This document shows positions 1 to 64,000 of a DNA stretch of 64,000 bases, piece by piece; the first letter of the stretch is position 1; the number at the start of each line of letters is the position of its first letter. The notes under the pieces are model-generated. The model had not been told where the DNA came from. It worked only from the letters and a program-made list of their open reading frames with translations, and made no database searches. The stretch is from Clavibacter phaseoli. GTDB taxonomy: Bacteria; Actinomycetota; Actinomycetes; Actinomycetales; Microbacteriaceae. The translations under genes were made by a program, and so were the position numbers. The DNA is taken from positions 186,001 through 250,000 of the forward strand of contig NZ_CP040786.1 in assembly GCF_021922925.1 (NCBI RefSeq), read 5' to 3'.

Positions 1-609
<609 letters not shown>

Positions 610-925
610 TTCGGTGTTCTCCTTCACGGGCAGGTACGTGCCCGACGATCCGTGGTGATGGATGTGATGCTCATGGCTCATCGCTGTGGGCGACGACGAC
701 CACCCGATGAGTATTGCACGGGGGCCCGAGGTCGGGAAGCCCGGCATGATGCGGATCGGCGGCTATTCCCCACCCGGGGACAGGGTGCCGCGGCCCTGTA
801 TCGTCTCCTGCGGCGTCGTCCCCGCGCCCGCCGCGTTGGCGCTTTCCCAGACTGGCCGCCTAGAGTCCTGAGGTCGTCCGGGAGCCCGCCCGCACCCGAC
901 TCCCCCATCCCCTGAGCGAGGATCC
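610..925. other. Divergent intergenic region, no gene seen
   Basis: This 316-base spacer separates the ABC ATPase (minus) from the DsbA-like gene (plus). A plausible plus-strand -10 TAGAGT lies at 861-866 with a weak TTGGCG at 836-841, about 60 bases before the DsbA-like start. The bases nearest the ATPase start hold its AAGGAG site. I see no clear operator palindrome and no convincing small ORF. Confidence 0.5.
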
Positions 926-1831
926 ATGAGCAGCACGCCGCCCGCGCACGAACCGCACGGCGGTCACCGACGACGCCGCGAGGCCGCGCGCGAGAAGGCG
1001 CGGCTCAACCGGATGAAGCAGCGCCGCCGGGATGTGTTCGGCCGCTACGCCATCCGCGGCGGCATCGCCGCGGCTCTGATCGCGGTCGTCGTGGTGGTGG
1101 GCCTCGTCGTCGTCCAGGGCGCCCGGCCGGCGGGACCCGGCCCCCAGAACATGGCGAGCGACGGCATCCTCATCGGCAAGGACCTCGCCGCGGTCCCCAC
1201 GCAGGCCCTCGACCCCGAGCAGGATCCGGTGCCCACCGAGTCCGAGGCCGCCGGCGTCGCCCACATCCGCGTCTACGTCGACTACCTCTGCACCGCGTGC
1301 AAGGAGTTCCAGGACACCAACGGCGCGCAGATGGAGGGCTGGCTCCAGTCGGGCGCCGCCACCGTCGAGATCCACCCCGTCGCCATCCTCACCAGCAAGT
1401 CGCAGGCCTACTCGATGCGGGCGGCCAACGCCGCCGCGTGCGTGGCCGACTCCGCTCCCGACGACTTCTGGGCGTTCAACTCCGCCCTCTTCGCGGAGCA
1501 GCCGGCCGAGCAGAGCACGGGCCTCAGCGACGACCGCATCGTCGAGCTCGCGGGGCAGGCGGGCGCCGGATCCTCCGACGTGGCGAAGTGCGTCTCCGAC
1601 CAGCGCTTCCAGTCGTGGGTGAACGCCGCGACCGATCGCGTCCTCGACGGCGAGATCCCCGACTCGAACGTCGAGAAGGTCGTGGGCGCGCCCATCATCG
1701 TCGTCGGCGACCGCCAGTACACGGGTCAGCCCGACGACGCGAAGGCGTTCGCGGCGTTCGTGCTCCAGGCCGCCGGCCAGGACGCGACGACGACGCCCGC
1801 GCCGTCCGAGACGCCGACGACCGCGCCGTAG
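926..1831 (+). CDS. Membrane-anchored DsbA-like thioredoxin-fold protein
   Basis: Likely an extracytoplasmic thiol-disulfide oxidoreductase of the Thioredoxin_4/DsbA family. The 301-residue protein has a basic cytoplasmic N-terminus (1-40), one transmembrane segment at about 44-64, and an outward thioredoxin-like domain with the redox motif CTAC at 122-125. A GAP sequence near 256 sits where the family has its cis-proline loop. The C-terminus is a Thr/Pro/Ala-rich tail. The ATG follows a GAGGATCC ribosome site. It probably stands alone; tRNA-Thr follows 41 bases after the stop. The substrate cannot be read from the sequence. Confidence 0.88.
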   Translation: MSSTPPAHEPHGGHRRRREAAREKARLNRMKQRRRDVFGRYAIRGGIAAALIAVVVVVGLVVVQGARPAGPGPQNMASDGILIGKDLAAVPTQALDPEQDPVPTESEAAGVAHIRVYVDYLCTACKEFQDTNGAQMEGWLQSGAATVEIHPVAILTSKSQAYSMRAANAAACVADSAPDDFWAFNSALFAEQPAEQSTGLSDDRIVELAGQAGAGSSDVAKCVSDQRFQSWVNAATDRVLDGEIPDSNVEKVVGAPIIVVGDRQYTGQPDDAKAFAAFVLQAAGQDATTTPAPSETPTTAP

Positions 1832-1872
1832 CGCTGCTCGTATGATGGATCGACGGTCCGCGAGGTCCGTCG

Positions 1873-1945
1873 GCCGGCCTGGCGCAATTGGTAGCGCACC
1901 GCACTTGTAATGCGGCGGTTACGGGTTCGAGTCCCGTGGCCGGCT
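1873..1945 (+). tRNA. tRNA-Thr (anticodon TGT)
   Basis: A complete cloverleaf of 73 bases can be folded. The acceptor arms GCCGGCC and GGCCGGC pair fully, the anticodon stem CCGCA/TGCGG encloses the loop CTTGTAA with anticodon TGT at 1906-1908, and the T arm is ACGGG/CCCGT around TTCGAGT. The 3' CCA is not encoded. A TATGAT -10 hexamer at 1841-1846 suggests its own promoter. Confidence 0.95.
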
Positions 1946-1960
1946 CTCCACGCTGCGACC

Positions 1961-2572
1961 TCAGTCGAGGACGGTGATCATCCGCTCGCCGTCCGCGGTC
2001 GACCGCGGGCCCTTGTCGTAGGCCGCGACGTCGCCGACGTAGAGCCAGCCGAGGAGGTCCTCTCCGTCGATCAGGCCGTGCATCCGTCGCACCGCGTCGC
2101 TGCGGGTCAGTCCCCCGGTGCGCCAGAACACGCCCCAGCCCCGCTCCTCGAGCAGCAGCGTGAGGGCGTGCGCGACACCGGCGGCGACCGCCTCCTGCTC
2201 CCAGTCCGGCACCTTGCGGCTCGGGGTGAGGCAGACGACCACGGCGACGAGCAGGCTCGCGCGGTGGGTCTTCTTGCGGTGCTTGCCGGATCCGGGATCG
2301 CCCGCCGCCTCGTCCATCGCGGCGCCGAGGCGGTCGCGCGCGCCCCCGCGGATCTCGATGACCCGCCAGGGCCGGAGCCCGCCGTGGTCGGCGAGCCGGG
2401 AGGCGGCCTCGACGAGCGGGACGAGCTCCTCGTGCGTCGGAGCGGCCTCGCCCACGGACGAGCGCGAGCGCCGACCGCGGAGCGCCTCCAGCACGGGTCC
2501 GCCGTGCGCGGGGGTGCCGGGCCCGGACGGGTCGGCGGCGCCGCCCGCCCGATGCCGCGGCACGTCGGTCAC
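1961..2572 (-). CDS. Nitroreductase family protein
   Basis: Flavin-dependent oxidoreductase of the nitroreductase fold (203 residues from the chosen start). The N-terminal RRSRSSVGE stretch near residue 35 resembles the FMN-contacting RRSxR segment, followed by an LVEAASRLADHGGLRPWR segment like the family's helix and N/LxPWR motif. The GWGVFWRTG segment lies in the region of the family's C-terminal flavin contacts. The GTG at 2572 is chosen because it overlaps the msrB stop as GTGA, the usual sign of translational coupling; the frame stays open further upstream, but only as an overlap of msrB. Together with msrB this suggests a redox-stress pair. The substrate is unknown. Confidence 0.8.
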   Translation of the reverse strand: MTDVPRHRAGGAADPSGPGTPAHGGPVLEALRGRRSRSSVGEAAPTHEELVPLVEAASRLADHGGLRPWRVIEIRGGARDRLGAAMDEAAGDPGSGKHRKKTHRASLLVAVVVCLTPSRKVPDWEQEAVAAGVAHALTLLLEERGWGVFWRTGGLTRSDAVRRMHGLIDGEDLLGWLYVGDVAAYDKGPRSTADGERMITVLD

Positions 2573-2970
2573 TCCGCGGTGCGGAACGACATGGAGACCG
2601 AGTTCATGCAGAACCGGTCGCCGGTGGGGGTCTGCGGCGCGTCGTCGAAGACGTGCCCGAGGTGCGAACCGCAGCGGGCGCAGACGACCTCGACGCGCTT
2701 CATGCCGAGGCTCGTGTCCGTGTACAGCTTGACGGCGTCGCTCTCCTTGGGCGCGTAGAAGCTCGGCCACCCGCAGTGCGAGTCAAACTTGGTGTCGCTC
2801 GTGAAGAGCTCGGCGCCACAGGCCTTGCACCCGTAGACGCCGGTGCGCTCCTCGTCCAGCAGCTCGCCGGTCCAGGGGCGCTCGGTGGCCTGCTGGCGCA
2901 GCACCGCGTACTCCTCCGGGGAGAGCTCCTGGCGCCACTCGTCGTCGGTCTTCTCGATCTCGTAGGCCAT
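2569..2970 (-). CDS. msrB: Peptide-methionine (R)-S-oxide reductase MsrB
   Basis: Reduces methionine-R-sulfoxide in proteins using thioredoxin. At 133 residues it is full length. Two zinc-binding CxxC pairs are visible (Cys48/Cys51 and Cys97/Cys100), as is the catalytic RFCMN motif with Cys121. Cys66 in the SHCGWPSF segment is a candidate resolving cysteine. The upstream sequence carries an AAAGGA-type ribosome site. It is the first gene of a two-gene unit with the coupled nitroreductase. Confidence 0.97.
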   Translation of the reverse strand: MAYEIEKTDDEWRQELSPEEYAVLRQQATERPWTGELLDEERTGVYGCKACGAELFTSDTKFDSHCGWPSFYAPKESDAVKLYTDTSLGMKRVEVVCARCGSHLGHVFDDAPQTPTGDRFCMNSVSMSFRTAE

Positions 2971-3173
2971 GTGCGGGTCCTTTCTCGCTGGTCGATCCTA
3001 GGGGCGGCGTCCCAGCGCGCCTCCATGGTCAACCGCAGCGGGGCCCCGTCGATTCCTGCATGCGGGGGAGGATCCCGTCCGGGAGGCCGGCGCTCCGGCG
3101 GGCGCATCGCGTTGCACGGACACCCCGGGGAGCTGCGCGGGGCGCTCAGCGAGCCGCACCTAGTATGTGGGGA

Positions 3174-3524
3174 ATGTCGGGGAAGGAGCATGCCGTGGAC
3201 CAGCGCGATGCCCGCTCCGCGACCGCCCCGACGGCCGGGCAGCACCCGGCGGTCGAGCTCGACGAACGCGGGCGCGCGGTCCTCGACTTCGAGCGGGACT
3301 GGACGCGTCACGCAGGGGCGAAGGAGGAGGCCATCCGCCAGGCCTTCGGCCTCTCCGCCACGCGCTACTACCAGCTGCTCGGATCCCTGCTCGAGACGCG
3401 CCAGGCCCTCGCCTACGACCCTCTGCTCGTCGGGCGCCTCCTGCGCCTCCGCGAGACCCGCGCCGCCGCCCGTGCGGCCCGAGCCCTCCCCACCGGTCTC
3501 CCGCACCGCCCGACCGCACGCTGA
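3174..3524 (+). CDS. DUF3263 domain protein
   Basis: A 116-residue protein of the actinobacterial DUF3263 family, function unknown. The conserved core is the helical segment beginning VLDFERDWTRHAGAKEEAI, then FGLSATRYYQLL, reminiscent of a small helix-turn-helix, and a basic Arg/Ala-rich tail. The ATG at 3174 is chosen because a TAGTAT -10 element lies seven bases upstream (3161-3166), as in other probably leaderless genes of this window. A GTG at 3195 with an AAGGAG site six bases ahead is the alternative. The LytR_C gene follows after 33 bases, as is common in relatives. Confidence 0.85.
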   Translation: MSGKEHAVDQRDARSATAPTAGQHPAVELDERGRAVLDFERDWTRHAGAKEEAIRQAFGLSATRYYQLLGSLLETRQALAYDPLLVGRLLRLRETRAAARAARALPTGLPHRPTAR

Positions 3525-3557
3525 CCCCGCGCCCCACCGAGGAGACACGAGACCCGC

Positions 3558-4130
3558 ATGCCCTCCCACGCTCCCGACCGCTTCGACGACGTCCCCGGCG
3601 ACCTGAGCCGCGTGGGCGCGCATCGCGCGCCCCGTCCGAGGCACCACCGCTTCCGCGCCTTCGCCTGGGCGGCCCTCGCGACCGGCCTCCTCGTCGGCCT
3701 CGGCGTCGTCGGCCTCTTCGTGATCGACGACCGGGTGTCGTTCACGGACATCATCCCGAGCGGCGGGTCGTCCGAGGAGGCGGCGCCCACGGAGGCGCCG
3801 ACCGCGGCTCCCACCGCGGTGCCCGGCATGGTCGTGACGGTCCTCAACGGCACGAGGACCTCGGGTCTCTCCGCCCGAGCCGCGACCGCGCTCCAGGATG
3901 CGGGCTGGGCCATCGCGTCGCGGCTGAACGCCAGCTCCACCGACATCGCCACCACCACCGTCTACTACTACGACGCCGCGGACGAGGGCGCCGCCCGCGG
4001 CTTGGCGGCGGAGCTGGGCGTGGGGGACGTGGCGCAGTCCGAGCAGTTCCGTCCGGCGGCCGGCACCTCGGCGGCACAGTCGGCGAAGCTGACGGCCGTC
4101 CTCGGCGCCGACTACGCCGCCGAGGGCTGA
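3558..4130 (+). CDS. LytR C-terminal domain (LytR_C) membrane protein
   Basis: A 190-residue single-pass protein. It has a basic cytoplasmic N-terminus, a transmembrane helix at about 37-58, an Ala/Pro/Thr linker, and an outward domain starting VTVLNGTRTSGLS at about 93, the hallmark of LytR_C (PF13399). This domain occurs at the C-terminus of LytR-CpsA-Psr enzymes and as stand-alone proteins like this one. The catalytic LCP domain is absent, so a role in cell-wall glycopolymer attachment can only be inferred. It lies just downstream of the DUF3263 gene, probably in the same transcript. Confidence 0.85.
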   Translation: MPSHAPDRFDDVPGDLSRVGAHRAPRPRHHRFRAFAWAALATGLLVGLGVVGLFVIDDRVSFTDIIPSGGSSEEAAPTEAPTAAPTAVPGMVVTVLNGTRTSGLSARAATALQDAGWAIASRLNASSTDIATTTVYYYDAADEGAARGLAAELGVGDVAQSEQFRPAAGTSAAQSAKLTAVLGADYAAEG

Positions 4131-4204
4131 TCCGCCTCCGCCTCTTCCCGCCTACCCGTGGCCGTGGCCGTGGAGTAACCCGACGGGGCGCCGCCGGCCC
4201 TGTC

Positions 4205-4358
4205 TAGGGTGCTGCCTGGTCGCACGCCCGCCGCGTACCAGGTGCTGCGCGCCGTACGTCCCGAGGGCGTGGCGCGGGGTCGATGCAGGGCTCCGCGGCC
4301 GACCCGGGGGTGGCGGCACCGCGCTCCCGACACCGCGCATTCGCACATGGAGAAGCAC
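4205..4358 (+). promoter_or_regulatory. Probable promoter and long 5' leader of cold-shock gene
   Basis: A TAGGGT -10-like hexamer at 4205-4210 would give a leader of roughly 140 bases before the cold-shock gene. Long structured leaders that respond to temperature are typical of cspA-type genes. The leader is GC-rich and can form several hairpins. The assignment is inferred from the hexamer and the length only. Confidence 0.4.
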
Positions 4359-4577
4359 ATGGCCAACGGCACCGTGAAGTGGTTCAACGGGGAGAAGGGG
4401 TTCGGGTTCATCACCGTGGACGCCGTCGAGGGCGGTCCTGCCCAGCAGGACGTCTTCGTCCACTACTCGGCGATCGAGATGTCCGGCTACAAGGTCCTGG
4501 AGGAGGGGCAGCGCGTCGCCTTCGAGATCGGGCAGGGCTCCAAGGGCCTGCAGGCCGAGAACGTCACGCTGGCCTAG
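4359..4577 (+). CDS. Cold-shock protein (CspA family)
   Basis: A 72-residue single-stranded nucleic-acid chaperone made of one cold-shock domain. Both RNA-binding motifs are present: RNP1 in KGFGFIT and RNP2 in VFVHYSAI. The N-terminal GTVKWFN is diagnostic. The ATG at 4359 is preferred because a GGAGAAG ribosome site lies four bases upstream; the in-frame ATG at 4347 overlaps that site. A five-residue insertion (EGGPAQQ region) before RNP2 is seen in many actinobacterial members. Confidence 0.95.
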
Positions 4578-4655
4578 CGAGCCGCCCACCGCCGCGACGC
4601 CGCCGCCCGTCCGGGCGGCGTCGTCGTCGTGCTCCCGCGGGGTCGCCGCCTGTGA

Positions 4656-6389
<1,734 letters not shown>

Positions 6390-6435
6390 TCCGACCGGGC
6401 CGAAGCGGGAGCGCTCCGGCCCAGCAGCACGACCA

Positions 6436-6483
6436 GCACGACGAAGCGGGCGGTCCCTCACGGGGCCGCCCGCTTCGTCGTGC
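6436..6483. terminator. Bidirectional terminator hairpin between groEL and the WXG100 gene
   Basis: An almost perfect inverted repeat of about 20 bp (arms containing GACGAAGCGGGCGG and CCGCCCGCTTCGTC) separates two convergent genes. There is no U-run, which is usual for high-GC actinobacteria. Confidence 0.75.
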
Positions 6484-6518
6484 GCGGCACCGCGCGGGAA
6501 GGCGGCCGCCGGACCGCC

Positions 6519-6809
6519 CTAGTGGGCGAACATGCGGGCGTTGCCCTCCTCCACCTCCGCGTACTGCCGGGCGGCGGATCCCAGCGCCTGGTTGATGCTC
6601 GCCAGAGCCTCCTCGACGCGCTGCTGCGTCCCCTTCCACTCCGCGACCACGCCCTGGAACGCCGTCGCGGCGCTGCCGGACCACGACCCCTGCAGGTCGG
6701 CGAGCTGGCCGTGCAGCCCCGCGACCTCCGCCTGGATGCGGCCGATGCTGCCCTGGACGGCCGCGGTGGCCGACAGGACGGCCTCGCTGTCCACCTGGTA
6801 CCTCGTCAT
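6519..6809 (-). CDS. WXG100 family type VII secretion target (ESAT-6-like)
   Basis: A 96-residue helical hairpin protein. The Trp43-Ser-Gly45 turn sits between two helices, the defining WXG100 feature, and the length is standard. A strong GAAGGAGGAG ribosome site precedes the ATG. Such proteins are exported by ESX/Ess type VII machines as dimers. No EccC-type ATPase, second WXG100 gene or LXG toxin is within the window, so it is an orphan here. The C-terminal YxxxD/E export signal appears as YAEVEEGN near residue 83. Confidence 0.92.
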   Translation of the reverse strand: MTRYQVDSEAVLSATAAVQGSIGRIQAEVAGLHGQLADLQGSWSGSAATAFQGVVAEWKGTQQRVEEALASINQALGSAARQYAEVEEGNARMFAH

Positions 6810-6855
6810 GCGTCTCCTCCTTCTCGTCGTCGGACGGGCGGAGGCTACGCGGCGG

Positions 6856-8616
6856 TCAGGACGCGGGGGCTGCCGGAGCGCCGGCGGTGGGGGTCGCGGG
6901 GTTCTCGGAGCTGGGGAGGAGGGGCAGGATCACGCGGAAGGTCGCGCCGCCGCCCTCGGTCTCGACGACGTCGACCCGGCCGCGGTGCGCCGCGACGATG
7001 GCCGACACGATGGCGAGGCCGAGCCCGCTGCCGCCCGTCTCCCGGGTGCGCGACGTGTCGGCGCGCCAGAAGCGCTGGAAGATCTTCTCCCGGATCTGCG
7101 GGGGCACGCCGTCCCCGTGGTCGCGGACCTCGATGCGGGCTTCCCGCGCGGCCTCGTCCACGACGGTGGCGAGCTCGATCGGGCTGCCCGCGGGCGTGAA
7201 GCGCACCGCGTTGCCGATGAGGTTCGTCACCACCTGCCGGATCTTGTTCTCCTCCGCGGACACCATCGCGAAGCCCTCGGCGGGCACCCGGGCGTCGTCG
7301 TCGCCGGGACGGGCGGGAGCGAGGGCGTCCGTGGCGGTCTCGCCGGGACGGCGCGAGCGACGGGAGCGGAACCGGGACAGCGTGGCCCCGGCGAAGGCGA
7401 TGGGTCCGGTCACGTCGTTGCCCGTCACCGCCCCCGTGCCACGGAGCGCCTCCGGTGGCATCTCCTGCGTGGGCTCCAGGCCGTCGGCGTCGAGGATCGG
7501 GCCGACGGGGTTGACGAGCACGGGCGGGAGCGCCGTCACGGTGCGGGTCTGGGAGGACGCCATCGCGTCGAGCGCCGCGTCGCGGGCGATCGGGTAGAGG
7601 TCGACGGGCGCGAGCTGCAGCGGCTTGGTCTCGTCCAGGCGCGCGAGCTCTAGGAGGTCCTCGACCAGGCCGCCCATCCGGATGGCCTCCTTCTCGATGC
7701 GCTCCATCGCCTGCGAGACGTCCTCGGGCGTCTGCAGCGCCCCCATCCGGTACAGCTCGGCGTAGCCGCGCACCGAGACCAGCGGCGTTCGGAGCTCGTG
7801 GCTGGCGTCGCCGACGAAGCGCCGCATCTGGTCGATGGTCTTCGCGCGGTCGGCGAAGGCGCGGTCGATCCGACTGAGCATCATGTTGAGGGAGCGGTTG
7901 AGCCGCCCGACCTCGGTGTTCGGCGTCGCGCCCCCGAGGCGCTGGCCGAAGTCGCCGCCCGCGATGGCGGCCGCGGTGCGCTCGACCTCGCGCAGGGGGC
8001 CGAACGTGCTGGTCACCAGCATGCGGGTGACCGCGGCGCCGAGGACGACGACGGCGAGGCCGAAGCTCGCGAAGATCACGATGTACGTGGCGACGAGGTC
8101 GTCGACCTGCTCGAGCGGACGGGCGACGACGAGCGTCGAGTACTCCATGGCGTCCGGCGAGGCGTTCTGCGAGACACGGACGATGCCGTGCCACGCCTTC
8201 TTGCCGGAGTTGTCCGAGAAGACGACGATCTCGTTGTTGATCTGGGAGGCCCGCGCCAGGTCGAGGCCGAAGACGCGCGGGTGCTCGGCGGAGTCGCCCG
8301 ACCAGTTGTCGGCGAGGACGTCGCCCTGGGCGTCGAGGAGGACCACGAACCAGGCGGGATCGGCGGTCGCCACGTCGTCCTGCGTGAACGTGTCCGGCAT
8401 CGTGGCGTCGGTGTTGAGCACCTTCGGGAGCTGCGTGATCGTGACCCGGAGCTGCGCGTCGAGCTGGCTCACCATCTGCTGCCGCAGCAGGTACATGGTG
8501 CCGGCGCCGGAGACGAGGAGGCCCAGCAGGAGCAGGAGCACCGTGACGCTCGTGATCTTGGTGCGCAGGGAGACGTTGTTCCACTTCTCCGACACGTAGT
8601 CGTGCACTGGACGCAC
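6856..8616 (-). CDS. Sensor histidine kinase (two-component system)
   Basis: A 586-residue membrane kinase: first transmembrane segment about 21-44, an extracytoplasmic sensor region to about 175, second transmembrane segment about 177-200, HAMP about 201-255, HisKA with the phospho-acceptor His273 in SHELRTPL, and a HATPase with N-box Asn469, DHGDG at 499-503 and GGSGLGL at 528-534. Between the dimerisation helices and the ATPase lies an unusual 85-residue insert (about 365-449) rich in Arg, Pro, Gly and Asp. It follows the response-regulator gene by 123 bases. The organisation resembles MprB/TcrY-type kinases; the signal is unknown. Confidence 0.93.
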   Translation of the reverse strand: MRPVHDYVSEKWNNVSLRTKITSVTVLLLLLGLLVSGAGTMYLLRQQMVSQLDAQLRVTITQLPKVLNTDATMPDTFTQDDVATADPAWFVVLLDAQGDVLADNWSGDSAEHPRVFGLDLARASQINNEIVVFSDNSGKKAWHGIVRVSQNASPDAMEYSTLVVARPLEQVDDLVATYIVIFASFGLAVVVLGAAVTRMLVTSTFGPLREVERTAAAIAGGDFGQRLGGATPNTEVGRLNRSLNMMLSRIDRAFADRAKTIDQMRRFVGDASHELRTPLVSVRGYAELYRMGALQTPEDVSQAMERIEKEAIRMGGLVEDLLELARLDETKPLQLAPVDLYPIARDAALDAMASSQTRTVTALPPVLVNPVGPILDADGLEPTQEMPPEALRGTGAVTGNDVTGPIAFAGATLSRFRSRRSRRPGETATDALAPARPGDDDARVPAEGFAMVSAEENKIRQVVTNLIGNAVRFTPAGSPIELATVVDEAAREARIEVRDHGDGVPPQIREKIFQRFWRADTSRTRETGGSGLGLAIVSAIVAAHRGRVDVVETEGGGATFRVILPLLPSSENPATPTAGAPAAPAS

Positions 8617-8714
8617 CTCGTGTTCCCGTCTCGCTGACCTGAGTCACGAGGATAGGCGACCCAGCATGTGCGAACGGCCGAGCGCTGGGGGAGCGACCGG
8701 CCGTCCGGGTGGCG

Positions 8715-8733
8715 CGGACCCCTCAGGGGTCCG
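8715..8733 (-). terminator. Hairpin between response regulator and kinase genes
   Basis: CGGACCCC, three bases, GGGGTCCG: a perfect 8-bp stem a few bases after the regulator stop and about 100 bases before the kinase start. It may lower read-through so that regulator exceeds kinase. No U-run is present. Confidence 0.5.
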
Positions 8734-8739
8734 GAGGGC

Positions 8740-9432
8740 TCAGGACTTGGCGGCCTTGAGCATGTAGCCGAAGCCGCGCTTGGTCTGGATGACCGGCTCC
8801 GAGGAGTGCTGGTCGAGCTTGCGCCGCAGGTAGGAGATGTAGGACTCGACGATGCCGGCGTCGCCGTTGAAGTCGTACTCCCACACGTGGTCGAGGATCT
8901 GGGCCTTCGACAGGACGCGGTTGGGGTTGAGCATCAGGTAGCGCAGGAGCTTGAACTCGGTGGGGCTGAGCTCGATGGGCTCCTCGCCGACGAGGACCTC
9001 GTGAGTGTCCTGGTCCATGGTGAGCTCGCCCGCGCGGATGATCGCGTCCTCGTCCGCGTGCATGGTGCGGCGCAGGATCGCCTTGATGCGCGCGACGATC
9101 TCGTCGAGGCTGAACGGCTTCGTGACGTAGTCGTCGCCGCCCACGGTGAGGCCGGTGATCTTGTCCTCGGTGTCGTCCTTCGCCGTGAGGAAGAGGATGG
9201 GGGCCGTGTACCCGGCCGCGCGGAGGCGCTTGGTGACGCCGAAGCCGTTCATGTCGGGCAGCATCACGTCGAGGATGATGAGGTCGGGCTCCTCCTCGAG
9301 GACGGCCGAGATGGCCTGGGCGCCGTTGCCGACGGCGCGGACCGCGAACCCGGCGAACCGGAGGCTCGTGGTCAGCAGGTCGCGGATGTTGGGCTCGTCA
9401 TCGACGATAAGGATCTTCGGGCCATCGCTCAT
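8740..9432 (-). CDS. OmpR/PhoB family response regulator
   Basis: A 230-residue DNA-binding regulator. The receiver domain (about 5-118) has the acidic pair Asp11/Asp12, phospho-acceptor Asp55 in DLIILDVMLP, Thr83 and Lys105. The winged-helix domain (about 130-226) carries ELSPTEFKLLRYL and the RRKLD...IQTKRGFGYML wing. It is transcribed just ahead of the kinase gene and is its obvious partner. The ATG at 9432 starts MSDGPKILIVDDE. It resembles the TcrX/TrcR/PrrA group; targets are unknown. Confidence 0.96.
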   Translation of the reverse strand: MSDGPKILIVDDEPNIRDLLTTSLRFAGFAVRAVGNGAQAISAVLEEEPDLIILDVMLPDMNGFGVTKRLRAAGYTAPILFLTAKDDTEDKITGLTVGGDDYVTKPFSLDEIVARIKAILRRTMHADEDAIIRAGELTMDQDTHEVLVGEEPIELSPTEFKLLRYLMLNPNRVLSKAQILDHVWEYDFNGDAGIVESYISYLRRKLDQHSSEPVIQTKRGFGYMLKAAKS

Positions 9433-9507
9433 GGGATGAAGTATCTGCGCGCTCGCTGGGAGCCACCTGGATGCACGGAACAGGCCGTGGCTGGCGTCCT
9501 GCCCCGG

Positions 9508-11172
9508 TCAGGCGGCGATGCCGGCAGCGTCGAGGATCGTGTAGCTGTAGCCCTGCTCCGCGAGGAAGCGCTGGCGGTTCTGCGCGAAGTCCTGGTCGAC
9601 GGTGTCCCGGGAGACGAGCGTGTAGAAGCTCGCCGACAGGCCCGACGCCTCGGGGCGGAGCAGGCGGCCGAGGCGCTGGGCCTCCTCCTGGCGGGACCCG
9701 AACGAGCCGGACACCTGGATCGCGACGGTGGCGTCGGGGAGGTCCACCGAGAAGTTGGCGACCTTGCTGACCACGAGCACCCGCTCCGTGCCGTCGCGGA
9801 ACGCCTGGTAGAGCCGCTCGCGCTCGGCGACGGGCGTCGCCCCCGTGAGCTTCGGGGCGCCCAGCGCCTCGGCGAGCTCGTCGATCTGCTCCAGGTACTG
9901 GCCGATCACGAGGATGCTCTCGCCCCGGTGCCGCTCGACCAGCGCGCGCGTCACGTCGAGCTTGGCGGGCGCGGTGGCGGCGAGGCGGTAGCGCTCGTCG
10001 TCCGCGGCCGCGGCGTAGACGAGGCGCTCGTCGTCGGGCAGGTCGATGCGCACCTCGAAGCACTCGGCGGGGGAGATGAAGCCCTGGGCCTCGATCTCCT
10101 TCCACGGCGCGTCGAACCGCTTCGGGCCGATGAGGCTGAAGACGTCGCCCTCGCGGCCGTCCTCGCGCACGAGCGTGGCCGTGAGGCCGAGGCGGCGGCG
10201 GGCCTGGAGGTCCGCGGTCAGCTTGAAGACGGGCGCGGGCAGGAGGTGCACCTCGTCGTAGACGACGAGGCCCCAGTCGAGCGCGTCGAGGAGCGCCAGG
10301 TGGGCGTACTCGCCCTTCCTCTTGGCGGTGAGGATCTGGTAGGTCGCGATGGTCACGGGCTTGACCTCGCGGGACTGGCCCGAGTACTCGCCGATCTCGT
10401 CCTCGGTGAGCGTGGTGCGCTTCAGCAGCTCGGAGCGCCACTGCCGCGCCGAGACCGTGTTCGTGACGAGGATCAGCGTCGTCGTCTTGGCGCGGGCCAT
10501 CGCGGCGGCGCCGACGAGCGTCTTGCCCGCGCCGCAGGGGAGGACGACCACGCCGGATCCGCCGTCGAGGAAGTGGTCGACCGCGTCGGTCTGGTAGCCG
10601 CGGAGCGTCCAGCCGTCCTCCACGAGCGCCATGTCGTGCGGTGTGCCGGGCGTGTAGCCGGCCAGGTCCTCGGCGGGCCAGCCGATCTTCACGAGCTCCT
10701 GCTTGAGCTGTCCGCGCGCCCACGCCTGCACGCGGTAGGTCGTCGCGTCGACGCGCTCGGTGAGCAGCGGCGCGATGCGGCGCGAGCTCGCGACCTCCGA
10801 GAGGACCGCGGACTCGGAGCTCGAGATCTGCAGCCCGCCGTCGGCGTCGCGCCCGATGACGAGGCGGCCGTAGCGGCCGACGGTGTCGGTCACGTCCACC
10901 GTCACCGACTGCGGCACGGGGAAGCGGGAGTAGCGCTCGAGGGTGGCGAGCATGTCCTCGGCCGTGTGGCCGGCGGCGCGCGCGTTCCAGAGGCCGAGGC
11001 GGGTGATCCGGTACGTGTGGATGTGCTCGGGCGCGCGCTCCAGCTCGGCGAACACGGCGAGGTCGTGGCGCGCGTCCTCCGCGTCCGCGTGGGCGACCTC
11101 CAGGAGGACGGTGCGGTCGCTCTGGACGATGAGGGGGCCGTCGGGCATGCCCGTCAGCCTAGGCGCGCTCAC
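9508..11172 (-). CDS. XPB-type DNA repair helicase (SF2)
   Basis: A 554-residue bacterial homologue of XPB/Ssl2, a 3'-5' DNA helicase of nucleotide-excision repair and transcription. It has an N-terminal helicase C3-like domain (about 10-110), Walker A PCGAGKT at 212-218, DEVH box at 306-309, TAT at 331-333, the XPB-specific RED motif at 336-338, and a C-terminal RecA domain with SGSFGSRQEEAQRLGRLLRP. The GTG at 11172 overlaps the upstream stop as GTGA, implying coupling; an ATG at 11148 is an alternative. The upstream gene encodes its probable helicase-associated partner. Confidence 0.95.
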   Translation of the reverse strand: MSAPRLTGMPDGPLIVQSDRTVLLEVAHADAEDARHDLAVFAELERAPEHIHTYRITRLGLWNARAAGHTAEDMLATLERYSRFPVPQSVTVDVTDTVGRYGRLVIGRDADGGLQISSSESAVLSEVASSRRIAPLLTERVDATTYRVQAWARGQLKQELVKIGWPAEDLAGYTPGTPHDMALVEDGWTLRGYQTDAVDHFLDGGSGVVVLPCGAGKTLVGAAAMARAKTTTLILVTNTVSARQWRSELLKRTTLTEDEIGEYSGQSREVKPVTIATYQILTAKRKGEYAHLALLDALDWGLVVYDEVHLLPAPVFKLTADLQARRRLGLTATLVREDGREGDVFSLIGPKRFDAPWKEIEAQGFISPAECFEVRIDLPDDERLVYAAAADDERYRLAATAPAKLDVTRALVERHRGESILVIGQYLEQIDELAEALGAPKLTGATPVAERERLYQAFRDGTERVLVVSKVANFSVDLPDATVAIQVSGSFGSRQEEAQRLGRLLRPEASGLSASFYTLVSRDTVDQDFAQNRQRFLAEQGYSYTILDAAGIAA

Positions 11173-13055
11173 GCGGGAGCCGGCCCGGGGGAGATCGCGA
11201 CGACGCTGGACAGGGGCAGCGTGCGCTCGACGTCGGCGACCCGGTCGCGCGCGCGCAGCCGGCCGCCGGCGACGCTGGAGGGCTCGAGCACGTGGTCCAC
11301 CTCGCGGCCGTCCGGCATGCGGACGCGGACGCGGAGGGCGGCCTTGGCGCGGATCGCCACCTCGAGCTGGCGCGTCGTCCAGGCGGCTCCGTCGTCGGGT
11401 CCGTCGGCCGCGCGGACGCGGGCGACGAGCGCGTCCGCCCCGTCGGGTTCGGGATCCCCGGCGGGCCGGGTCGTCGGGGCGGTCCGCGGTGCGGGCGCGA
11501 TGCGGCGTCCCTCGGCGTCCTCCCGGACGGGAGCGAGCCGGGCGGCCGCGAGCGCGCGCTCGACGGCGTCGGGCGGCGCGGCGGACGTGAGCACCGTGTC
11601 GCCCGCGCGCACGAGCCGCAGCGGTGCGAGGTCGCGGTCGACGAGGAGGGTGGCGAGCAGCGGCCCGTCCTCGGAGACGACCGCGGTCCGGGCGTCGGCG
11701 GGCGCGTCCGAGGGGGGCGCCGGGCGCACCCGGAGCCGGCCGAAGCGCGCGGAGGCCTCATCGAGGAGGTAGGCGAGGGGCTGGGGGAGGCCGGTGAGCG
11801 AGACCTCCGTGAGGAAGGCGCGGATGGCGTCCACGGTGTCGCCCGAGGCGAGCGCGCGCGTGACGGACTCGGCGGAGATCCGGTAGGTCGCGGCCAGTCC
11901 CCGGCCCTCCGCGTCGGCGACCCGGAGCAGCCGCGACTCGACGGACGGATCGAGCGGCCCGGGCGAGACGACCGTGAGGTCGTGCTGCAGGTAGACCCGG
12001 TCGACCTCGGCGGGCAGGTGCGGGGCGAGCGCGGCGGCCGCGGCAGCGGATCCCCTCGTGAGGAGCGCGCGGCCCGCGGAGCTCGGCACGTCGCCCGTCG
12101 TGATGCCGAGGAGGCCGGCGTCGCGCGTGAAGGCGGTGATGCGCTCGCCGATCCACGCGGATCCGCCCGGGAAGCGCCAGAGGACGCTGTCGACGAGCCC
12201 CGCTCCCCATGACGCGTCGGCGCGCTCGGCGAGGATGCCGCGGGTCGCGGGGGCCAGCGCGTCCAGCCACGCGGCGGCGAGGGCCTCCCATCGCTCGGCG
12301 GTCGGGCGCGCGGACCACGCGGCCGCCGCCGCGGCCGTGGACCAGGTGCGGCCGCTGCGGGCCACGAGCGACGCGCGCTCGGCGAGGGACAGGTGGACGG
12401 GGACGTCGTCGAGGTCGGCGCCGAGCGCGGCGGCCAGCCGACGGGCGTCGGGCAGGGACATGCCGCCGCGGCTCAGCTCGCGCGCCGGCTCGCGCGCCAG
12501 CTCGTCGACGAGCGCGGCGACGGCGACGACGGAGCGGAAGGCGCTCTCGCCGGCTCGCCGGTCGACCTCGTCGGGGTCGACGCGCGGCACGGCGGCGAGC
12601 GGGGCGGGCGGCGCGAGGCGGGCGAGCTCGTCCGTGCCCGGCAGGCCGGCGGCGGGCCAGGCCGCGAGGGCTGCCGCGACCTCGGGATGCGTCGTGACGC
12701 CCGCGTCGTCGAGGTCGGCCAGGAGCGTGTCCGCGGCGCGTCCCGCGGCGTCGCCGAGATCCGCCGGGTGCAGCGGCTCCTCGCCCGAGCGGCGGGAGAG
12801 CGCGTCGCGGAGCGCGTCCAGGGAGACGGGCCGCGAGGTCGCCCCCTCCTCGGCGGCGACCGCGAGGACGGCCAGCGCCGTGCGGTCGAGCTGCTCCAGG
12901 GCGCGCGCGACGGCGTCCGGGGCGAGCAGCGCGTCCGCGAGGTCGAAGAGGTCGGCGATGCGCGCGGCGTCGATCCCGCGGTCGCGCACCAGGGCGGCGA
13001 GCGCCGCGTCGTCGAGCGCGCGGAGACGGGCCGCGAGCACGAGGGAGTCGGTCAT
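11169..13055 (-). CDS. Helicase-associated (XPB/Ssl2-like N-terminal) domain protein
   Basis: A 628-residue Ala-rich protein of the actinobacterial family found directly upstream of xpb, carrying a helicase-associated winged-helix-like domain (PF13625-type, around 340-560, with VDRVYLQHDLTVVSPGPLD). No ATPase motifs are present. Its stop overlaps the XPB start by four bases, so the two are probably made together, and the partner may supply the damage-recognition or clutch function of XPB (inference). The start ATG at 13055 reads MTDSLVLAARLRALDD. Confidence 0.87.
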   Translation of the reverse strand: MTDSLVLAARLRALDDAALAALVRDRGIDAARIADLFDLADALLAPDAVARALEQLDRTALAVLAVAAEEGATSRPVSLDALRDALSRRSGEEPLHPADLGDAAGRAADTLLADLDDAGVTTHPEVAAALAAWPAAGLPGTDELARLAPPAPLAAVPRVDPDEVDRRAGESAFRSVVAVAALVDELAREPARELSRGGMSLPDARRLAAALGADLDDVPVHLSLAERASLVARSGRTWSTAAAAAAWSARPTAERWEALAAAWLDALAPATRGILAERADASWGAGLVDSVLWRFPGGSAWIGERITAFTRDAGLLGITTGDVPSSAGRALLTRGSAAAAAALAPHLPAEVDRVYLQHDLTVVSPGPLDPSVESRLLRVADAEGRGLAATYRISAESVTRALASGDTVDAIRAFLTEVSLTGLPQPLAYLLDEASARFGRLRVRPAPPSDAPADARTAVVSEDGPLLATLLVDRDLAPLRLVRAGDTVLTSAAPPDAVERALAAARLAPVREDAEGRRIAPAPRTAPTTRPAGDPEPDGADALVARVRAADGPDDGAAWTTRQLEVAIRAKAALRVRVRMPDGREVDHVLEPSSVAGGRLRARDRVADVERTLPLSSVVAISPGPAPA

Positions 13056-13065
13056 GGTCGTCCCG

Positions 13066-13335
13066 CTAGCGGGACGTGCCGTCCATGCGACGTCGGCGCC
13101 GGACGCTGATGATCAGGATCGCGATGAAGAGGAGCGCGGCGATGGGGATGCCCACGGCCGGGAGCAGCAGGATGACCTGCCACAGGGGGGTGCTGTACTG
13201 CGACGCGTCGACGGCGATGAGCGGCGCCAGCAGGATCGCGAGGATGCTGAGGACGGCGATCAGCAGGATCCCGGCGAGCATGTACGCGAGGATGCGCTCG
13301 GCCCGTCCCTCGCTCGGTGCGGTCTCGGATGCCAT
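13066..13335 (-). CDS. Small two-helix membrane protein
   Basis: An 89-residue protein with two predicted transmembrane helices (about 15-38 and 52-76) and a basic RRRRR tail, so both ends probably face the cytoplasm. It ends ten bases before the helicase-associated gene and is likely the first gene of that transcript. I do not recognise a function; comparable actinobacterial proteins are sometimes labelled multidrug ABC transporter ATPase, which nothing in this sequence supports. Confidence 0.75.
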   Translation of the reverse strand: MASETAPSEGRAERILAYMLAGILLIAVLSILAILLAPLIAVDASQYSTPLWQVILLLPAVGIPIAALLFIAILIISVRRRRRMDGTSR

Positions 13336-13491
13336 CCGCTCAGACTACGCCGTGGCACGCGCCCGGGCGCGTCGCGCGGGCGTCGGATGGCCGGTCGTCC
13401 TCCTCCGCCACCGGCTCGGCCGGGGTCCCGGCGAATAGACTGGACCGCCCACCAGCACATCGAGCCCCTCGGGGCGAGGGAAGAGGATCGC

Positions 13492-13875
13492 ATGCCCACC
13501 GGCAAGGTGAAGTTCTACGACGAGGACAAGGGGTTCGGGTTCATCAGCTCGGACGACGGCCAGGAGGTCTTCCTGCACGCGTCGGCCCTGCCCTCGGGCG
13601 TCGCCGGCGTGAAGGCCGGCACCCGGCTCGAGTTCGGCATCGCGGACGGCAAGCGCGGCGCGCAGGCCCTCTCCGCGCGGATCCTCGACGCCCCGCCCTC
13701 GCTCGTCCGCATGTCCCGCAAGCCCGCCGACGACATGGCGGTCATCGTCGAGGACCTCGTGAAGGTGCTCGACGGGATCGGCACCGGCCTCAAGCGCGGC
13801 CGCTACCCCGACGACGCGCATGGCCGGAAGATCGCGGCGCTGCTGCGCCGGGTCGCGGAGGAGCTCGATGCCTGA
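13492..13875 (+). CDS. Cold-shock domain protein with C-terminal extension
   Basis: A 127-residue protein. Residues 1-65 form a cold-shock domain with RNP1 KGFGFIS and RNP2 VFLHASAL. Residues 66-127 are an extension with a helical MAVIVEDLVKVLDGIGTGL stretch and a basic RGRYPDDAHGRKI segment, found in actinobacterial cold-shock proteins next to DUF3027 genes. The ATG follows a GAAGAGGA ribosome site; a TAGACT -10 element lies about 55 bases upstream. The stop overlaps the next gene by eight bases. Confidence 0.94.
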   Translation: MPTGKVKFYDEDKGFGFISSDDGQEVFLHASALPSGVAGVKAGTRLEFGIADGKRGAQALSARILDAPPSLVRMSRKPADDMAVIVEDLVKVLDGIGTGLKRGRYPDDAHGRKIAALLRRVAEELDA

Positions 13876-14536
13876 GCCGCGGGACGACGAGATGACGACC
13901 GTGGACGATGCGCCCGTGGACGCGGCTGACGCGATGGCCGACGACCCGACGTCGGGCGACACGGCGACGGAGGCCGAGGCGCCCCGGGAGCCCGCCGTCC
14001 CCGACGCCGAGCTGCTCGCCGCCGTCGACCTGGCGCGCGCGGCGCTGCTCGAGATCACGCCGGCCGAGACCGTCGGCGAGCCGGCCGGCTCGATCGTCGA
14101 GGGCGACCGCGTCCTGTCGCTCCTCTTCGCGAACACGATGCCCGGCTACCCCGGCTGGTTCTGGACCGTGACGCTCGCCCGCGTCGACGACGCCGCCCCG
14201 ACGGTGCTCGAGGCCGAGCTGATGCCCGGCGAGGGCGCCCTGCTCTCGCCCGAGTGGCTGCCGTGGTCCGACCGGCTCGCCGGCATCGAGGCCGACCAGG
14301 AGGCCGAGCGCCTCGCGGCGGAGTCCGACGACGACGACGACGAGCACGACGACGACGAGCACGACGACGACGACGATGACGATGACGATGACGACGAGGA
14401 CGACGACTCCGCGGAGGACGCCGAGGACACGGACGACGTCCTCGACGGCGTCGACTTCGAGGCGCCCGCATCGGACGACGATGACGATGACGACGACGAC
14501 GACGACGACACGAGCTTCGACGGCGCCGATCGCTGA
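13868..14536 (+). CDS. DUF3027 domain protein with poly-aspartate tail
   Basis: A 222-residue protein of unknown function. The DUF3027 core lies at about 40-145 and includes GYPGWFWTVTLARVD and LLSPEWLPWSDRLAG, highly conserved in actinobacteria. The last 70 residues are almost all Asp/Glu with His, Ala and Thr interspersed, encoded by GAC/GAT tracts prone to slippage. The ATG at 13868 overlaps the cold-shock gene, so translation is probably coupled, suggesting a joint RNA- or ribosome-related role (inference). Confidence 0.9.
   Translation: MPEPRDDEMTTVDDAPVDAADAMADDPTSGDTATEAEAPREPAVPDAELLAAVDLARAALLEITPAETVGEPAGSIVEGDRVLSLLFANTMPGYPGWFWTVTLARVDDAAPTVLEAELMPGEGALLSPEWLPWSDRLAGIEADQEAERLAAESDDDDDEHDDDEHDDDDDDDDDDDEDDDSAEDAEDTDDVLDGVDFEAPASDDDDDDDDDDDDTSFDGADR
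14326..14512 (+). repeat. GAC/GAT trinucleotide tracts encoding poly-Asp
   Basis: Two tracts of nearly uninterrupted GAC/GAT codons (about 14326-14400 and 14473-14512) lie inside the DUF3027 gene. The length is likely to vary between strains by replication slippage without disturbing the frame. Confidence 0.8.
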
Positions 14537-14550
14537 CCCGCATCCCGCAT

Positions 14551-14590
14551 GACGACGGCGGCGGCCCCCGAGGGGACCGCCGCCGTCGTC
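14551..14590. terminator. Terminator hairpin between DUF3027 gene and serC
   Basis: Arms GACGACGGCGGCGG and CCGCCGCCGTCGTC flank a G/C-rich tip. It lies between convergent genes and can serve both directions. Confidence 0.7.
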
Positions 14591-14608
14591 GTCACCGGGA
14601 GGGGCGGG

Positions 14609-15736
<1,128 letters not shown>

Positions 15737-15837
15737 CTAGGGGACCGCCCGCGACCGGCCCCGGCCCCGCGCGCGCTCCCGCGCCGGTCATCCGGCACCC
15801 GGGGAAGTAGGCTGGACGCTGGCGCAAGGGAGGCCCG

Positions 15838-16536
15838 ATGACTGATCTCGTGGACACGACGGAGATGTACCTCCGCACCATCCTCGACCTCGAGGAGGAG
15901 GCCATCGTCCCCCTGCGGGCGCGCATCTCCGAGCGCCTCGGCCACTCGGGCCCCACCGTCTCGCAGACCGTCGCCCGCATGGAGCGCGACGGCCTCGTCA
16001 TCGTCAGCGGCGACCGCCACCTCGAGCTCACCCCCGAGGGCCGCAGCAAGGCCGTGCACGTGATGCGCAAGCACCGGCTGGCCGAGCGCCTCCTCAGCGA
16101 CGTCATCGGGCTCGAGTGGGAGTTCGTCCACGACGAGGCCTGCCGCTGGGAGCACGTGATGAGCGAGCAGGTGGAGCGCAAGATCCTCGACCTCCTCGGC
16201 CACCCCACGGAGTCGCCGTACGGCAACCCGATCCCCGGGCTCGACGAGCTGGGCGACTCGCCCGCCGTCGCGTTCATGGCCGGCGTCGTGAGCATCGTCG
16301 AGGCGTCGCTCGGCACGACGGAGGACGCCCCCGCGCGCGGCGTGATCCGCCGGCTGGGCGAGCCCGTGCAGTTCGACCCGGAGCTGCTCTCGCAGCTCAA
16401 GCAGGCCGGCGTGCTGCCGGGGGCGACCGGATCCTTCTCCCGCGAGGGCGCCTACGTGCTCGTCCGGGTGGACGGCGCGGGGCCGGGGCTCGAGCTCCCG
16501 CTCGAGGTCGCCGGGCACATCTTCATCGGGCGCTGA
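15838..16536 (+). CDS. DtxR/IdeR-family metal-dependent regulator
   Basis: A 232-residue Fe(II)- or Mn(II)-activated repressor. The N-terminal winged helix (ISERLGHSGPTVSQTVARMERDGLV) is followed by the dimerisation/metal domain with HRLAERLL, the Cys-Arg-x-Glu-His segment near 101 and HPTESPYGNPIP near 122, then a C-terminal SH3-like domain (about 165-232). All three DtxR domains are present, so it is a full-length iron-type member rather than the shorter MntR type. A GGGAGG site precedes the ATG. Whether iron or manganese is the physiological signal cannot be decided here. Confidence 0.93.
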   Translation: MTDLVDTTEMYLRTILDLEEEAIVPLRARISERLGHSGPTVSQTVARMERDGLVIVSGDRHLELTPEGRSKAVHVMRKHRLAERLLSDVIGLEWEFVHDEACRWEHVMSEQVERKILDLLGHPTESPYGNPIPGLDELGDSPAVAFMAGVVSIVEASLGTTEDAPARGVIRRLGEPVQFDPELLSQLKQAGVLPGATGSFSREGAYVLVRVDGAGPGLELPLEVAGHIFIGR

Positions 16537-16881
16537 TCCCGGCGCGCGTCGTCGTCGGCGACGCGGGCGACGGCGGGCGGATCCCCAGGACCACCCCCGG
16601 ACGGGGTGCACGGCGGGGGCTCGCCGCTGTCACCGGGGGTTCTGTCCCGCATCCGTCGCGAGGATGACGTCCTCCGTTATGGATTCGTTAGAAATATGGT
16701 CCCTCAGGATGACAAACGGGTGCGCGTCCCTTACTCTCGAACAGGCCCGACCGACCACCACAGAGGTTCCGGGCCCGGTGCAGGGCGTCTCGACACCCGT
16801 CCCCTGCATGTGTACCCCTCGACGACCTTGGAGGGACGGGGCGCCCGCATGTCCGGCGTCGAGACGCAGGAGGTTGACAAC
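16537..16881 (+). other. Leader region of the NlpC/P60 gene
   Basis: A 345-base spacer. It contains an unusually AT-rich patch for this genome around 16675-16705 (GTTATGGATTCGTTAGAAAT), probably the promoter, followed by roughly 170 bases of structured leader. A cyclic-di-AMP riboswitch often precedes such hydrolase genes in actinobacteria, but I could not match its conserved core here. An in-frame ATG at 16849 is a possible alternative start for the hydrolase. Confidence 0.45.
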
Positions 16882-17790
16882 TTGGCCCATGGTGACATCA
16901 GCGGTTCCGTCGGGAACCCGTCCGACCCGACTCGACCGCCCGCACCCGGGATGGATCGTCTGCCCACCCGCCGCGAGCTCCGCGCCGCCGAGAGCGCGAA
17001 GGCCGTCCGCCCCCGCCGCGACTCCGCGACCCGCACGCTGGCGACCCCCGCTCCCCGTCTGACCCCGGCCCCCGCCGGTCGGTCGCGCCGCACCAAGGCC
17101 GCCAACGCGGTCGTCATGACCTTCGTCACCGGCCTCGTCGGCGTCATGGCCATCCCGGCCTACGCCGCGGGATCCTCGCTCGAGCACACCGCGACCGCCG
17201 AGGGCGCGTCGCTGCAGGACTACACGGCCGCCAACGCGCAGGTCGTCACCGCGGACAGCGCGTCGTCCGCCCCGGTCGAGGAGGAGGGCTTCACCGCCAC
17301 CTCCGTCGCCGAGCTCAACGCGCAGAAGGCCGCCGCCGCGCAGGCCGCCCTCGCCGAGCAGCGCCGCACGCAGCTCGCCTCGTCCGCCACCAGCTACTCG
17401 GGCGCCTCCGCCACGCAGCTGGCGCAGAACCCCATCTACCAGGGCACATCGGCGAGCGGCGTCTCCGCCGTCGCCCGCCAGTACCTCGGCGTGCCCTACG
17501 TCTTCGGCGGCGAGACGCCCGCCGGCTTCGACTGCTCGGGCCTCGTCAAGTACGTCTTCGCGCAGTTCGGCCTCAACCTGCCGCACTCGGTGCGCGCGCA
17601 GCACAACGCCGGCGTCGTCGTGTCCCGCGAGGACGCCCGCCCCGGCGACATCGTGGTGTGGAACGACTTCAGCCACGACGGCATCTACACCGGCAACGGC
17701 ATCTTCATCGACGCGCCGAAGCCCGGCGACCACGTCAAGGAGCGCCCGATCTGGAGCACCAACGTGCACTTCGTCCGCCTCCTGGGCTGA
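16882..17790 (+). CDS. Secreted NlpC/P60 peptidoglycan hydrolase
   Basis: Cell-wall endopeptidase of 302 residues, cleaving peptide stems outside the cell. The N-terminal 75 residues are basic, then a signal or anchor segment (VVMTFVTGLVGVMAIPAYAA) with an AYA cleavage site. A low-complexity linker leads to the C-terminal NlpC/P60 domain (about 200-302) with catalytic Cys in GFDCSGLV and His in FSHDGIYTG. The TTG at 16882 is chosen because a perfect AGGAGG (16868-16873) lies eight bases upstream; ATG at 16849 is the alternative. A terminator follows. Confidence 0.9.
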   Translation: MAHGDISGSVGNPSDPTRPPAPGMDRLPTRRELRAAESAKAVRPRRDSATRTLATPAPRLTPAPAGRSRRTKAANAVVMTFVTGLVGVMAIPAYAAGSSLEHTATAEGASLQDYTAANAQVVTADSASSAPVEEEGFTATSVAELNAQKAAAAQAALAEQRRTQLASSATSYSGASATQLAQNPIYQGTSASGVSAVARQYLGVPYVFGGETPAGFDCSGLVKYVFAQFGLNLPHSVRAQHNAGVVVSREDARPGDIVVWNDFSHDGIYTGNGIFIDAPKPGDHVKERPIWSTNVHFVRLLG

Positions 17791-17814
17791 CGACCGGCAC
17801 GCGCATGACCCCGG

Positions 17815-17856
17815 GAGGCCGGCGGCACGCATCCTCCGAGATGCACCGCCGGCCTC
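17815..17856 (+). terminator. Terminator after the NlpC/P60 gene
   Basis: GAGGCCGGCGG and CCGCCGGCCTC form an 11-bp stem. The loop itself can fold a second short stem (GCATC/GATGC). Confidence 0.7.
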
Positions 17857-17934
17857 TCGCATTCCCCGGGACAAACGGGGATCGACGGGTTACCCTGTCC
17901 GGTGAGACGTCCCTCGACCCGCCCGGGAGCCCCG

Positions 17935-18048
17935 ATGACCACCGCACCTGACATCCGCACCATGGATGCGCACGTGCGGCACGGCCATCGGCACCATCCC
18001 CGGGTGGGCATCCACCTGGTCCACCCGAGCGGTCACCCGCTCTCCTAG
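17935..18048 (+). CDS. Histidine-rich 37-residue ORF (candidate leader peptide)
   Basis: MTTAPDIRTMDAHVRHG begins a 37-residue ORF with nine histidines, five of them within ten residues (13-21 region). It ends one base before a perfect 13-bp hairpin that precedes the HNH gene. The layout of short residue-biased ORF, terminator-like hairpin and downstream gene matches ribosome-mediated attenuation, or the peptide may bind metal. No clear ribosome site is seen (GGGAGCCCCG lies just upstream). Real translation is unproven; it could be a chance ORF. Confidence 0.4.
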   Translation: MTTAPDIRTMDAHVRHGHRHHPRVGIHLVHPSGHPLS

Positions 18049-18078
18049 AAGGCATCGCCGAGCGTTCGGCGGTGCCTT
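18049..18078 (+). terminator. Perfect hairpin downstream of the His-rich ORF
   Basis: AAGGCATCGCCGA, loop GCGT, TCGGCGGTGCCTT: 13 pairs with one G-T wobble. It starts directly after the TAG of the His-rich ORF and ends 72 bases before the HNH start. There is no U-run. It could terminate or attenuate transcription into the HNH gene. Confidence 0.6.
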
Positions 18079-18150
18079 CGCGTGTTCCCGGGGGCGGGAC
18101 GCCTCATTCGGATTCCTGGAAGCCGTCCAGGCCGGTCTGAGAGGGATGTC

Positions 18151-18648
18151 GTGCGCACACTGGTACTCAACGCGGGCTTCGAGCCGCTCGCCGTCGTGTC
18201 GTTCAAGCGGGCCCTGGTGCTCGTGCTGAGCGGCAAGGCCACCATGCTCGCCCAGGACGAGGAGCACCCCATCCTCGGCAGCGGCGGTGCCTGGGGGCGC
18301 CCGTCCGTGATCCTGCTCACGCGGTACGTGCGGATCCCGCACGCGCGCCGCGTGCCCGTCTCGCGGCGCGGGGTGCTGCGGCGCGACGGCGGCAGGTGCG
18401 CGTACTGCGCCCGGAACGCGACCACAATCGACCACGTGCTCCCGCGCTCGCGCGGCGGCAAGGACACGTGGGAGAACCTCGTGGCCTGCTGCCTGTCGTG
18501 CAACAACCGCAAGAGCGACCGCACGCCGGAGGAGATGGGGTGGACGCTGCGCACGGCCCCGCGCGCTCCTCAGGGGAGCGGCTGGGTGGTCAGCGGCATG
18601 GAGCGGCCCGCGCCCGGGTGGGACGAGTTCCTGGCTCCGGCCGCCTGA
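18151..18648 (+). CDS. HNH endonuclease family protein
   Basis: A 165-residue protein of the actinobacterial HNH family with an N-terminal RTLVLNAGFEPLAVVSFKRA segment and a zinc-stabilised HNH domain: Cys83/Cys86, Asp94-His95, Asn109, Cys114/Cys117 and Asn118. These residues form an intact HNH active site with two CxxC zinc knuckles. The GTG start is backed by a GAGAGGGA site. The family is widespread and chromosomal, so it is probably a housekeeping or DNA-processing enzyme rather than a homing nuclease; its substrate is unknown. Confidence 0.92.
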   Translation: MRTLVLNAGFEPLAVVSFKRALVLVLSGKATMLAQDEEHPILGSGGAWGRPSVILLTRYVRIPHARRVPVSRRGVLRRDGGRCAYCARNATTIDHVLPRSRGGKDTWENLVACCLSCNNRKSDRTPEEMGWTLRTAPRAPQGSGWVVSGMERPAPGWDEFLAPAA

Positions 18649-18681
18649 TCGAGGCGCCCCTCGCGTCCGTAGGCTGAGGGG

Positions 18682-20748
18682 ATGACCGCCGACGCTCGCG
18701 TATCCCCGACCCCCGACGACCCGTTCCTCTGGCTGGAGGAGATCCACGGCGACCGCGCCCTCGCGTGGGTCCGCGCGGAGAACGAGCGGACCCTTGGCCG
18801 GTCGCCCGAGGGGTCGCGCGCCCAGTTGACGGGCGAGCTGCTCGAGGTGCTGGAGTCGGACGAGCGGATCCCGTACGTGACCCGGCACGGCGAGCACCTC
18901 TACAACCTCTGGCGCGACGCGGAGCACGTGCAGGGGCTCTGGCGGCGCACGACGCTCGACGAGTACCAGGCGCCCGCGCCCGAGTGGGAGGTGCTGCTCG
19001 ACCTGGACGCGCTGGGCGCCGCCGAGGGGATCCCGTGGCAGTTCTCGCGCGCGCAGCTGCTGTCGCCCGCGCGCGACCGGGCGCTCGTGTCGCTCTCGCC
19101 CGACGGCGGGGACGCGGTCGCGGTGCGCGAGCTCGACCTGACCACCGGGCGCTTCGTCGATGGCGGCTTCGCGGTGCCGGTCGCGAAGACGATGGTGTCG
19201 TGGATCGACCGGGACACGGTCTTCGTAGGGACGGACTTCGGGCCGGGCAGCCTCACCGAGAGCTCCTACGCGCGCACCGCTCGCCGCTGGAGCCGGGGGC
19301 AGGCGCTGGCCGACGCCCCCGAGGTGCACGCCGTCGCCGCGACCGACATGCTCGTCCACGTCACGCACGACCCCACCCCCGGCTTCGAGCGGGACGTCGT
19401 CCGCGAGGTGCCGGACTTCTTCACGTCGAGGACGCTCCTGCTGACGGACACGGGGACGGTCCCGATCGACGTGCCCGAGGACGTGGACGTCGACCTGCAC
19501 CGCGAGTGGCTCGTGCTGCGGCCGCGCACCGACACGGAGATCGGCGGCGGCGTGCACGCGGCGGGGTCGCTGCTCGCGGCGCGCCTGGACGACTTCCTCG
19601 CCGGATCCCGCGAGCTGACCGTGCTGTTCGCGCCCACCTCGTCGCGGAGCCTGGAGGACTGGGCCTGGACCGCGGGGCACCTCGTGGTGACGCTGCTCGA
19701 GGACGTGGCGAGCAGGATCCGCGTGCTCACGCCGCCGACCGAGGCGGGCCCCGCCGGCTGGCGCGAGGAGGACGTGCGCGTGGGGACGCCGCTCGCGTCC
19801 GTCTCCGTCGTCGCGACCGACCGCGAGACCGACGAGTACTGGCTCGCGGTCACCGGGTTCCTCACGCCGCCGACGCTGCTGCACGGCGTGGTCGGACAGG
19901 GGGCGCCGCGACCGGTCAAGGAGCAGCCCGCGTCGTTCGACGCCGACGGGCTCGAGGTGCAGCAGCACTTCGCCGTGTCGGACGACGGGACGCGCGTGCC
20001 GTACTTCCAGGTGGGGCCGCGCGGCCTGCCGCTCGACGGATCCGCGCCCACGCTGCTCTCGGGCTACGGCGGCTTCGAGAACAGCCGCCTGCCGTCGTAC
20101 AGCGGCGTGGTGGGGCGCGGATGGCTGGCGCGCGGCGGCGTCTACGTGCTGGCGAACATCCGCGGCGGCGGCGAGTACGGACCGGCCTGGCACCGCGCCG
20201 CGCTGCGGGGGGACCGGCACCGGGCGTACGAGGACTTCGCCGCCGTCGCGCGCGACCTCGTGGCGCGCGGCGTGACCGTGCCCGCGCGCCTCGGCTGCGA
20301 GGGCAGGAGCAACGGGGGGCTGCTGGTCGGAAACATGCTCACGACCTACCCGGAGCTGTTCGGCGCCGTGATCTGCGGGGTGCCGCTGCTCGACATGCGC
20401 CGGTACACGAGGCTGTCGGCGGGGGCCTCGTGGATCGCCGAGTACGGGGACCCCGACGTGCCCTCCGACTGGGACTTCATCCGGACCTTCTCGCCGTACC
20501 ACAACGTGCGGGCGGGGGTCTCGTATCCGCCGACGCTCGTCTACGCGGCCACGAGCGACGACCGGGTCGGCCCCGTGCAGGCGCGGAAGATGGTCGCGCT
20601 GCTGCACGAGACCGGGGTCGAGGACGCCTGGTACTTCGAGAACACGGCGGGCGGCCACGGCGGATCGGCGGACAACCCCGCGACGGCGCGCCTGCAGTCG
20701 CTCATCCACGCGTTCCTCTGGGAGCGGCTCGGGGGCGCGGCGGCCTGA
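18682..20748 (+). CDS. S9 family prolyl-oligopeptidase-like serine peptidase
   Basis: A 688-residue cytosolic peptidase. The N-terminal part (about 75-400) is the beta-propeller gate and the C-terminal part the alpha/beta-hydrolase domain. The nucleophile is the Ser in CEGRSNGG, the Asp is in ATSDDRVGP and the His in GGHGGSA; the oxyanion segment SGYGGFENS and the NIRGGGEYG motif are intact. GRSNGG replaces the more usual GGSNGG. A TAGGCT -10 element (18670-18675) ends six bases before the ATG, so the mRNA is probably leaderless. Prolyl oligopeptidases cleave after proline in short peptides. Confidence 0.94.
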   Translation: MTADARVSPTPDDPFLWLEEIHGDRALAWVRAENERTLGRSPEGSRAQLTGELLEVLESDERIPYVTRHGEHLYNLWRDAEHVQGLWRRTTLDEYQAPAPEWEVLLDLDALGAAEGIPWQFSRAQLLSPARDRALVSLSPDGGDAVAVRELDLTTGRFVDGGFAVPVAKTMVSWIDRDTVFVGTDFGPGSLTESSYARTARRWSRGQALADAPEVHAVAATDMLVHVTHDPTPGFERDVVREVPDFFTSRTLLLTDTGTVPIDVPEDVDVDLHREWLVLRPRTDTEIGGGVHAAGSLLAARLDDFLAGSRELTVLFAPTSSRSLEDWAWTAGHLVVTLLEDVASRIRVLTPPTEAGPAGWREEDVRVGTPLASVSVVATDRETDEYWLAVTGFLTPPTLLHGVVGQGAPRPVKEQPASFDADGLEVQQHFAVSDDGTRVPYFQVGPRGLPLDGSAPTLLSGYGGFENSRLPSYSGVVGRGWLARGGVYVLANIRGGGEYGPAWHRAALRGDRHRAYEDFAAVARDLVARGVTVPARLGCEGRSNGGLLVGNMLTTYPELFGAVICGVPLLDMRRYTRLSAGASWIAEYGDPDVPSDWDFIRTFSPYHNVRAGVSYPPTLVYAATSDDRVGPVQARKMVALLHETGVEDAWYFENTAGGHGGSADNPATARLQSLIHAFLWERLGGAAA

Positions 20749-20802
20749 GCGGCGGCGGCGCGGCTGCTCGCCGGGCGGGCGGCCGTCCTGGTGGTCCGGT
20801 CG

Positions 20803-21720
20803 TCAGCCGTCGCGGCGGGAGGGGGTCCGCGGGCGGAGGCCGGACACGAGGTCGGTCAGCATCGCGGTCGGCTGCAGGCCGACCTCCCGGTCGAGGCGCG
20901 TGCGGTAGAGCGCGTAGGCGCGCAGGGCGTCCGACTGGTTGCCGGCGGCCACGTGCACGGCGATGAGGCAGCGCTGCGCGGTCTCGCGGAGCGGATCCAC
21001 GTCGATCGCCCGGCGGGCCGCCGAAGCCGCCTCGTGCAGGCGCCCGCGGGCCAGGAGCACCTGGGACTGCGCCTCGAGCGCGTTGACGCGCAGGTGCCGC
21101 CATTCCTCGGCCGCCGGCTCCAGCCAGGCGTCGAACCAGTCGGGCAGCAGGTCGGCGCTGAAGAGCGCGACCGCCACCGGGGAGATGTCCGCCTCGTCCG
21201 CCCCGTGCGGCCGGGGCTCGAGCAGGCGGGCGGCCGTCGCGCGAGCCGTCCTGAGGTCGACGGCGACCGCGTCGTGCAGCACGAGCCCGCCGGGCGCGGA
21301 GTCGACGATCTCCCGGCCGCCGTCGCCGAGGCGGGCGATGGCGGAGCGGAGGCTCGACGCGGCACGGCCGTCCAGCGCGTCGGGCCACAGCTGGCTGGCG
21401 AGGGTGCCGCGGTCGGCGGGGCGGGCGCGGATGGCGAGGGCGGCGATGAGCCGCCGCGTGCCGTCCGAGAGGGCGGCGCCGGTCGGATCCAGGCCGGGGG
21501 AGGCCGACGCGGAGTCGCTGCCGAGGCCCGCGACGCGGAAGCCGCCGAGCACGTCGACGCGGATCACCGTGTCGCCCTGACGTGGGTCCCGCATCTCGCC
21601 GGGAGGAGAGCCGCGGCCGCCGGGCGGCGCGACGACGGGAGGGATCCTCCGCGCATCCGCTCCTGCATCCGGCACCTCCATCGCGGCCACCGTATCCGCT
21701 CGGACGCGAAACCCCACCAT
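20803..21720 (-). CDS. SARP/BTAD-type transcriptional regulator
   Basis: A 305-residue protein with a winged-helix DNA-binding N-terminus starting IRVDVLGGFRV near residue 53 (TLASQLWPDALDGRAASSLRSAIARL) and a bacterial transcriptional activation domain of TPR-like helices (EAQSQVLLARGRLHEAASAARRAIDVDPLRETAQRC region). It lacks the NB-ARC and TPR extensions of AfsR, so it is a short SARP. The N-terminal 50 residues are low complexity, and a start closer to residue 44-52 is possible. No biosynthetic cluster is adjacent, so its target is unclear. Confidence 0.85.
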   Translation of the reverse strand: MVGFRVRADTVAAMEVPDAGADARRIPPVVAPPGGRGSPPGEMRDPRQGDTVIRVDVLGGFRVAGLGSDSASASPGLDPTGAALSDGTRRLIAALAIRARPADRGTLASQLWPDALDGRAASSLRSAIARLGDGGREIVDSAPGGLVLHDAVAVDLRTARATAARLLEPRPHGADEADISPVAVALFSADLLPDWFDAWLEPAAEEWRHLRVNALEAQSQVLLARGRLHEAASAARRAIDVDPLRETAQRCLIAVHVAAGNQSDALRAYALYRTRLDREVGLQPTAMLTDLVSGLRPRTPSRRDG

Positions 21721-21745
21721 GGGTGTGCTTTTGGGGCTACGCGCG

Positions 21746-21781
21746 ACGGAGCGCCCGACGACGTGTCGTCGGGCGCTCCGT
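21746..21781 (-). terminator. Terminator of the LPXTG protein gene
   Basis: A perfect 17-bp stem (ACGGAGCGCCCGACGAC and its complement) with a very short loop lies 20 bases after the stop. It ends a run towards CCCCAAAAG on the minus strand. Confidence 0.8.
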
Positions 21782-21800
21782 CAGGGGGACCGCGGGGCGG

Positions 21801-23210
21801 CTATCGCTGGGCGGACCGGCGTCGGACGTTCCATCCCATTCCGAGCGCACCCAGGACCAGGGCGGCCAGGCCCCAGCCGATGGTGGGCGTGGGGTCGTAG
21901 CCGGTCACCGGCAGCGAGCCGCCGGGCGTCGTGCCCCCGGGGACGATCGGCGCGGCGGTCGTGCTCGTCGGGGTGGGCGTGCCCGCCGTCGGGGTGGGCG
22001 TGCCCGCCGTCGGGGTCGGCGTGCCGACCGACGCGGTGGGGGTGGGGACCGTGGCGGTGGGCGTGGGGACCGTCGCCGTGGGCGTCGGGACCGTGGCGGT
22101 GGGCGTGGGGACGGTCGGCGTCGGGGTCGGCGCTGTGGCCGTCGGCGTCGGAGCCGTCGGGGTGGGCGTCGGGGCCGTGGCCGTGGGGGTCGGGGCCGTG
22201 GGCGTCGGCGTGGGGGCCGTCGGGGTGGGGGTCGGGGCCGTGGGCGTCGGGGTCGGCGCCGTGGGCGTCGGGATCGGCGTCGTGGCCGTCGGGGTGGGCG
22301 CCGGCGTCGTCGGCTCGACGGTCGGGGCGACCGTCGGCTCGACGGTCGGGGCGACCGTGGGCTCGTCGGTCGGGGCGACCGTCGGCTCGTCCGTCGGGGC
22401 GACCGTCGGGGCGACCGTGGGCTCGTCCGTGGGGGCGACGGTCGGCTCGTCGGTCGGGGCGACGGTCGGCTCATCCGTCGGCTCGACGGCGGGCGAGACG
22501 AAGTTGCGGATCACGGTGCTGCAGCGGACGATGCTGCCGGCGGCTGCGGATCCGTTGCACTGGTTCACCGGCACCTGGAGGGCCGACGACGTGGTCGACG
22601 AGGTGATGACGGTGCACTCGACCGTGCTGCCGCCGCCGTTTCCGGAGCCGTTGCACTGGGTGACGTCGGCGTTCGTGGTGCTGGCGATCGGGGAGCAGTT
22701 CACGACGCTGCCGCCGCCCTGCCCGGATCCGACGCACTGGTTCACCGTGGCGGCGGTGTTGGTGCTCTCGCCGACGATGTTGTTGGTGATGTCGACCGAG
22801 CAGATGACATTGCTGCCACCGGCGGCGACGCTGTTGCACTGCTCGACCGCGTTCACGATGATCCCGTCGCGCTGCGACGTCGACGTGGTGCAGAGGGGCG
22901 CTCCCGCGGCACCCTGGCACACGGTCGTGGTGACGGTGGAGGAGCCGACCTGCGTGGCGAGGTCGATGTCGTTGACGACGGTGACGTCGCATCGGACCTC
23001 GACGCCGGCGCCGGCCGGGACGGAATTGCACTGCGACGCGGTCTCGAGGGACACGGCGGCGGACGCCGACTGGATCTGGCCTGTCATGCCGACGACGGCG
23101 ACCAGCGCGATGAGCGCGGCACCCGCCGAGGCGAGGAAGCGCCCACGGAGGGCACGGCGGGGACGGCGAGCGGGAATTGCGGTCCCGGGTGATGCGAGGT
23201 GTTTCGGCAC
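21801..23210 (-). CDS. LPXTG cell-wall-anchored repeat protein with Pro/Thr stalk
   Basis: A 469-residue surface protein. A basic N-terminus and hydrophobic segment (26-52, ending ASA-A) form the signal peptide. The exposed domain (53-240) holds five loosely repeated units with two cysteines 12-13 residues apart (61/74, 125/137, 159/172, 186/199, 218/230) beginning QCN or QCV, plus an extra pair (98/107). Residues 243-430 are a PTDEPTVA then PTPTA repeat stalk. The sorting signal LPVTG is at 433-437, followed by a hydrophobic helix and an RRR tail. GTG start with an AAGGAG site. No sortase gene is in the window. A structural or adhesin-like role is inferred. Confidence 0.9.
   Translation of the reverse strand: MPKHLASPGTAIPARRPRRALRGRFLASAGAALIALVAVVGMTGQIQSASAAVSLETASQCNSVPAGAGVEVRCDVTVVNDIDLATQVGSSTVTTTVCQGAAGAPLCTTSTSQRDGIIVNAVEQCNSVAAGGSNVICSVDITNNIVGESTNTAATVNQCVGSGQGGGSVVNCSPIASTTNADVTQCNGSGNGGGSTVECTVITSSTTSSALQVPVNQCNGSAAAGSIVRCSTVIRNFVSPAVEPTDEPTVAPTDEPTVAPTDEPTVAPTVAPTDEPTVAPTDEPTVAPTVEPTVAPTVEPTTPAPTPTATTPIPTPTAPTPTPTAPTPTPTAPTPTPTAPTPTATAPTPTPTAPTPTATAPTPTPTVPTPTATVPTPTATVPTPTATVPTPTASVGTPTPTAGTPTPTAGTPTPTSTTAAPIVPGGTTPGGSLPVTGYDPTPTIGWGLAALVLGALGMGWNVRRRSAQR
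21960..22486 (-). repeat. Tandem Pro/Thr codon repeats of the LPXTG stalk
   Basis: Imperfect units encoding EPTVAPTD (about 22320-22486) and then PTPTAT/PTPTAP (about 21960-22320). The DNA is strongly strand-asymmetric, GT-rich on the plus strand. Copy number probably varies by slippage. Confidence 0.9.
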
Positions 23211-23360
23211 GGTGCTCCTTCTTCCCGGCCAGAGTGCTCGAGCCGCCGCGACGCACCCGCGACGCGCGCGTGACGCGCGCGTGACGCCCGGCGCGCCGCC
23301 CCCTCGGAACCCCGCCGATCCGGCGCCGCGGGATTCCTTACGGGGTCCCGGCGGGATGAC

Positions 23361-23396
23361 GAAGAGGGCCGATCCTGTGGCGGATCGGCCCTCTTC
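23361..23396 (-). terminator. Terminator of lsr2
   Basis: GAAGAGGGCCGATC, eight bases, GATCGGCCCTCTTC: a perfect 14-bp stem 33 bases after the lsr2 stop. Confidence 0.85.
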
Positions 23397-23429
23397 GTGG
23401 TGCGTCGCGCGGGGCGCGCGTCGTGTCGC

Positions 23430-23780
23430 CTACTTGTTGGCGCGGTACTCCTCGAGCAGGTCGGCGGAGATGCGGCCGCGCTCGGAGACCTTGTGGCCGT
23501 GCTCGCGCAGCCACTCGCGCGCGGCGCCGAGGTCCTCCTTGGGGGCGCTCGAGGAGGAGCGGCGCGTGCCGGTCGAACGGCCGGTGGAGGCGCGGCCGAC
23601 GCGGCGGGCGCGGTCGACGTAGGTGTCCAGCGCCTCGCGGAGCTTGGCGGCGTTGGCGTCGCTCAGATCGATCTCGTAATTCACGCCGTCGAGCGCGAAC
23701 GGGACGGTCTCGCCCTTTCCCTCTTCGATGACGACGCCGTCGATGTCGTCGACGAGCGTGGTGACAACCTTGCGAGCCAC
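23430..23780 (-). CDS. lsr2: Lsr2-family nucleoid-associated protein
   Basis: A 116-residue H-NS-like DNA-bridging protein that silences AT-rich, often foreign, genes in actinobacteria. The N-terminal dimerisation domain begins ARKVVTTLVDDIDG and includes the EIDLSDANAAKLREAL helix. The C-terminal DNA-binding domain has REWLREHGHKVSERGRISADLLEEY with the AT-groove-reading RGR. A basic Ser-rich linker joins them. The GTG at 23780 with a GAGAGGAA site gives the canonical N-terminus. The 364-base upstream region is unusually AT-containing for this window, which would allow autoregulation (inference). Confidence 0.96.
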   Translation of the reverse strand: MARKVVTTLVDDIDGVVIEEGKGETVPFALDGVNYEIDLSDANAAKLREALDTYVDRARRVGRASTGRSTGTRRSSSSAPKEDLGAAREWLREHGHKVSERGRISADLLEEYRANK

Positions 23781-24036
23781 GTCTGTTCCTCTCATTGCGC
23801 TTGGCGCACCGGATGATGCGGCGGTGATCACGATACCGGTCGAGCGGGGGAAATCCGACAGCTTTCGTGAATCGGCGTCGGAATTCGCCGGGAATCCTCG
23901 GGAACGCGGTCCCTTGATACGTCTCGACACCCTCGCTGTGCGCATTCCGCCTCGTGCGCGCGACGTCGACGGCGGCGTTTCCCGGGCGTCATGGCGAAGC
24001 GCGACCCGCATATCGTGGAGGAATGCCGCGCTATAT

Positions 24037-24059
24037 CCCCACCTAAGGAATTAGTGGGG
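24037..24059. repeat. Inverted repeat CCCCAC...GTGGGG
   Basis: CCCCAC, C, TAA, GGAA, TTA, GTGGGG: arms of nine pairs with one bulged base. It directly follows a TATAT-containing patch and could be an operator or small-RNA hairpin; no gene is obviously attached. Confidence 0.5.
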
Positions 24060-24086
24060 CGCACCACTTATCTCGACGCGGGAATG

Positions 24087-24125
24087 CACGAGGGCCCGCG
24101 GAGACGCGCTCCGCGGGCCCTCGTG
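24087..24125 (-). terminator. Terminator of the Sua5/YrdC-like gene
   Basis: A perfect 17-bp stem (CACGAGGGCCCGCGGAG and its complement) with a five-base loop lies 20 bases after the stop. Confidence 0.85.
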
Positions 24126-24144
24126 GGCGATGATCCGGACGGGA

Positions 24145-24927
24145 TCAGTAGTACTCGCCGTGGCGGTAGTCCCACGACGGGAACGACCGGGCGAGCGCCG
24201 ACATGATGACGTCGACCGCGAGCCCGCGGCGGATGAGCGTCGGGTTCGGGGTGACCGAGCGCGCGCCGCGCTGCTCGGGGACGAGCGCGCCGGACGCGTC
24301 GACCATGGAGACCATGACGCCCTGCTCGTGGCGGCTCGTCTCGTCGAGGCCCGGCTGGATGGACGCGACGTAGTCGTCGGCCGCGACGATCACGTCGGCC
24401 TGCTGCTCGATGCGCTCGCCGATGCCCTCGACCCGGCCGCGGTTGCCCTTGCCCGACGGGTTGGCGGAGCTCGCGAAGGACAGCCGGCGGCTCTCCCACA
24501 GGCGCTCGGCGAGCTGCTCGGCGGGGCGGCCGAAGCGGATCACGAAGCAGCTCGTGCCGCGTCGGTCCATCGCGAGCTCGCCGGCGAGCTCGTCGGGGAT
24601 GAGGTGCTTCGCGTCCTCGCGCCAGGGGAGGATGCAGCCGAGGAGCACGTCGGCGTCCCAGTGCTCCTGGTAGAAGGCGAGGATCTCGTCGTTCAGGACG
24701 GCGAGCTCCTGCAGCTGCGCGATGCTCGTGCAGAGCACCACGCCCGGCTTGTCGCGGTTGCGCTGCTTGGCGTCGAACTTGCGCTCGAGGCCGGCGCCGT
24801 CCGTCGTCATGAGGATGTAGCCGACCTTGGTGGCGGCGACGACGAGGCCTCCCGGGGCCTCGAGGGCCCGGGCCGCGCGCTCGTCGAGCGTGCCGTCCCA
24901 GGGGAGGGTGCGGGTGGTGTCGGTCAT
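24145..24927 (-). CDS. Sua5/YciO/YrdC-family protein
   Basis: A 260-residue protein with the YrdC fold: TKVGYILMTTDGAGLERKFDAKQR near residue 35, the basic KQRNRDKP segment that binds nucleotide/tRNA in the family, LGCILPW and the S/T-x-S-A-N-PSGKGN signature (FASSANPSGKGN). True Sua5/TsaC makes threonylcarbamoyl-AMP for tRNA t6A. This protein is shorter than Sua5 and departs from the canonical KxRP motif, so it may be a paralogue with a different acyl or nucleotide substrate. ATG at 24927 follows a short GAGAGGCACG site. Confidence 0.75.
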   Translation of the reverse strand: MTDTTRTLPWDGTLDERAARALEAPGGLVVAATKVGYILMTTDGAGLERKFDAKQRNRDKPGVVLCTSIAQLQELAVLNDEILAFYQEHWDADVLLGCILPWREDAKHLIPDELAGELAMDRRGTSCFVIRFGRPAEQLAERLWESRRLSFASSANPSGKGNRGRVEGIGERIEQQADVIVAADDYVASIQPGLDETSRHEQGVMVSMVDASGALVPEQRGARSVTPNPTLIRRGLAVDVIMSALARSFPSWDYRHGEYY

Positions 24928-25138
24928 GGGCGCGTGCCTCTCGTGCGTGTCGGGGTGGATCCGCCGGGGCGCACCTGCGTCGGGCCGGGGTGCGCCTGGC
25001 CGCGCGTGCGGCGGGAGGGCGGTGACGTCGACGGTAGGCGCGGCGGCTCGGCGGGGCGGGCGAGCGTCCACAGGGGAGGGCGTGCGCCGCCTCGAACGGG
25101 GGCTCCTGACGGCCGGGGCGGCTGCCTAGCCTGAGGGG

Positions 25139-26740
25139 ATGAGCGCTGCCGCCGGCTGGTATGACGACCAGGATCCCCGCTACGTCCGCTGGTGGGACGG
25201 CGAGCGGTGGACCGAGCACGTGCAGCCGCGACCCGAGGTCGCGCCGCAGGAGCCGGAGCCGACCGCGCCCGCGGCGCCGCCCGTCGACCGCCTCTCGAAG
25301 CGCGAGGCCCGGGAGCGCGCGGCGGCCGCCGAGGCGCACATAGCCCAGCTGGAGGACCTGATCCGGCGTCACGGCCTGCGCGAGTACGCCGAGGTGGACG
25401 ACTACCGGGCCCATGCCCAGGCGGAGGCCGAGTCCGCCCGGCGCACCGGATCCGAGGCGGCGACCTCGCTGGTCGCCGCGGCGCGGGAGGAGCGCGACCG
25501 GATGCTGGCGGAGGCCGGGGAGGCGCGCCTCCGGGCCGAGGCGGAGGCGGGGGCGACCCGCGACCGGGCCGAGGCGGACGCCCGGGCCGCGCGCCTGCGA
25601 GCCGAGGCCGAGCTCCAGGCGGTGGACGAGGCCGTGCACGAGCGGATCGCGGCCCGCGCGGCCCTCGACGCCGAGCTGGCGACCGCCCGCGCCGAGCTGG
25701 TCGACGTGACCGCGACGGCCGAGCTCCAGGGCGTCGGCCTGTTCGACTACGACCACCCGGCGGAGTCCTCGGCCGATCTCGCCTCGCGGCTGGAGGCGCT
25801 GCGGTACTCCATCAAGAACCGCGTCCGCGACAAGCAGGCGGTGACCGCCACGTCCGGCTTCACGTTCAACGGATCCGAGGCGCAGGGGCGGCGTTTCGTG
25901 AGCGACATGTCGAAGGTGCTGCTGCGCGCCTACAACGCCGAGGCGGAGAACGCGGTGAAGGCGACCAGGGCGGGGAACCTCCATGTCGCGCAGACGCGGC
26001 TCACCCGGGCGGCGGAGCAGATCGCGAAGAGCGGCACGATGATCGACCTCCGCATCCAGGACGGATATCACGAGCTGCGCCTGGAGGAGCTCCAGCTGGC
26101 GAGCGCCCACCTCCGCGTGCTGCAGGCGGAGAAGGAGATGGAGCGCGAGCGTCGGGCGGAGCTCCGCGAGCAGGCCAAGGCGTCCGCGGAATTGCAGGCC
26201 GAGCACGATCGCCTCGACAAGGAGCGCGCGCACTACGCCGCGACGCTGGCCGCGCTCGAGACCAACGGCGACCTCGAGGGCGCGGCGCGCATGCGGGACC
26301 GGATCGACGACGTCGACCGGGCGCTCGTGCAGGTGGACCACCGCGCGGCGAACGTGCGCGCCGGCTACGTCTACGTCATCTCCAACGTGGGGGCGTTCGG
26401 CGAGCGGATGGTGAAGATCGGCATGACCCGGCGGCTCGAGCCCATGGACCGGGTGGTCGAGCTCGGCGACGCGTCCGTGCCGTTCCGCTTCGACGTCCAC
26501 GCGCTGTTCTTCGCCGACGACGCGGTGGGCGTCGAGGCGATGCTGCACCGGACCTTCGCGGAGCAGCGCGTGAACCGGATCAACCTCCGGCGCGAGTTCT
26601 TCTACGTCACGCCCGACGCGGTGCTCGACGCCCTGAAGGCGCACGCGGTGGAGATCGTCGAGTACGCCCTGCACCCGGCGGCCGAGGAGTACCGGGCCAG
26701 CCGCGCGCTCGAGGGGGCGGAGCGGGTCCCGGCCGCGTGA
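25139..26740 (+). CDS. DUF2510-DUF4041-T5orf172 (GIY-YIG-like) protein
   Basis: A 533-residue mosaic. Residues 4-40 (AGWYDDQDPRYVRWWDGERWT) form a DUF2510 module typical of actinobacteria. Residues about 55-200 are an Ala/Glu/Arg coiled coil. Residues about 205-400 match the DUF4041 helical domain. Residues about 407-495 form a T5orf172/GIY-YIG-like nuclease domain (GYVYVISNVGAFGERMVKIG ... VEAMLHRTF ... REFFYV). DUF4041-T5orf172 proteins are common in phages and mobile regions; function unknown. A TAGCCT -10 (25127-25132) six bases before the ATG suggests a leaderless mRNA. It converges with the PucR gene with only nine bases between stops. Confidence 0.85.
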   Translation: MSAAAGWYDDQDPRYVRWWDGERWTEHVQPRPEVAPQEPEPTAPAAPPVDRLSKREARERAAAAEAHIAQLEDLIRRHGLREYAEVDDYRAHAQAEAESARRTGSEAATSLVAAAREERDRMLAEAGEARLRAEAEAGATRDRAEADARAARLRAEAELQAVDEAVHERIAARAALDAELATARAELVDVTATAELQGVGLFDYDHPAESSADLASRLEALRYSIKNRVRDKQAVTATSGFTFNGSEAQGRRFVSDMSKVLLRAYNAEAENAVKATRAGNLHVAQTRLTRAAEQIAKSGTMIDLRIQDGYHELRLEELQLASAHLRVLQAEKEMERERRAELREQAKASAELQAEHDRLDKERAHYAATLAALETNGDLEGAARMRDRIDDVDRALVQVDHRAANVRAGYVYVISNVGAFGERMVKIGMTRRLEPMDRVVELGDASVPFRFDVHALFFADDAVGVEAMLHRTFAEQRVNRINLRREFFYVTPDAVLDALKAHAVEIVEYALHPAAEEYRASRALEGAERVPAA

Positions 26741-26749
26741 CGACCGGCC

Positions 26750-28312
26750 CTACGCCCCCGCCGCCAGCACCGTGCGGCACGCGAGGTGCAGGGCGAGGCG
26801 CGTCTCCGCGTCCTGGAGGTCGACCTGCAGGATGCGCTGCACACGCTGGATCCGCTCGGCCACCGTGTTGCGGTGCACCGCGAGGACGGAGGCGGTCTCC
26901 GCGACCGACGACTCCGCGTCGAGGTAGGTCGCGAGCGTCGTGAGCAGGTCGCCCGTGGTCTGGCGGCGCAGCGGCGCGAGGAGCTCGAGGGCGGCGGGCT
27001 GGAAGGTGTCCGTCTGCGTCCAGGCGAGGAGGAGCTGGGCGAGGCCCAGCCGGTCGACGTGCAGGAACCGGCCGGACTGCGGGCGGGACGCCGCGAGGCG
27101 GGCGGCGTCGGCGGCCTCGGCGAGCGAGCGGGCGATGCCGGCCGGGCCGTGGTGCACGCGGCCGACGCCGACGTCGCTCGGCAGGTCGTCGTCCCAGCGC
27201 TGCTGGGCGCGGCGGACCGCGCGGGCGGCGTCGTGCGCGGTGGGGACGTCGGGCTCGAGCGCGAACGAGATCCACGCGGCCCAGCCGTCGCCCTGCTCGA
27301 CGACGCCCACGTCGAGGCCCTCCGCCGCCAGCGCCTCGATGAGCTCGTAGCGCCGGCCGACGATGTCGGCGTCCTGGCGCGACACGACGCGGATCCCCAT
27401 GTGCCAGCCCTCGACTCGCCAGCCCAGCTCGAGCGCCCGGCGCAGGAGCCCGGCGCCGGGGGAGTCGCCCGCCTCGAGGAGCTCGCCGAGGAGGGCGATG
27501 CGCCAGCGGGCCTCGCGCTCGTCGACCACGCGGCGGAGCGACAGGCGGTGGCCGACCGCGAGGGCGACGACGGGCAGCGCGGCGGCGACGGCGTCGACCT
27601 CGGCGGCGACGGATCCGGGCACCTCGACCGCGAGCCAGCTCGGCGCCATGAGCCCCGAGTCGACGGGCGCGGTGACGAGCGTGCCGCGCTCGCCGACGGG
27701 ACGCGCGTCGACGTGGCCGGGGAGGCCGGCCGCTATGGCGGCGTGCGCGGCGGGGGAGGGCGCGGCTCCCTCGGGCGCGAGCACGCGGCCGGAGGAGTCG
27801 ACGAGGAGGGCGGGTCGTCCGAGCGTCCCGGCGGCGGCGCGCAGGGCGTCCGCGGGATCCCGGCCCGCGTCGGCCACCGCGGACACGGCGTCGCGCGCGG
27901 CGCGGCCGGCGGCGGCCCGCGCGTCGCCGAGGCGGTCGTGCAGCGCGATGGACGTCGCCCACGCGTCGTCGCAGGCCAGCACGACGACGCCGAGGCGGTC
28001 CGCGAGGAGCGTCGTCGCGGGATCCACCGCCACGCCCGCATCGAGCACGACGGCCGCGACGCCCCGGTCGGCGAGGCGTCGGAGCCGCGCGTCGAAGCGC
28101 CAGGTGGTGCGCTCGGCGCGGTCGAGGACGACGACGACGTCGGCCTGCGCGGCGGGCGAGGCCCCGTCGCCGGTCGTCGCGTCGTCCGCCGGGGCGTCCA
28201 TCCGCACGCCGCGGACGCGCGAGACCGCGGGATCCGCCGTCCCCGCCACCCGGCGCACGTCCGCGAGCGACGCGTGGTCGAGCAGCGCGGAGAGGGGGAT
28301 CGGCCGGATCAC
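26750..28312 (-). CDS. PucR/CdaR-family transcriptional regulator
   Basis: A 520-residue regulator. The N-terminus (about 1-150) resembles the PucR ligand domain (LSALLDHASLADVRRVAG), the middle is a CdaR GGDEF-like region, and the C-terminal PucR-type helix-turn-helix is clear (LATYLDAESSVAETASVLAVHRNTVAERIQRV). Such proteins control purine, hydantoin and amide catabolism. The GTG at 28312 overlaps the stop of the upstream DUF917 gene as GTGA, so it is the last gene of the permease-hydantoinase operon and probably regulates it. Confidence 0.9.
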   Translation of the reverse strand: MIRPIPLSALLDHASLADVRRVAGTADPAVSRVRGVRMDAPADDATTGDGASPAAQADVVVVLDRAERTTWRFDARLRRLADRGVAAVVLDAGVAVDPATTLLADRLGVVVLACDDAWATSIALHDRLGDARAAAGRAARDAVSAVADAGRDPADALRAAAGTLGRPALLVDSSGRVLAPEGAAPSPAAHAAIAAGLPGHVDARPVGERGTLVTAPVDSGLMAPSWLAVEVPGSVAAEVDAVAAALPVVALAVGHRLSLRRVVDEREARWRIALLGELLEAGDSPGAGLLRRALELGWRVEGWHMGIRVVSRQDADIVGRRYELIEALAAEGLDVGVVEQGDGWAAWISFALEPDVPTAHDAARAVRRAQQRWDDDLPSDVGVGRVHHGPAGIARSLAEAADAARLAASRPQSGRFLHVDRLGLAQLLLAWTQTDTFQPAALELLAPLRRQTTGDLLTTLATYLDAESSVAETASVLAVHRNTVAERIQRVQRILQVDLQDAETRLALHLACRTVLAAGA

Positions 28313-29424
28313 GCGGGCACCCCGGCCGTGGCACTGTCGACCGCCGCGTCGACGTCGACCCGCCCGAACCCGAAGGCGGCGGGCGAGACGGCGGCCAGGC
28401 GCTCGGGCGTCGCGGTCCACCACGCGGGCGCGTCGAGGGACAGGACGACGACGCGGGCGCCGGGCCGCGCGTCGTCGACGAGGAGCACACGGGCCCCGGC
28501 CACGGTGGTGCCGGGGACGGCGATCACCGCGATGAGGTCGGGTGCCGTCGCGACCGGTCGGCCGTCCGCGAGCGCGATCACGAACTCGTTCTCGGCCTCG
28601 AGCCGGATCACCGCGCCCGTTGCCTCGTCGACCACGCTGACCGTCGTCACGTCGAAGCGCCCGGTGCGCGGCGACGTGACCACGTCCACGATGCGGCCGT
28701 GCCCGAGGAGCGCGCCGCCGAGCGCCGCCGCGAGCCCGGCCGGGGTGCCCGTGCCGTCGGCGGTCCGCAGGGCGCGGCCGAGCCCGAGGGCGCGCGCGGC
28801 CGTGCCGGGGATCGCGGTCGCGCGGAGGTCGGCGGCCCGCTGCGGAGGGAGGGCGAGCGCGGCCCAGCCGGACGAGTGCGCGATCACGAGCCGGAGCAGC
28901 CCCTCGACCTCGGCGGGCGTGACGCCGTCGAGCAGCATCGTGCGGCCGCCCGGCTCCGTGACGGCGCACGGCGAGATGGCGCGGCCGGAGACGACGAGGC
29001 TCGACTGGTCGATGCGGGGGAGCGCGCGGCCCGTGAGGTCGGCGTCGAGGAGCGGGAGGCCGAGCGTCGAGGCGGCGGACAGCGGCGCGAGCCCGTTGAC
29101 GCCCGCCATCTCGAGCGCCATGAGGGCGGCGGGCGGCGTGCCCGTCCAGCGGGTGAGCGCCTCGACGGCCTCGGCCAGCTCCGTACCGGACGGCAGCTTC
29201 TCGCGCAGCACCGACGTGGACCCGATGTAGCCCACCGGCACCACGAGGTCGTCCGCGTCGAGGTCGTCGAGCCCGATGCCGCGCACGGGCGCGTCCCGCA
29301 GCTGGCGGGCGGTGGCGGCCGCGAGGATCCGCGGGTCGCCGCCCCCGCCCGAGCCCAGCAGGAGGAGCCCCGAGACGAGGTCGGGGAGGTCGTCGACTCC
29401 CAGATCCCGGCTCACGGGCGTCAC
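28309..29424 (-). CDS. DUF917 domain protein (second copy)
   Basis: A 371-residue protein of the DUF917 family (PF06032), found beside hydantoinase/oxoprolinase proteins and thought to belong to the same enzyme systems. The Gly-rich LLLLGSGGGGDPRI start, VPVGYIGSTSVLREKLPSG and the AEAVEAL segment align with the neighbouring copy, but the middle (FAD/metal-site-like MAGVNGL) is more divergent and the C-terminus retains SLDAPAWW, typical of one DUF917 subgroup. GTG at 29424 is 15 bases after the preceding stop; GTG at 29415 is possible. Confidence 0.85.
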   Translation of the reverse strand: MTPVSRDLGVDDLPDLVSGLLLLGSGGGGDPRILAAATARQLRDAPVRGIGLDDLDADDLVVPVGYIGSTSVLREKLPSGTELAEAVEALTRWTGTPPAALMALEMAGVNGLAPLSAASTLGLPLLDADLTGRALPRIDQSSLVVSGRAISPCAVTEPGGRTMLLDGVTPAEVEGLLRLVIAHSSGWAALALPPQRAADLRATAIPGTAARALGLGRALRTADGTGTPAGLAAALGGALLGHGRIVDVVTSPRTGRFDVTTVSVVDEATGAVIRLEAENEFVIALADGRPVATAPDLIAVIAVPGTTVAGARVLLVDDARPGARVVVLSLDAPAWWTATPERLAAVSPAAFGFGRVDVDAAVDSATAGVPA

Positions 29425-29438
29425 GGTAGCACCCGGCC

Positions 29439-30566
29439 CTACGCGCCCGGCGGCTCGGAGAAGTCGTCGACGGGCGAGCGGACGGGGTCGATGTCGTAGC
29501 CGAAGTAGCGGGGCCCGGCGAGCTCGATGCCGCCCGGGCTGTGCCACCGCTCGTCGGCCGGCGCGGAGACCACGCGCACCCGCTGGCCGAAGCGCAGCGT
29601 CTCCGTCGTGATCGGCTCGCCCGTCTCGCTGTCGAGCACCATGATGAGGTCCGGCGTCGAGGCCACCGGGACGCCGTCGATGGACGCGAGCAGCATCTCG
29701 TTCTGGAAGCCGAGCACGATCTCCCGTCCGGCGTCGGCGCCCGTGCCCTGGATCCTCGCCTCGCCCCGCGCGAACCCCGCGACCGTGCGCCGCGCGACGT
29801 CCACGACCTTGCCGCCGAGGAGCACCGCGCCGCCCAGCCGGGCGGCGACCGCCTCGACCGGGTCGACGAGCGCGTCGCGCGCCTCCTCCACGAGCGTGCC
29901 GAGCTCGTGGCAGAGCGACAGCGTGTGCGGCACGAACGACGCCTTCACCTGCGCGCCCGTCATGGCGTAGTTCGACATGATCATCGAGCTGCCCATCTGC
30001 ACCGCCACCGGCCGCGTGAGCCGCTCGGCCCACGCGTTGTCGATGGTGTCGACGACGCCCGTGTTGCCCTTCTCGTCGGCGAAGGACATGGGGGTGGCGC
30101 GGATCCCGTCGATGGTCGGGATCACCATCTGGATCTCGGGGAAGGCCCGCCCCATCCCGTCGCCGTCGACGATCGGCAGGCCCATGCGCGCGGCCGCGAC
30201 CATCGGGATGGTGGAGTTCGCGCCGCCCACCTCGATGCACGCGACGTGCGTGGGCGTGACGCCGAGGTAGCGCGCGAGCGACAGGATCGCCCCCTGCAGC
30301 TGCTCGACCGTCGGCAGCTTCTCCACCATCACGGTGGGCGCGCCCATCATCGCGACGGGGATCACGACGGCGTCGTCCGGCAGGTCGAACGGGTCGGCGA
30401 GCGGGATGGGCCCGAGCTCCTTGATCGCCTCGCCCGCGAGCAGCCGGCCGATGTAGGGGTCGCCGCCGCCGCCCGTGCCGAGGATCGCCGCGCCGCGCGC
30501 GATGGCGGGCAGGTGCTCGAGCCGGATCTCGGTGAGGCGGGTGCGGGGCATGGTCGTGTCAGACAT
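29439..30566 (-). CDS. DUF917 domain protein (first copy)
   Basis: A 375-residue DUF917 protein: AAILGTGGGGDPYIGRLLA, VIPVAMMGAPTVMVEKLP and ACIEVGGANSTIPMVAAARMGLPIVDGDGMGRAFPEIQM are the conserved blocks. Its ATG overlaps the hydantoinase gene by eight bases. Two adjacent DUF917 genes suggest a heteromer or two related activities. The exact reaction of DUF917 proteins is not established. Confidence 0.9.
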   Translation of the reverse strand: MSDTTMPRTRLTEIRLEHLPAIARGAAILGTGGGGDPYIGRLLAGEAIKELGPIPLADPFDLPDDAVVIPVAMMGAPTVMVEKLPTVEQLQGAILSLARYLGVTPTHVACIEVGGANSTIPMVAAARMGLPIVDGDGMGRAFPEIQMVIPTIDGIRATPMSFADEKGNTGVVDTIDNAWAERLTRPVAVQMGSSMIMSNYAMTGAQVKASFVPHTLSLCHELGTLVEEARDALVDPVEAVAARLGGAVLLGGKVVDVARRTVAGFARGEARIQGTGADAGREIVLGFQNEMLLASIDGVPVASTPDLIMVLDSETGEPITTETLRFGQRVRVVSAPADERWHSPGGIELAGPRYFGYDIDPVRSPVDDFSEPPGA

Positions 30567-32118
30567 GCGCGGCCTTCCTGATGTCGAGGTCGCCGACGGC
30601 CTTGGCGCGGATGCGGATCGCGTTGCCGGGCAGGTACGGGATGGGGAGCTCGTCGAAGTCGACGATCTCCACGGTCGAGGGGGAGGCGCCCGCGGCGACC
30701 GCGCGCTCGACGGCCTCCTGCCGGGCGTCGTCGAGGGCCTGCTGGCGGGATCCCTCGCTCACGCTGTAGACGCGGTCGAGCTCGCCGGACACCTGCGCGA
30801 TGGCCGCGCCGACCGCGTTCGCGACGGCGAAGTTGTCCGGGCGATGGACCCGGCCGAGGCCCTCGAGCTCTTCGGGCAGCAGGATCGAGCCGCCGCCGAC
30901 CGCCACGACGGGCAGCGGGGCGGACGACGTGCGCATGCGCTCCACGACGTCGGCGACGCGCATCGCGATGGTGTCGAGCGCGCGCCGCACGAGCTGCGGC
31001 GAGAGGTGCGCCACTCGCGCCGGGTCGCCGACCTCGACCATGCCGGCCGCGACCGCGATGTCCGTGGTCGTGAGGGTGTCGCCGCCGAAGACGAGCGCGC
31101 GGCGGCCGAGCTCGTAGCCGACCGAGTCGGGGCCGACCAGGTCGCCGTCGCCGCGCACGAGGGATCCGCCGCCGATGCCGATGGAGAGCACGTCCGGCAT
31201 GCGGAAGTTCGTGCGGACGCCGGCCACGCTGATCTCCGCCGTGGCCTCCCGCGGGAACCCGCCCGCGAGCACGCCCACGTCGCTCGTGGTGCCGCCGATG
31301 TCGACGACCGCGCACGTGCCGAGGCCGGAGAGCAGGGCCGCGCCGCGCATCGAGTTGGTGGGGCCGGAGGCGAAGGTCGCGACCGGGTAGCGGCGCGCGA
31401 AGTCCACGCCCATGAGCGTGCCGTCGTTCTGCGACAGGTAGAGGGGAGCGGTGATCCCATGGCCGCGCACCGCGCGCTCGAGCCCGCCGACGATCTGGTC
31501 GGCCAGCTCGCGCAGCGACGCGTTGATGATGGTCGCGTTCTCGCGCTCCAGCAGGCCGATGCGGCCGATCTCGTGCGAGAGCGAGATGGCGACGTCCGGC
31601 CCGAGCTCTGCGGAGAGCACCGCGGCCGCCTCCACCTCGAACTCGCTGTTCACGGGCGCGAAGACGCTGGAGATCGCGACGGACCGGAGCCCGCGCGCGG
31701 CGATGTCGGCCGCGTGCCGCTTGAGCTCGTCGTGGTCGAGCGGGGCGATGACCCGCCCGTCGAACTCGTGGCCGCCGTGCGCGAGGTAGCCCGTGCCGCG
31801 CACCGCCGCCACGAGCTCCTCGGGCCAGTCGACGAACGGCGGCAGCGAGGCGGTGGCTGGCAGCGCGAGCCGCACGGCCGCCGTGGGCGCGAGCCGCCTG
31901 GCCTCGACGAGCGCGTTGATGAAGTGGGTCGTGCCGATCATGACGCCGTCGATGTCCACCGGGTCGAACGGGTGCTGCCGGTCGAGCTCCGCGAGCGCGC
32001 CGACGATGCCGCTCGTCACGTCCTGCGTGGTCGAGGACTTGATCCCGACGACCACGCGGTCGCCGTCCATGAGCACGGCGTCCGTGTTGGTGCCGCCGAC
32101 GTCGATGCCGATCCTCAT
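30559..32118 (-). CDS. Hydantoinase/oxoprolinase family protein (HyuA type)
   Basis: A 519-residue ATP-dependent ring-opening enzyme of the hydantoinase A/oxoprolinase family. The N-terminus MRIGIDVGGTNTDAVLMDGD is the ASKHA-type phosphate loop; VVDIGGTTSDVGVLAGG near 255 and SIGIGGGSLVR near 290 form the rest of the nucleotide site. No HyuB subunit gene follows; DUF917 genes take its place. The ATG overlaps the permease stop as ATGA. The substrate could be hydantoin, 5-oxoproline or a related cyclic amide. Confidence 0.92.
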   Translation of the reverse strand: MRIGIDVGGTNTDAVLMDGDRVVVGIKSSTTQDVTSGIVGALAELDRQHPFDPVDIDGVMIGTTHFINALVEARRLAPTAAVRLALPATASLPPFVDWPEELVAAVRGTGYLAHGGHEFDGRVIAPLDHDELKRHAADIAARGLRSVAISSVFAPVNSEFEVEAAAVLSAELGPDVAISLSHEIGRIGLLERENATIINASLRELADQIVGGLERAVRGHGITAPLYLSQNDGTLMGVDFARRYPVATFASGPTNSMRGAALLSGLGTCAVVDIGGTTSDVGVLAGGFPREATAEISVAGVRTNFRMPDVLSIGIGGGSLVRGDGDLVGPDSVGYELGRRALVFGGDTLTTTDIAVAAGMVEVGDPARVAHLSPQLVRRALDTIAMRVADVVERMRTSSAPLPVVAVGGGSILLPEELEGLGRVHRPDNFAVANAVGAAIAQVSGELDRVYSVSEGSRQQALDDARQEAVERAVAAGASPSTVEIVDFDELPIPYLPGNAIRIRAKAVGDLDIRKAAHV

Positions 32119-33488
32119 CGGGTGGCCACCTTCCCGGCCGTGGCCGTGGCCGCGTCCGGCGCCGCGACGCCGTCGGCGGGCCGGTCGGCCGTCTCGGTGC
32201 GCACCTCGCCGACGCCGCGGATCAGCCCGGCCTTGCCGAGCACCGCGTAGAGCACGAACGCCGTGATGACGGCGTTGAGGCTGCCGAGGCCGAAGGTCGC
32301 GTAGTAGCCGACGAGCGCGGAGACGACCCAGATCGCGAGGCTCACGGGCACCCAGCGCGGCGCGCTCGCCGGCAGCGCGCCGGCCTCCCGGGAGGAGTCG
32401 AGCGCCGGGCGCCAGTTCTTGACGACGAAGTACTCGGCGATCATGATCCCGACGATGGGCGGGAAGGCCACGCCCAGCAGGATCAGGAACTGCGTGAACT
32501 GCCCGAGGATCCCGGCCGCCGCGAGTACCGACCCGATCACGCCGACCACCACCGTGACGAGCGCCCGGTTGACCCGCCGCCCGAACACCGTGTCGATGAA
32601 GTTCACGACGCCGAGGCCCGACGAGTAGAGGTTCCAGTCGTTGATCTTGATGGTGCCCAGCAGGATCACGAGCACGCCGACCCAGCCGACCGACGACAGG
32701 ATGATCGCCGACACGTCGGCCGTGCGCACCGCGTGCGCGAGCAGCACGCCGGACAGGCCCGTGAGGTACTCGCCGACCGTGATGCTCACGACCGTCTGCT
32801 TCACGACGTCCGCGGCCGAGCGGTTGTAGCGCGTCTGGTCGGGCGAGATGAGCGCGCCGACGATGAAGCCGCCGGCCACGATCGAGGCGCCCGCGATGAT
32901 CGACATCTGCGGGCCCGGCGCCGGCTGCGTCACGAGCGTCGCGATGTCGTGCTTCTGCAGCTCGATGACGACGGCCCAGCCGACCAGCAGCAGGAAGAGG
33001 GGCACCGCGATGTTCGCGACCCACTGCATCCCGTGGAAGCCGAGCATGACGACCGCGGTGATGATGAGGCCGAACGCGAGCGACCAGGCCCACACGGGCA
33101 GCCACGGCATGATCGAGTTGAGGCCGGAGGCGGAGACGCCCGATTGGATCCCGAACCAGCCGATGAGGCTGATGCCGATGGCCAGGCCGATGAGCGCCGA
33201 TCCGTTGTGCCCGAAGCCCGTCCAGCGCGACAGGATCGAGGTGTTCAGCCCCTCGCGCTGCCCGATGAGGCCCGTGAAGATGCAGACGACCTCGAGGATC
33301 ACGGCGCCGATGGTGATCGCCCAGAAGGCATCCCAGAAGCTCATGCTGAAGCCGAGCGTGGCGGCGACGACGAAGGCGCTCAGCGCCGAGAGCTGGCCGA
33401 CGCGCTGGGTCGCGATCTGGAACCAGTGGTAGCGCGCCTCCTGCGGGACCCGCGCGAGCGCGTAGTCGTCGGGTGCGGTGGATGCCAT
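32115..33488 (-). CDS. NCS1-family purine/cytosine/hydantoin permease
   Basis: A 457-residue inner-membrane transporter with about 12 hydrophobic segments, of the nucleobase-cation-symport-1 (cytosine permease, CodB-like) family. The N-terminal DYALARVPQEARYHWFQIA and the ISPDQTRYNRSAADVV loop are characteristic. It is the first gene of the five-gene operon and presumably imports the substrate of the hydantoinase. ATG with a GAGGAG site six bases upstream. A palindrome and a TACGCT -10 element lie in front. Confidence 0.93.
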   Translation of the reverse strand: MASTAPDDYALARVPQEARYHWFQIATQRVGQLSALSAFVVAATLGFSMSFWDAFWAITIGAVILEVVCIFTGLIGQREGLNTSILSRWTGFGHNGSALIGLAIGISLIGWFGIQSGVSASGLNSIMPWLPVWAWSLAFGLIITAVVMLGFHGMQWVANIAVPLFLLLVGWAVVIELQKHDIATLVTQPAPGPQMSIIAGASIVAGGFIVGALISPDQTRYNRSAADVVKQTVVSITVGEYLTGLSGVLLAHAVRTADVSAIILSSVGWVGVLVILLGTIKINDWNLYSSGLGVVNFIDTVFGRRVNRALVTVVVGVIGSVLAAAGILGQFTQFLILLGVAFPPIVGIMIAEYFVVKNWRPALDSSREAGALPASAPRWVPVSLAIWVVSALVGYYATFGLGSLNAVITAFVLYAVLGKAGLIRGVGEVRTETADRPADGVAAPDAATATAGKVATR

Positions 33489-33512
33489 GGGGACTCCTCG
33501 GGGGATGCGTGC

Positions 33513-33526
33513 GGCAACGGGTTGCC
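33513..33526. promoter_or_regulatory. Candidate operator GGCAAC-N2-GTTGCC
   Basis: A perfect 6-2-6 palindrome two bases beyond the likely -10 of the permease operon, so a bound repressor would cover the transcription start. The PucR protein of the same operon is the obvious candidate ligand-responsive factor; this is inference. Confidence 0.55.
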
Positions 33527-33719
33527 ACAGCGTAGGTATCGGCCCGAGGAGGCCGCCATGTGCAGAGTGTCGTGTCGGGGGTGTGAAGCGGGGCGGTGTG
33601 CTGGGAGCGGTGTGTCGAGTCGGCACGGACCCGGAGACGAGGGCGAGGGCGGCGAGGTGCTGAGCCCGGGTCTCCTTGACACGCGCGCCGCGCCGGCAGC
33701 CGGCCCGAATTGGGGCCAC

Positions 33720-33739
33720 GCGCATTTCCATGAATGCGC
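33720..33739. promoter_or_regulatory. Inverted repeat GCGCATT-N6-AATGCGC upstream of the HSDR_N gene
   Basis: Perfect seven-base arms, 44 bases before the start codon, in promoter position. Probable regulator site; the binding factor is unknown. Confidence 0.5.
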
Positions 33740-33783
33740 ATCGACATCCGTATCGTCGGGATCACCGAGACGAGGGAGTCCCC

Positions 33784-34896
33784 ATGGAATTCGCCGAACG
33801 ACTGGCCGCCCTGGCAATGAAGGTCCGCAACCAGCGCGACGCCATCCAGACGGAGGAGGCGACGAAGAACGCGTTCATCATGCCGTTCATCTCCACGATC
33901 CTCGGATACGACGTCTTCAACCCGCTCGAGGTGGTCCCCGAGTTCACGGCGGACCTCGGCCTGAAGAAGGGCGAGAAGATCGACTACGCGATCATGCGCG
34001 ACGGCGAGGTGCAGATCCTCATCGAGTGCAAGAAGTCGACGGAGCCGCTCAAGATCGAGCACGCGTCGCAGCTCTTCCGCTACTTCGCCGTGACGAACGC
34101 GCGCATCGCGGTGCTCACGAACGGCGAGGTCTACCACTTCTACACGGACCTCGACGCGCCGAACCGCATGGACGAGAAGCCGTTCCTGGTCCTGGATCTC
34201 GCGGACATCGACGAGACCCTGCTGCCCGAGCTGATGAAGCTCACCAAGGACGTCTTCGACCTCGACTCGATCATCAGCGCCGCGGGGGAGCTCAAGTACG
34301 TCGGGGCGCTGAAGCGCGCGATCGCGGCGGAGTTCCGCGAGCCGACCCCGGAATGGGTGAAGCTCCTCACCCGCCGCGTCTACGAGGGCTCGTTCACGGA
34401 GAAGGTGCGCGACCAGTTCACGACGCTCGTCGGCAAGGCCTCGAAGCAGTACCTGAACGAGCAGGTGAACGACCGCCTGAAGACGGCGTTGGGCGCTCCC
34501 GCGTTCCCGTCGGCGCCGACCACGCCGTCGGCCGACGCGATCACGAGCGAGGAGGCCGTCGTGGCCGACCTCGATCGCGACACCGAGATCGAGACGACGC
34601 TCGAGGAGCTCGAGGGCTATCAGATCGTCAAGGCCATCGCCTGCAGCGAGGTGAAGCCGCAGCGCGTGGTGCACCGCGACGCGAAGTCGTACCTCGCGAT
34701 CCTCCTCGACGACAACAACCGCAAGCCCATCGCCCGCCTCCACTTCAACGGCAAGAAGCAGAAGTACCTCGGCCTCTTCGATGCGCACAAGGTCGAGACG
34801 CGTCACCCGATCGGATCGCTGGACGAGATCTACGCGCACGCGGATTCGATCCGCGAGGCGATCCGTGGGCACGCGGGGGAGTCGGTAGGCGCATGA
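33784..34896 (+). CDS. HSDR_N (type I restriction R-subunit N-terminal) domain protein
   Basis: A 370-residue stand-alone protein with the nuclease-like N-terminal domain of type I restriction R subunits. A PD-(D/E)xK-like core is visible: Asp67 in KIDYAI, then Glu81-Cys-Lys83 in ILIECKKS, with QLFRYFAVTNARIAVLTNGEVYHFYTD after it. The C-terminal third is a separate alpha/beta domain (DRDTEIETTLEELEGYQIVK onward) ending in KKQKYLGLFDAHK. No helicase, HsdM or HsdS is nearby. A GACGAGGGAG site precedes the ATG. Such single-gene proteins are widespread and of unknown role; cleavage is not proven. Confidence 0.85.
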   Translation: MEFAERLAALAMKVRNQRDAIQTEEATKNAFIMPFISTILGYDVFNPLEVVPEFTADLGLKKGEKIDYAIMRDGEVQILIECKKSTEPLKIEHASQLFRYFAVTNARIAVLTNGEVYHFYTDLDAPNRMDEKPFLVLDLADIDETLLPELMKLTKDVFDLDSIISAAGELKYVGALKRAIAAEFREPTPEWVKLLTRRVYEGSFTEKVRDQFTTLVGKASKQYLNEQVNDRLKTALGAPAFPSAPTTPSADAITSEEAVVADLDRDTEIETTLEELEGYQIVKAIACSEVKPQRVVHRDAKSYLAILLDDNNRKPIARLHFNGKKQKYLGLFDAHKVETRHPIGSLDEIYAHADSIREAIRGHAGESVGA

Positions 34897-34922
34897 CAAG
34901 ACGCGTGGAGGGGAGGTAGGAC

Positions 34923-35426
34923 ATCGAGGGCGCCTGGACGGTCCTCGTCGCGGTCACCGCGGCGGCGGCCTCTCTCGCGACCGTGATCGGCTTCGTGCAC
35001 ACCGTCGCCGAGGCGGGACGTAGCAGGCGAGCCGGCCTCGCTGCGGTCCACGCTGATCTGACGATGGGGGATGTGGCGGCCGCTCGAGATGCGATGGGCG
35101 CCTTCCGCTATTCCCAGGACGGGGGCACGTCCCCGGGCCGTGTCCGCGACGCCGACGCGATGCGTGCCTACTTCGTGATCCTCTGGGCCCTCGAGCGGGC
35201 GGACAACACGCTCTCCTACTACTCGCGGTCCCACCAGCGGCGCGCGTCCAGCTTCATAGGATGGAACCTCGACGAGCTCACGCGGAACGTGGTCTGGTTC
35301 CGAGGAGAGCACGGCCCACGCCTCGGGCTGCATGATGCGGAGTCGTGGACGCGATTCCGTCACGCGCTCGTGTCGGACACCGTCTCCGCATCGGTGGGCA
35401 GGGCGACGAGGCTGACTCGGAGCTAG
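34923..35426 (+). CDS. Small single-pass membrane protein, possible ATC start
   Basis: Unrecognised protein. From the ATC at 34923 it has 167 residues: a transmembrane helix (about 4-25, AWTVLVAVTAAAASLATVIGF) then a helical soluble domain rich in Arg, Ala and aromatic residues. A GGGAGG site lies six bases before the ATC, and an in-frame TAG ends immediately upstream, so no ATG, GTG or TTG is available that keeps the helix; the first standard start, GTG at 34983, would cut through it. It begins 26 bases after the HSDR_N stop, so the two may be co-transcribed. It ends 46 bases from the 3' end of tRNA-Arg. Confidence 0.55.
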   Translation: MEGAWTVLVAVTAAAASLATVIGFVHTVAEAGRSRRAGLAAVHADLTMGDVAAARDAMGAFRYSQDGGTSPGRVRDADAMRAYFVILWALERADNTLSYYSRSHQRRASSFIGWNLDELTRNVVWFRGEHGPRLGLHDAESWTRFRHALVSDTVSASVGRATRLTRS

Positions 35427-35472
35427 CCGAGCCACGTACGCTGGGATGCGCGGGAATCGCACGTGCGCCGGG

Positions 35473-35544
35473 TGCCCCTGGAGGGACTCGAACCCCCAAC
35501 CCTTTCCTTAGGACGGAACTGCTCTTCCATTGAGCTACAGAGGC
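35473..35544 (-). tRNA. tRNA-Arg (anticodon CCT)
   Basis: Complete cloverleaf on the minus strand. Acceptor arms GCCTCTG and CAGGGGC pair with one wobble, the anticodon loop GTCCTAA carries CCT (35510-35512), and the T arm is GGGGG/CCCTC around TTCGAGT. The discriminator is A and CCA is not encoded. It reads the rare AGG codon. Its 3' end faces the HSDR_N region. Confidence 0.93.
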
Positions 35545-35697
35545 TGACCGGCCCATGGTAGCGGAGGGGAGCCCGGCCGGCCGAGGCCCGATCGCACGGC
35601 CGCGCGGGCCGGGACGGGGGCGGCGCGCCCCCGCAGATCCGGCCCCGCGCCGCCCCGCCTGCCGGTTTCCCCACCCGCCGCGTCGTACTGTTGCCGG

Positions 35698-38600
35698 GTG
35701 TGGCGTGCCAATGAACGATCCGACGACGACGACGACCTGCTCTCCGGGTTCGCCGCCGAGCCTCTTGAGGACCCCCACGTGAATGCTTCCCACAACAGCA
35801 CCAGCCCCCACGACCTCCGGGTCGGCGACGTGCACCTGGGGAGCGCCAACGTGGCCGAGCCCCGCTGGCGCGAGTGGCGCGAGCAGCTGGCCGGCATCGG
35901 CGGCACCTCTCCTCTCCTCCACTTCGTGGACGCGCCGGGCTCGCGCATCGAGCTCAGCACGACGCACCCGGGCGGCCTCGCGCAGTTCATCACGGGCAAG
36001 ACGACGCTGCTGTCGTCCCTGATCCGCGACGAGCTCGCGCTCCGCAGCGCCCGCAAGGCCGCGAACCGCATCACCCAGAAGGGCATCGAGCTGGTCTCGG
36101 CCCGGGGCATCGAGTCGATCCACCTGGCCATCGGCCTCGCCGAGTGGCGCTTCGCCGACGAGCAGTTCCGCGCGCCCGTGCTGCTGCGCCCGCTCGCGAT
36201 CCGCCGCCACGGCAGCGACTACGAGGTGCGGCTCAAGGGCCAGCCGTTCCTCAACCCGGCGCTCGCGCGCGCCCTCGAGGAGCAGTTCCAGATCACGCTC
36301 GACGCCGACTCGTTCGTCGCTCTCGCCGTGCAGAACGGCGCGTTCAAGCCGCAGCCCGTCATCGACCGCCTCCGCGGCCTCACCTCGCACCTGCCCGCGT
36401 TCGCCGTGCAGCCGCGCCTCGTCGTCTCGTCCTTCGCGGAGGTGGGCCAGGCGCTCGCCGAGGACGCCGAGGACCTCGAGCACCTCGTCATCGACGCGAT
36501 CGCCGGCAACCCCACCGCCAAGTGGGGCGTCGGCGAGGCGTACGCGCCCGTGGATCCGATCCCGCAGGACCAGCGTCCGCCCGTCACCGACACCCTGCTG
36601 CTCGACGCGGATCCCGAGCAGGAGTACGTCATCGCGCAGATCAACGCGGGCAACTCGCTCGTGGTGACCACGCTCCCCGGCACCGGCGGCACGCAGACCA
36701 TCGTCAACTCCATCGGCTGCCTCGTCGCGCAGAACAAGCGCGTGCTCGTCGTGAGCCCCCGCGCCTCCTCCCTCAAGGGCATCGGCCAGCGCCTCGCCGA
36801 CGTCGGCCTCCCGGGGCTCGCGGTCGCGCCGAAGTCGCTCAAGCGCGACGTGGTGCAGTCCATCGTCCGCAACGAGAAGGCCGCGCCCGCGCAGACCGCC
36901 GAGGTCGACGACGCGCTCGTGCGCCTGCGCCACGTGCTGCTCGACTACCGCTTCGCGCTCGGCCGCCCCGACCGGGACCTCGGCGTCTCCGTGCTCGACG
37001 CGCTCGGCGAGCTGTCCCGGCTGGCCCTCCTGCCGGATCCGCCGGCCACGACCGCGCGCCTCACCCGCGACGCCGTCGTCGCCATCGCGCACGACCGCGC
37101 GAGCGCCGCTGCCTCGCTGGTCAAGGCCGCGAGCCTCGGCGAGTTCCGCTACGGCCCGGGCGACTCGCCCTGGTACGGCGCCACCTTCTCCACGAGCGCG
37201 GCGGCGACGCACGCGCACGACCTCGCGAAGTCGCTCTCCGCCGACGGCCTGCCGCGCCTCCTCGAGCGCGCGGACGAGCTCATCGGCCAGACGCGCATGC
37301 GGGCGTACAAGTCCATCGACGAGCTCGGCGTGTACCTGCGCCTCCTCCTCGACGTGCGCGAGACGCTCGACAAGTTCCAGCCCGTGGTGTTCGACCGGTC
37401 GCTCAGCGAGATCATCGCGGCCACCGGATCCCGCCGCGACGCCCCCGAGATGACGAGCATCACCCGCCGTCGCCTCCGCAAGCTCGCGCGCGAGTACGTG
37501 CGCCCGGGCGTCCACATCTCCGACATGCACGAGAGCCTCAAGGCCATCCAGAAGCAGCGGATCCTGTGGCAGCGCTACGTCGCGGTCGGCTCCACGCCCG
37601 AGGTCCCGCGCGGCATCTCCGACGTGCACGTGCGCTACCAGGAGGTCGCCGCCGACCTCAAGGTGCTCGACGAGCCGCTGAGCATGCTCACGCGCCCCAC
37701 CCCGCTCGGCGAGCTCCCCGTGGACGAGCTGCGCGAGAAGGTGGCCCAGCTCGCCGAGGACAGCGAGGTGCTCCAGAACCTGCAGGAGCGCACCTCCCTG
37801 CTGGCGGAGCTCCGCCGCCTCGACCTCGATCCGCTGCTCCGCGACCTCTCCGACCGGCACGTGCCGCAGGAGTCCGTCGCCGCCGAGCTCGAGCTCGCCT
37901 GGTGGCAGTCCGTGCTCGAGCAGATGCTCGCGGGCGACAAGGCGCTCCTCAACGCGAACACGAGCGTGCTCGACCGCCTCGAGTCCGACTTCCGCCTCGT
38001 CGACGAGGCGCACGCGACCGCCAGCGCGGGCCTGCTCGCCTGGCAGCTCGCGGAGACGTGGAAGATCGGCGTGGTCGACTGGCCCGAGGAGGCGCACCAC
38101 CTGCGCCAGCTGCTCGGCGGATCCGCCCCCGTCGACGCCGCGGCCCTCCACCACTCCGCGCCCCACCTCTCCCGCACCATCGCGCCCGTCTGGCTCGCGT
38201 CGCCCTACGAGGTGCCCGCGATCACCGACGAGATGCCGTTCGACGCCGTGTTCCTCGTCGACGCCGGCGCCATGACGCTCGCGGAGGCCCTCGGCGGCAT
38301 CCGCCGCGGCAAGCAGACCGTCGTGTTCGGGGATCCCGTCACGCAGACGCCGTCGCCGTTCACCATCGCGGTCGTCCCGCAGCCGGAGCGCTCGACGCCC
38401 CAGCTCGCGGACGACGACTCCACGCTCGAGGAGCGCCACGCGGACTCCGCGCTCGCGCGCCTCGGCGAGCTGCTGCCCACCCTCTCCCTCACGCGCAGCT
38501 ACCGCGCGGGCGGCGAGGACCTGGCCGAGCTCGTCAACCGACGCTTCTACGGAGGCCGGATCCAGTCCCTCCCGTGGGCGGGCACGTTCCTCGGCCACGG

Positions 38601-39504
38601 CAGCCTGTCGCTCGACTTCGTCGCGGACGGCCACGGCATGCCCGACGAGGACACCGGCGCCGTCGAGAGCGTCGACGCCGAGGTGATCCGCGTCGTGGAG
38701 CTCGTGCTCGACCACGCGAGCCACCGCCCGCGCGAGTCCCTCATGGTCATCACCGCGAGCGCCCGCCACGCCGTGCGCGTGCAGCAGGCCGTGCTCCACG
38801 CGGCGGCCAAGCGCAGCGACGTCACCGAGTTCTTCATCGGCGACCGCGCCGAGCCGTTCATGGTCGCGACGCTCGAGCAGTGCGTGGCGCAGAGCCGCGA
38901 CCGCGTGATCTTCTCGGTCGGCTACGGCCGCACCCCGCACGGCCGCGTGCTGTCGAACTTCGGCGCCCTCGCGGCGCCCGGCGGGGAGCGCCTGCTCGCC
39001 GTCGCCATGACGCGCGCCCGCCGCTCGATGGTGGTCGTCTCCTGCTTCCAGCCCTCGGACATCGACCAGGACCGGATGAAGCACGGCATCGTCGCGCTCG
39101 CCCAGATCCTCTCCGAGGCGGAGGCGCGCTTCAAGGAGGACCCGATCCCGGACGACGGCGACGCCATGCTCGTCGACCTCGCCCGTCGCCTCGAGGGCCT
39201 CGGCCTCGCGCCCGCCCTCGGGCATCGCGACAAGCTCGGGCTCGTGGCCTCCTACGGCGGCCGGGCCATCGCGATCGAGACGGATCCGGTGGTCAACCAG
39301 ACGAGCCTCCGCGAGTCGCTGCGCCTCCGGCCCGAGATGCTCAAGCGCCTCGGCTGGCACTACCTCCGCGTGCACTCCTTCGAGCTCTTCGCGGATCCGG
39401 ACGCCGTCGCCCGCCGCATCGCCACCGCCCTCGGCGCGATCTCGGACGCGCACCCGGTCACCGCGCCCGTGCAGGTCCAGGCCGGCGCGCACCGGGCGGA
39501 CTGA
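35698..39504 (+). CDS. DUF4011-like SF1 helicase/nuclease homologue with degenerate catalytic motifs
   Basis: A 1268-residue protein with the architecture of actinobacterial DUF4011-type helicases: N-terminal domain (about 50-230), SF1 RecA domains interrupted by a long helical insert, and a C-terminal Vsr/DUF559-like nuclease domain. Key residues look lost: the P-loop reads LPGTGGTQT (326-334) with Gly331 in place of Lys; the Walker B reads FLVDAGAM with Ala856 in place of Glu; the nuclease segment LGLVASYGGRAIAIETD (1180-1196) lacks the expected Asp. Structural motifs such as LTRSYRAGGEDLAELVN and AVAMTRAR remain. A TACTGT -10 six bases before the GTG suggests leaderless transcription; GTG 35779 is the alternative. 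Confidence 0.82.
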   Translation: MWRANERSDDDDDLLSGFAAEPLEDPHVNASHNSTSPHDLRVGDVHLGSANVAEPRWREWREQLAGIGGTSPLLHFVDAPGSRIELSTTHPGGLAQFITGKTTLLSSLIRDELALRSARKAANRITQKGIELVSARGIESIHLAIGLAEWRFADEQFRAPVLLRPLAIRRHGSDYEVRLKGQPFLNPALARALEEQFQITLDADSFVALAVQNGAFKPQPVIDRLRGLTSHLPAFAVQPRLVVSSFAEVGQALAEDAEDLEHLVIDAIAGNPTAKWGVGEAYAPVDPIPQDQRPPVTDTLLLDADPEQEYVIAQINAGNSLVVTTLPGTGGTQTIVNSIGCLVAQNKRVLVVSPRASSLKGIGQRLADVGLPGLAVAPKSLKRDVVQSIVRNEKAAPAQTAEVDDALVRLRHVLLDYRFALGRPDRDLGVSVLDALGELSRLALLPDPPATTARLTRDAVVAIAHDRASAAASLVKAASLGEFRYGPGDSPWYGATFSTSAAATHAHDLAKSLSADGLPRLLERADELIGQTRMRAYKSIDELGVYLRLLLDVRETLDKFQPVVFDRSLSEIIAATGSRRDAPEMTSITRRRLRKLAREYVRPGVHISDMHESLKAIQKQRILWQRYVAVGSTPEVPRGISDVHVRYQEVAADLKVLDEPLSMLTRPTPLGELPVDELREKVAQLAEDSEVLQNLQERTSLLAELRRLDLDPLLRDLSDRHVPQESVAAELELAWWQSVLEQMLAGDKALLNANTSVLDRLESDFRLVDEAHATASAGLLAWQLAETWKIGVVDWPEEAHHLRQLLGGSAPVDAAALHHSAPHLSRTIAPVWLASPYEVPAITDEMPFDAVFLVDAGAMTLAEALGGIRRGKQTVVFGDPVTQTPSPFTIAVVPQPERSTPQLADDDSTLEERHADSALARLGELLPTLSLTRSYRAGGEDLAELVNRRFYGGRIQSLPWAGTFLGHGSLSLDFVADGHGMPDEDTGAVESVDAEVIRVVELVLDHASHRPRESLMVITASARHAVRVQQAVLHAAAKRSDVTEFFIGDRAEPFMVATLEQCVAQSRDRVIFSVGYGRTPHGRVLSNFGALAAPGGERLLAVAMTRARRSMVVVSCFQPSDIDQDRMKHGIVALAQILSEAEARFKEDPIPDDGDAMLVDLARRLEGLGLAPALGHRDKLGLVASYGGRAIAIETDPVVNQTSLRESLRLRPEMLKRLGWHYLRVHSFELFADPDAVARRIATALGAISDAHPVTAPVQVQAGAHRAD

Positions 39505-39767
39505 TGCCGGAGCGCGACGCGTCGGACGCCGACCCGGCGGCCGACGCCGCGGCTGCCGGCGCCGCGGGGGAGCGCCGCCCGGCCCGTCGGTCGCGGCGCG
39601 CGTCGACGCCGCCGGTGCCCGGATCCGACCCGACCCCGCAGGCCGACGCGCACGCACCCGCGGTGCGCGCCGCCGAGGACGCCCCGCAGGGCTGGGGCGA
39701 CGCGCCCGCCGCCTCCGACGCGAACGACGACCGCCTCCGGCTCGACCGCCCGCCCCACTGGGGCTGA
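39504..39767 (+). CDS. Small Ala/Asp/Pro-rich protein of unknown function
   Basis: An 87-residue, probably disordered protein coupled to the helicase-like gene (ATG inside the TGATG overlap). The only distinctive part is the C-terminus, LRLDRPPHWG, reminiscent of a conserved short tail in related actinobacterial neighbours. Translational coupling suggests a partner role; nothing else can be said. Confidence 0.6.
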   Translation: MPERDASDADPAADAAAAGAAGERRPARRSRRASTPPVPGSDPTPQADAHAPAVRAAEDAPQGWGDAPAASDANDDRLRLDRPPHWG

Positions 39768-39808
39768 CGGGTCGACGCCGGAGGCGGCCGGGTCGTGCGG
39801 ATGGAGCG

Positions 39809-40291
39809 CTAGGCGGGCTTCCCGGGCTCGGCCACGTGCTGGCCGGTGGATGACGGGATCGTGTGCGCGCCCTCGGGCGACGGGCGCCCGGCGAGCAGGT
39901 CGCGGATCTCGATGAGCAGCTCGGTCTCGGTCGGCGGCACGTCCTTCGGCGTCGCCTCCTCCTCGGCCTTCTGCTTCGCGAACGCGACCTTCTTGAGGTG
40001 GTTCACCGGCAGCACGAGCGCGAAGTAGACGACCGCGGCGACGATGAGGAAGTTGATGACCGCGGCGATGACCGCGCCGAAGAAGATGGTCGCCTCCCCG
40101 CCGGATGCGGTGGGGATCGTGACGGGCAGCGCCTCGGCCAGCGTCGACGCGTCGAAGAGCGCGCCGATGAGCGGGTTGAAGACGGACGTGACGATGGCCG
40201 TCACGATCGCGGTGAACGCGGCGCCGATGACGACGGCGACCGCGAGGTCGATGACGTTGCCGCGGAGGATGAACTCCTTGAAGCCCTTCAC
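39809..40291 (-). CDS. mscL: Large-conductance mechanosensitive channel
   Basis: A 160-residue channel that opens under membrane tension during hypo-osmotic shock. The N-terminus MKGFKEFILRGNVIDLAVAVVIGAAFT is diagnostic; the second transmembrane segment lies at about 70-93 and the cytoplasmic helix (ETELLIEIRDLL) at about 122-133. The C-terminal tail is somewhat longer than in E. coli (136 residues). A CAGGAGCACCC site precedes the ATG. Confidence 0.97.
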   Translation of the reverse strand: MKGFKEFILRGNVIDLAVAVVIGAAFTAIVTAIVTSVFNPLIGALFDASTLAEALPVTIPTASGGEATIFFGAVIAAVINFLIVAAVVYFALVLPVNHLKKVAFAKQKAEEEATPKDVPPTETELLIEIRDLLAGRPSPEGAHTIPSSTGQHVAEPGKPA

Positions 40292-40319
40292 GGGTGCTCC
40301 TGTCTGGCGGGCCGTCCGA

Positions 40320-40730
40320 TCAGGTGGACGGCGAGGACGAGCCGGAGCCCGAGGACGCGGGACCGGAGGGGGTGCTGGGGGTCACGGTACCGGAGCCCTG
40401 GCCGATCGTCCCGGATCCGGACGCCCCGGACGAGTCCGACGATCCGGAGGACGAAGACGAGGACGACGAGGAGTCGGAGGACGAGGACGAGTCGCCCGAC
40501 TTCGCCGACGACGACCCCGACGAGGAGGGCCGCGAGCGCTTGGCGGCGTCCTCGGTGCGCGAGTCGTTGCGGTAGAAGCCGCTGCCGGTGAAGCTCACGC
40601 CGACCGCGGCGAAGAGCTTGCGGAGCTTGCCGCCGCAGACGGGGCACTCGGTGAGGGAGTCGTCGGTGAACGCCTGGACGATGTCGAAGGCGTTGCCGCA
40701 CACCGTGCAGCGGTAGGAGTACGTGGGCAT
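40320..40730 (-). CDS. FmdB-family zinc-ribbon protein with Ser-rich tail
   Basis: A 136-residue protein. Residues 1-45 form a zinc ribbon with paired Cys motifs (CTVCG and CPVCGG). Residues about 50-60 (GVSFTGSGFYRND) are the conserved FmdB tail. The remaining 75 residues are almost only Ser, Gly, Thr and Asp. Function unknown; the family is often regulatory-annotated. It lies 6 bases after the cyclo-ligase stop and is co-oriented with mscL. Confidence 0.9.
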   Translation of the reverse strand: MPTYSYRCTVCGNAFDIVQAFTDDSLTECPVCGGKLRKLFAAVGVSFTGSGFYRNDSRTEDAAKRSRPSSSGSSSAKSGDSSSSSDSSSSSSSSSGSSDSSGASGSGTIGQGSGTVTPSTPSGPASSGSGSSSPST

Positions 40731-40736
40731 GGGTCC

Positions 40737-41312
40737 CTAGAAGGAGTGGATGAGGGTCGGGGTCACGATGCCGTCGACCGGCATGTCGTGCTTCTCCCGC
40801 GGGAGCTCGTCGACGAACTCGGCGTCGAACACCACAGCGTAGACCGGGGGGCAGGCCTCCATGGATCCGAGGGTCTTGTCGAAGTAGCCGCGACCCCAGC
40901 CCATGCGCATGCCGCCCTGGTCGACCGCGGCGGCGGGCACGACGATGAGGTCGACGTCGTTGATGGCGATCGGCCCGAGCAGCTCGCCCACCGGCTCCGG
41001 CAGGCCGAACAGGCCCTCGGTCTCGGTGCCGTCGCTCACGACCCAGTCGAGCAGGCCGTCGTTGCGCGACACCGGGAGGAGCACCTGCCGGTCGTTCGCG
41101 TGCAGCCACTGGAGGAACGGACGCGTCGTGGGCTCGTCGACGGTGGACAGGTAGCAGGCGACCCGGCGCGCGTCGTGGTTGCCCACGAGCTCGGTCAACC
41201 GGCTGGTCAGACCGTGCGCGGCATCGTCGCGCTCGGTCGAGGTCATCTGCCGACGACGCTCCCGCAGCTGGGCGCGCAGCGCCCTCTTCTCGTTCCCGAC
41301 ATCGCTCGGCAT
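40737..41312 (-). CDS. 5-formyltetrahydrofolate cyclo-ligase
   Basis: A 191-residue enzyme making 5,10-methenyl-THF from folinate with ATP. Family motifs include KRALRAQLRERRRQM at the start, the RMGWGRGYFDKTL loop and FDAEFVDELPREKHDMPVDGIVTP near the C-terminus. A TAGACT -10 (minus strand, 41319-41324) six bases before the ATG suggests a leaderless mRNA, back to back with galU. Confidence 0.95.
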   Translation of the reverse strand: MPSDVGNEKRALRAQLRERRRQMTSTERDDAAHGLTSRLTELVGNHDARRVACYLSTVDEPTTRPFLQWLHANDRQVLLPVSRNDGLLDWVVSDGTETEGLFGLPEPVGELLGPIAINDVDLIVVPAAAVDQGGMRMGWGRGYFDKTLGSMEACPPVYAVVFDAEFVDELPREKHDMPVDGIVTPTLIHSF

Positions 41313-41318
41313 GGGTCG

Positions 41319-41345
41319 AGTCTAGGTATGTTCGCCCGCTACGCT
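41319..41345. promoter_or_regulatory. Divergent leaderless-type promoters of cyclo-ligase gene and galU
   Basis: TAGACT on the minus strand (41319-41324) and TACGCT on the plus strand (41340-41345) sit six and seven bases from the respective start codons, only 15 bases apart. Confidence 0.6.
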
Positions 41346-41352
41346 CGATCGC

Positions 41353-42249
41353 ATGGTCACCCACATCACGAAGGCCGTCATCCCCGCCGCGGGACTCGGA
41401 ACACGATTCCTTCCCGCGACGAAGGCGATGCCGAAGGAGATGCTGCCGGTCGTCGACCGCCCGGCCATCCAGTACGTGGTGGAGGAGGCCGTGGGCGCGG
41501 GACTGCACGACGTCCTCATGATCACGGGCCGCAACAAGACCGCCCTCGAGAACCACTTCGACCGCAACGCCGAGCTCGAGGCCACCCTCCAGCTCAAGGG
41601 CGACGACGCGAAGCTCCGCAAGGTCAACGAGTCCACCGACCTCGCCGACATGCACTACGTCCGCCAGGGCGACCCCAAGGGCCTCGGCCACGCGGTGCTC
41701 CGCGCCGAGATGCACGTGGGCCGCGAGCCCTTCGCCGTGCTCCTCGGCGACGACATCATCGACAAGCGCGACGTGCTCCTCTCCCGCATGATCGAGGTCC
41801 AGCTCCAGCGCGGCTGCTCTGTCGTCGCGCTCCTCGAGGTGGATCCCTCGCAGACGCACCTCTACGGCGTCGCCACGGTCGAGGAGACGGACGACGACGA
41901 CGTCGTGCGCATCACCGGCATGGTCGAGAAGCCCGCCGCGGGCACCGCGCCCTCCAACCTCGCGATCATCGGCCGCTACGTGCTTCGTCCCGAGGTCTTC
42001 GACGTGCTGCACAAGACGGAGCCCGGCAAGGGCGGCGAGATCCAGCTCACCGACGCGCTCGAGAAGATGGCCGCCGCGCCCGAGTGGACCGGCGGCGTCT
42101 ACGGCGTCGTCTTCCGCGGCCGCCGCTACGACACGGGCGACCGGCTCGACTACCTGAAGGCCATCGTCCAGCTCGGCGTCGACCACGAGGATCTCGGCGA
42201 GGGCCTGCGCGAGTGGCTGCCCGAGTTCGTCAAGACGCTCGAGCGCTGA
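41353..42249 (+). CDS. galU: UTP-glucose-1-phosphate uridylyltransferase
   Basis: A 298-residue enzyme making UDP-glucose for cell-envelope glycans. The nucleotidyl-transferase signature AGLGTRFLPATKAMPKEMLPV lies near residue 10, with the catalytic GDDIIDKR and the GMVEKPAAGTAPSNLAIIGRYVL segment intact. It starts the galU-rimJ-SepX/GLPR run and is divergent from the cyclo-ligase gene. Confidence 0.97.
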   Translation: MVTHITKAVIPAAGLGTRFLPATKAMPKEMLPVVDRPAIQYVVEEAVGAGLHDVLMITGRNKTALENHFDRNAELEATLQLKGDDAKLRKVNESTDLADMHYVRQGDPKGLGHAVLRAEMHVGREPFAVLLGDDIIDKRDVLLSRMIEVQLQRGCSVVALLEVDPSQTHLYGVATVEETDDDDVVRITGMVEKPAAGTAPSNLAIIGRYVLRPEVFDVLHKTEPGKGGEIQLTDALEKMAAAPEWTGGVYGVVFRGRRYDTGDRLDYLKAIVQLGVDHEDLGEGLREWLPEFVKTLER

Positions 42250-42312
42250 TCCCGATCCGCGGCGCGGGGTCGGGTCGCACCGGCGCTCCCGCGGAGGCCT
42301 AGGCTCATGGAC

Positions 42313-42975
42313 GTGCCGCAGACCGTACCCACCATGCGGGACGGGCGCATCTCCGTCCGGCCCATCCGGCTCCGCGACTCGCGGGCCCTCGAGCGATCGC
42401 TGCTCGACAACCGCTCCTGGCTCCGGAAGTGGGAGGCCACGAGCCCCTACGCGCCGATGGCATTCGACACCCGCGCGAGCATCCGGTCGCTGCAGGCCAA
42501 CGCCCGCGCCGGCCTCGGCGTGCCGCTCGTCATCGACTACGACGACGAGTTCGCCGGCCAGCTCAACGTGTCGTCCATCGCGTACGGGTCGCTGTCGAGC
42601 GCGACCATCGGCTACTGGGTCGGCCAGGAGTTCGCCGGCCGGAACGTCACGCCGACGGCCGTCGCCCTCGCGACCGACTACTGCTTCACGACGCTCGGGC
42701 TGCACCGGATGGAGATCTGCATCCGCCCGGAGAACGCGCCCAGCCTCCGCGTGGTGCAGAAGCTCGGGTTCCGGTACGAGGGCCTGCGCCGCCGCTACAT
42801 CCACATCAACGGCGACTGGCGCGACCACTTCTGCTTCGGCCTCGTGGTGGAGGAGCTCTCGACCAGCGTGCTCGCGCGCTGGAAGGAGGGCGGCGTGGAT
42901 CCCGAGTGGTCGCGCGTCCCCGACGCGGACGTCGAGGCGGCCGCCGCGCCGCTGGCCGTGCAGCGCCGGATCTGA
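42313..42975 (+). CDS. GNAT acetyltransferase of the RimJ/RimL type
   Basis: A 220-residue acetyl-CoA-dependent acetyltransferase related to ribosomal-protein acetylases: RISVRPIRLRDSRALE at the start, YWVGQEFAGRNVTPTAVALATDYCFTTLGLHRMEICIRPENAPSLRVVQKLGFRYEGL as the acetyl-CoA-binding fold. The GTG at 42313 is preferred because the TAGGCT -10 (42300-42305) would place the transcript start at or after the ATG at 42307. It occupies the rimJ position between galU and the SepX/GLPR gene. In related genomes moeA lies between galU and rimJ; here it is absent. Confidence 0.9.
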   Translation: MPQTVPTMRDGRISVRPIRLRDSRALERSLLDNRSWLRKWEATSPYAPMAFDTRASIRSLQANARAGLGVPLVIDYDDEFAGQLNVSSIAYGSLSSATIGYWVGQEFAGRNVTPTAVALATDYCFTTLGLHRMEICIRPENAPSLRVVQKLGFRYEGLRRRYIHINGDWRDHFCFGLVVEELSTSVLARWKEGGVDPEWSRVPDADVEAAAAPLAVQRRI

Positions 42976-43072
42976 CGTCCGCGCGTCCGCGGACCTGCGG
43001 ATGCGTCGGCGTCGCCGTGGACACGCGGCGCGCTTCCCGCGTCGCGCCCGCCGGACCTCCTAGCCTCGGGAC

Positions 43073-44041
43073 ATGCAATCCGGCGGCATCATCATCGCGC
43101 TCTCCGCGGTGCTCTGGCTCGCCTACCTCCTGCCCACGTGGCTGCACCGGCGCCAGTACATGGCGACCGAGCGCAATGCCGTGCGCCTCCAGCAGACCCT
43201 GCGGATCCTGGCCGAGACGGCCGAGGTCCCCGACGCGGTGCGCGCCGAGACCAACGCCCGCAGCGTCGTCGAGCAGCAGCGCGCCCTCCGCCGGGCCGCA
43301 GAAGAAGCCGAAGCCGCCGCGCGTGCGCGAGACGCCGCCGCCCAGCGCGCCCTACCGAAAGTGGCCCCCGTGTCCGCAACGTCGCCCTCCGCCGCCACGC
43401 GCCTCCGCCGCAGCCGGCTCGCCGCCACCGCGGTGCTCGCCCTCGCCCTCGTCGGCGTGATCGCCGGCATCGCGCAGGTCGCGGGTGCCGGCGCCTGGAC
43501 GCTGCTCGTGATCTCCTCGCTGGCCACGTTCGCGTCGCTCGCCTTCCTGCAGCGCATGTCGCAGGTCGCCGCCGCCCGCCGTCTCCAGGCGCCCGAGGCC
43601 CGCCCGATGCCGCGCACCGGATTCACCGACTTCCAGGAGTCCTCCGCGCAGGCCGCCGAGCCCGTCGCCGAGCGCGAGGAGGGCGAGTCCTGGACCCCCG
43701 TTCCCGTGCCGAAGCCGCTCTACCTCTCCCGCTCGCAGGCGCCCGGTCCGCGTCCCGGCGCGGGCAGCGCGCCCCGCACGCCGCTGTCGCCCGTCGAGGA
43801 GATGCGCCGCGCCGCTGCCGCGTCCGAGGAGACGCTGCGTCGCGCGCACCTCGAGCCCGAGGTCGCGCGCCTGTCCGCCGACGACGAGGAGGCCGCGCCC
43901 GCCGCATCCGCCGCCCCGGTCGCGCCGGCCGCGCGCACCGCCCCCGTCAGCCGCTTCTCGCGCATGGGCATCGTCGACGACGCGGAGCCCGGCATGGGCG
44001 ACCTCGACGAGGTGCTGCGCCGCCGTCGCGCCGTCGGCTGA
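43073..44041 (+). CDS. SepX/GLPR-like membrane protein
   Basis: A 322-residue membrane protein in the galU-rimJ neighbourhood. First transmembrane helix about 3-23 (GIIIALSAVLWLAYLLPTW), a cytoplasmic coiled region with HRRQYMATERNAVRLQQTLRILAETAEVP, then two adjacent helices (about 117-160) and a long disordered tail ending LDEVLRRRRAVG. This order matches SepX of Streptomyces and GLPR of Corynebacterium, membrane partners in divisome and polar growth. TAGCCT six bases before the ATG suggests a leaderless mRNA. Identification rests on position and topology. Confidence 0.75.
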   Translation: MQSGGIIIALSAVLWLAYLLPTWLHRRQYMATERNAVRLQQTLRILAETAEVPDAVRAETNARSVVEQQRALRRAAEEAEAAARARDAAAQRALPKVAPVSATSPSAATRLRRSRLAATAVLALALVGVIAGIAQVAGAGAWTLLVISSLATFASLAFLQRMSQVAAARRLQAPEARPMPRTGFTDFQESSAQAAEPVAEREEGESWTPVPVPKPLYLSRSQAPGPRPGAGSAPRTPLSPVEEMRRAAAASEETLRRAHLEPEVARLSADDEEAAPAASAAPVAPAARTAPVSRFSRMGIVDDAEPGMGDLDEVLRRRRAVG

Positions 44042-44108
44042 TCCGCCGTGCTCCGGCCCGCGCGGTTCGGAGGGCTCCTCGCGACGTGGTAGTCTCGTGG
44101 AGTTGTCA

Positions 44109-44181
44109 GGGCCTATGGCGCAGTTGGTAGCGCGCCTCGTTCGCATCGAGGAGGTCAGGAGTTCGAATCTCCTTAGGTCCA
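44109..44181 (+). tRNA. tRNA-Ala (anticodon CGC)
   Basis: Complete 73-base cloverleaf: acceptor GGGCCTA/TAGGTCC with one wobble, anticodon stem CCTCG/CGAGG around TTCGCAT (anticodon CGC at 44142-44144), T arm AGGAG/CTCCT with TTCGAAT. A TAGTCT -10 hexamer lies about 12 bases upstream of the mature 5' end. Confidence 0.95.
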
Positions 44182-44185
44182 CAAG

Positions 44186-44208
44186 AACCCCGCTCCGGCG
44201 GGGTTTTT
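44186..44208 (+). terminator. Rho-independent terminator of tRNA-Ala
   Basis: AACCCCGC, TCCG, GCGGGG followed by TTTTT: a textbook terminator and the only one in this window with a clear T-run. Confidence 0.95.
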
Positions 44209-44291
44209 GCTTGTCCGGGCGGCATGCCGCCGAGGCGCCGGTCGCCGGGCACCCGCCCGGCGACCGGCGCCTCGCCGGTTAAGCTCGAGCA

Positions 44292-45914
44292 ATGCCCCGC
44301 CCCGCGATCCCGTCCGTGACCATCGCCACCCCCGAGGTGCGGGCGCTGCGCGCCGACCTCGAGGCGGCCCCGTTCACGCTCGCGTCGGCGCTCGACGTCT
44401 GGGGCGACGCGGCCGGGCAGGCGCTGCACCGGGGGAACCGGATCCCGGCCCGCCGCGCCGTGGACGCCGCGCGCACCGCCGACGGCCTGCCCGCGGCCGC
44501 CGCGCTCGCGGCCCTCTTCGTGCTGGGTGACCCCGTCGACGCGGCCGACCTCCGCGCCGCCCTGCCGACGCTCGGCCTCGACGGCGCAGAGTGCCTCGGC
44601 CTCGTCGAGGTCGACGGCGACCGGGTGCGACCGTCCGTCGACGTCCGCCCGTACGGCTTCATCGACGCGCACGGGGTCGGCGAGTGGTGGATCGCGTCCG
44701 ACCTGGGCGAGCTCGCCACCGGCGGCGCCCTCGACGAGGACCACGTGCTCGGCGTGGGCGGCGCGTCCGCCACGCTCAGCGGGCTCATGATCTCGACCCC
44801 GGTCACCACCGCGCTCGACCTCGGTACCGGCTGCGGGATCCAGGCGCTGCACGCGTCCCGGCACGCCGACCGCGTCGTCGCGACCGACATCTCCGCGCGC
44901 GCCCTGGCGTTCGCGGCGCTGAACGCCGCCCTCAACGGGATCACGACCATCGAGCTGCGGCTCGGCAGCCTGTTCGAGCCGGTCGCGGGGGAGCGGTTCG
45001 ACCACATCGTCTCGAACCCGCCCTTCGTGATCACCCCGCGCGCGGAGGGCGTGCCGGCCTACGAGTACCGCGACGCGGGCCTCGTCGGCGACGCCCTCGT
45101 CGAGGGCGTCGTCGCCGACCTCGCCGACCACCTCGCGCCCGGCGGCGTCGCGCAGCTCCTCGGCAACTGGGAGCACCGCGCCGGGGAGCCCGGCCTCGCG
45201 CGCGTCGCGGGCTGGCTCGATCGGGCGGCCGCGCGCACCGGGTCCGGCCTCGACGCGTGGATCGTCGAGCGCGAGGTGCAGGAGGCCGCGCTCTACGCCG
45301 AGACGTGGATCCGCGACGGCGGCACCCGCGCCGGCACCCCGGAGTCGGAGGCGCTCATGGACGCCTGGCTCGACGACTTCGCCGCGCGCGGGGTGGACGC
45401 GGTCGGCTTCGGCTACCTCACCCTCCGCCGCCCGGCCGCAGGGGCGCCGACGCTCCGCCGGATCGAGCGGCTGCACGGGGGCCTCGGCCACAACCCGACC
45501 GGCCTCGGCGACCACCTCCAGGCCTCCCTCGCCGCGCACGACGCCCTCGCCGGCGTCGACGACCGCGCGCTCGCCGGGCTCGCGCTCGTGGTGGCCGGCG
45601 ACGTCACGGAGGAGCGGCACTACTGGCCGGGCGCCGAGGATCCCACGGTCATGACGCTCCGCCAGGGCGCGGGCTTCGGACGCGAGGTGCCGCTCGACAC
45701 CGGGCTCGCGGCGCTCGTCGGCGCGTGCGACGGGGAGCTCGCGGTGGGGGCCATCGTCGACGCCGTCGCGCAGCTCACCGCGGTGGACGCCGACGCCCTG
45801 CGCGCCGAGCTGCTGCCGCGGATCCGCGGGCTCGTCGCCGACGGGTTCCTCCTGCTGCCGGGCGCGACGGCGGCGGGGGACGGGCTCGCCGACCGCCCAG
45901 CGCGCGACGCCTAG
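44292..45914 (+). CDS. Class I SAM-dependent methyltransferase (PrmC/RlmG-like)
   Basis: A 540-residue protein. The methyltransferase core has the SAM loop DLGTGCG at 176-182, acidic ATDIS near 198 and the amide/base-binding NPPF at 242-245, the signature of protein-glutamine or nucleic-acid N-methyltransferases. The N-terminal 165 residues form a separate DUF7059-like domain and the C-terminal 150 residues a winged-helix-like region. This three-part architecture is typical of actinobacteria; the substrate is unknown. A TAAGCT -10 six bases before the ATG suggests leaderless transcription. Confidence 0.9.
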   Translation: MPRPAIPSVTIATPEVRALRADLEAAPFTLASALDVWGDAAGQALHRGNRIPARRAVDAARTADGLPAAAALAALFVLGDPVDAADLRAALPTLGLDGAECLGLVEVDGDRVRPSVDVRPYGFIDAHGVGEWWIASDLGELATGGALDEDHVLGVGGASATLSGLMISTPVTTALDLGTGCGIQALHASRHADRVVATDISARALAFAALNAALNGITTIELRLGSLFEPVAGERFDHIVSNPPFVITPRAEGVPAYEYRDAGLVGDALVEGVVADLADHLAPGGVAQLLGNWEHRAGEPGLARVAGWLDRAAARTGSGLDAWIVEREVQEAALYAETWIRDGGTRAGTPESEALMDAWLDDFAARGVDAVGFGYLTLRRPAAGAPTLRRIERLHGGLGHNPTGLGDHLQASLAAHDALAGVDDRALAGLALVVAGDVTEERHYWPGAEDPTVMTLRQGAGFGREVPLDTGLAALVGACDGELAVGAIVDAVAQLTAVDADALRAELLPRIRGLVADGFLLLPGATAAGDGLADRPARDA

Positions 45915-45923
45915 GATCGCGGG

Positions 45924-46319
45924 GTGACTCCCCGAACCGCCCGCCGCGCCGCCCGTCCCGAGATCGTCCGCGCCGTCGTCCTCGACGCCGCGCTCATCGT
46001 CGTCTTCGTCCTCATCGGCCGCGCGAGCCACGGCGAGGACCTCGCGCCGTCGGGCGTGCTCGGCACCGCCTGGCCGTTCCTCGCGGGCGGGATCGTCGGC
46101 TGGATCGTCGCGCGGGCCTGGCGCAGCCCGTCGCGCGTCGTGCCCACCGGCCTGGTGGTCTGGGGCGTGACGCTGGTGGTGGGCATGGTGCTCCGTGCAC
46201 TCAGCGGCGAGGGCGTCGTGGTGCCGTTCGTGATCACGACCGCGATCATCCTGGCCGTCCTGATGCTCGGCTGGCGCGCCGTCGCGGCCGTCGTCGTCCG
46301 CCGGCGCGCGCGGGCCTGA
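45924..46319 (+). CDS. DUF3054 family membrane protein
   Basis: A 131-residue protein with four hydrophobic segments. The FVLIGRASHGE sequence after the first segment, the WPFLAGGIVGWIVARAW segment and the LVVWGVTLVVGMVLR helix are the DUF3054 pattern. The GTG at 45924 has a TAGGAT -10 six bases upstream. Function unknown. Confidence 0.88.
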   Translation: MTPRTARRAARPEIVRAVVLDAALIVVFVLIGRASHGEDLAPSGVLGTAWPFLAGGIVGWIVARAWRSPSRVVPTGLVVWGVTLVVGMVLRALSGEGVVVPFVITTAIILAVLMLGWRAVAAVVVRRRARA

Positions 46320-46338
46320 TCCCTCCGGCCGCCCCGCG

Positions 46339-46776
46339 TCAGGCGGCCGGCGGCGTAGGGGCCTGGGCCTCCATCACGGCGATGAGCGCCTTCGCGTAGG
46401 CCTCCTCGGCCTCGAGGTCGCGGTGCTCGACCTCGGTGCCATCGATCACGACGAGCACCACGTGCGCGCCGTCCTCCGCGCCGCCGATCTCGCGCCGGAG
46501 CGACCGGAACGCGCCGCCGAGCAGCGCCCGGAGCTGGTCCTCGCGCGGCAGCCACAGGCTGTCCTCGAGCGCCACGGAGTCGAGCGCCCACTCCGTCGTG
46601 CCGTTGAAGCCGAGCACGGTGCCGGTCGCGTGCTCGTGCGCCTCGATCGTGAGCTCGCTGATGGTGAAGACGTCGGACTCGAAGCCCTGGCCGCGGATCC
46701 GGAACCGGTCGCCGGGCTCGGGGCTCCACTCGAGTCCGAGCTCCAGGAGGGTCGTGGCATGCGCGGTGGAGATCAT
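46339..46776 (-). CDS. Conserved small actinobacterial protein (CpaE-like annotation in relatives)
   Basis: A 145-residue soluble protein. The LGLEWSPEPGDRFRI and GFNGTTEWALDSV... LWLPREDQLRALLG blocks recur in short actinobacterial proteins that databases call pilus assembly protein CpaE, although no P-loop is present here and that label is not supported. CATACT six bases before the ATG (minus strand 46783-46788) points to a leaderless mRNA. Role unknown. Confidence 0.75.
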   Translation of the reverse strand: MISTAHATTLLELGLEWSPEPGDRFRIRGQGFESDVFTISELTIEAHEHATGTVLGFNGTTEWALDSVALEDSLWLPREDQLRALLGGAFRSLRREIGGAEDGAHVVLVVIDGTEVEHRDLEAEEAYAKALIAVMEAQAPTPPAA

Positions 46777-46896
46777 CCGTGCAGTATGCCCGGCGCTCCC
46801 GGGCGTCGCCTCCGCAGGCGGGGGAATGCGTGTGCATTAGATTCGCAGGGCACCGCTTGCGGCAGACGCCGCCGCCGGTCGGACACGGGGAGGACC

Positions 46897-47898
46897 ATGC
46901 GCGCGACAGTCAAGGACGTCGCCGCGCGCGCCGGGGTCTCGCCGAAGACCGTGTCGAACGTCATCACCGGCCGCGTCGCCGTGAGCCCCGCCACGCGCGA
47001 GCGCGTCGAGCGGGCCGTCGCCGACCTCGACTACGTGCCGAACCTCTCCGCGCGCGGCCTGCGCAACGGGCGCACGGGAGTCATCGCGGTCGCGCTGCCC
47101 GACCTCGGCACCGCGTACTCCGCGGAGCTCGCGCACCACCTGGTGGAGGTCGCGCACGAGGCCGGCTACAGCATCCAGATGGAGGAGACGGGCTCGCGGC
47201 CCGACCGCGAGCGCGACCTCATGTCCCGCGCGCGGGAGCACCTGGTCGACGGCCTGATCCTCAATCCCGTGCTCCTCTCGCGGAGCGCCATCGTGCGCGC
47301 CGAGTCGCTGCCGCCCGTCGTGGTGATCGGCGAGGTCGAGCAGGAGATCGTCGACCGGGTGCTCGTCGACAGCGTCCAGGCGGCGTACGACATGACGCGC
47401 TTCCTCCTCGGCACGGGCGCCCGGCGCATCGCCGCGGTCGGCACGGCCACCCGCGAGGAGTCCGCGGCCGGCGACCTCCGCCGGATCGGCTACCGGCGCG
47501 CGATGGAGGAGGCGGGCGAGGCGCCCATCGAGATCGACCGCACGGGCTGGAACAGCGCGTCCGGGGCCGAGGCGGTCGACGCCTGGCTGGCGGACGGCAA
47601 CGCCCTCCCCGACGCGCTCTTCTGCTTCACCGACGGCCTCGCGTTCGGCGTCCTGCGCGCGCTCGCCGACCACGGCGTGCGCGTGCCGGAGGACGTCCAG
47701 GTCGCGGGCTTCGACGACGTCGACCAGGCGCGCTTCTCGATCCCCGCCCTCACCTCCGTGCACTTCGACATCCGCGCCTACGCGGAGGCGGCCGTGGGCC
47801 AGCTCGTCCGCCGGATCGAGGAGCGCGACGGCCCGCCCGTGCAGATCGTGATCCCGCACCGCATCGTCGCCCGCGGCAGCACGCGCGACCCCGCCTGA
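46897..47898 (+). CDS. LacI-family transcriptional regulator
   Basis: A 333-residue sugar-responsive repressor. The N-terminal helix-turn-helix VKDVAARAGVSPKTVSNVITGRVAVSP (4-30) and hinge are followed by a periplasmic-binding-like ligand domain ending in the usual VAGFDDVDQARFSIPALTSVHFD. A GGGGAGGA site precedes the ATG. It is upstream of and co-oriented with the arabinoside transporter, separated by a region holding two palindromes, so it most likely controls that cluster and perhaps itself. Confidence 0.95.
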   Translation: MRATVKDVAARAGVSPKTVSNVITGRVAVSPATRERVERAVADLDYVPNLSARGLRNGRTGVIAVALPDLGTAYSAELAHHLVEVAHEAGYSIQMEETGSRPDRERDLMSRAREHLVDGLILNPVLLSRSAIVRAESLPPVVVIGEVEQEIVDRVLVDSVQAAYDMTRFLLGTGARRIAAVGTATREESAAGDLRRIGYRRAMEEAGEAPIEIDRTGWNSASGAEAVDAWLADGNALPDALFCFTDGLAFGVLRALADHGVRVPEDVQVAGFDDVDQARFSIPALTSVHFDIRAYAEAAVGQLVRRIEERDGPPVQIVIPHRIVARGSTRDPA

Positions 47899-47914
47899 CC
47901 CGTCCTGCTCCCTC

Positions 47915-47924
47915 CGCGAACGTT
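47915..47924. promoter_or_regulatory. Palindrome CGAACGTTCG
   Basis: A perfect 10-bp palindrome 17 bases after the LacI-type gene, in the promoter region of the transporter. It may be an auxiliary operator; it is short and could be chance. Confidence 0.35.
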
Positions 47925-47957
47925 CGGCTGATCGTCCGACGGAAACGTTGCGCTCCG

Positions 47958-47975
47958 CATTACAACGATGTAATG
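47958..47975. promoter_or_regulatory. Probable LacI-family operator
   Basis: CATTACAACGATGTAATG: an 18-bp near-perfect palindrome with a central CG, one mismatched pair, the normal design of LacI-family operators. It overlaps the probable -10 region (GTAATGAT) and lies 27 bases before the binding-protein start. Confidence 0.75.
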
Positions 47976-48001
47976 ATCGCTGCATCACGAAGGAGTGGTC
48001 A

Positions 48002-49351
48002 ATGGATCCTGTTACGGGAAAGGCCGGGGGACGTCCCTCGGCATGGTCGAGGCGTCAGATCCTCATGGGCGGAGCGGCGGCCCTCGGCGGCGCGTTCCTG
48101 GTCGGGGGCCTCTCCGGCTGCGCGCCCCAGGTGGCGTCGGCCGGCGGCATCGTCGACCTGAAGTACTGGCACCTGCTGTCCGGGGGCGACGGCATCCGGA
48201 TGACGGAGATGGTGAAGGAGGCGAACGACTCCGGCGGCGGGTTCGACGTCACGGCCACCGTCCTCGCCTGGGGTCAGCCGTACTACACGAAGCTCGCGAT
48301 GGCGTCGGTGGGCGGCCGCGCTCCCGACGTCGCGATCATGCACGCGGCGCGCGTGCCCGGCTTCGCGCCGGGCGGCCTGCTCGACCCGTGGGACACCGAC
48401 CGGCTCGCGGAGCTCGGCGTCACCCAGGCCGACTTCGAGCCGCGGGTGTGGGACAAGGGCGTGGTCGACGGGCAGCTGTACTCCATCGCGCTCGACAGCC
48501 ACCCGTTCATCCTCATGTACAACACGGACATCGCCCGCGAGGCCGGCATCCTCGGCGACGACGGGCAGCTCGCGGAGATCACGACGCCCGACGGCTTCCT
48601 CGAGGCGATGCGCGCCATGCAGGGCGTCACCGGCGAGCACGGCCTCAGCTACGGCTACCTCGGCGACGGCGCCCAGATGTGGCGCATGTTCTACACGTTG
48701 TACAAGCAGATGGGAGGCGACATGGAGCTGCCCACGGGCGGCCAGGTCGTCTACGACCGCGACAAGGCCGTCGCGTCGCTCGAGTACATCCAGAGCCTGC
48801 TCGACGGCACGATCGCCACCCCGAGCGGCGACGCGGGCACCGCCATCGCCGAGTTCGCGGGCGGCAAGAGCGGCGCCATCGTCACGGGCGTGTGGGAGCT
48901 CCCCACCTTCCAGACGGCGGAGGTGCCGTTCGACGCGATGCCCATCCCGAACCTCTTCGGCACGCCCGCGACCTTCGCCGACTCGCACGCGTTCGTGCTG
49001 CCGCACCAGAGCTCGCCGGATCCCGTCAAGCGCGAGAGGACGTACGCCTTCGTCGCCGACCTGCTGAAGAACTCGCTGCAGTGGGCGGGCGCCGGGCACA
49101 TCCCCGCGTACAAGCCCGTCGTCGACAGCCCCGAGTACGCGGAGCTCCTGCCGCAGGCGCACTACGCGAACGCGGCCGAGCAGATCGAATACGACCCCGT
49201 GGCGTACTTCACCGGATCCGGCTCGGACTTCCAGACGTACTTCGCCGAGAACGTGCAGAACGTGTTCCTCGGGCGCCAGGAGGCGGGCGTGGGCCTCGAC
49301 GCCTTCATCCGGCAGATCGACGCCCTGCTCGCGAAGCCCAACCCCCTGTAG
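48002..49351 (+). CDS. ABC transporter sugar-binding lipoprotein
   Basis: A 449-residue extracellular solute-binding protein of family 1. The signal segment has twin arginines (SRRQILMGG) and a lipobox LSGC with Cys40, so it may be a Tat-exported lipoprotein. The mature part shows the DVAIMHAARVPGFAPGGLLDPWD and IALDSHPFILMYNTDIAREAGI segments of the family. AAGGAG site six bases upstream. With the permeases and GH51 enzyme it probably binds arabinose or arabino-oligosaccharides. Confidence 0.94.
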   Translation: MDPVTGKAGGRPSAWSRRQILMGGAAALGGAFLVGGLSGCAPQVASAGGIVDLKYWHLLSGGDGIRMTEMVKEANDSGGGFDVTATVLAWGQPYYTKLAMASVGGRAPDVAIMHAARVPGFAPGGLLDPWDTDRLAELGVTQADFEPRVWDKGVVDGQLYSIALDSHPFILMYNTDIAREAGILGDDGQLAEITTPDGFLEAMRAMQGVTGEHGLSYGYLGDGAQMWRMFYTLYKQMGGDMELPTGGQVVYDRDKAVASLEYIQSLLDGTIATPSGDAGTAIAEFAGGKSGAIVTGVWELPTFQTAEVPFDAMPIPNLFGTPATFADSHAFVLPHQSSPDPVKRERTYAFVADLLKNSLQWAGAGHIPAYKPVVDSPEYAELLPQAHYANAAEQIEYDPVAYFTGSGSDFQTYFAENVQNVFLGRQEAGVGLDAFIRQIDALLAKPNPL

Positions 49352-49444
49352 CGCGCGACCACGCAGCGCCCGATCGATCTCGCGGTCGCCGCCCGTGCGC
49401 GGCGCCGCACCCTCTTCCCAGCGAAACGACGAAGGAGTCCACTC

Positions 49445-50389
49445 GTGACGACAGCAGCACCACCCACCCCGGTCGCCCCCGCGGCCGGGTCCCCGTCCCC
49501 GCGGCCGGCCGCGGGCAGCCCGAAGGCCCGGGCCAAGGAGCAGACCCAGGGGATGCTCTTCATCGCCCCGTTCCTCATCACCTTCCTGCTGTTCCTGGTC
49601 TGGCCCGTCCTCTACGGCTTCTACCAGAGCCTCACCGGGCAGAGCCTCACGGGCGCGAACAGCCAGCTCATCGGCTTCGCGAACTACTTCGAGGCCTTCG
49701 GCGACTCCCAGATGTGGCGCTCGCTCGGCAACACCGTGGTGTTCACGATCGCCAGCACCATCCCCCTCCTGGTCGTCGGCCTCGTGCTCGCGCTCCTCGT
49801 GAACCTCGGCCTCCCCGGCCAGTGGCTCTGGCGGCTCGCGTTCTTCCTGCCGTTCCTGCTCGCGTCCACGGTCGTGTCGCTGTTCTGGCTCTGGATGTAC
49901 AACCCGCAGCTCGGCGTCGTCAACGCGATCGCGGGCGCGTTCGGCCTGCCGCAGCCCGCGTGGCTGCAGGACTCGAACCTCGCCATGACGAGCGTCGTCG
50001 TGACCACCGTGTGGTGGACCGTCGGGTTCAACTTCCTCATCTACCTGGCGGCGCTGCAGAACATCCCCGACCAGCAGTACGAGGCGGCCGCGCTCGACGG
50101 CGCGGGGAAGTGGCGGCAGCTGTTCTCCATCACGATCCCGCAGCTCGCGCCGACCACCGCGCTCCTCGCGATCCTGCAGGTGCTCGCGTCGCTAAAGGTC
50201 TTCGACCAGATCTACCAGATGACCGCGGGCGGGCCCGGCGGTTCGACCCGGCCCATCGTGCAGTACGTCTTCGAGACCGGGTTCACCGGCTTCCGCTTCG
50301 GCTACTCGGCCGCCATCTCGTACATCTTCTTCGCCCTGATCGTCGTGATCTCGGTCATCCAGTTCACCGCGACACGGAGGAAGTCATGA
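49445..50389 (+). CDS. Sugar ABC transporter permease (MalF/UgpA type)
   Basis: A 314-residue permease with six transmembrane helices and the EAA loop EAAALDGAGKWRQLFSITIPQLAP that contacts the ATPase. The basic and Pro-rich N-terminus is cytoplasmic. GTG start with a GAAGGAG site. Its stop overlaps the next permease by four bases. Confidence 0.95.
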   Translation: MTTAAPPTPVAPAAGSPSPRPAAGSPKARAKEQTQGMLFIAPFLITFLLFLVWPVLYGFYQSLTGQSLTGANSQLIGFANYFEAFGDSQMWRSLGNTVVFTIASTIPLLVVGLVLALLVNLGLPGQWLWRLAFFLPFLLASTVVSLFWLWMYNPQLGVVNAIAGAFGLPQPAWLQDSNLAMTSVVVTTVWWTVGFNFLIYLAALQNIPDQQYEAAALDGAGKWRQLFSITIPQLAPTTALLAILQVLASLKVFDQIYQMTAGGPGGSTRPIVQYVFETGFTGFRFGYSAAISYIFFALIVVISVIQFTATRRKS

Positions 50390-51306
50390 CCACCGCCACC
50401 CGTCCCGCCTTCTCCTCCGGCACGCTCGCCCGGAAGCCCGCGACCAGCGCCGTCGCCCGCCAGGGCCGTACCGGCACGCCCCGGTTCGCGCCCTCGCGCA
50501 TCGCCGCGCTCCTGATCCTCATCGTCCTCGCCGCCGCGTGGCTGCTGCCGTTCCTCTGGGCGGTGCTCACGTCGTTCAAGTCGGAGACCGACGCCGCGGC
50601 GTTCCCCGTGACGATCTTCCCCGCGGGCGGCTTCACGCTCGACGCCTACGCGTCGGTGCTGAACGGCGGCACGATCCCGCTGTGGACCTGGAACAGCCTG
50701 CTCACGAGCACGGTGATCACGGTCGTCGCGGTCGTGTTCTCGGCGCTCGCCGGCTACGCGCTCAGCCGCATCGACTTCCGCGGCCGCAAGGTGCTGATGG
50801 GGGCGATCGTGGCGTCGATCATCATCCCGCCGCAGATCCTCATCGTCCCGCTCTTCTACCAGATGCTCTCGTTCAACCTGGTGGACACCCTCTGGGCCGT
50901 GATCCTGCCGCAGATCGTGCAGCCCGCCATGGTGTTCATCCTGAAGGCGTTCTTCGACCAGATCCCGATCGAGCTCGAGGACGCCGCGCGCGTCGACGGC
51001 GCCGGACGCGTCCGCGTGTTCCTGCAGATCGTGATGCCGCTGTCGCGCCCCATCCTCTCGGCGGTGGCGATCTTCGTCTTCATCGGCGCGTGGAACAACT
51101 TCCTCTGGCCCTTCATCGCCACGAACGACGCCACGCTCATGACCCTTCCGGTCGGCCTGCAGACCGTGAAGAACGCCTACGGGATCCAGTATGCGCAGAA
51201 CATGGCCTCGGCCGTGCTCGCCGCGCTGCCGCTGATCCTGGTGTTCCTCTTCTTCCAGCGCCAGATCATCAAGGGCATCTCGACCACCGGGTTCGGCGGC
51301 CAGTGA
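50386..51306 (+). CDS. Sugar ABC transporter permease (MalG/UgpE type)
   Basis: A 306-residue permease with six helices and the EAA-like loop ELEDAARVDGAGRVRVFLQIVMPLSRP. The ATG is inside the ATGA overlap with the upstream permease. No ATPase gene follows; GH51 is next after 82 bases. The cluster therefore depends on an ATPase encoded elsewhere. Confidence 0.95.
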   Translation: MTTATRPAFSSGTLARKPATSAVARQGRTGTPRFAPSRIAALLILIVLAAAWLLPFLWAVLTSFKSETDAAAFPVTIFPAGGFTLDAYASVLNGGTIPLWTWNSLLTSTVITVVAVVFSALAGYALSRIDFRGRKVLMGAIVASIIIPPQILIVPLFYQMLSFNLVDTLWAVILPQIVQPAMVFILKAFFDQIPIELEDAARVDGAGRVRVFLQIVMPLSRPILSAVAIFVFIGAWNNFLWPFIATNDATLMTLPVGLQTVKNAYGIQYAQNMASAVLAALPLILVFLFFQRQIIKGISTTGFGGQ

Positions 51307-51388
51307 CCCGCCCCGCGCCCCGCTCCGCCCCATCCGCCCATCCCGCCCGGGACGCACGTGCCCGGACCCCACGTCCAGGAGGACGCCC

Positions 51389-52927
51389 ATGACCCGCGCC
51401 CGCATCACCATCGACCGCGACTTCACCATCGGCGACGTGCCCCGTCGGCTCTTCGGCTCGTTCGTCGAGCACATGGGCCGGTGCGTCTATAGCGGCATCT
51501 ACGAGCCGGGCCACCCCACCGCCACGCCCGAGGGCTACCGGCAGGACGTGCTCGACCTCACGAAGGAGCTCGGCGCCACCGTCGTGCGCTACCCCGGCGG
51601 CAACTTCGTCTCCGGCTACGACTGGGAGGACGGCGTCGGCCCGGTCGCGGACCGGCCCCGCCGCCTCGACGGCGCGTGGCACACCGTGGAGACCAACGCG
51701 TTCGGCCTGCACGAGTTCGTGGGCTGGTCGAAGGCCGCGGGCGTCGAGGTCATGGAGGCCGTCAACCTCGGCACGCGCGGCGTCGACGCGGCGCGCTCGC
51801 TGGTGGAGTACGCGAACCACCCCGGTGGATCCAAGCACTCTGACATGCGCCGGAGGAACGGCGCCGAGGAGCCCTTCGACATCAAGCTCTGGTGCCTCGG
51901 CAACGAGATGGACGGGCCGTGGCAGATCGGGCACAAGACCGCCGACGAGTACGGCCGCCTCGCGCAGGAGGCGGGCAAGGCCATGCGGCTCGTGGACCCG
52001 TCCATCGAGCTGGTCGCGTGCGGCAGCTCCAACTCGGGCATGCCGACGTTCGGGCAGTGGGAGCAGACCGTGCTCGGCCACACCTACGACGTCGTCGACT
52101 ACGTCTCGCTGCACGCCTACTACCAGGAGCACGAGGGCGACGTGCGGAGCTTCCTCGCGAGCGCGGTCGACATGGACTTCTTCATCGAGTCGGTGGTCGC
52201 GACCGCGGACGCGACCGGCGCGCGGCTCAAGAACCGCAAGAGGATCGACCTCTCGTTCGACGAGTGGAACGTCTGGTACCAGCGCGGGCTCGACGGCGAG
52301 GACCAGCCGCATCGCATCGAGGAGTCCGGCTGGCGCGAGCACCCGCGGGTCATCGAGGACGAGTACAGCGTGACCGACGCGGTCGTCGTCGGCACGCTGC
52401 TCAACTCGCTGCTGCGGCACGGCGACCGGGTGAAGATCGCGAACCAGGCGCAGCTCGTGAACGTGATCGCGCCGATCCGCAGCGAGGAGGGCGGGCCCGC
52501 CTGGCGGCAGTCGATCTTCTGGCCGTTCGCCCGCATGGCGCAGCTCGCCACGGGCCGGATCCTCCAGGTGGAGGTCGACAGCGACCGCTACGACAACGAC
52601 CGGTTCGGCACCGCCGACGTGGTCGACGTGAGCGCCACCTGGGATGACGAGGCCGGCACCGTCTCGCTCTTCCTCGCCAACCGCGGCCTCGAGGAGGACG
52701 CGTCCACCGAGGTCGCGCTGCGCGGGCTCGACGCCGGCCGGATCCTCCGCGCCGAGGTCCTGCGCGTCCCCGAGGGCGGCGACCGGTACTCGAGCAACAC
52801 GCTCGAGTCCGGCGAGCAGGTCGGACTCGTGCCGCTCGAGGGCGTGCACGCCGAGGGCGGGCGCCTCGCGCTCACCCTCCCGGCGCTGTCGTGGGCGGTC
52901 GTGGTGCTGGACGTGACCCGCAGCTGA
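51389..52927 (+). CDS. Alpha-L-arabinofuranosidase, glycoside hydrolase family 51
   Basis: A 512-residue retaining glycosidase releasing terminal arabinofuranosyl units from arabinan and arabinoxylan fragments. Acid/base Glu173 lies in WCLGNEMDGPW and nucleophile Glu292 in SFDEWNVWY; RYPGGNFVSGYDWEDGVGP is the family hallmark. No signal peptide, so it acts on imported oligosaccharides. CAGGAGGACGCCC precedes the ATG. It completes a LacI-controlled plant-polysaccharide utilisation cluster. Confidence 0.97.
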   Translation: MTRARITIDRDFTIGDVPRRLFGSFVEHMGRCVYSGIYEPGHPTATPEGYRQDVLDLTKELGATVVRYPGGNFVSGYDWEDGVGPVADRPRRLDGAWHTVETNAFGLHEFVGWSKAAGVEVMEAVNLGTRGVDAARSLVEYANHPGGSKHSDMRRRNGAEEPFDIKLWCLGNEMDGPWQIGHKTADEYGRLAQEAGKAMRLVDPSIELVACGSSNSGMPTFGQWEQTVLGHTYDVVDYVSLHAYYQEHEGDVRSFLASAVDMDFFIESVVATADATGARLKNRKRIDLSFDEWNVWYQRGLDGEDQPHRIEESGWREHPRVIEDEYSVTDAVVVGTLLNSLLRHGDRVKIANQAQLVNVIAPIRSEEGGPAWRQSIFWPFARMAQLATGRILQVEVDSDRYDNDRFGTADVVDVSATWDDEAGTVSLFLANRGLEEDASTEVALRGLDAGRILRAEVLRVPEGGDRYSSNTLESGEQVGLVPLEGVHAEGGRLALTLPALSWAVVVLDVTRS

Positions 52928-52937
52928 CGCGCGCACG

Positions 52938-52982
52938 ACGACGACGGCCCGCCCTGCGCGATGCAGGGCGGGCCGTCGTCGT
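52938..52982. terminator. Bidirectional terminator between GH51 and the HtrA-like gene
   Basis: A perfect 20-bp stem (ACGACGACGGCCCGCCCTGC and its complement) with a five-base loop between convergent genes. Confidence 0.85.
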
Positions 52983-52993
52983 GGGGGAGCCGA

Positions 52994-54652
52994 TCAGCTC
53001 ACGGGGCCCTCGGTGAGGGTCACGGTGCCGGTCTTCGCGGCGCCGGCCGCGGTGGTCCAGCCGAGCTCCACGGACTCGCCCGGCTTGTGCGCGGAGATCG
53101 CGGCGCTGAGCTCGGAGGCCGAGGCGACGGCCTTCCCGTTGACCGAGGTGACGACGTCGCCCTGCGCGAGGCCGGCCTTCGCGGCGCCGGATCCGTCGAC
53201 GACGCCCTGCACGGGCGCGCCCGCCACGGTGCCCGCGCCGTTCGCGAGCAGCACGCCCAGGAACGCCGGGTAGCCGATCTTCACGGTGCCGGACTCGACG
53301 CCGCTCTCGATCTGCTTCGCGATGGACATGGCCTTCTCGATCGGGATCGCGAAGCCCGCGATCTGCGCGGATCCGGAGGACGCGGCCGTGTCGATGCCGA
53401 CCACCTCGTTCTCCGCGTCCACCAGCGGCCCGCCGGAGTCGCCGGAGACGATGGGCGCGTCCGTCTGGATGAGGTCGGTGAGCGTCTCGCCCGCCGCCGT
53501 GCCCTCGGACTGCGTGGTGATGGTCTGGCCGAGCGCCGTGACCTGGCCGCTCGCCGCGGTGAGCGTGCCGGTGCCGCCCGCGTTGCCGACGCCCGTGACG
53601 GCCTCGCCGACCTGGACGCCGTCGGTGTCGAGCTTCGCCGGGGTGAGCCCCGACGCGCCCTCGAGCTTCAGGACCGCGACGTCGTTCGTGGCGTCGGTGC
53701 CGACGACCTTCGCGACGTACGCCTTGCCGGTCGACTCGACCGTGACGCGGATGCTGGTCGCGCCGCTGACGACGTGGTTGTTGGTGAGGATCGTGCCGTC
53801 GGACGACAGGATGATGCCCGTGCCGGCCCCGGCCGCGTTCTCGTAGGTGAGCGCGGAGTCGATCGTGACGACGCCGGACATCTGCGCATCAGACGCCTCG
53901 GGCGAGGTGACCGACGTGCCCGTCCCGGTGCCGGATTGCGTGCCCGATCCCGAGCCGGAGCCGCTTCCGGATCCCTGCCCGGGCAGCGTGGTCGTGCCGC
54001 GGCCGAAGCCCTGGCCCGGCGTGAACGAGCCCGGGTCCTGGATCTGCGTGTCGGAGGCCTGCGAGCTCGAGCGGCCGAGGTCGGCCATGAAGCCCACCGC
54101 GGTGCCGCTGCCGAAGGAGAGGAGCAGCGCGAGGGCCGAGGCCCCGGCGATGAGGCCCGTGCGGAGGCCGCGCCGCATGCGCTTCGGCGGCACGGGGTCG
54201 CCCATGGCGTCCACGGCGAACGGGCGTCCGAAGGCGTCGGTCGCGGGGGCCGGCCAGGGCTGTCCGGCGGGGTGGCCGCCGGCGGGCATCGCGGTCGCGT
54301 AGGCGGCCGTGGGCTGCTGCGCGGTGGGCTGGGGCGTGGTGGGGGCGCCGGCGCCGACCGCGGGGCCCGCGGTGGCGTGCGCGTCGGTCGGGGCGGTCCA
54401 GGCGGCGGGCGCGGCGGGGGTGGAGGGCGCGGCAGGCGCGCTGGGCGCGGCGGGGCCGCTGGCCGCGGGACCGGCGGGCGCCGGCCAGGCGGGCTGCGCG
54501 GGCACGGGCGCGCCGTCGGCCGGAGCGGCAGGCGCTGCCGGAGCGGCGGGCGCGGCCGGAGCGGCAGCCGGGGTCGCGGCGTCGGTCGGGCGGGTGGCGT
54601 CGATGGGGGCCTCGTCCGGACGTCCGGTCGGCTCCTGGGGTGTCTCGTTCAT
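52994..54652 (-). CDS. HtrA/DegP-like S1C serine protease with PDZ domain
   Basis: A 552-residue membrane-anchored protease. A long Ala/Pro-rich cytoplasmic N-terminus (about 1-160) precedes one transmembrane helix (about 167-190), a Gly/Ser-rich linker, a trypsin-like domain with His293 in NNHVV, Asp324 in NDVAV and Ser406 in GDSGGP, and a C-terminal PDZ domain (about 455-545, LAQGDVVTSVNGKAV). All catalytic residues are present. It is an envelope quality-control protease by family; substrates are unknown. Confidence 0.95.
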   Translation of the reverse strand: MNETPQEPTGRPDEAPIDATRPTDAATPAAAPAAPAAPAAPAAPADGAPVPAQPAWPAPAGPAASGPAAPSAPAAPSTPAAPAAWTAPTDAHATAGPAVGAGAPTTPQPTAQQPTAAYATAMPAGGHPAGQPWPAPATDAFGRPFAVDAMGDPVPPKRMRRGLRTGLIAGASALALLLSFGSGTAVGFMADLGRSSSQASDTQIQDPGSFTPGQGFGRGTTTLPGQGSGSGSGSGSGTQSGTGTGTSVTSPEASDAQMSGVVTIDSALTYENAAGAGTGIILSSDGTILTNNHVVSGATSIRVTVESTGKAYVAKVVGTDATNDVAVLKLEGASGLTPAKLDTDGVQVGEAVTGVGNAGGTGTLTAASGQVTALGQTITTQSEGTAAGETLTDLIQTDAPIVSGDSGGPLVDAENEVVGIDTAASSGSAQIAGFAIPIEKAMSIAKQIESGVESGTVKIGYPAFLGVLLANGAGTVAGAPVQGVVDGSGAAKAGLAQGDVVTSVNGKAVASASELSAAISAHKPGESVELGWTTAAGAAKTGTVTLTEGPVS

Positions 54653-54787
54653 GACGGGTCCTTCGTGTCTCGGGTGGCCCGGTGGGGGCCATGAGGAGAT
54701 CACACCCGGCGACCCTATGAGCAGCCCATGACGCGCACGAGCGTCCGCCATGCATCCTGGGCCCTGCCCGGGCGTACCCTGAGCGGC

Positions 54788-55294
54788 ATGACGCGGAGGT
54801 CGGAGGGCGAGGACGAGCCGGCCGGCGTGGATCCGCGGTTCGACCCGGCCTTCCAGCGGGCCGCGGCGTCTCCGCCCGCTCCCCGGCCGGATCCGCGTAC
54901 GGGCGCCGACGCCGAGGCTCCGGCCCCGCCTCCCGAGGATCCGCAGCGGGCGTCGGCGCAGAGCCAGCCAGGAGCGCAGACCGTCGATCGCCTGACCGTC
55001 GCCCGCTGGCTCGCCCCGGCGCTCTGGATCCTCGCCTTCGCCTTCCCCGCCGGGGGCCTCGGCCTGCGCGCGCTCGCCGCGGGTATCGCGACTTCGATGC
55101 CGTACTCCAGCTTCGGCGACCCGCTGGGGGAGCGCTGGCTCCTCGACCTCGTGCCCCTGCTCGTGACCCTGGCGCCGGGCGTCGTCGCGGGCGGCCCGAT
55201 GGCCGTGATCGCGGCGCTCGCCGTGCACGCCCTGCGCCGCCGGCCCGCCCGGGCCGCGACCGACGACCGCGAGGCCGGCGTCCCCCGCGCGTAG
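54788..55294 (+). CDS. Two-helix membrane protein of unknown function
   Basis: A 168-residue protein. The first 75 residues are disordered and Pro/Ala/Asp-rich (GVDPRFDPAFQRA near the start), then two hydrophobic segments (about 83-105 and 123-150) and a basic tail. The ATG at 54788 is chosen because a TACCCT -10 lies seven bases upstream; an ATG at 54728 would lie before that promoter. I do not recognise a family. The next gene starts nine bases later. Confidence 0.65.
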   Translation: MTRRSEGEDEPAGVDPRFDPAFQRAAASPPAPRPDPRTGADAEAPAPPPEDPQRASAQSQPGAQTVDRLTVARWLAPALWILAFAFPAGGLGLRALAAGIATSMPYSSFGDPLGERWLLDLVPLLVTLAPGVVAGGPMAVIAALAVHALRRRPARAATDDREAGVPRA

Positions 55295-55303
55295 GCTCGA
55301 CCC

Positions 55304-56296
55304 ATGGAGCAGAGAAGCCTCGGCAGGACCCATCGGAACGTCTCGGTCATCGGACTCGGGACATGGCAGCTCGGCGGCGACTGGGGTGACGTGGCCGAGG
55401 ACGACGCGCTCGCGGTGCTCGACGCCGCGGCGGACGCGGGCATCACCTTCTTCGACACGGCCGACGTCTACGGCGACGGCCGCAGCGAGACGATCATCGG
55501 ATCCTGGCTCCGCGCGCACCCGGACGCCGGCGTCACGGTCGCGACGAAGATGGGCCGGCGCGACGCGCAGGACCCCGCGAACTTCACCCTCGACCGCTTC
55601 CGCGAGTGGACCGACCGCTCGCGCCGCAACCTCGGCGTCGAGACCCTCGACCTCGTCCAGCTGCACTGCCCGCCCACGCCCGTCTTCTCGAGCGATCGCG
55701 TGTACGACGCCCTCGACGAGCTCGTCGCCGACGGCGCGATCGCGTCCTACGGCGTGAGCGTCGAGACGACCGACGAGGCCCTCCTCGCCATCGCGCGCCC
55801 CGGCGTCGCGAGCGTGCAGATCATCCTCAACGCGTTCCGCCTCAAGCCGCTCGACCGCGTGCTGCCGGCCGCCGTCGAGGCGGGCGTCGGGATCATCGCC
55901 CGCGTGCCGCTCGCGTCCGGCCTCCTCAGCGGCCGGTACACCGCGGACACCACCTTCGCGGAGACCGACCACCGCAACTTCAACCGCGGAGGCGCCGCGT
56001 TCGACGTGGGGGAGACCTTCTCGGGCGTCGACTACGACGACGGCGTCGCCGCGGCCCGCGAGTTCGCGGCCGCCGCGCACGAGGCGGCGCCCGACCTCAC
56101 GCCCGCGCAGGTCGCGCTCGCCTGGATCGTGCAGCGCGAGGGCGTCTCCGCCGTGATCCCCGGCGCCCGCAACGCGGAGCAGGCCCAGGCGAACGCGCGC
56201 GCCGGCGACGCCCCCGCGCTCGGCGAGGTCTTCGAGCGCCAGGTGGCGGACGTCTACGACCGGTACTTCCGCGCGGCGGTCCACCCGCGCTGGTAG
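55304..56296 (+). CDS. Aldo/keto reductase
   Basis: A 330-residue NADPH-dependent oxidoreductase with the TIM-barrel AKR pattern: DTADVYGDGRSE (catalytic Asp and Tyr), VATKMG (Lys), LVQLHCPP (His), and the C-terminal VIPGARNAEQAQAN cofactor segment. It resembles YajO/IolS-type reductases. A TAGGCT -10 six bases before the ATG suggests a leaderless mRNA. Substrate unknown. Confidence 0.94.
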   Translation: MEQRSLGRTHRNVSVIGLGTWQLGGDWGDVAEDDALAVLDAAADAGITFFDTADVYGDGRSETIIGSWLRAHPDAGVTVATKMGRRDAQDPANFTLDRFREWTDRSRRNLGVETLDLVQLHCPPTPVFSSDRVYDALDELVADGAIASYGVSVETTDEALLAIARPGVASVQIILNAFRLKPLDRVLPAAVEAGVGIIARVPLASGLLSGRYTADTTFAETDHRNFNRGGAAFDVGETFSGVDYDDGVAAAREFAAAAHEAAPDLTPAQVALAWIVQREGVSAVIPGARNAEQAQANARAGDAPALGEVFERQVADVYDRYFRAAVHPRW

Positions 56297-56305
56297 TCCG
56301 CGGGA

Positions 56306-56350
56306 CGCACGACGGCCCGGTCAGCTTCGCGCTGGCCGGGCCGTCGTGCG
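56306..56350. terminator. Bidirectional terminator between the AKR and lipoprotein genes
   Basis: A 20-bp stem with one T-G pair (arms from CGCACGACGGCCCGG and CCGGGCCGTCGTGCG) and a five-base loop TTCGC. Confidence 0.85.
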
Positions 56351-56361
56351 TGCGGGGAGCG

Positions 56362-56835
56362 CTACTGCAGGGAGTCGCAGGCGCTCGACATCTGCGTCTT
56401 CAGCTCGTCGCTGATCGGCTGGCCGACGCCGGGCGCGAGCTGGTCGGCGAGGGCCGTGATCTGCTCGCCGGCCGCGGCGGCGCCGCTCTCGGTCGAGGCG
56501 GAGATCTCGGTGCCGAGGTCGCGGAACGCCTGGACGTCCGACTCCTCGAGCGTGGACTTGTCCTTCAGGCCGCAGGCGATGTCGCGGGTCTTCGCGGCGA
56601 TGGCCTCGCGGGAGCCGGGTGCGGCGGCGTCGCCGGATCCGGCGTCGCCCTCGGTCGTCGCCTCGGGCGTGGGGCTCGCGGCCTCGGCGGATGCGGAGGT
56701 GGACGGGGTCGGCGTCGCGGCGTCGTCGGCGGCCGGCGAGCTGCAGCCGGCGAGCGCGAGGCCGAGCACGAGGCCCAGCCCGGCGATCCCGGCGCGCAGG
56801 CGGCGCGTGGTCAGAGGGGTCTGCGGAGAGGTCAT
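56362..56835 (-). CDS. Small secreted lipoprotein
   Basis: A 157-residue protein with a signal peptide and lipobox ALAGC (Cys31), an Ala/Thr/Glu/Pro linker (35-78) and a helical C-terminal domain containing two cysteines (DIACGLKD and SSACDSLQ) that could pair. No family recognised. Confidence 0.8.
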   Translation of the reverse strand: MTSPQTPLTTRRLRAGIAGLGLVLGLALAGCSSPAADDAATPTPSTSASAEAASPTPEATTEGDAGSGDAAAPGSREAIAAKTRDIACGLKDKSTLEESDVQAFRDLGTEISASTESGAAAAGEQITALADQLAPGVGQPISDELKTQMSSACDSLQ

Positions 56836-56933
56836 GCCCTCACACTATCCAGCGCAGCGAGGCGATCTTCCGCGGGGGCGGGGACTCTGGGGCGCGGATC
56901 CGGTGGGTCGTCGTCCAGGCGGCCGGCCGGCCG

Positions 56934-58145
56934 TCAGGTCATGACCGGGACGGGCTCCGTGTCCGGGATGGGGCCCGCGTCGCGGCCGCGGAGGTCCGGG
57001 CTGTGCCGGTGGAAGACGGCGGCGATGGCCGCGCCCGCCGCGAGGAGCGCCGCCGCGACGACGAACGCGCCCTGCGCCCCCTGCGCGTCGATGACGAAGC
57101 CGGCGGCGGCGGAGCCGAGCGCGGCGCCGATGAGCTGCCCGGTGCCGACCCAGCCGTACGCCTCCGCGGTGTCGCTGAAGCGCACCGACGACGAGACCAC
57201 GGCGAACAGCACGGCCAGCGCGGGCGCGATGCCGACGCCCGCGAAGAACAGGAACACGGACAGCCAGACGACGTTCATCGACACGGCCGCGATGGCGGTG
57301 CCGGCGAGGATGATCGCCATGCGCCGGGCCATGGCCCACGGGCTGATGGGGATGTGGCCGAGCGCGAGGCCGCCGATGAGCGAGCCGACCGCGAAGATCG
57401 CGAGGACGAAGCCCGCCTCGGGCCCGCCGTGCCCGAACACGGCGACGACGCCCGCCTCGATGGCCGCGCACGCCGCGATGAGGAGGAAGCCGACGATCGT
57501 GCTGAGGAGCACCGGCGGACGCCCGAGCACGACGCCGAAGCGCCGCTTGCTGCGGGGGATGCGGACCCGGCCGAGCTCGGGGGAGGAGATGAACCACGCA
57601 CCGCCGCCGACGAGGAACGCGGCCGCTACGAGGATCCCCGCGCTCGTGTCGACCTGGATCGCGAGGAACGTCGCGATGACGGGCCCGAGCACCCAGATGA
57701 TCTCCTGCGCCGACGCGTCGAGCGAGAACAGCGGCGTGAGCTGCTTGGAGTTGACCATCTTCGGGTAGATGGTGCGGACGGCCGGCTGCACGGGCGGGTT
57801 CGCGAGGCCGGCGAGGAGCCCCAGGCCCATGAACGCGGGGACGGAGGTGCCCGCGTCGCCGAGCGCCACCGCGACCACGGCGACCGTGCACACGGCCGAG
57901 GTGAGGATGAGGACGGGGCGCATGCCCCATACGCCCATCCACCGGCTCGTGAGGGGACCGGCGACCGCCTGGCCGATGCTCGTCGCGGCGAGCACGAGGC
58001 CCGCGGCGCCGTACGACTCGTGGATCCGCTCGACGTGCATGAGGAACGCCAGCGAGAGCATGCCGCCCGGGAAGCGCGCCACGAGCTGGGCGGCGATGAT
58101 CCGGCCCACGCCGCGGGTCTTGAGGAGGCTTCCGTACGTGCTCAC
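56934..58145 (-). CDS. MFS transporter
   Basis: A 403-residue membrane protein with 12 hydrophobic segments of the major facilitator type, close to DHA-like exporters: RIIAAQLVARFPGGMLSLAFL at the first helix, SRWMGVWGMRP as the loop 2-3 motif, and GWVGTGQLIGAALGSAAAGFVID near helix 11. GTG/ATG choice: ATG-equivalent start at 58145 reads MSTYGSLLKTRGVGR. Substrate unknown. Its upstream region contains DnaA-box-like sites belonging to the nrd operon. Confidence 0.92.
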   Translation of the reverse strand: MSTYGSLLKTRGVGRIIAAQLVARFPGGMLSLAFLMHVERIHESYGAAGLVLAATSIGQAVAGPLTSRWMGVWGMRPVLILTSAVCTVAVVAVALGDAGTSVPAFMGLGLLAGLANPPVQPAVRTIYPKMVNSKQLTPLFSLDASAQEIIWVLGPVIATFLAIQVDTSAGILVAAAFLVGGGAWFISSPELGRVRIPRSKRRFGVVLGRPPVLLSTIVGFLLIAACAAIEAGVVAVFGHGGPEAGFVLAIFAVGSLIGGLALGHIPISPWAMARRMAIILAGTAIAAVSMNVVWLSVFLFFAGVGIAPALAVLFAVVSSSVRFSDTAEAYGWVGTGQLIGAALGSAAAGFVIDAQGAQGAFVVAAALLAAGAAIAAVFHRHSPDLRGRDAGPIPDTEPVPVMT

Positions 58146-58169
58146 GAGGGTCAGATCCTACCGGCCGCC

Positions 58170-58299
58170 TGTGGACAGATCAGCACTGACGACGCGTCCG
58201 GATAGGCGCATCGGGGGCCCCAAGCCCCTGAATGACGGGGGCCCCTCGTAGGTTCAGCCATGTGGATAAGCCACGCGAGCTTTTCCACAGCCTGTGGAA
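58170..58299. promoter_or_regulatory. DnaA-box-like cluster upstream of nrd
   Basis: TGTGGATAA at 58261-58269 is the exact complement of the DnaA box TTATCCACA. TTTTCCACA at 58281-58289 and the facing CTGTGGAA (58292-58299) form the palindrome TTCCACAG-C-CTGTGGAA. TGTGGACAG at 58170-58178 is one base from the actinobacterial box TTGTCCACA. Three or four boxes within 130 bases, 260-390 bases before the RNR start, suggest DnaA control. Confidence 0.65.
58213..58245. repeat. Paired GGGGGCCCC palindromes
   Basis: Two identical near-palindromic GGGGGCCCC blocks 15 bases apart can form a strong hairpin between the MFS start and the nrd promoter region. They could act as an insulator or terminator for either side. 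Confidence 0.5.
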
Positions 58300-58305
58300 C
58301 TGCGA

Positions 58306-58353
58306 GCACTACATGTAGGGTCCGATGTCTTGCGACACCCCCGCATCTAGTTC
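58306..58353 (+). promoter_or_regulatory. Tandem NrdR-box-like sites
   Basis: GCACTACATGTAGGGT (58306-58321, core palindrome CTACATGTAG) and CCCCCGCATCTAGTTC (58338-58353) have centres 32 bases apart, the spacing usual for paired NrdR boxes of class I and II RNR operons. The second box is weak. NrdR would repress when dATP is high. Confidence 0.6.
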
Positions 58354-58553
58354 TCGCTACTCCTCAGATGTGGCATAGTGAACGAGCGGGGACGCTTCAA
58401 AGTCTCGATCGCAGGCGCCCGGAGCCATCAACCGGGATCCGCTTGCGACAGCAGGAATCCGGAGCGATCGGCTCGGCCGTGAGGCTGTCATCGTCATACG
58501 AGTTGCAGAGCACGTGAAGGCTCAGCGCGCAGACCTAAGGGAGCAGAAAAAGA

Positions 58554-61055
58554 GTGTCCATCACCGTAGTGAAGCGCGACGGCACGCGGGAGCCGTACGA
58601 CGCGAACCGCATCAACCTGGCCATCGAGGACGCCACGCAGGGCCTCGACGAGAACATCGGCTGGGTCACGCAGATCGCCTCCGAGCTGGAGATCACCCTC
58701 TTCGACGGGATCACCACGCAGCAGCTGGATGAGGCCGTCATCCAGGTCGCGCTCCAGAACGTGAAGGACGACCCGGCGTTCGACACCGTCGCCGCGCGCC
58801 TCCTCCTCAAGACCATCTACAAGCGCGTCCTCGGCGACTACTCGTCGCCCGAGGAGCTCAAGCGCCTCCACGCGGAGCACTTCGCCCGCAACATCCAGCG
58901 CGGCGTCGACGAGATGCTCCTCGACTCCCGCCTCGTGCAGCTGTTCGACCTGGAGCGCCTCGCCCAGGCCCTCGAGCCGGCGCACGACGAGCTGCTCAAG
59001 TACATCGGCGTCGTCACGCTGAACAACCGCTACGGCATCAAGGGCCGCAACGGCGACGCCCTCGAGGTTCCGCAGTACTTCTGGATGCGCATCGCGATGG
59101 GCCTCACGCTCAACGAGCAGGACCCGACCGAGACCGCCATCGCCTTCTACGAGAAGATGTCGAAGCTCGAGTACCTCGCGGCCGGCTCCACCCTCGTCAA
59201 CGCGGGCACCATCTACCCGCAGCTCGCGAACTGCTTCGTCATGGAGATGCAGGACGACATCGAGCACATCGCGAAGACCACGCGCGACGTCATGTGGCTC
59301 ACCAAGGGCACGGGCGGCATCGGCCTCTCCGTCTCCAAGCTGCGCGCGCAGGGCTCGCCCATCCGCTCGAACAACACCACCTCCACGGGCCCGATCCCGT
59401 TCATGCACACCATCGACTCCGTCCTCCGCGCCGTCAGCCGCGGCGGCAAGAAGTTCGGCGCCCTGTGCTTCTACATGGAGAACTGGCACCTCGACTTCCC
59501 CGAATTCCTCGACCTCCGCCAGAACTCGGGCGACCCGTACCGCCGCACCCGCACCGCCAACACGGCCGTGTGGATCAGCGACGAGTTCATGAAGCGCGTC
59601 CAGAACGACGAGGACTGGTTCCTCTTCGACCCGCTGGAGGTCTCCGACCTCAACGAGCTGTACGGCAAGGCGTTCTCGGAGCGCTACGCGTTCTACGTCG
59701 GCGAGGCCGAGGCCGGGCGCCTGCGCATGTTCAAGCGCATCAAGGCGCGGGAGCAGTTCAAGTCGATCCTCATCTCGCTCCAGACCACCAGCCACCCGTG
59801 GTTGACCTGGAAGGACACGATCAACAACCGCGCCCTGAACAACAACACGGGCACGATCCACCTCTCGAACCTCTGCACCGAGATCACGCTGCCGCAGGAC
59901 GAGGACAACGTCTCCGTCTGCAACCTGGCGTCCATCAACCTGTCGCAGCACTTCTCCGACGGGAAGATCGACTTCGCGAAGATCGAGCAGAGCGCGCGCC
60001 TCGCGGTGCGCCAGCTCGACAACCTCATCGACATCACGCGCTCCAGCGTGAAGGAGGCGGACTTCTCCAACCAGCAGAACCGCGCGGTGGGCCTCGGCGT
60101 CATGGGCTTCACGGACGTCGTCGAGAAGCTCGGCTTCTCGTACGAGTCCGAGGAGTCGTACGACCTGATCGACGAGATCATGGAGCACGTCTCCTACGCG
60201 GCCATCGACGAGTCGGCCGACCTGGCGAAGGAGCGCGGCGCGTACCCGAACTTCGAGGGATCGCGCTGGTCGGAGGGCCTCGTGCCGCTCGACTCGATCG
60301 CGCTCATGGAGGCCGACCGCGGCGTGCCCGTCAAGGTCAACCGCACCACGCGCCTCGACTGGGACGCGCTGCGCGCCAAGGTCAAGGGAGGCATGCGGAA
60401 CGCGACGCTCATGGCGATCGCGCCCACCGCGTCCATCGGCCTCGTCGCCGGCACCACGCCCGGCCTCGACCCGCAGTTCTCGCAGATCTTCAGCCGCTCC
60501 ACCTCCTCGGGCAAGTTCCTCGAGGTCAACCGGAACCTGGTGAAGGACCTGCAGGAGCTCGGCCTCTGGGAGACGGTGCGCGAGAGCATCCTCCGCAGCC
60601 AGGGCGACATCCAGAACATCGCCGCCATCCCGGACTCGGTCAAGGCCACGTACCGCACGAGCTTCCAGCTCTCGCCGTACGCGTTCCTCGAGGTCGCGGC
60701 GCGCGCGCAGAAGTGGATCGACCAGGCCATCAGCCGCAACATGTACCTCGAGACGCGCGACCTCGGCGACATGATGGACATCTACTTCGCCGGCTGGGAG
60801 CGCGGGGTCAAGACCACGTACTACCTGCACATGAAGCCGCGTCACACGGCCGAGCAGTCGACCGTCAAGGTCGACAAGTCGCAGGACGCCGACGGCACCA
60901 AGCGCAAGGGCTTCGGCGGATTCGGCGGCGGCGCTCCCGCGGCCGTCCCCGCGTCGGCCCCCGCGTCCACCGCGACCGCGGAGGCCCCGGCCCCGCAGTC
61001 CGCTCCGGCGCCCCGCAAGGGCTTCGGCTTCGGCGGAGTGGGAGGTGCACGCTGA
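58554..61055 (+). CDS. nrdA: Ribonucleoside-diphosphate reductase alpha subunit (class Ic type)
   Basis: An 833-residue catalytic subunit converting ribonucleoside diphosphates to deoxy forms. An N-terminal ATP-cone (about 1-95, ITVVKRDGTREPYDANRINLAIEDA) senses dATP/ATP. Active-site Cys227 (NCF), Asn439, Cys441, Glu443 (NLCTE), Cys456 (VCNLASINL) and the radical-transfer pair Tyr756-Tyr757 are present. After about residue 785 comes a flexible Gly/Ala/Pro linker ending GFGGVGGAR. The expected terminal redox CxxC is missing from this reading frame and is found in the next, tiny ORF. GTG start with a GGGAGCAG site. Confidence 0.95.
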   Translation: MSITVVKRDGTREPYDANRINLAIEDATQGLDENIGWVTQIASELEITLFDGITTQQLDEAVIQVALQNVKDDPAFDTVAARLLLKTIYKRVLGDYSSPEELKRLHAEHFARNIQRGVDEMLLDSRLVQLFDLERLAQALEPAHDELLKYIGVVTLNNRYGIKGRNGDALEVPQYFWMRIAMGLTLNEQDPTETAIAFYEKMSKLEYLAAGSTLVNAGTIYPQLANCFVMEMQDDIEHIAKTTRDVMWLTKGTGGIGLSVSKLRAQGSPIRSNNTTSTGPIPFMHTIDSVLRAVSRGGKKFGALCFYMENWHLDFPEFLDLRQNSGDPYRRTRTANTAVWISDEFMKRVQNDEDWFLFDPLEVSDLNELYGKAFSERYAFYVGEAEAGRLRMFKRIKAREQFKSILISLQTTSHPWLTWKDTINNRALNNNTGTIHLSNLCTEITLPQDEDNVSVCNLASINLSQHFSDGKIDFAKIEQSARLAVRQLDNLIDITRSSVKEADFSNQQNRAVGLGVMGFTDVVEKLGFSYESEESYDLIDEIMEHVSYAAIDESADLAKERGAYPNFEGSRWSEGLVPLDSIALMEADRGVPVKVNRTTRLDWDALRAKVKGGMRNATLMAIAPTASIGLVAGTTPGLDPQFSQIFSRSTSSGKFLEVNRNLVKDLQELGLWETVRESILRSQGDIQNIAAIPDSVKATYRTSFQLSPYAFLEVAARAQKWIDQAISRNMYLETRDLGDMMDIYFAGWERGVKTTYYLHMKPRHTAEQSTVKVDKSQDADGTKRKGFGGFGGGAPAAVPASAPASTATAEAPAPQSAPAPRKGFGFGGVGGAR

Positions 61056-61132
61056 TGAACGACGACACGTTCGGCGACTACGTCGTCCCCATGGACCCCA
61101 TGGACGAGCTCCAGTGCGACTCCTGCCAGTAG
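61055..61132 (+). CDS. 25-residue CxxC peptide: detached C-terminal tail of the RNR alpha subunit
   Basis: MNDDTFGDYVVPMDPMDELQ then CDSCQ. RNR alpha subunits normally end in a mobile tail with a Cys pair that re-reduces the active-site cysteines. Here that ending is encoded in the -1 frame, its ATG inside the TGATG overlap with the nrdA stop, and a GGGAGG site (61040-61045) sits nine bases upstream. It could be a separately translated peptide acting in trans, or the product of a programmed -1 shift that fuses it to nrdA. A simple sequence error is the other possibility. Confidence 0.65.
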   Translation: MNDDTFGDYVVPMDPMDELQCDSCQ

Positions 61133-61218
61133 GCAGGCGTCGCTCCTAGAGCCCACCCGGCCTCACCGGCCGCCCCCATCGCACGACCACGCACCACGCA
61201 CTCGGAGAGAAGAAGCAG

Positions 61219-62214
61219 ATGTCGAAGATCCTCGGCACGGGAATCCAGGAGGGCCTCCTCCTCAAGCCCGTCAACTACCAGTGGGCCATGGACCTGTACG
61301 ACCAGGCCGTCGCCAACACGTGGTTCCCCAACGAGATCCAGCTCGGCGAGGACATCGCGGACTTCAAGAAGATGACGGACGAGGAGCGCCACGCGATCAC
61401 GTTCCTCATGAGCTACTTCAACCCGAACGAGCTCCTCGTGAACAAGGCGCTGGCGTTCGGCGTCTACCCCTACATCAACGCGCCGGAGTGCCACCTCTAC
61501 CTGGCGAAGCAGATGTGGGAGGAGGCGAACCACTGCATGTCGTTCGAGTACGTCCTGGAGACGTTCCCGATCGACCGCGAGGCCGCGTACAACTCCCACG
61601 TCGACATCCCGTCGATGGCGCGCAAGGAGGAGTTCGAGGTCAAGTTCATCAAGCGCATGACCGAGCAGACCCTCGACATCACCACCACCGAGGGCAAGAA
61701 GGACTTCGTCCGGAACCTCGTCGCGTACAACGTGATCCTCGAGGGCATCTGGTTCTACTCGGGCTTCATGGTGTCGCTGTCGTTCCGCCAGCGGAACCTG
61801 CTGCGCAACTTCGGCTCGCTCATGGACTGGATCGTGCGCGACGAGTCGCTGCACCTGAAGTTCGGGATCAACCTCATCCTCACGGTGCTCGAGGAGAACC
61901 CCGACCTGCAGACGGAGGAGTTCGCCGCCGAGATCAAGCAGATGATCCTCGACGCCGTCGAGATGGAGGAGCAGTACAACCGCGACCTCCTGCCCAACGG
62001 GATCCTCGGGCTCAACGCGAACTACATCAACCAGTACGTGAAGTACCTCGCCGACCGCCGCCTCGAGGAGCTCGGCTTCGAGGCCGAGTACAAGGTCTCG
62101 AACCCGGCGAAGTGGATGGCGACGGCGAACGACACGCTGCAGCTCGTCAACTTCTTCGAGTCGACCAACACGTCGTACGAGTCGAACGCGTCGGCCACCG
62201 TCGGCGCCAAGTAG
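61219..62214 (+). CDS. nrdB: Ribonucleoside-diphosphate reductase beta subunit, class Ic (Phe instead of radical Tyr)
   Basis: A 331-residue metal-radical subunit. Metal ligands are Glu71, Glu102, His105, Glu175, Glu209 and His212, with exactly the spacing of Chlamydia trachomatis R2 (E89, E120, H123, E193, E227, H230). Phe109 stands where class Ia has the radical Tyr, as Phe127 in Chlamydia, and Glu71 replaces the usual Asp. This predicts a Mn(IV)/Fe(III) cofactor instead of a tyrosyl radical. GGAGAGAAG precedes the ATG. It follows nrdA and the tail ORF in one operon. Confidence 0.95.
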   Translation: MSKILGTGIQEGLLLKPVNYQWAMDLYDQAVANTWFPNEIQLGEDIADFKKMTDEERHAITFLMSYFNPNELLVNKALAFGVYPYINAPECHLYLAKQMWEEANHCMSFEYVLETFPIDREAAYNSHVDIPSMARKEEFEVKFIKRMTEQTLDITTTEGKKDFVRNLVAYNVILEGIWFYSGFMVSLSFRQRNLLRNFGSLMDWIVRDESLHLKFGINLILTVLEENPDLQTEEFAAEIKQMILDAVEMEEQYNRDLLPNGILGLNANYINQYVKYLADRRLEELGFEAEYKVSNPAKWMATANDTLQLVNFFESTNTSYESNASATVGAK

Positions 62215-62348
62215 GGCCGATCGACTCGTCGCGGGAGACCGCGGCACCGCACCATCGACGCCGCCCGCGCCGCGCATCCACCCGGATGCCGGTGCGGGCG
62301 TCGTCATGCCCGCGCCGTCATCGGCCGGGACGGAAAGGGAGAGGGAGC

Positions 62349-62882
62349 ATGACCGAGCAGGAGACCGGCGCCCGGCACGTCGCGCGCGACGGGCGGGTCT
62401 ACCGCACCGAGGTGGTGGGCTGGGACGACCCGCGCGGGGCGCGGATCCGCCAGGCCATGGAGGCCGAGATGGACGAGCGGTACGAGGGGCGGCACGACGA
62501 CGATCCCGACTGGCCCGCGAAGGCGGCGGTGGCGTTCGCGTTCGACCCGGCCGACGTGGAAGCCATCGTGCTGCTCGTCCTCGACGGCGACGACCGGGAC
62601 GCGGCCGCGCACGGCGTCATCCGGCACCTCGGCGACGAGCTGGAGCTGAAGAAGGTCGTCGTGGATCCGGGGCACCGCGGCACGGGCCTCTCCCGCGTGC
62701 TCATGGCGGAGCTGGAGCGCGTGGCCCACGAGCGCGGCGCGCGTCGCCTGATCCTGCAGACGGGCGACCGGCAGCCCGACGCCATCCAGCTGTACGCGAC
62801 CGCGGGGTGGCTGCCCATCGACGTGTACCCGCCGTACATCCCCGTCACGAACTCGGTCTGCTTCGAGAAGCCGCTGGGCTGA
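62349..62882 (+). CDS. GNAT-family N-acetyltransferase
   Basis: A 177-residue acetyltransferase. The acetyl-CoA loop is VVVDPGHRGTGLSRVLMAELE (motif A, GHRGTG), followed by RLILQTGDRQPDAIQLYATAGW. GAGGGAGC precedes the ATG. It follows nrdB after 134 bases and may or may not be co-transcribed. Substrate unknown. Confidence 0.92.
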   Translation: MTEQETGARHVARDGRVYRTEVVGWDDPRGARIRQAMEAEMDERYEGRHDDDPDWPAKAAVAFAFDPADVEAIVLLVLDGDDRDAAAHGVIRHLGDELELKKVVVDPGHRGTGLSRVLMAELERVAHERGARRLILQTGDRQPDAIQLYATAGWLPIDVYPPYIPVTNSVCFEKPLG

Positions 62883-62910
62883 TCCCGCTCCACGCTGCGA
62901 GCATGGGGCG

Positions 62911-63756
62911 ATGGAGATCCTCATCGCCCCCGCCGAGCTCGACCACGCCCTGCGCACCCGCGACGACGTGCGCGTGCTCGACGTGCGCTGGTCGCTCGGC
63001 GGCCCTCCCGGCCGGCCGCTGCACGAGGCCGGGCACATCCCGGGTGCCGTGTACGCCGACCTCGACACCGAGCTGGCCGGGCACGGCGCGCCCGAGGACG
63101 GACGGCATCCGCTGCCCGCGACGGCCGACCTCCAGCGGGCGGCGCGCGGGTGGGGCATCCGGCGGGGCGACGTGGTCGTCGTGCACGACGGCGGCGGCAA
63201 CACGGCGGCCGCGCGCGCGTGGTGGCTGCTGCGCGACGCGGGGATCCGGGACGTGCGGATCCTCGACGGCGCGCTGCCCGCGTGGGTAGCGGCGGGGCTG
63301 CCGCTCGAGACGGGATCCACCGCGCCGGAGGCCGGCGACGTGACGCTCACGCGCGGCGCGCTGCCGAGCATCGACGAGGACGCCGCGGCGGGGATCGCAC
63401 GCTCCGGGACGCTCCTCGACGCGCGCGCGGGGGAGCGGTACCGCGGCGAGGTCGAGCCGGTGGACCCGCGCGCCGGCCACATCCCCGGCGCCGTGAGCGC
63501 GCCGACCGCCCGGAACCTCGACGCGGACGGCGCGTTCCTGCCAGCCGAGGCGCTGCGGGCGCGGTTCGCGGACCTCGGGATCCGGCCGGGCGACGCCGTG
63601 GGTGTCTACTGCGGCTCGGGCGTCACGGCCGCGCACGAGATCGCGGCGCTCGCCATCGCCGGGATCGACGCGGCGCTCTACCCGGGATCGTGGTCGGCGT
63701 GGTCGAACCGGCCGGAGCGGCCCGCGGCGACGGGGGCGCAGCCGGGCGGGGTCTGA
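62911..63756 (+). CDS. Thiosulfate/3-mercaptopyruvate sulfurtransferase (tandem rhodanese)
   Basis: A 281-residue sulfurtransferase with two rhodanese domains. The N-terminal one (about 1-135) is inactive, with HIPGAVYADLDTELAG as its marker; the C-terminal one has catalytic Cys234 in YCGSGVTA, which resembles the 3-mercaptopyruvate type loop CGSGVT. HIPGAVSAP marks the second domain. Full length. Confidence 0.94.
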   Translation: MEILIAPAELDHALRTRDDVRVLDVRWSLGGPPGRPLHEAGHIPGAVYADLDTELAGHGAPEDGRHPLPATADLQRAARGWGIRRGDVVVVHDGGGNTAAARAWWLLRDAGIRDVRILDGALPAWVAAGLPLETGSTAPEAGDVTLTRGALPSIDEDAAAGIARSGTLLDARAGERYRGEVEPVDPRAGHIPGAVSAPTARNLDADGAFLPAEALRARFADLGIRPGDAVGVYCGSGVTAAHEIAALAIAGIDAALYPGSWSAWSNRPERPAATGAQPGGV

Positions 63757-63798
63757 CCCGGCCGCGTCCGGCGCGCGCCCGGGGTGACGACGCCCCCC

Positions 63799-64000
63799 TC
63801 AGCCCGCGAGCACCTTGCGGATCCGCTGCAGCGACACCGGCTCGGCCGTCGGCAGGTGCTGGGCGAAGAGGCTGAGGCGCAGCTCCTCCAGCATCCAGCG
63901 GGCGTGGACGAGCGACTCGGGCGCATGCGGCGCGGACGGGATCACGCCGCCGGCCTCGCGGTAGAGGTCGGTCGCCTTCTGCACCTCGGTCATCCAGGCG
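63799..64000 (-). CDS. hrpA: C-terminal end of an HrpA-like ATP-dependent RNA helicase (5' part outside window)
   Basis: The last 66 residues of a protein that enters from the right edge. HARWMLEELRLSLFAQHLPTAEPVSLQRIRKVL closely matches the DUF3418 C-terminus of HrpA DEAH-box helicases (usual length about 1300). The helicase motifs lie outside the window, so identification rests on the tail only. Confidence 0.75.
   Translation of the reverse strand, partial: AWMTEVQKATDLYREAGGVIPSAPHAPESLVHARWMLEELRLSLFAQHLPTAEPVSLQRIRKVLAG

What the first reader, a model, noticed from the sequence alone, without database searches (positions are those of the whole stretch)
60990..61132. Redox-active C-terminal tail of ribonucleotide reductase encoded as a separate 25-residue ORF
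The nrdA frame ends in a disordered linker (GFGGVGGAR) with no terminal cysteines. One base later in the -1 frame a TGATG overlap starts an ORF ending CDSCQ, the kind of CxxC tail alpha subunits need to be re-reduced. A GGGAGG site sits nine bases before its ATG. Either a trans-acting redox peptide, a termination-reinitiation pair or a programmed -1 frameshift would be unusual for an RNR.
Basis: partly seen in the sequence, partly recalled or inferred. Interest (0 to 1): 0.75.

Follow-up and report, generated by a model that had tools for sequence, protein, structure and literature searches.

The report
Detached redox tail of ribonucleotide reductase
In this bacterial family the short cysteine-bearing tail that recharges the enzyme making DNA building blocks appears to be encoded apart from the enzyme, as a tiny gene that often has a second copy elsewhere in the genome and is also carried by phages and plasmids.

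Summary
nrdA (58554-61055) has no cysteine after residue 456; the 25-residue ORF 61055-61132 carries the CxxC tail. It is no sequencing error: 17 of 17 other Clavibacter genomes and 76 of 79 readable named relatives have the separate tail ORF beside nrdA, with pN/pS 0.06. In 30 of 30 genomes read from sister lineages a CxxC tail is fused in frame to NrdA, so the split is derived. Frameshifting is not the general mechanism: 8 of 76 linked tails lie in other frames, and five genomes have only an unlinked tail. The motif is in 123 of 123 NrdA-type family genomes and 2 of 176 others. The own genome has a second, 28-aa tail gene; such genes carry the paired NrdR-type boxes seen before nrdA (16 of 16 read). 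Eighty predicted viral contigs, three named phages and several plasmids encode free tails; one viral contig has a tail-less nrdA with its own free tail. Best reading: a trans-acting redox peptide subunit of a class I RNR, inferred, with no protein-level evidence. Nearest precedent: split class II NrdJa/NrdJb.

The parts
58306..58321 (+). NrdR-type box 1 (GCACTACATGTAGGGT) upstream of nrdA
   Evidence: in the own genome the pattern CACTASATGTAGKGK with up to 1 mismatch falls at only two places, here and before the unlinked tail gene
58338..58353 (+). NrdR-type box 2 (CCCCCGCATCTAGTTC), 32 bp start to start from box 1
58554..61055 (+). nrdA, class I RNR alpha subunit (ATP cone, all-alpha and barrel domains) without a C-terminal cysteine pair
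59232..59234 (+). codon of Cys227, aligned with an active-site cysteine region of solved NrdA 5im3
   Evidence: the role is recalled from other class I RNRs
59874..59876 (+). codon of Cys441 (NLCTEI), thiyl-radical position by alignment
   Evidence: role recalled
59919..59921 (+). codon of Cys456 (VCNLAS), second cysteine of the active-site pair by alignment
   Evidence: role recalled
60885..61052 (+). low-complexity C-terminal linker of NrdA with RKGFG(F/G)G motifs, no cysteine; similar motifs precede the tail in several fused sister NrdAs
61040..61045 (+). GGGAGG, SD-like, nine bases before the tail ATG
61053..61057 (+). TGATG stop-start overlap
   Evidence: same junction letters in the Clavibacter loci
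61055..61132 (+). free redox-tail peptide, 25 aa, MNDDTFGDYVVPMDPMDELQCDSCQ
61115..61126 (+). codons of the CDSC cysteine pair
61219..62214 (+). nrdB, RNR beta subunit

Best explanation
In Microbacteriaceae with this class I RNR the redox-active C-terminal tail of the alpha subunit has become a separate peptide of about 21-35 residues ending in VPxDPMDxLQC(D/E)SCQ. The tail-less NrdA keeps its active-site cysteines. The free peptide docks on NrdA, reduces the active-site disulfide through its CxxC pair after each turnover, and is itself re-reduced by thioredoxin or a similar donor. Supply comes from an ORF translationally coupled to nrdA and, in most genomes, from a second NrdR-controlled gene; phages and plasmids bring further copies, plausibly to raise dNTP supply. 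Shown by sequence: the split, selection on the peptide, the NrdA-tail co-occurrence, unlinked and mobile copies, and shared promoter boxes. Inferred: translation as a free peptide, docking, electron transfer, NrdR binding, and the benefit to phages.
For: One alpha gene in the genome, no cysteine after residue 456; 79 of 79 readable named NrdAs lack a cysteine in the C-terminal stretch. Separate tail ORF beside nrdA in 76 of 79 named loci and 17 of 17 Clavibacter relatives, pN/pS 0.061. Fused CxxC tail in 30 of 30 outgroup genomes read, of 41 with a match. Co-occurrence 123 of 123 against 2 of 176. Five genomes have only an unlinked tail, and two of the seven one-copy genomes, G110 and G163, have only a linked one. 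Paired boxes before nrdA (78 of 79 within 10 mismatches; 2 of 395 shuffles) and before 16 of 16 main unlinked genes. A viral contig with tail-less nrdA, nrdB and its own free tail. Fused lineages show one motif match each, none extra (17 of 22; the other 5 have variant motifs).
Against: No proteomic, binding or activity data. SD-like sites are before only 20 of 76 linked tails. In 68 of 76 the linked tail is in frame -1, so a slip or stop-hop at some linked loci is not excluded. Small reductants can reduce an RNR active site directly (PMC4520616, passages), so a tail is not strictly required in vitro. The core and extra unlinked copies were sorted after their boxes were seen. Why two or more copies are kept is not explained.
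Confidence: 0.84

Rival explanations
1. Programmed -1 frameshift, stop-hop or readthrough at the nrdA stop makes a proportion of fused, tail-bearing alpha subunits; unlinked copies serve something else.
For: 68 of 76 linked tails are in frame -1 with stop-start overlaps; in 21 of 76 the tail frame is open for at least 300 nt upstream.
Against: 6 of 76 linked tails are in frame 0 behind a stop and 2 in frame +1; in 22 of 76 the tail frame is closed within 30 nt of or after the nrdA stop; five genomes have no linked tail at all. No classical slippery heptamer was seen at the window junction by eye.
Confidence: 0.06
2. The free peptides regulate, compete with or buffer RNR or thioredoxin rather than being the catalytic reductant.
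For: Several copies per genome and many on phages and plasmids; a free peptide loses the high local concentration of a tethered tail (inference).
Against: NrdA itself has no other C-terminal cysteines and every NrdA-type genome has at least one peptide gene; the peptide keeps the CxxC and flanking motif of fused tails.
Confidence: 0.07
3. The peptide is joined to NrdA after translation by an unknown ligase or by trans-splicing.
For: Would restore the ancestral fused form.
Against: No conserved splice or sorting signal was noticed on either side in the translations; each peptide begins with its own start codon.
Confidence: 0.02
4. Sequencing error or recent pseudogene.
For: One junction only, before comparison.
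Against: Conserved across genera with pN/pS 0.061; same junction in 17 of 17 Clavibacter relatives.
Confidence: 0.01

Closest known systems
Split class II RNR NrdJa/NrdJb of Pseudomonas aeruginosa (PMC4520616; abstract, outline and passages seen)
   Same: The redox cysteines that re-reduce the active site sit on a separate polypeptide needed in vivo; the split is derived from a single-chain ancestor.
   Different: Class II and B12-dependent; per PMC9669993 section 8 NrdJb holds predicted folded domains, whereas here the piece is a 21-35 aa peptide of a class I enzyme, with unlinked NrdR-boxed and phage- and plasmid-borne copies.
Class I RNR alpha C-terminal CxxC tail (fused form in sister families of the same order)
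   Same: Same terminal motif, e.g. CPVDPMEALQCESCQ against VPVDPMDDLQCESCQ.
   Different: Covalently attached there; the fused close relatives carry an extra cysteine before the Pro that the linked free tails lack.
Phage nrdA genes split by introns, inteins or homing endonucleases (PMC3653736, passages seen)
   Same: RNR alpha encoded in more than one piece in phages.
   Different: Those are insertions within the gene; here only the redox tail is separate and it also occurs alone.
NrdH/glutaredoxin-type RNR reductants, including Grx fused to NrdB (PMC6187632, listing and abstract start only)
   Same: Small separate thiol carrier serving RNR.
   Different: Folded thioredoxin-like proteins that reduce the tail, not the tail itself.

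Membership tests
Class I RNR alpha subunit (NrdA) | ATP cone, all-alpha and barrel domains with active-site cysteines | tested here: met
Class I RNR alpha subunit (NrdA) | Own C-terminal double-cysteine motif | tested here: not met
   no cysteine after residue 456; 79 of 79 named relatives likewise lack one in the C-terminal stretch
Class I RNR alpha subunit (NrdA) | Partner beta gene in the operon | tested here: met
   nrdB 61219-62214
Split RNR with a separate redox subunit (NrdJab-like working mode) | Redox cysteines on a separate conserved ORF | tested here: met
Split RNR with a separate redox subunit (NrdJab-like working mode) | Unsplit ancestor in relatives | tested here: met
   30 of 30 outgroup genomes read are fused; one change on a 168-column tree, support 77/98, bootstrap not settled
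Split RNR with a separate redox subunit (NrdJab-like working mode) | Separate subunit binds and is required for activity | not testable with these tools
   needs protein
[quoted passage not shown]
   25-28 aa peptide, no such domain; class I partner
NrdR regulon | Paired palindromic boxes about three helix turns apart upstream | tested here: met
   (31-33 bp); PMC9110341 passages for the spacing; NrdR itself present. The box consensus used was partly recalled
NrdR regulon | NrdR binds the boxes and represses | not testable with these tools
   needs protein
Programmed -1 frameshift gene | Conserved frame relation and joinable frames in all members | tested here: not met
   frames -1 68, 0 6, +1 2 of 76; tail frame closed at the junction in 22 of 76

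The most novel reading that the evidence does not exclude
A class I ribonucleotide reductase has shed its redox tail as a diffusible third subunit, the smallest known catalytic partner of an RNR, which is produced from NrdR-controlled genes and has been spread through phages and plasmids as a peptide-sized auxiliary gene that tunes dNTP production in infected hosts.
Probability: 0.6. Interest if true: 0.93.

Novelty: new variant of a known kind. Interest (0 to 1): 0.88.

Why it matters
Electron delivery to an RNR active site through a tethered tail is described as near-universal for class I (PMC9669993, passages). A whole bacterial family using a free peptide would make a separable, titratable test of that step, show how an essential enzyme survives losing a catalytic part, and reveal a class of 21-35 aa genes, largely unannotated, in bacteria, plasmids and phages. 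It also explains why NrdA sequences of this family seem to lack their redox tail.

Tried and rejected
Rejected: sequencing error and pseudogene; general frameshift; a second alpha subunit. A search of 10 paper queries found no description of a detached class I tail; the library is partial, so absence in print is not shown. The query Microbacteriaceae + ribonucleotide reductase + NrdA returned 0 papers. A recalled report that the CX2C tail of one yeast Rnr1 chain serves its neighbour was looked for and not found in the held library. Motif outside the order: 0 of 395 other genomes in a phylum sample and 0 of 344 in a class sample, so the split was not found elsewhere, with a strict pattern that also misses fused variants such as CEACQ. 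Neighbour genes of viral tails gave no common partner: 9 of 10 scanned had a PHROG match, of varied function; Pfam matched 2 of 10. Neighbours of extra bacterial copies: PHROG matches in 5 of 10, two of them phage-structural or lysis genes; Pfam 3 of 10. Protein database search with a 53-aa plasmid form gave 4 close Clavibacter-type hits, the named ones 'hypothetical protein'. No structure was predicted. A first script caught only 18 of 80 nrdA upstreams and was replaced.

Full report
What is there. nrdA (58554-61055) and nrdB (61219-62214) flank a 25-codon ORF, 61055-61132, whose ATG overlaps the nrdA TGA as TGATG. NrdA carries an ATP cone, the all-alpha and the barrel domain and scores 1731.8 bits to NCBIfam PRK06539, a model of 822 positions matched end to end without the tail. 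Its only cysteines are 227, 305, 441 and 456; 227, 441 and 456 lie at the conserved cysteine sites of the closest solved relative, 5im3 (their roles are recalled). The genome has a single PF02867 match. So the only alpha subunit found has an intact active site and no redox tail of its own.

Relatives. All 18 genomes of the genus held have nrdA; the 17 others have the same linked tail in the same frame. Of 80 named loci from the genome collection, 79 could be read through the nrdA stop (L058 is cut off). In 76 of them a separate ORF ending VPxDPMDxLxC(D/E)SCQ or close to it lies downstream of nrdA and before nrdB; L052, L073 and L074 lack it, also within the whole 8.4-8.5 kb held around them. 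None of the 79 NrdAs has a cysteine in the C-terminal stretch. Frames relative to nrdA: -1 in 68, 0 in 6, +1 in 2; starts cluster at stop-start overlaps (offset -1 in 37, -4 in 24). Start choices were made by rule in the script and may be off for some. Among 62 distinct versions of the last 15 codons, 22 different at the protein level, pN/pS is 0.061 in frame, against 2.9 and 9.5 in the other frames. SD-like sites precede 20 of 76, against 906 of 8040 ATGs.

Ancestry. In an order sample, 42 of 248 genomes matched NrdA at 1e-120 or better, the own one included. I read the 3' end in 30 of the other 41. All 30 have a CxxC tail fused in frame: 18 closer ones (L100-L117) end in C-P-x-D-P-(M/Q)...C(E/D)(S/A)CQ, and 12 distant ones (L118, L120-L130) end in a different CEAC(Q/E) tail. 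A tree of 122 rows and 168 columns needs one change between fused and split, support 77/98, seen in 78% of 200 bootstrap trees, and the bootstrap had not settled. With the distant fused group as outgroup, one fission in the Microbacteriaceae lineage is the simplest reading, not proof.

The tail elsewhere. The 33-base pattern for DPM(D/E)xLxCxxC matched 125 of 299 Microbacteriaceae genomes; the reversed-pattern control was zero in the rows listed. Against, 123 of 123 genomes with this NrdA have it, and 2 of 176 without (lists transcribed by me). Those two, G171 and G279, are 94% and 93% complete and gave no RNR match at all, so a missing contig is likely. By my reading, 116 of the 123 have two or more matches and 7 have one. 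A slightly stricter pattern matched only the own genome among 396 phylum and 345 class genomes, so chance matches are rare; in 22 fused sister genomes it matched 17, once each, and missed 5. The 20 stretches read around second matches hold 22 motif ORFs, stop to stop 25 to 212 codons, with no nrdA or nrdB in them. In the own genome this is G000:C1:2966837-2966923, MDYDNNDTVGGYAIPVDPMELLQCDSCQ, 28 aa, with no other gene between its boxes and its start.

Genomes without a linked tail. Naasia lichenicola (L052), a Cryobacterium MAG (L073), a Homoserinimonas MAG (L074, the same coordinates as G142), G030 (0.93 Mb) and G065 each have exactly one motif match, at an unlinked stand-alone ORF. G110 and G163 have only the linked one. 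Either kind therefore seems to suffice, which a frameshift cannot explain in the first group.

Regulation. NrdR (TIGR00244) is present at C1:841505-841936. Upstream of nrdA in 79 loci, two boxes of the type ACACTANATNTAGTGT, 31-33 bp start to start, fit with 10 or fewer mismatches in 78; 2 of 395 shuffles do so. The same pair stands before 16 of 16 main unlinked tail genes, one per genome, with 0 of 100 shuffles as low for each; none of 11 additional copies has it, the best reaching 13 mismatches with 8 of 100 shuffles as low. The two sets were made after a first scan had shown which had boxes, so this describes two kinds of gene rather than being a blind test. In the own genome, box 1 with up to 1 mismatch occurs at two places only, nrdA and the unlinked tail (three matches, one on the other strand of the same place; the reversed control pattern had one match). 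A spacing of about three helix turns is what NrdR tetramers bind (PMC9110341, passages). Binding is not shown.

Phages and plasmids. NrdA similarity was found in one of these loci and nrdB in two. In that contig, L244, NrdA ends ...APRKGFGFKSAN without a tail, is interrupted by an intein-like stretch (PF14890 at 33.1 bits, below its cut-off of 35.8), is followed by nrdB and preceded by MAPQNKDNVDGYYVPQDPMDLLQCDSCQ. Named phages: Pontimonas phage phiPsal1 and Clavibacter phage CMP1 carry an unannotated tail ORF next to the holin gene, and Pseudanabaena phage Pan2 has MDDFDTIDGFACPNDPADLVSCESCQ in a frame other than its annotated ORF 27. Nineteen plasmid records match: 15 Clavibacter, 3 Leifsonia, 1 Gryllotalpicola.

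How it most likely works. Class I tails reduce the active-site pair by disulfide exchange (PMC9669993, passages and section 8; PMC4520616, passages). I infer that the free peptide does this in trans, docking through its conserved Y/F-x-VP-x-DPMD segment, perhaps near the RKGFG-rich end of NrdA, and is re-reduced by a thioredoxin-type donor. Coupled translation supplies peptide with NrdA; the NrdR-boxed gene would supply more when dNTPs are low; phages would add to it. The working mode resembles NrdJb, but membership in that family fails: it is a peptide of a class I enzyme without folded domains.

Limits. No protein, RNA or activity evidence exists here. The paper library is partial. Viral contigs are predicted. 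Frame -1 in most linked loci leaves room for some fused product there. Copy number beyond one remains unexplained.

Noticed in passing
L294:3977-4078 (Leifsonia sp. ZF2019 plasmid): A 33-aa tail peptide, WP_223361114.1, is named 'ribonucleotide-diphosphate reductase subunit beta' in the plasmid annotation, apparently a name carried over wrongly.
   Followed up: partly
L292:5001-5075 (Pseudanabaena phage Pan2): The annotated ORF 27 overlaps a free tail peptide in another frame; the tail suggests either a broader host range of such tails or an uncertain host label.
   Followed up: partly
L244:9955-13314: Viral nrdA with an intein-like insert between the LC and TEI of the thiyl-radical cysteine motif.
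   Followed up: no
L239:1890-2837: A 316-aa ORF that looks intein-like by eye, between a free tail ORF and nrdB in a predicted viral contig; Pfam gave no match.
   Followed up: no
L119 (G030, 0.93 Mb genome) and L168: A strongly reduced Microbacteriaceae genome keeps a tail-less NrdA and a single unlinked tail gene with boxes.
   Followed up: partly
L084: A MAG labelled Cellulomonadaceae groups with Pontimonas-type NrdA and has a split tail; the label may be wrong.
   Followed up: no
G053 and G305: Six and seven tail-motif matches in one genome; a Fic-domain gene lies beside one G053 copy.
   Followed up: no
window 612-670: msiK cis-regulatory RNA on the minus strand.
   Followed up: no
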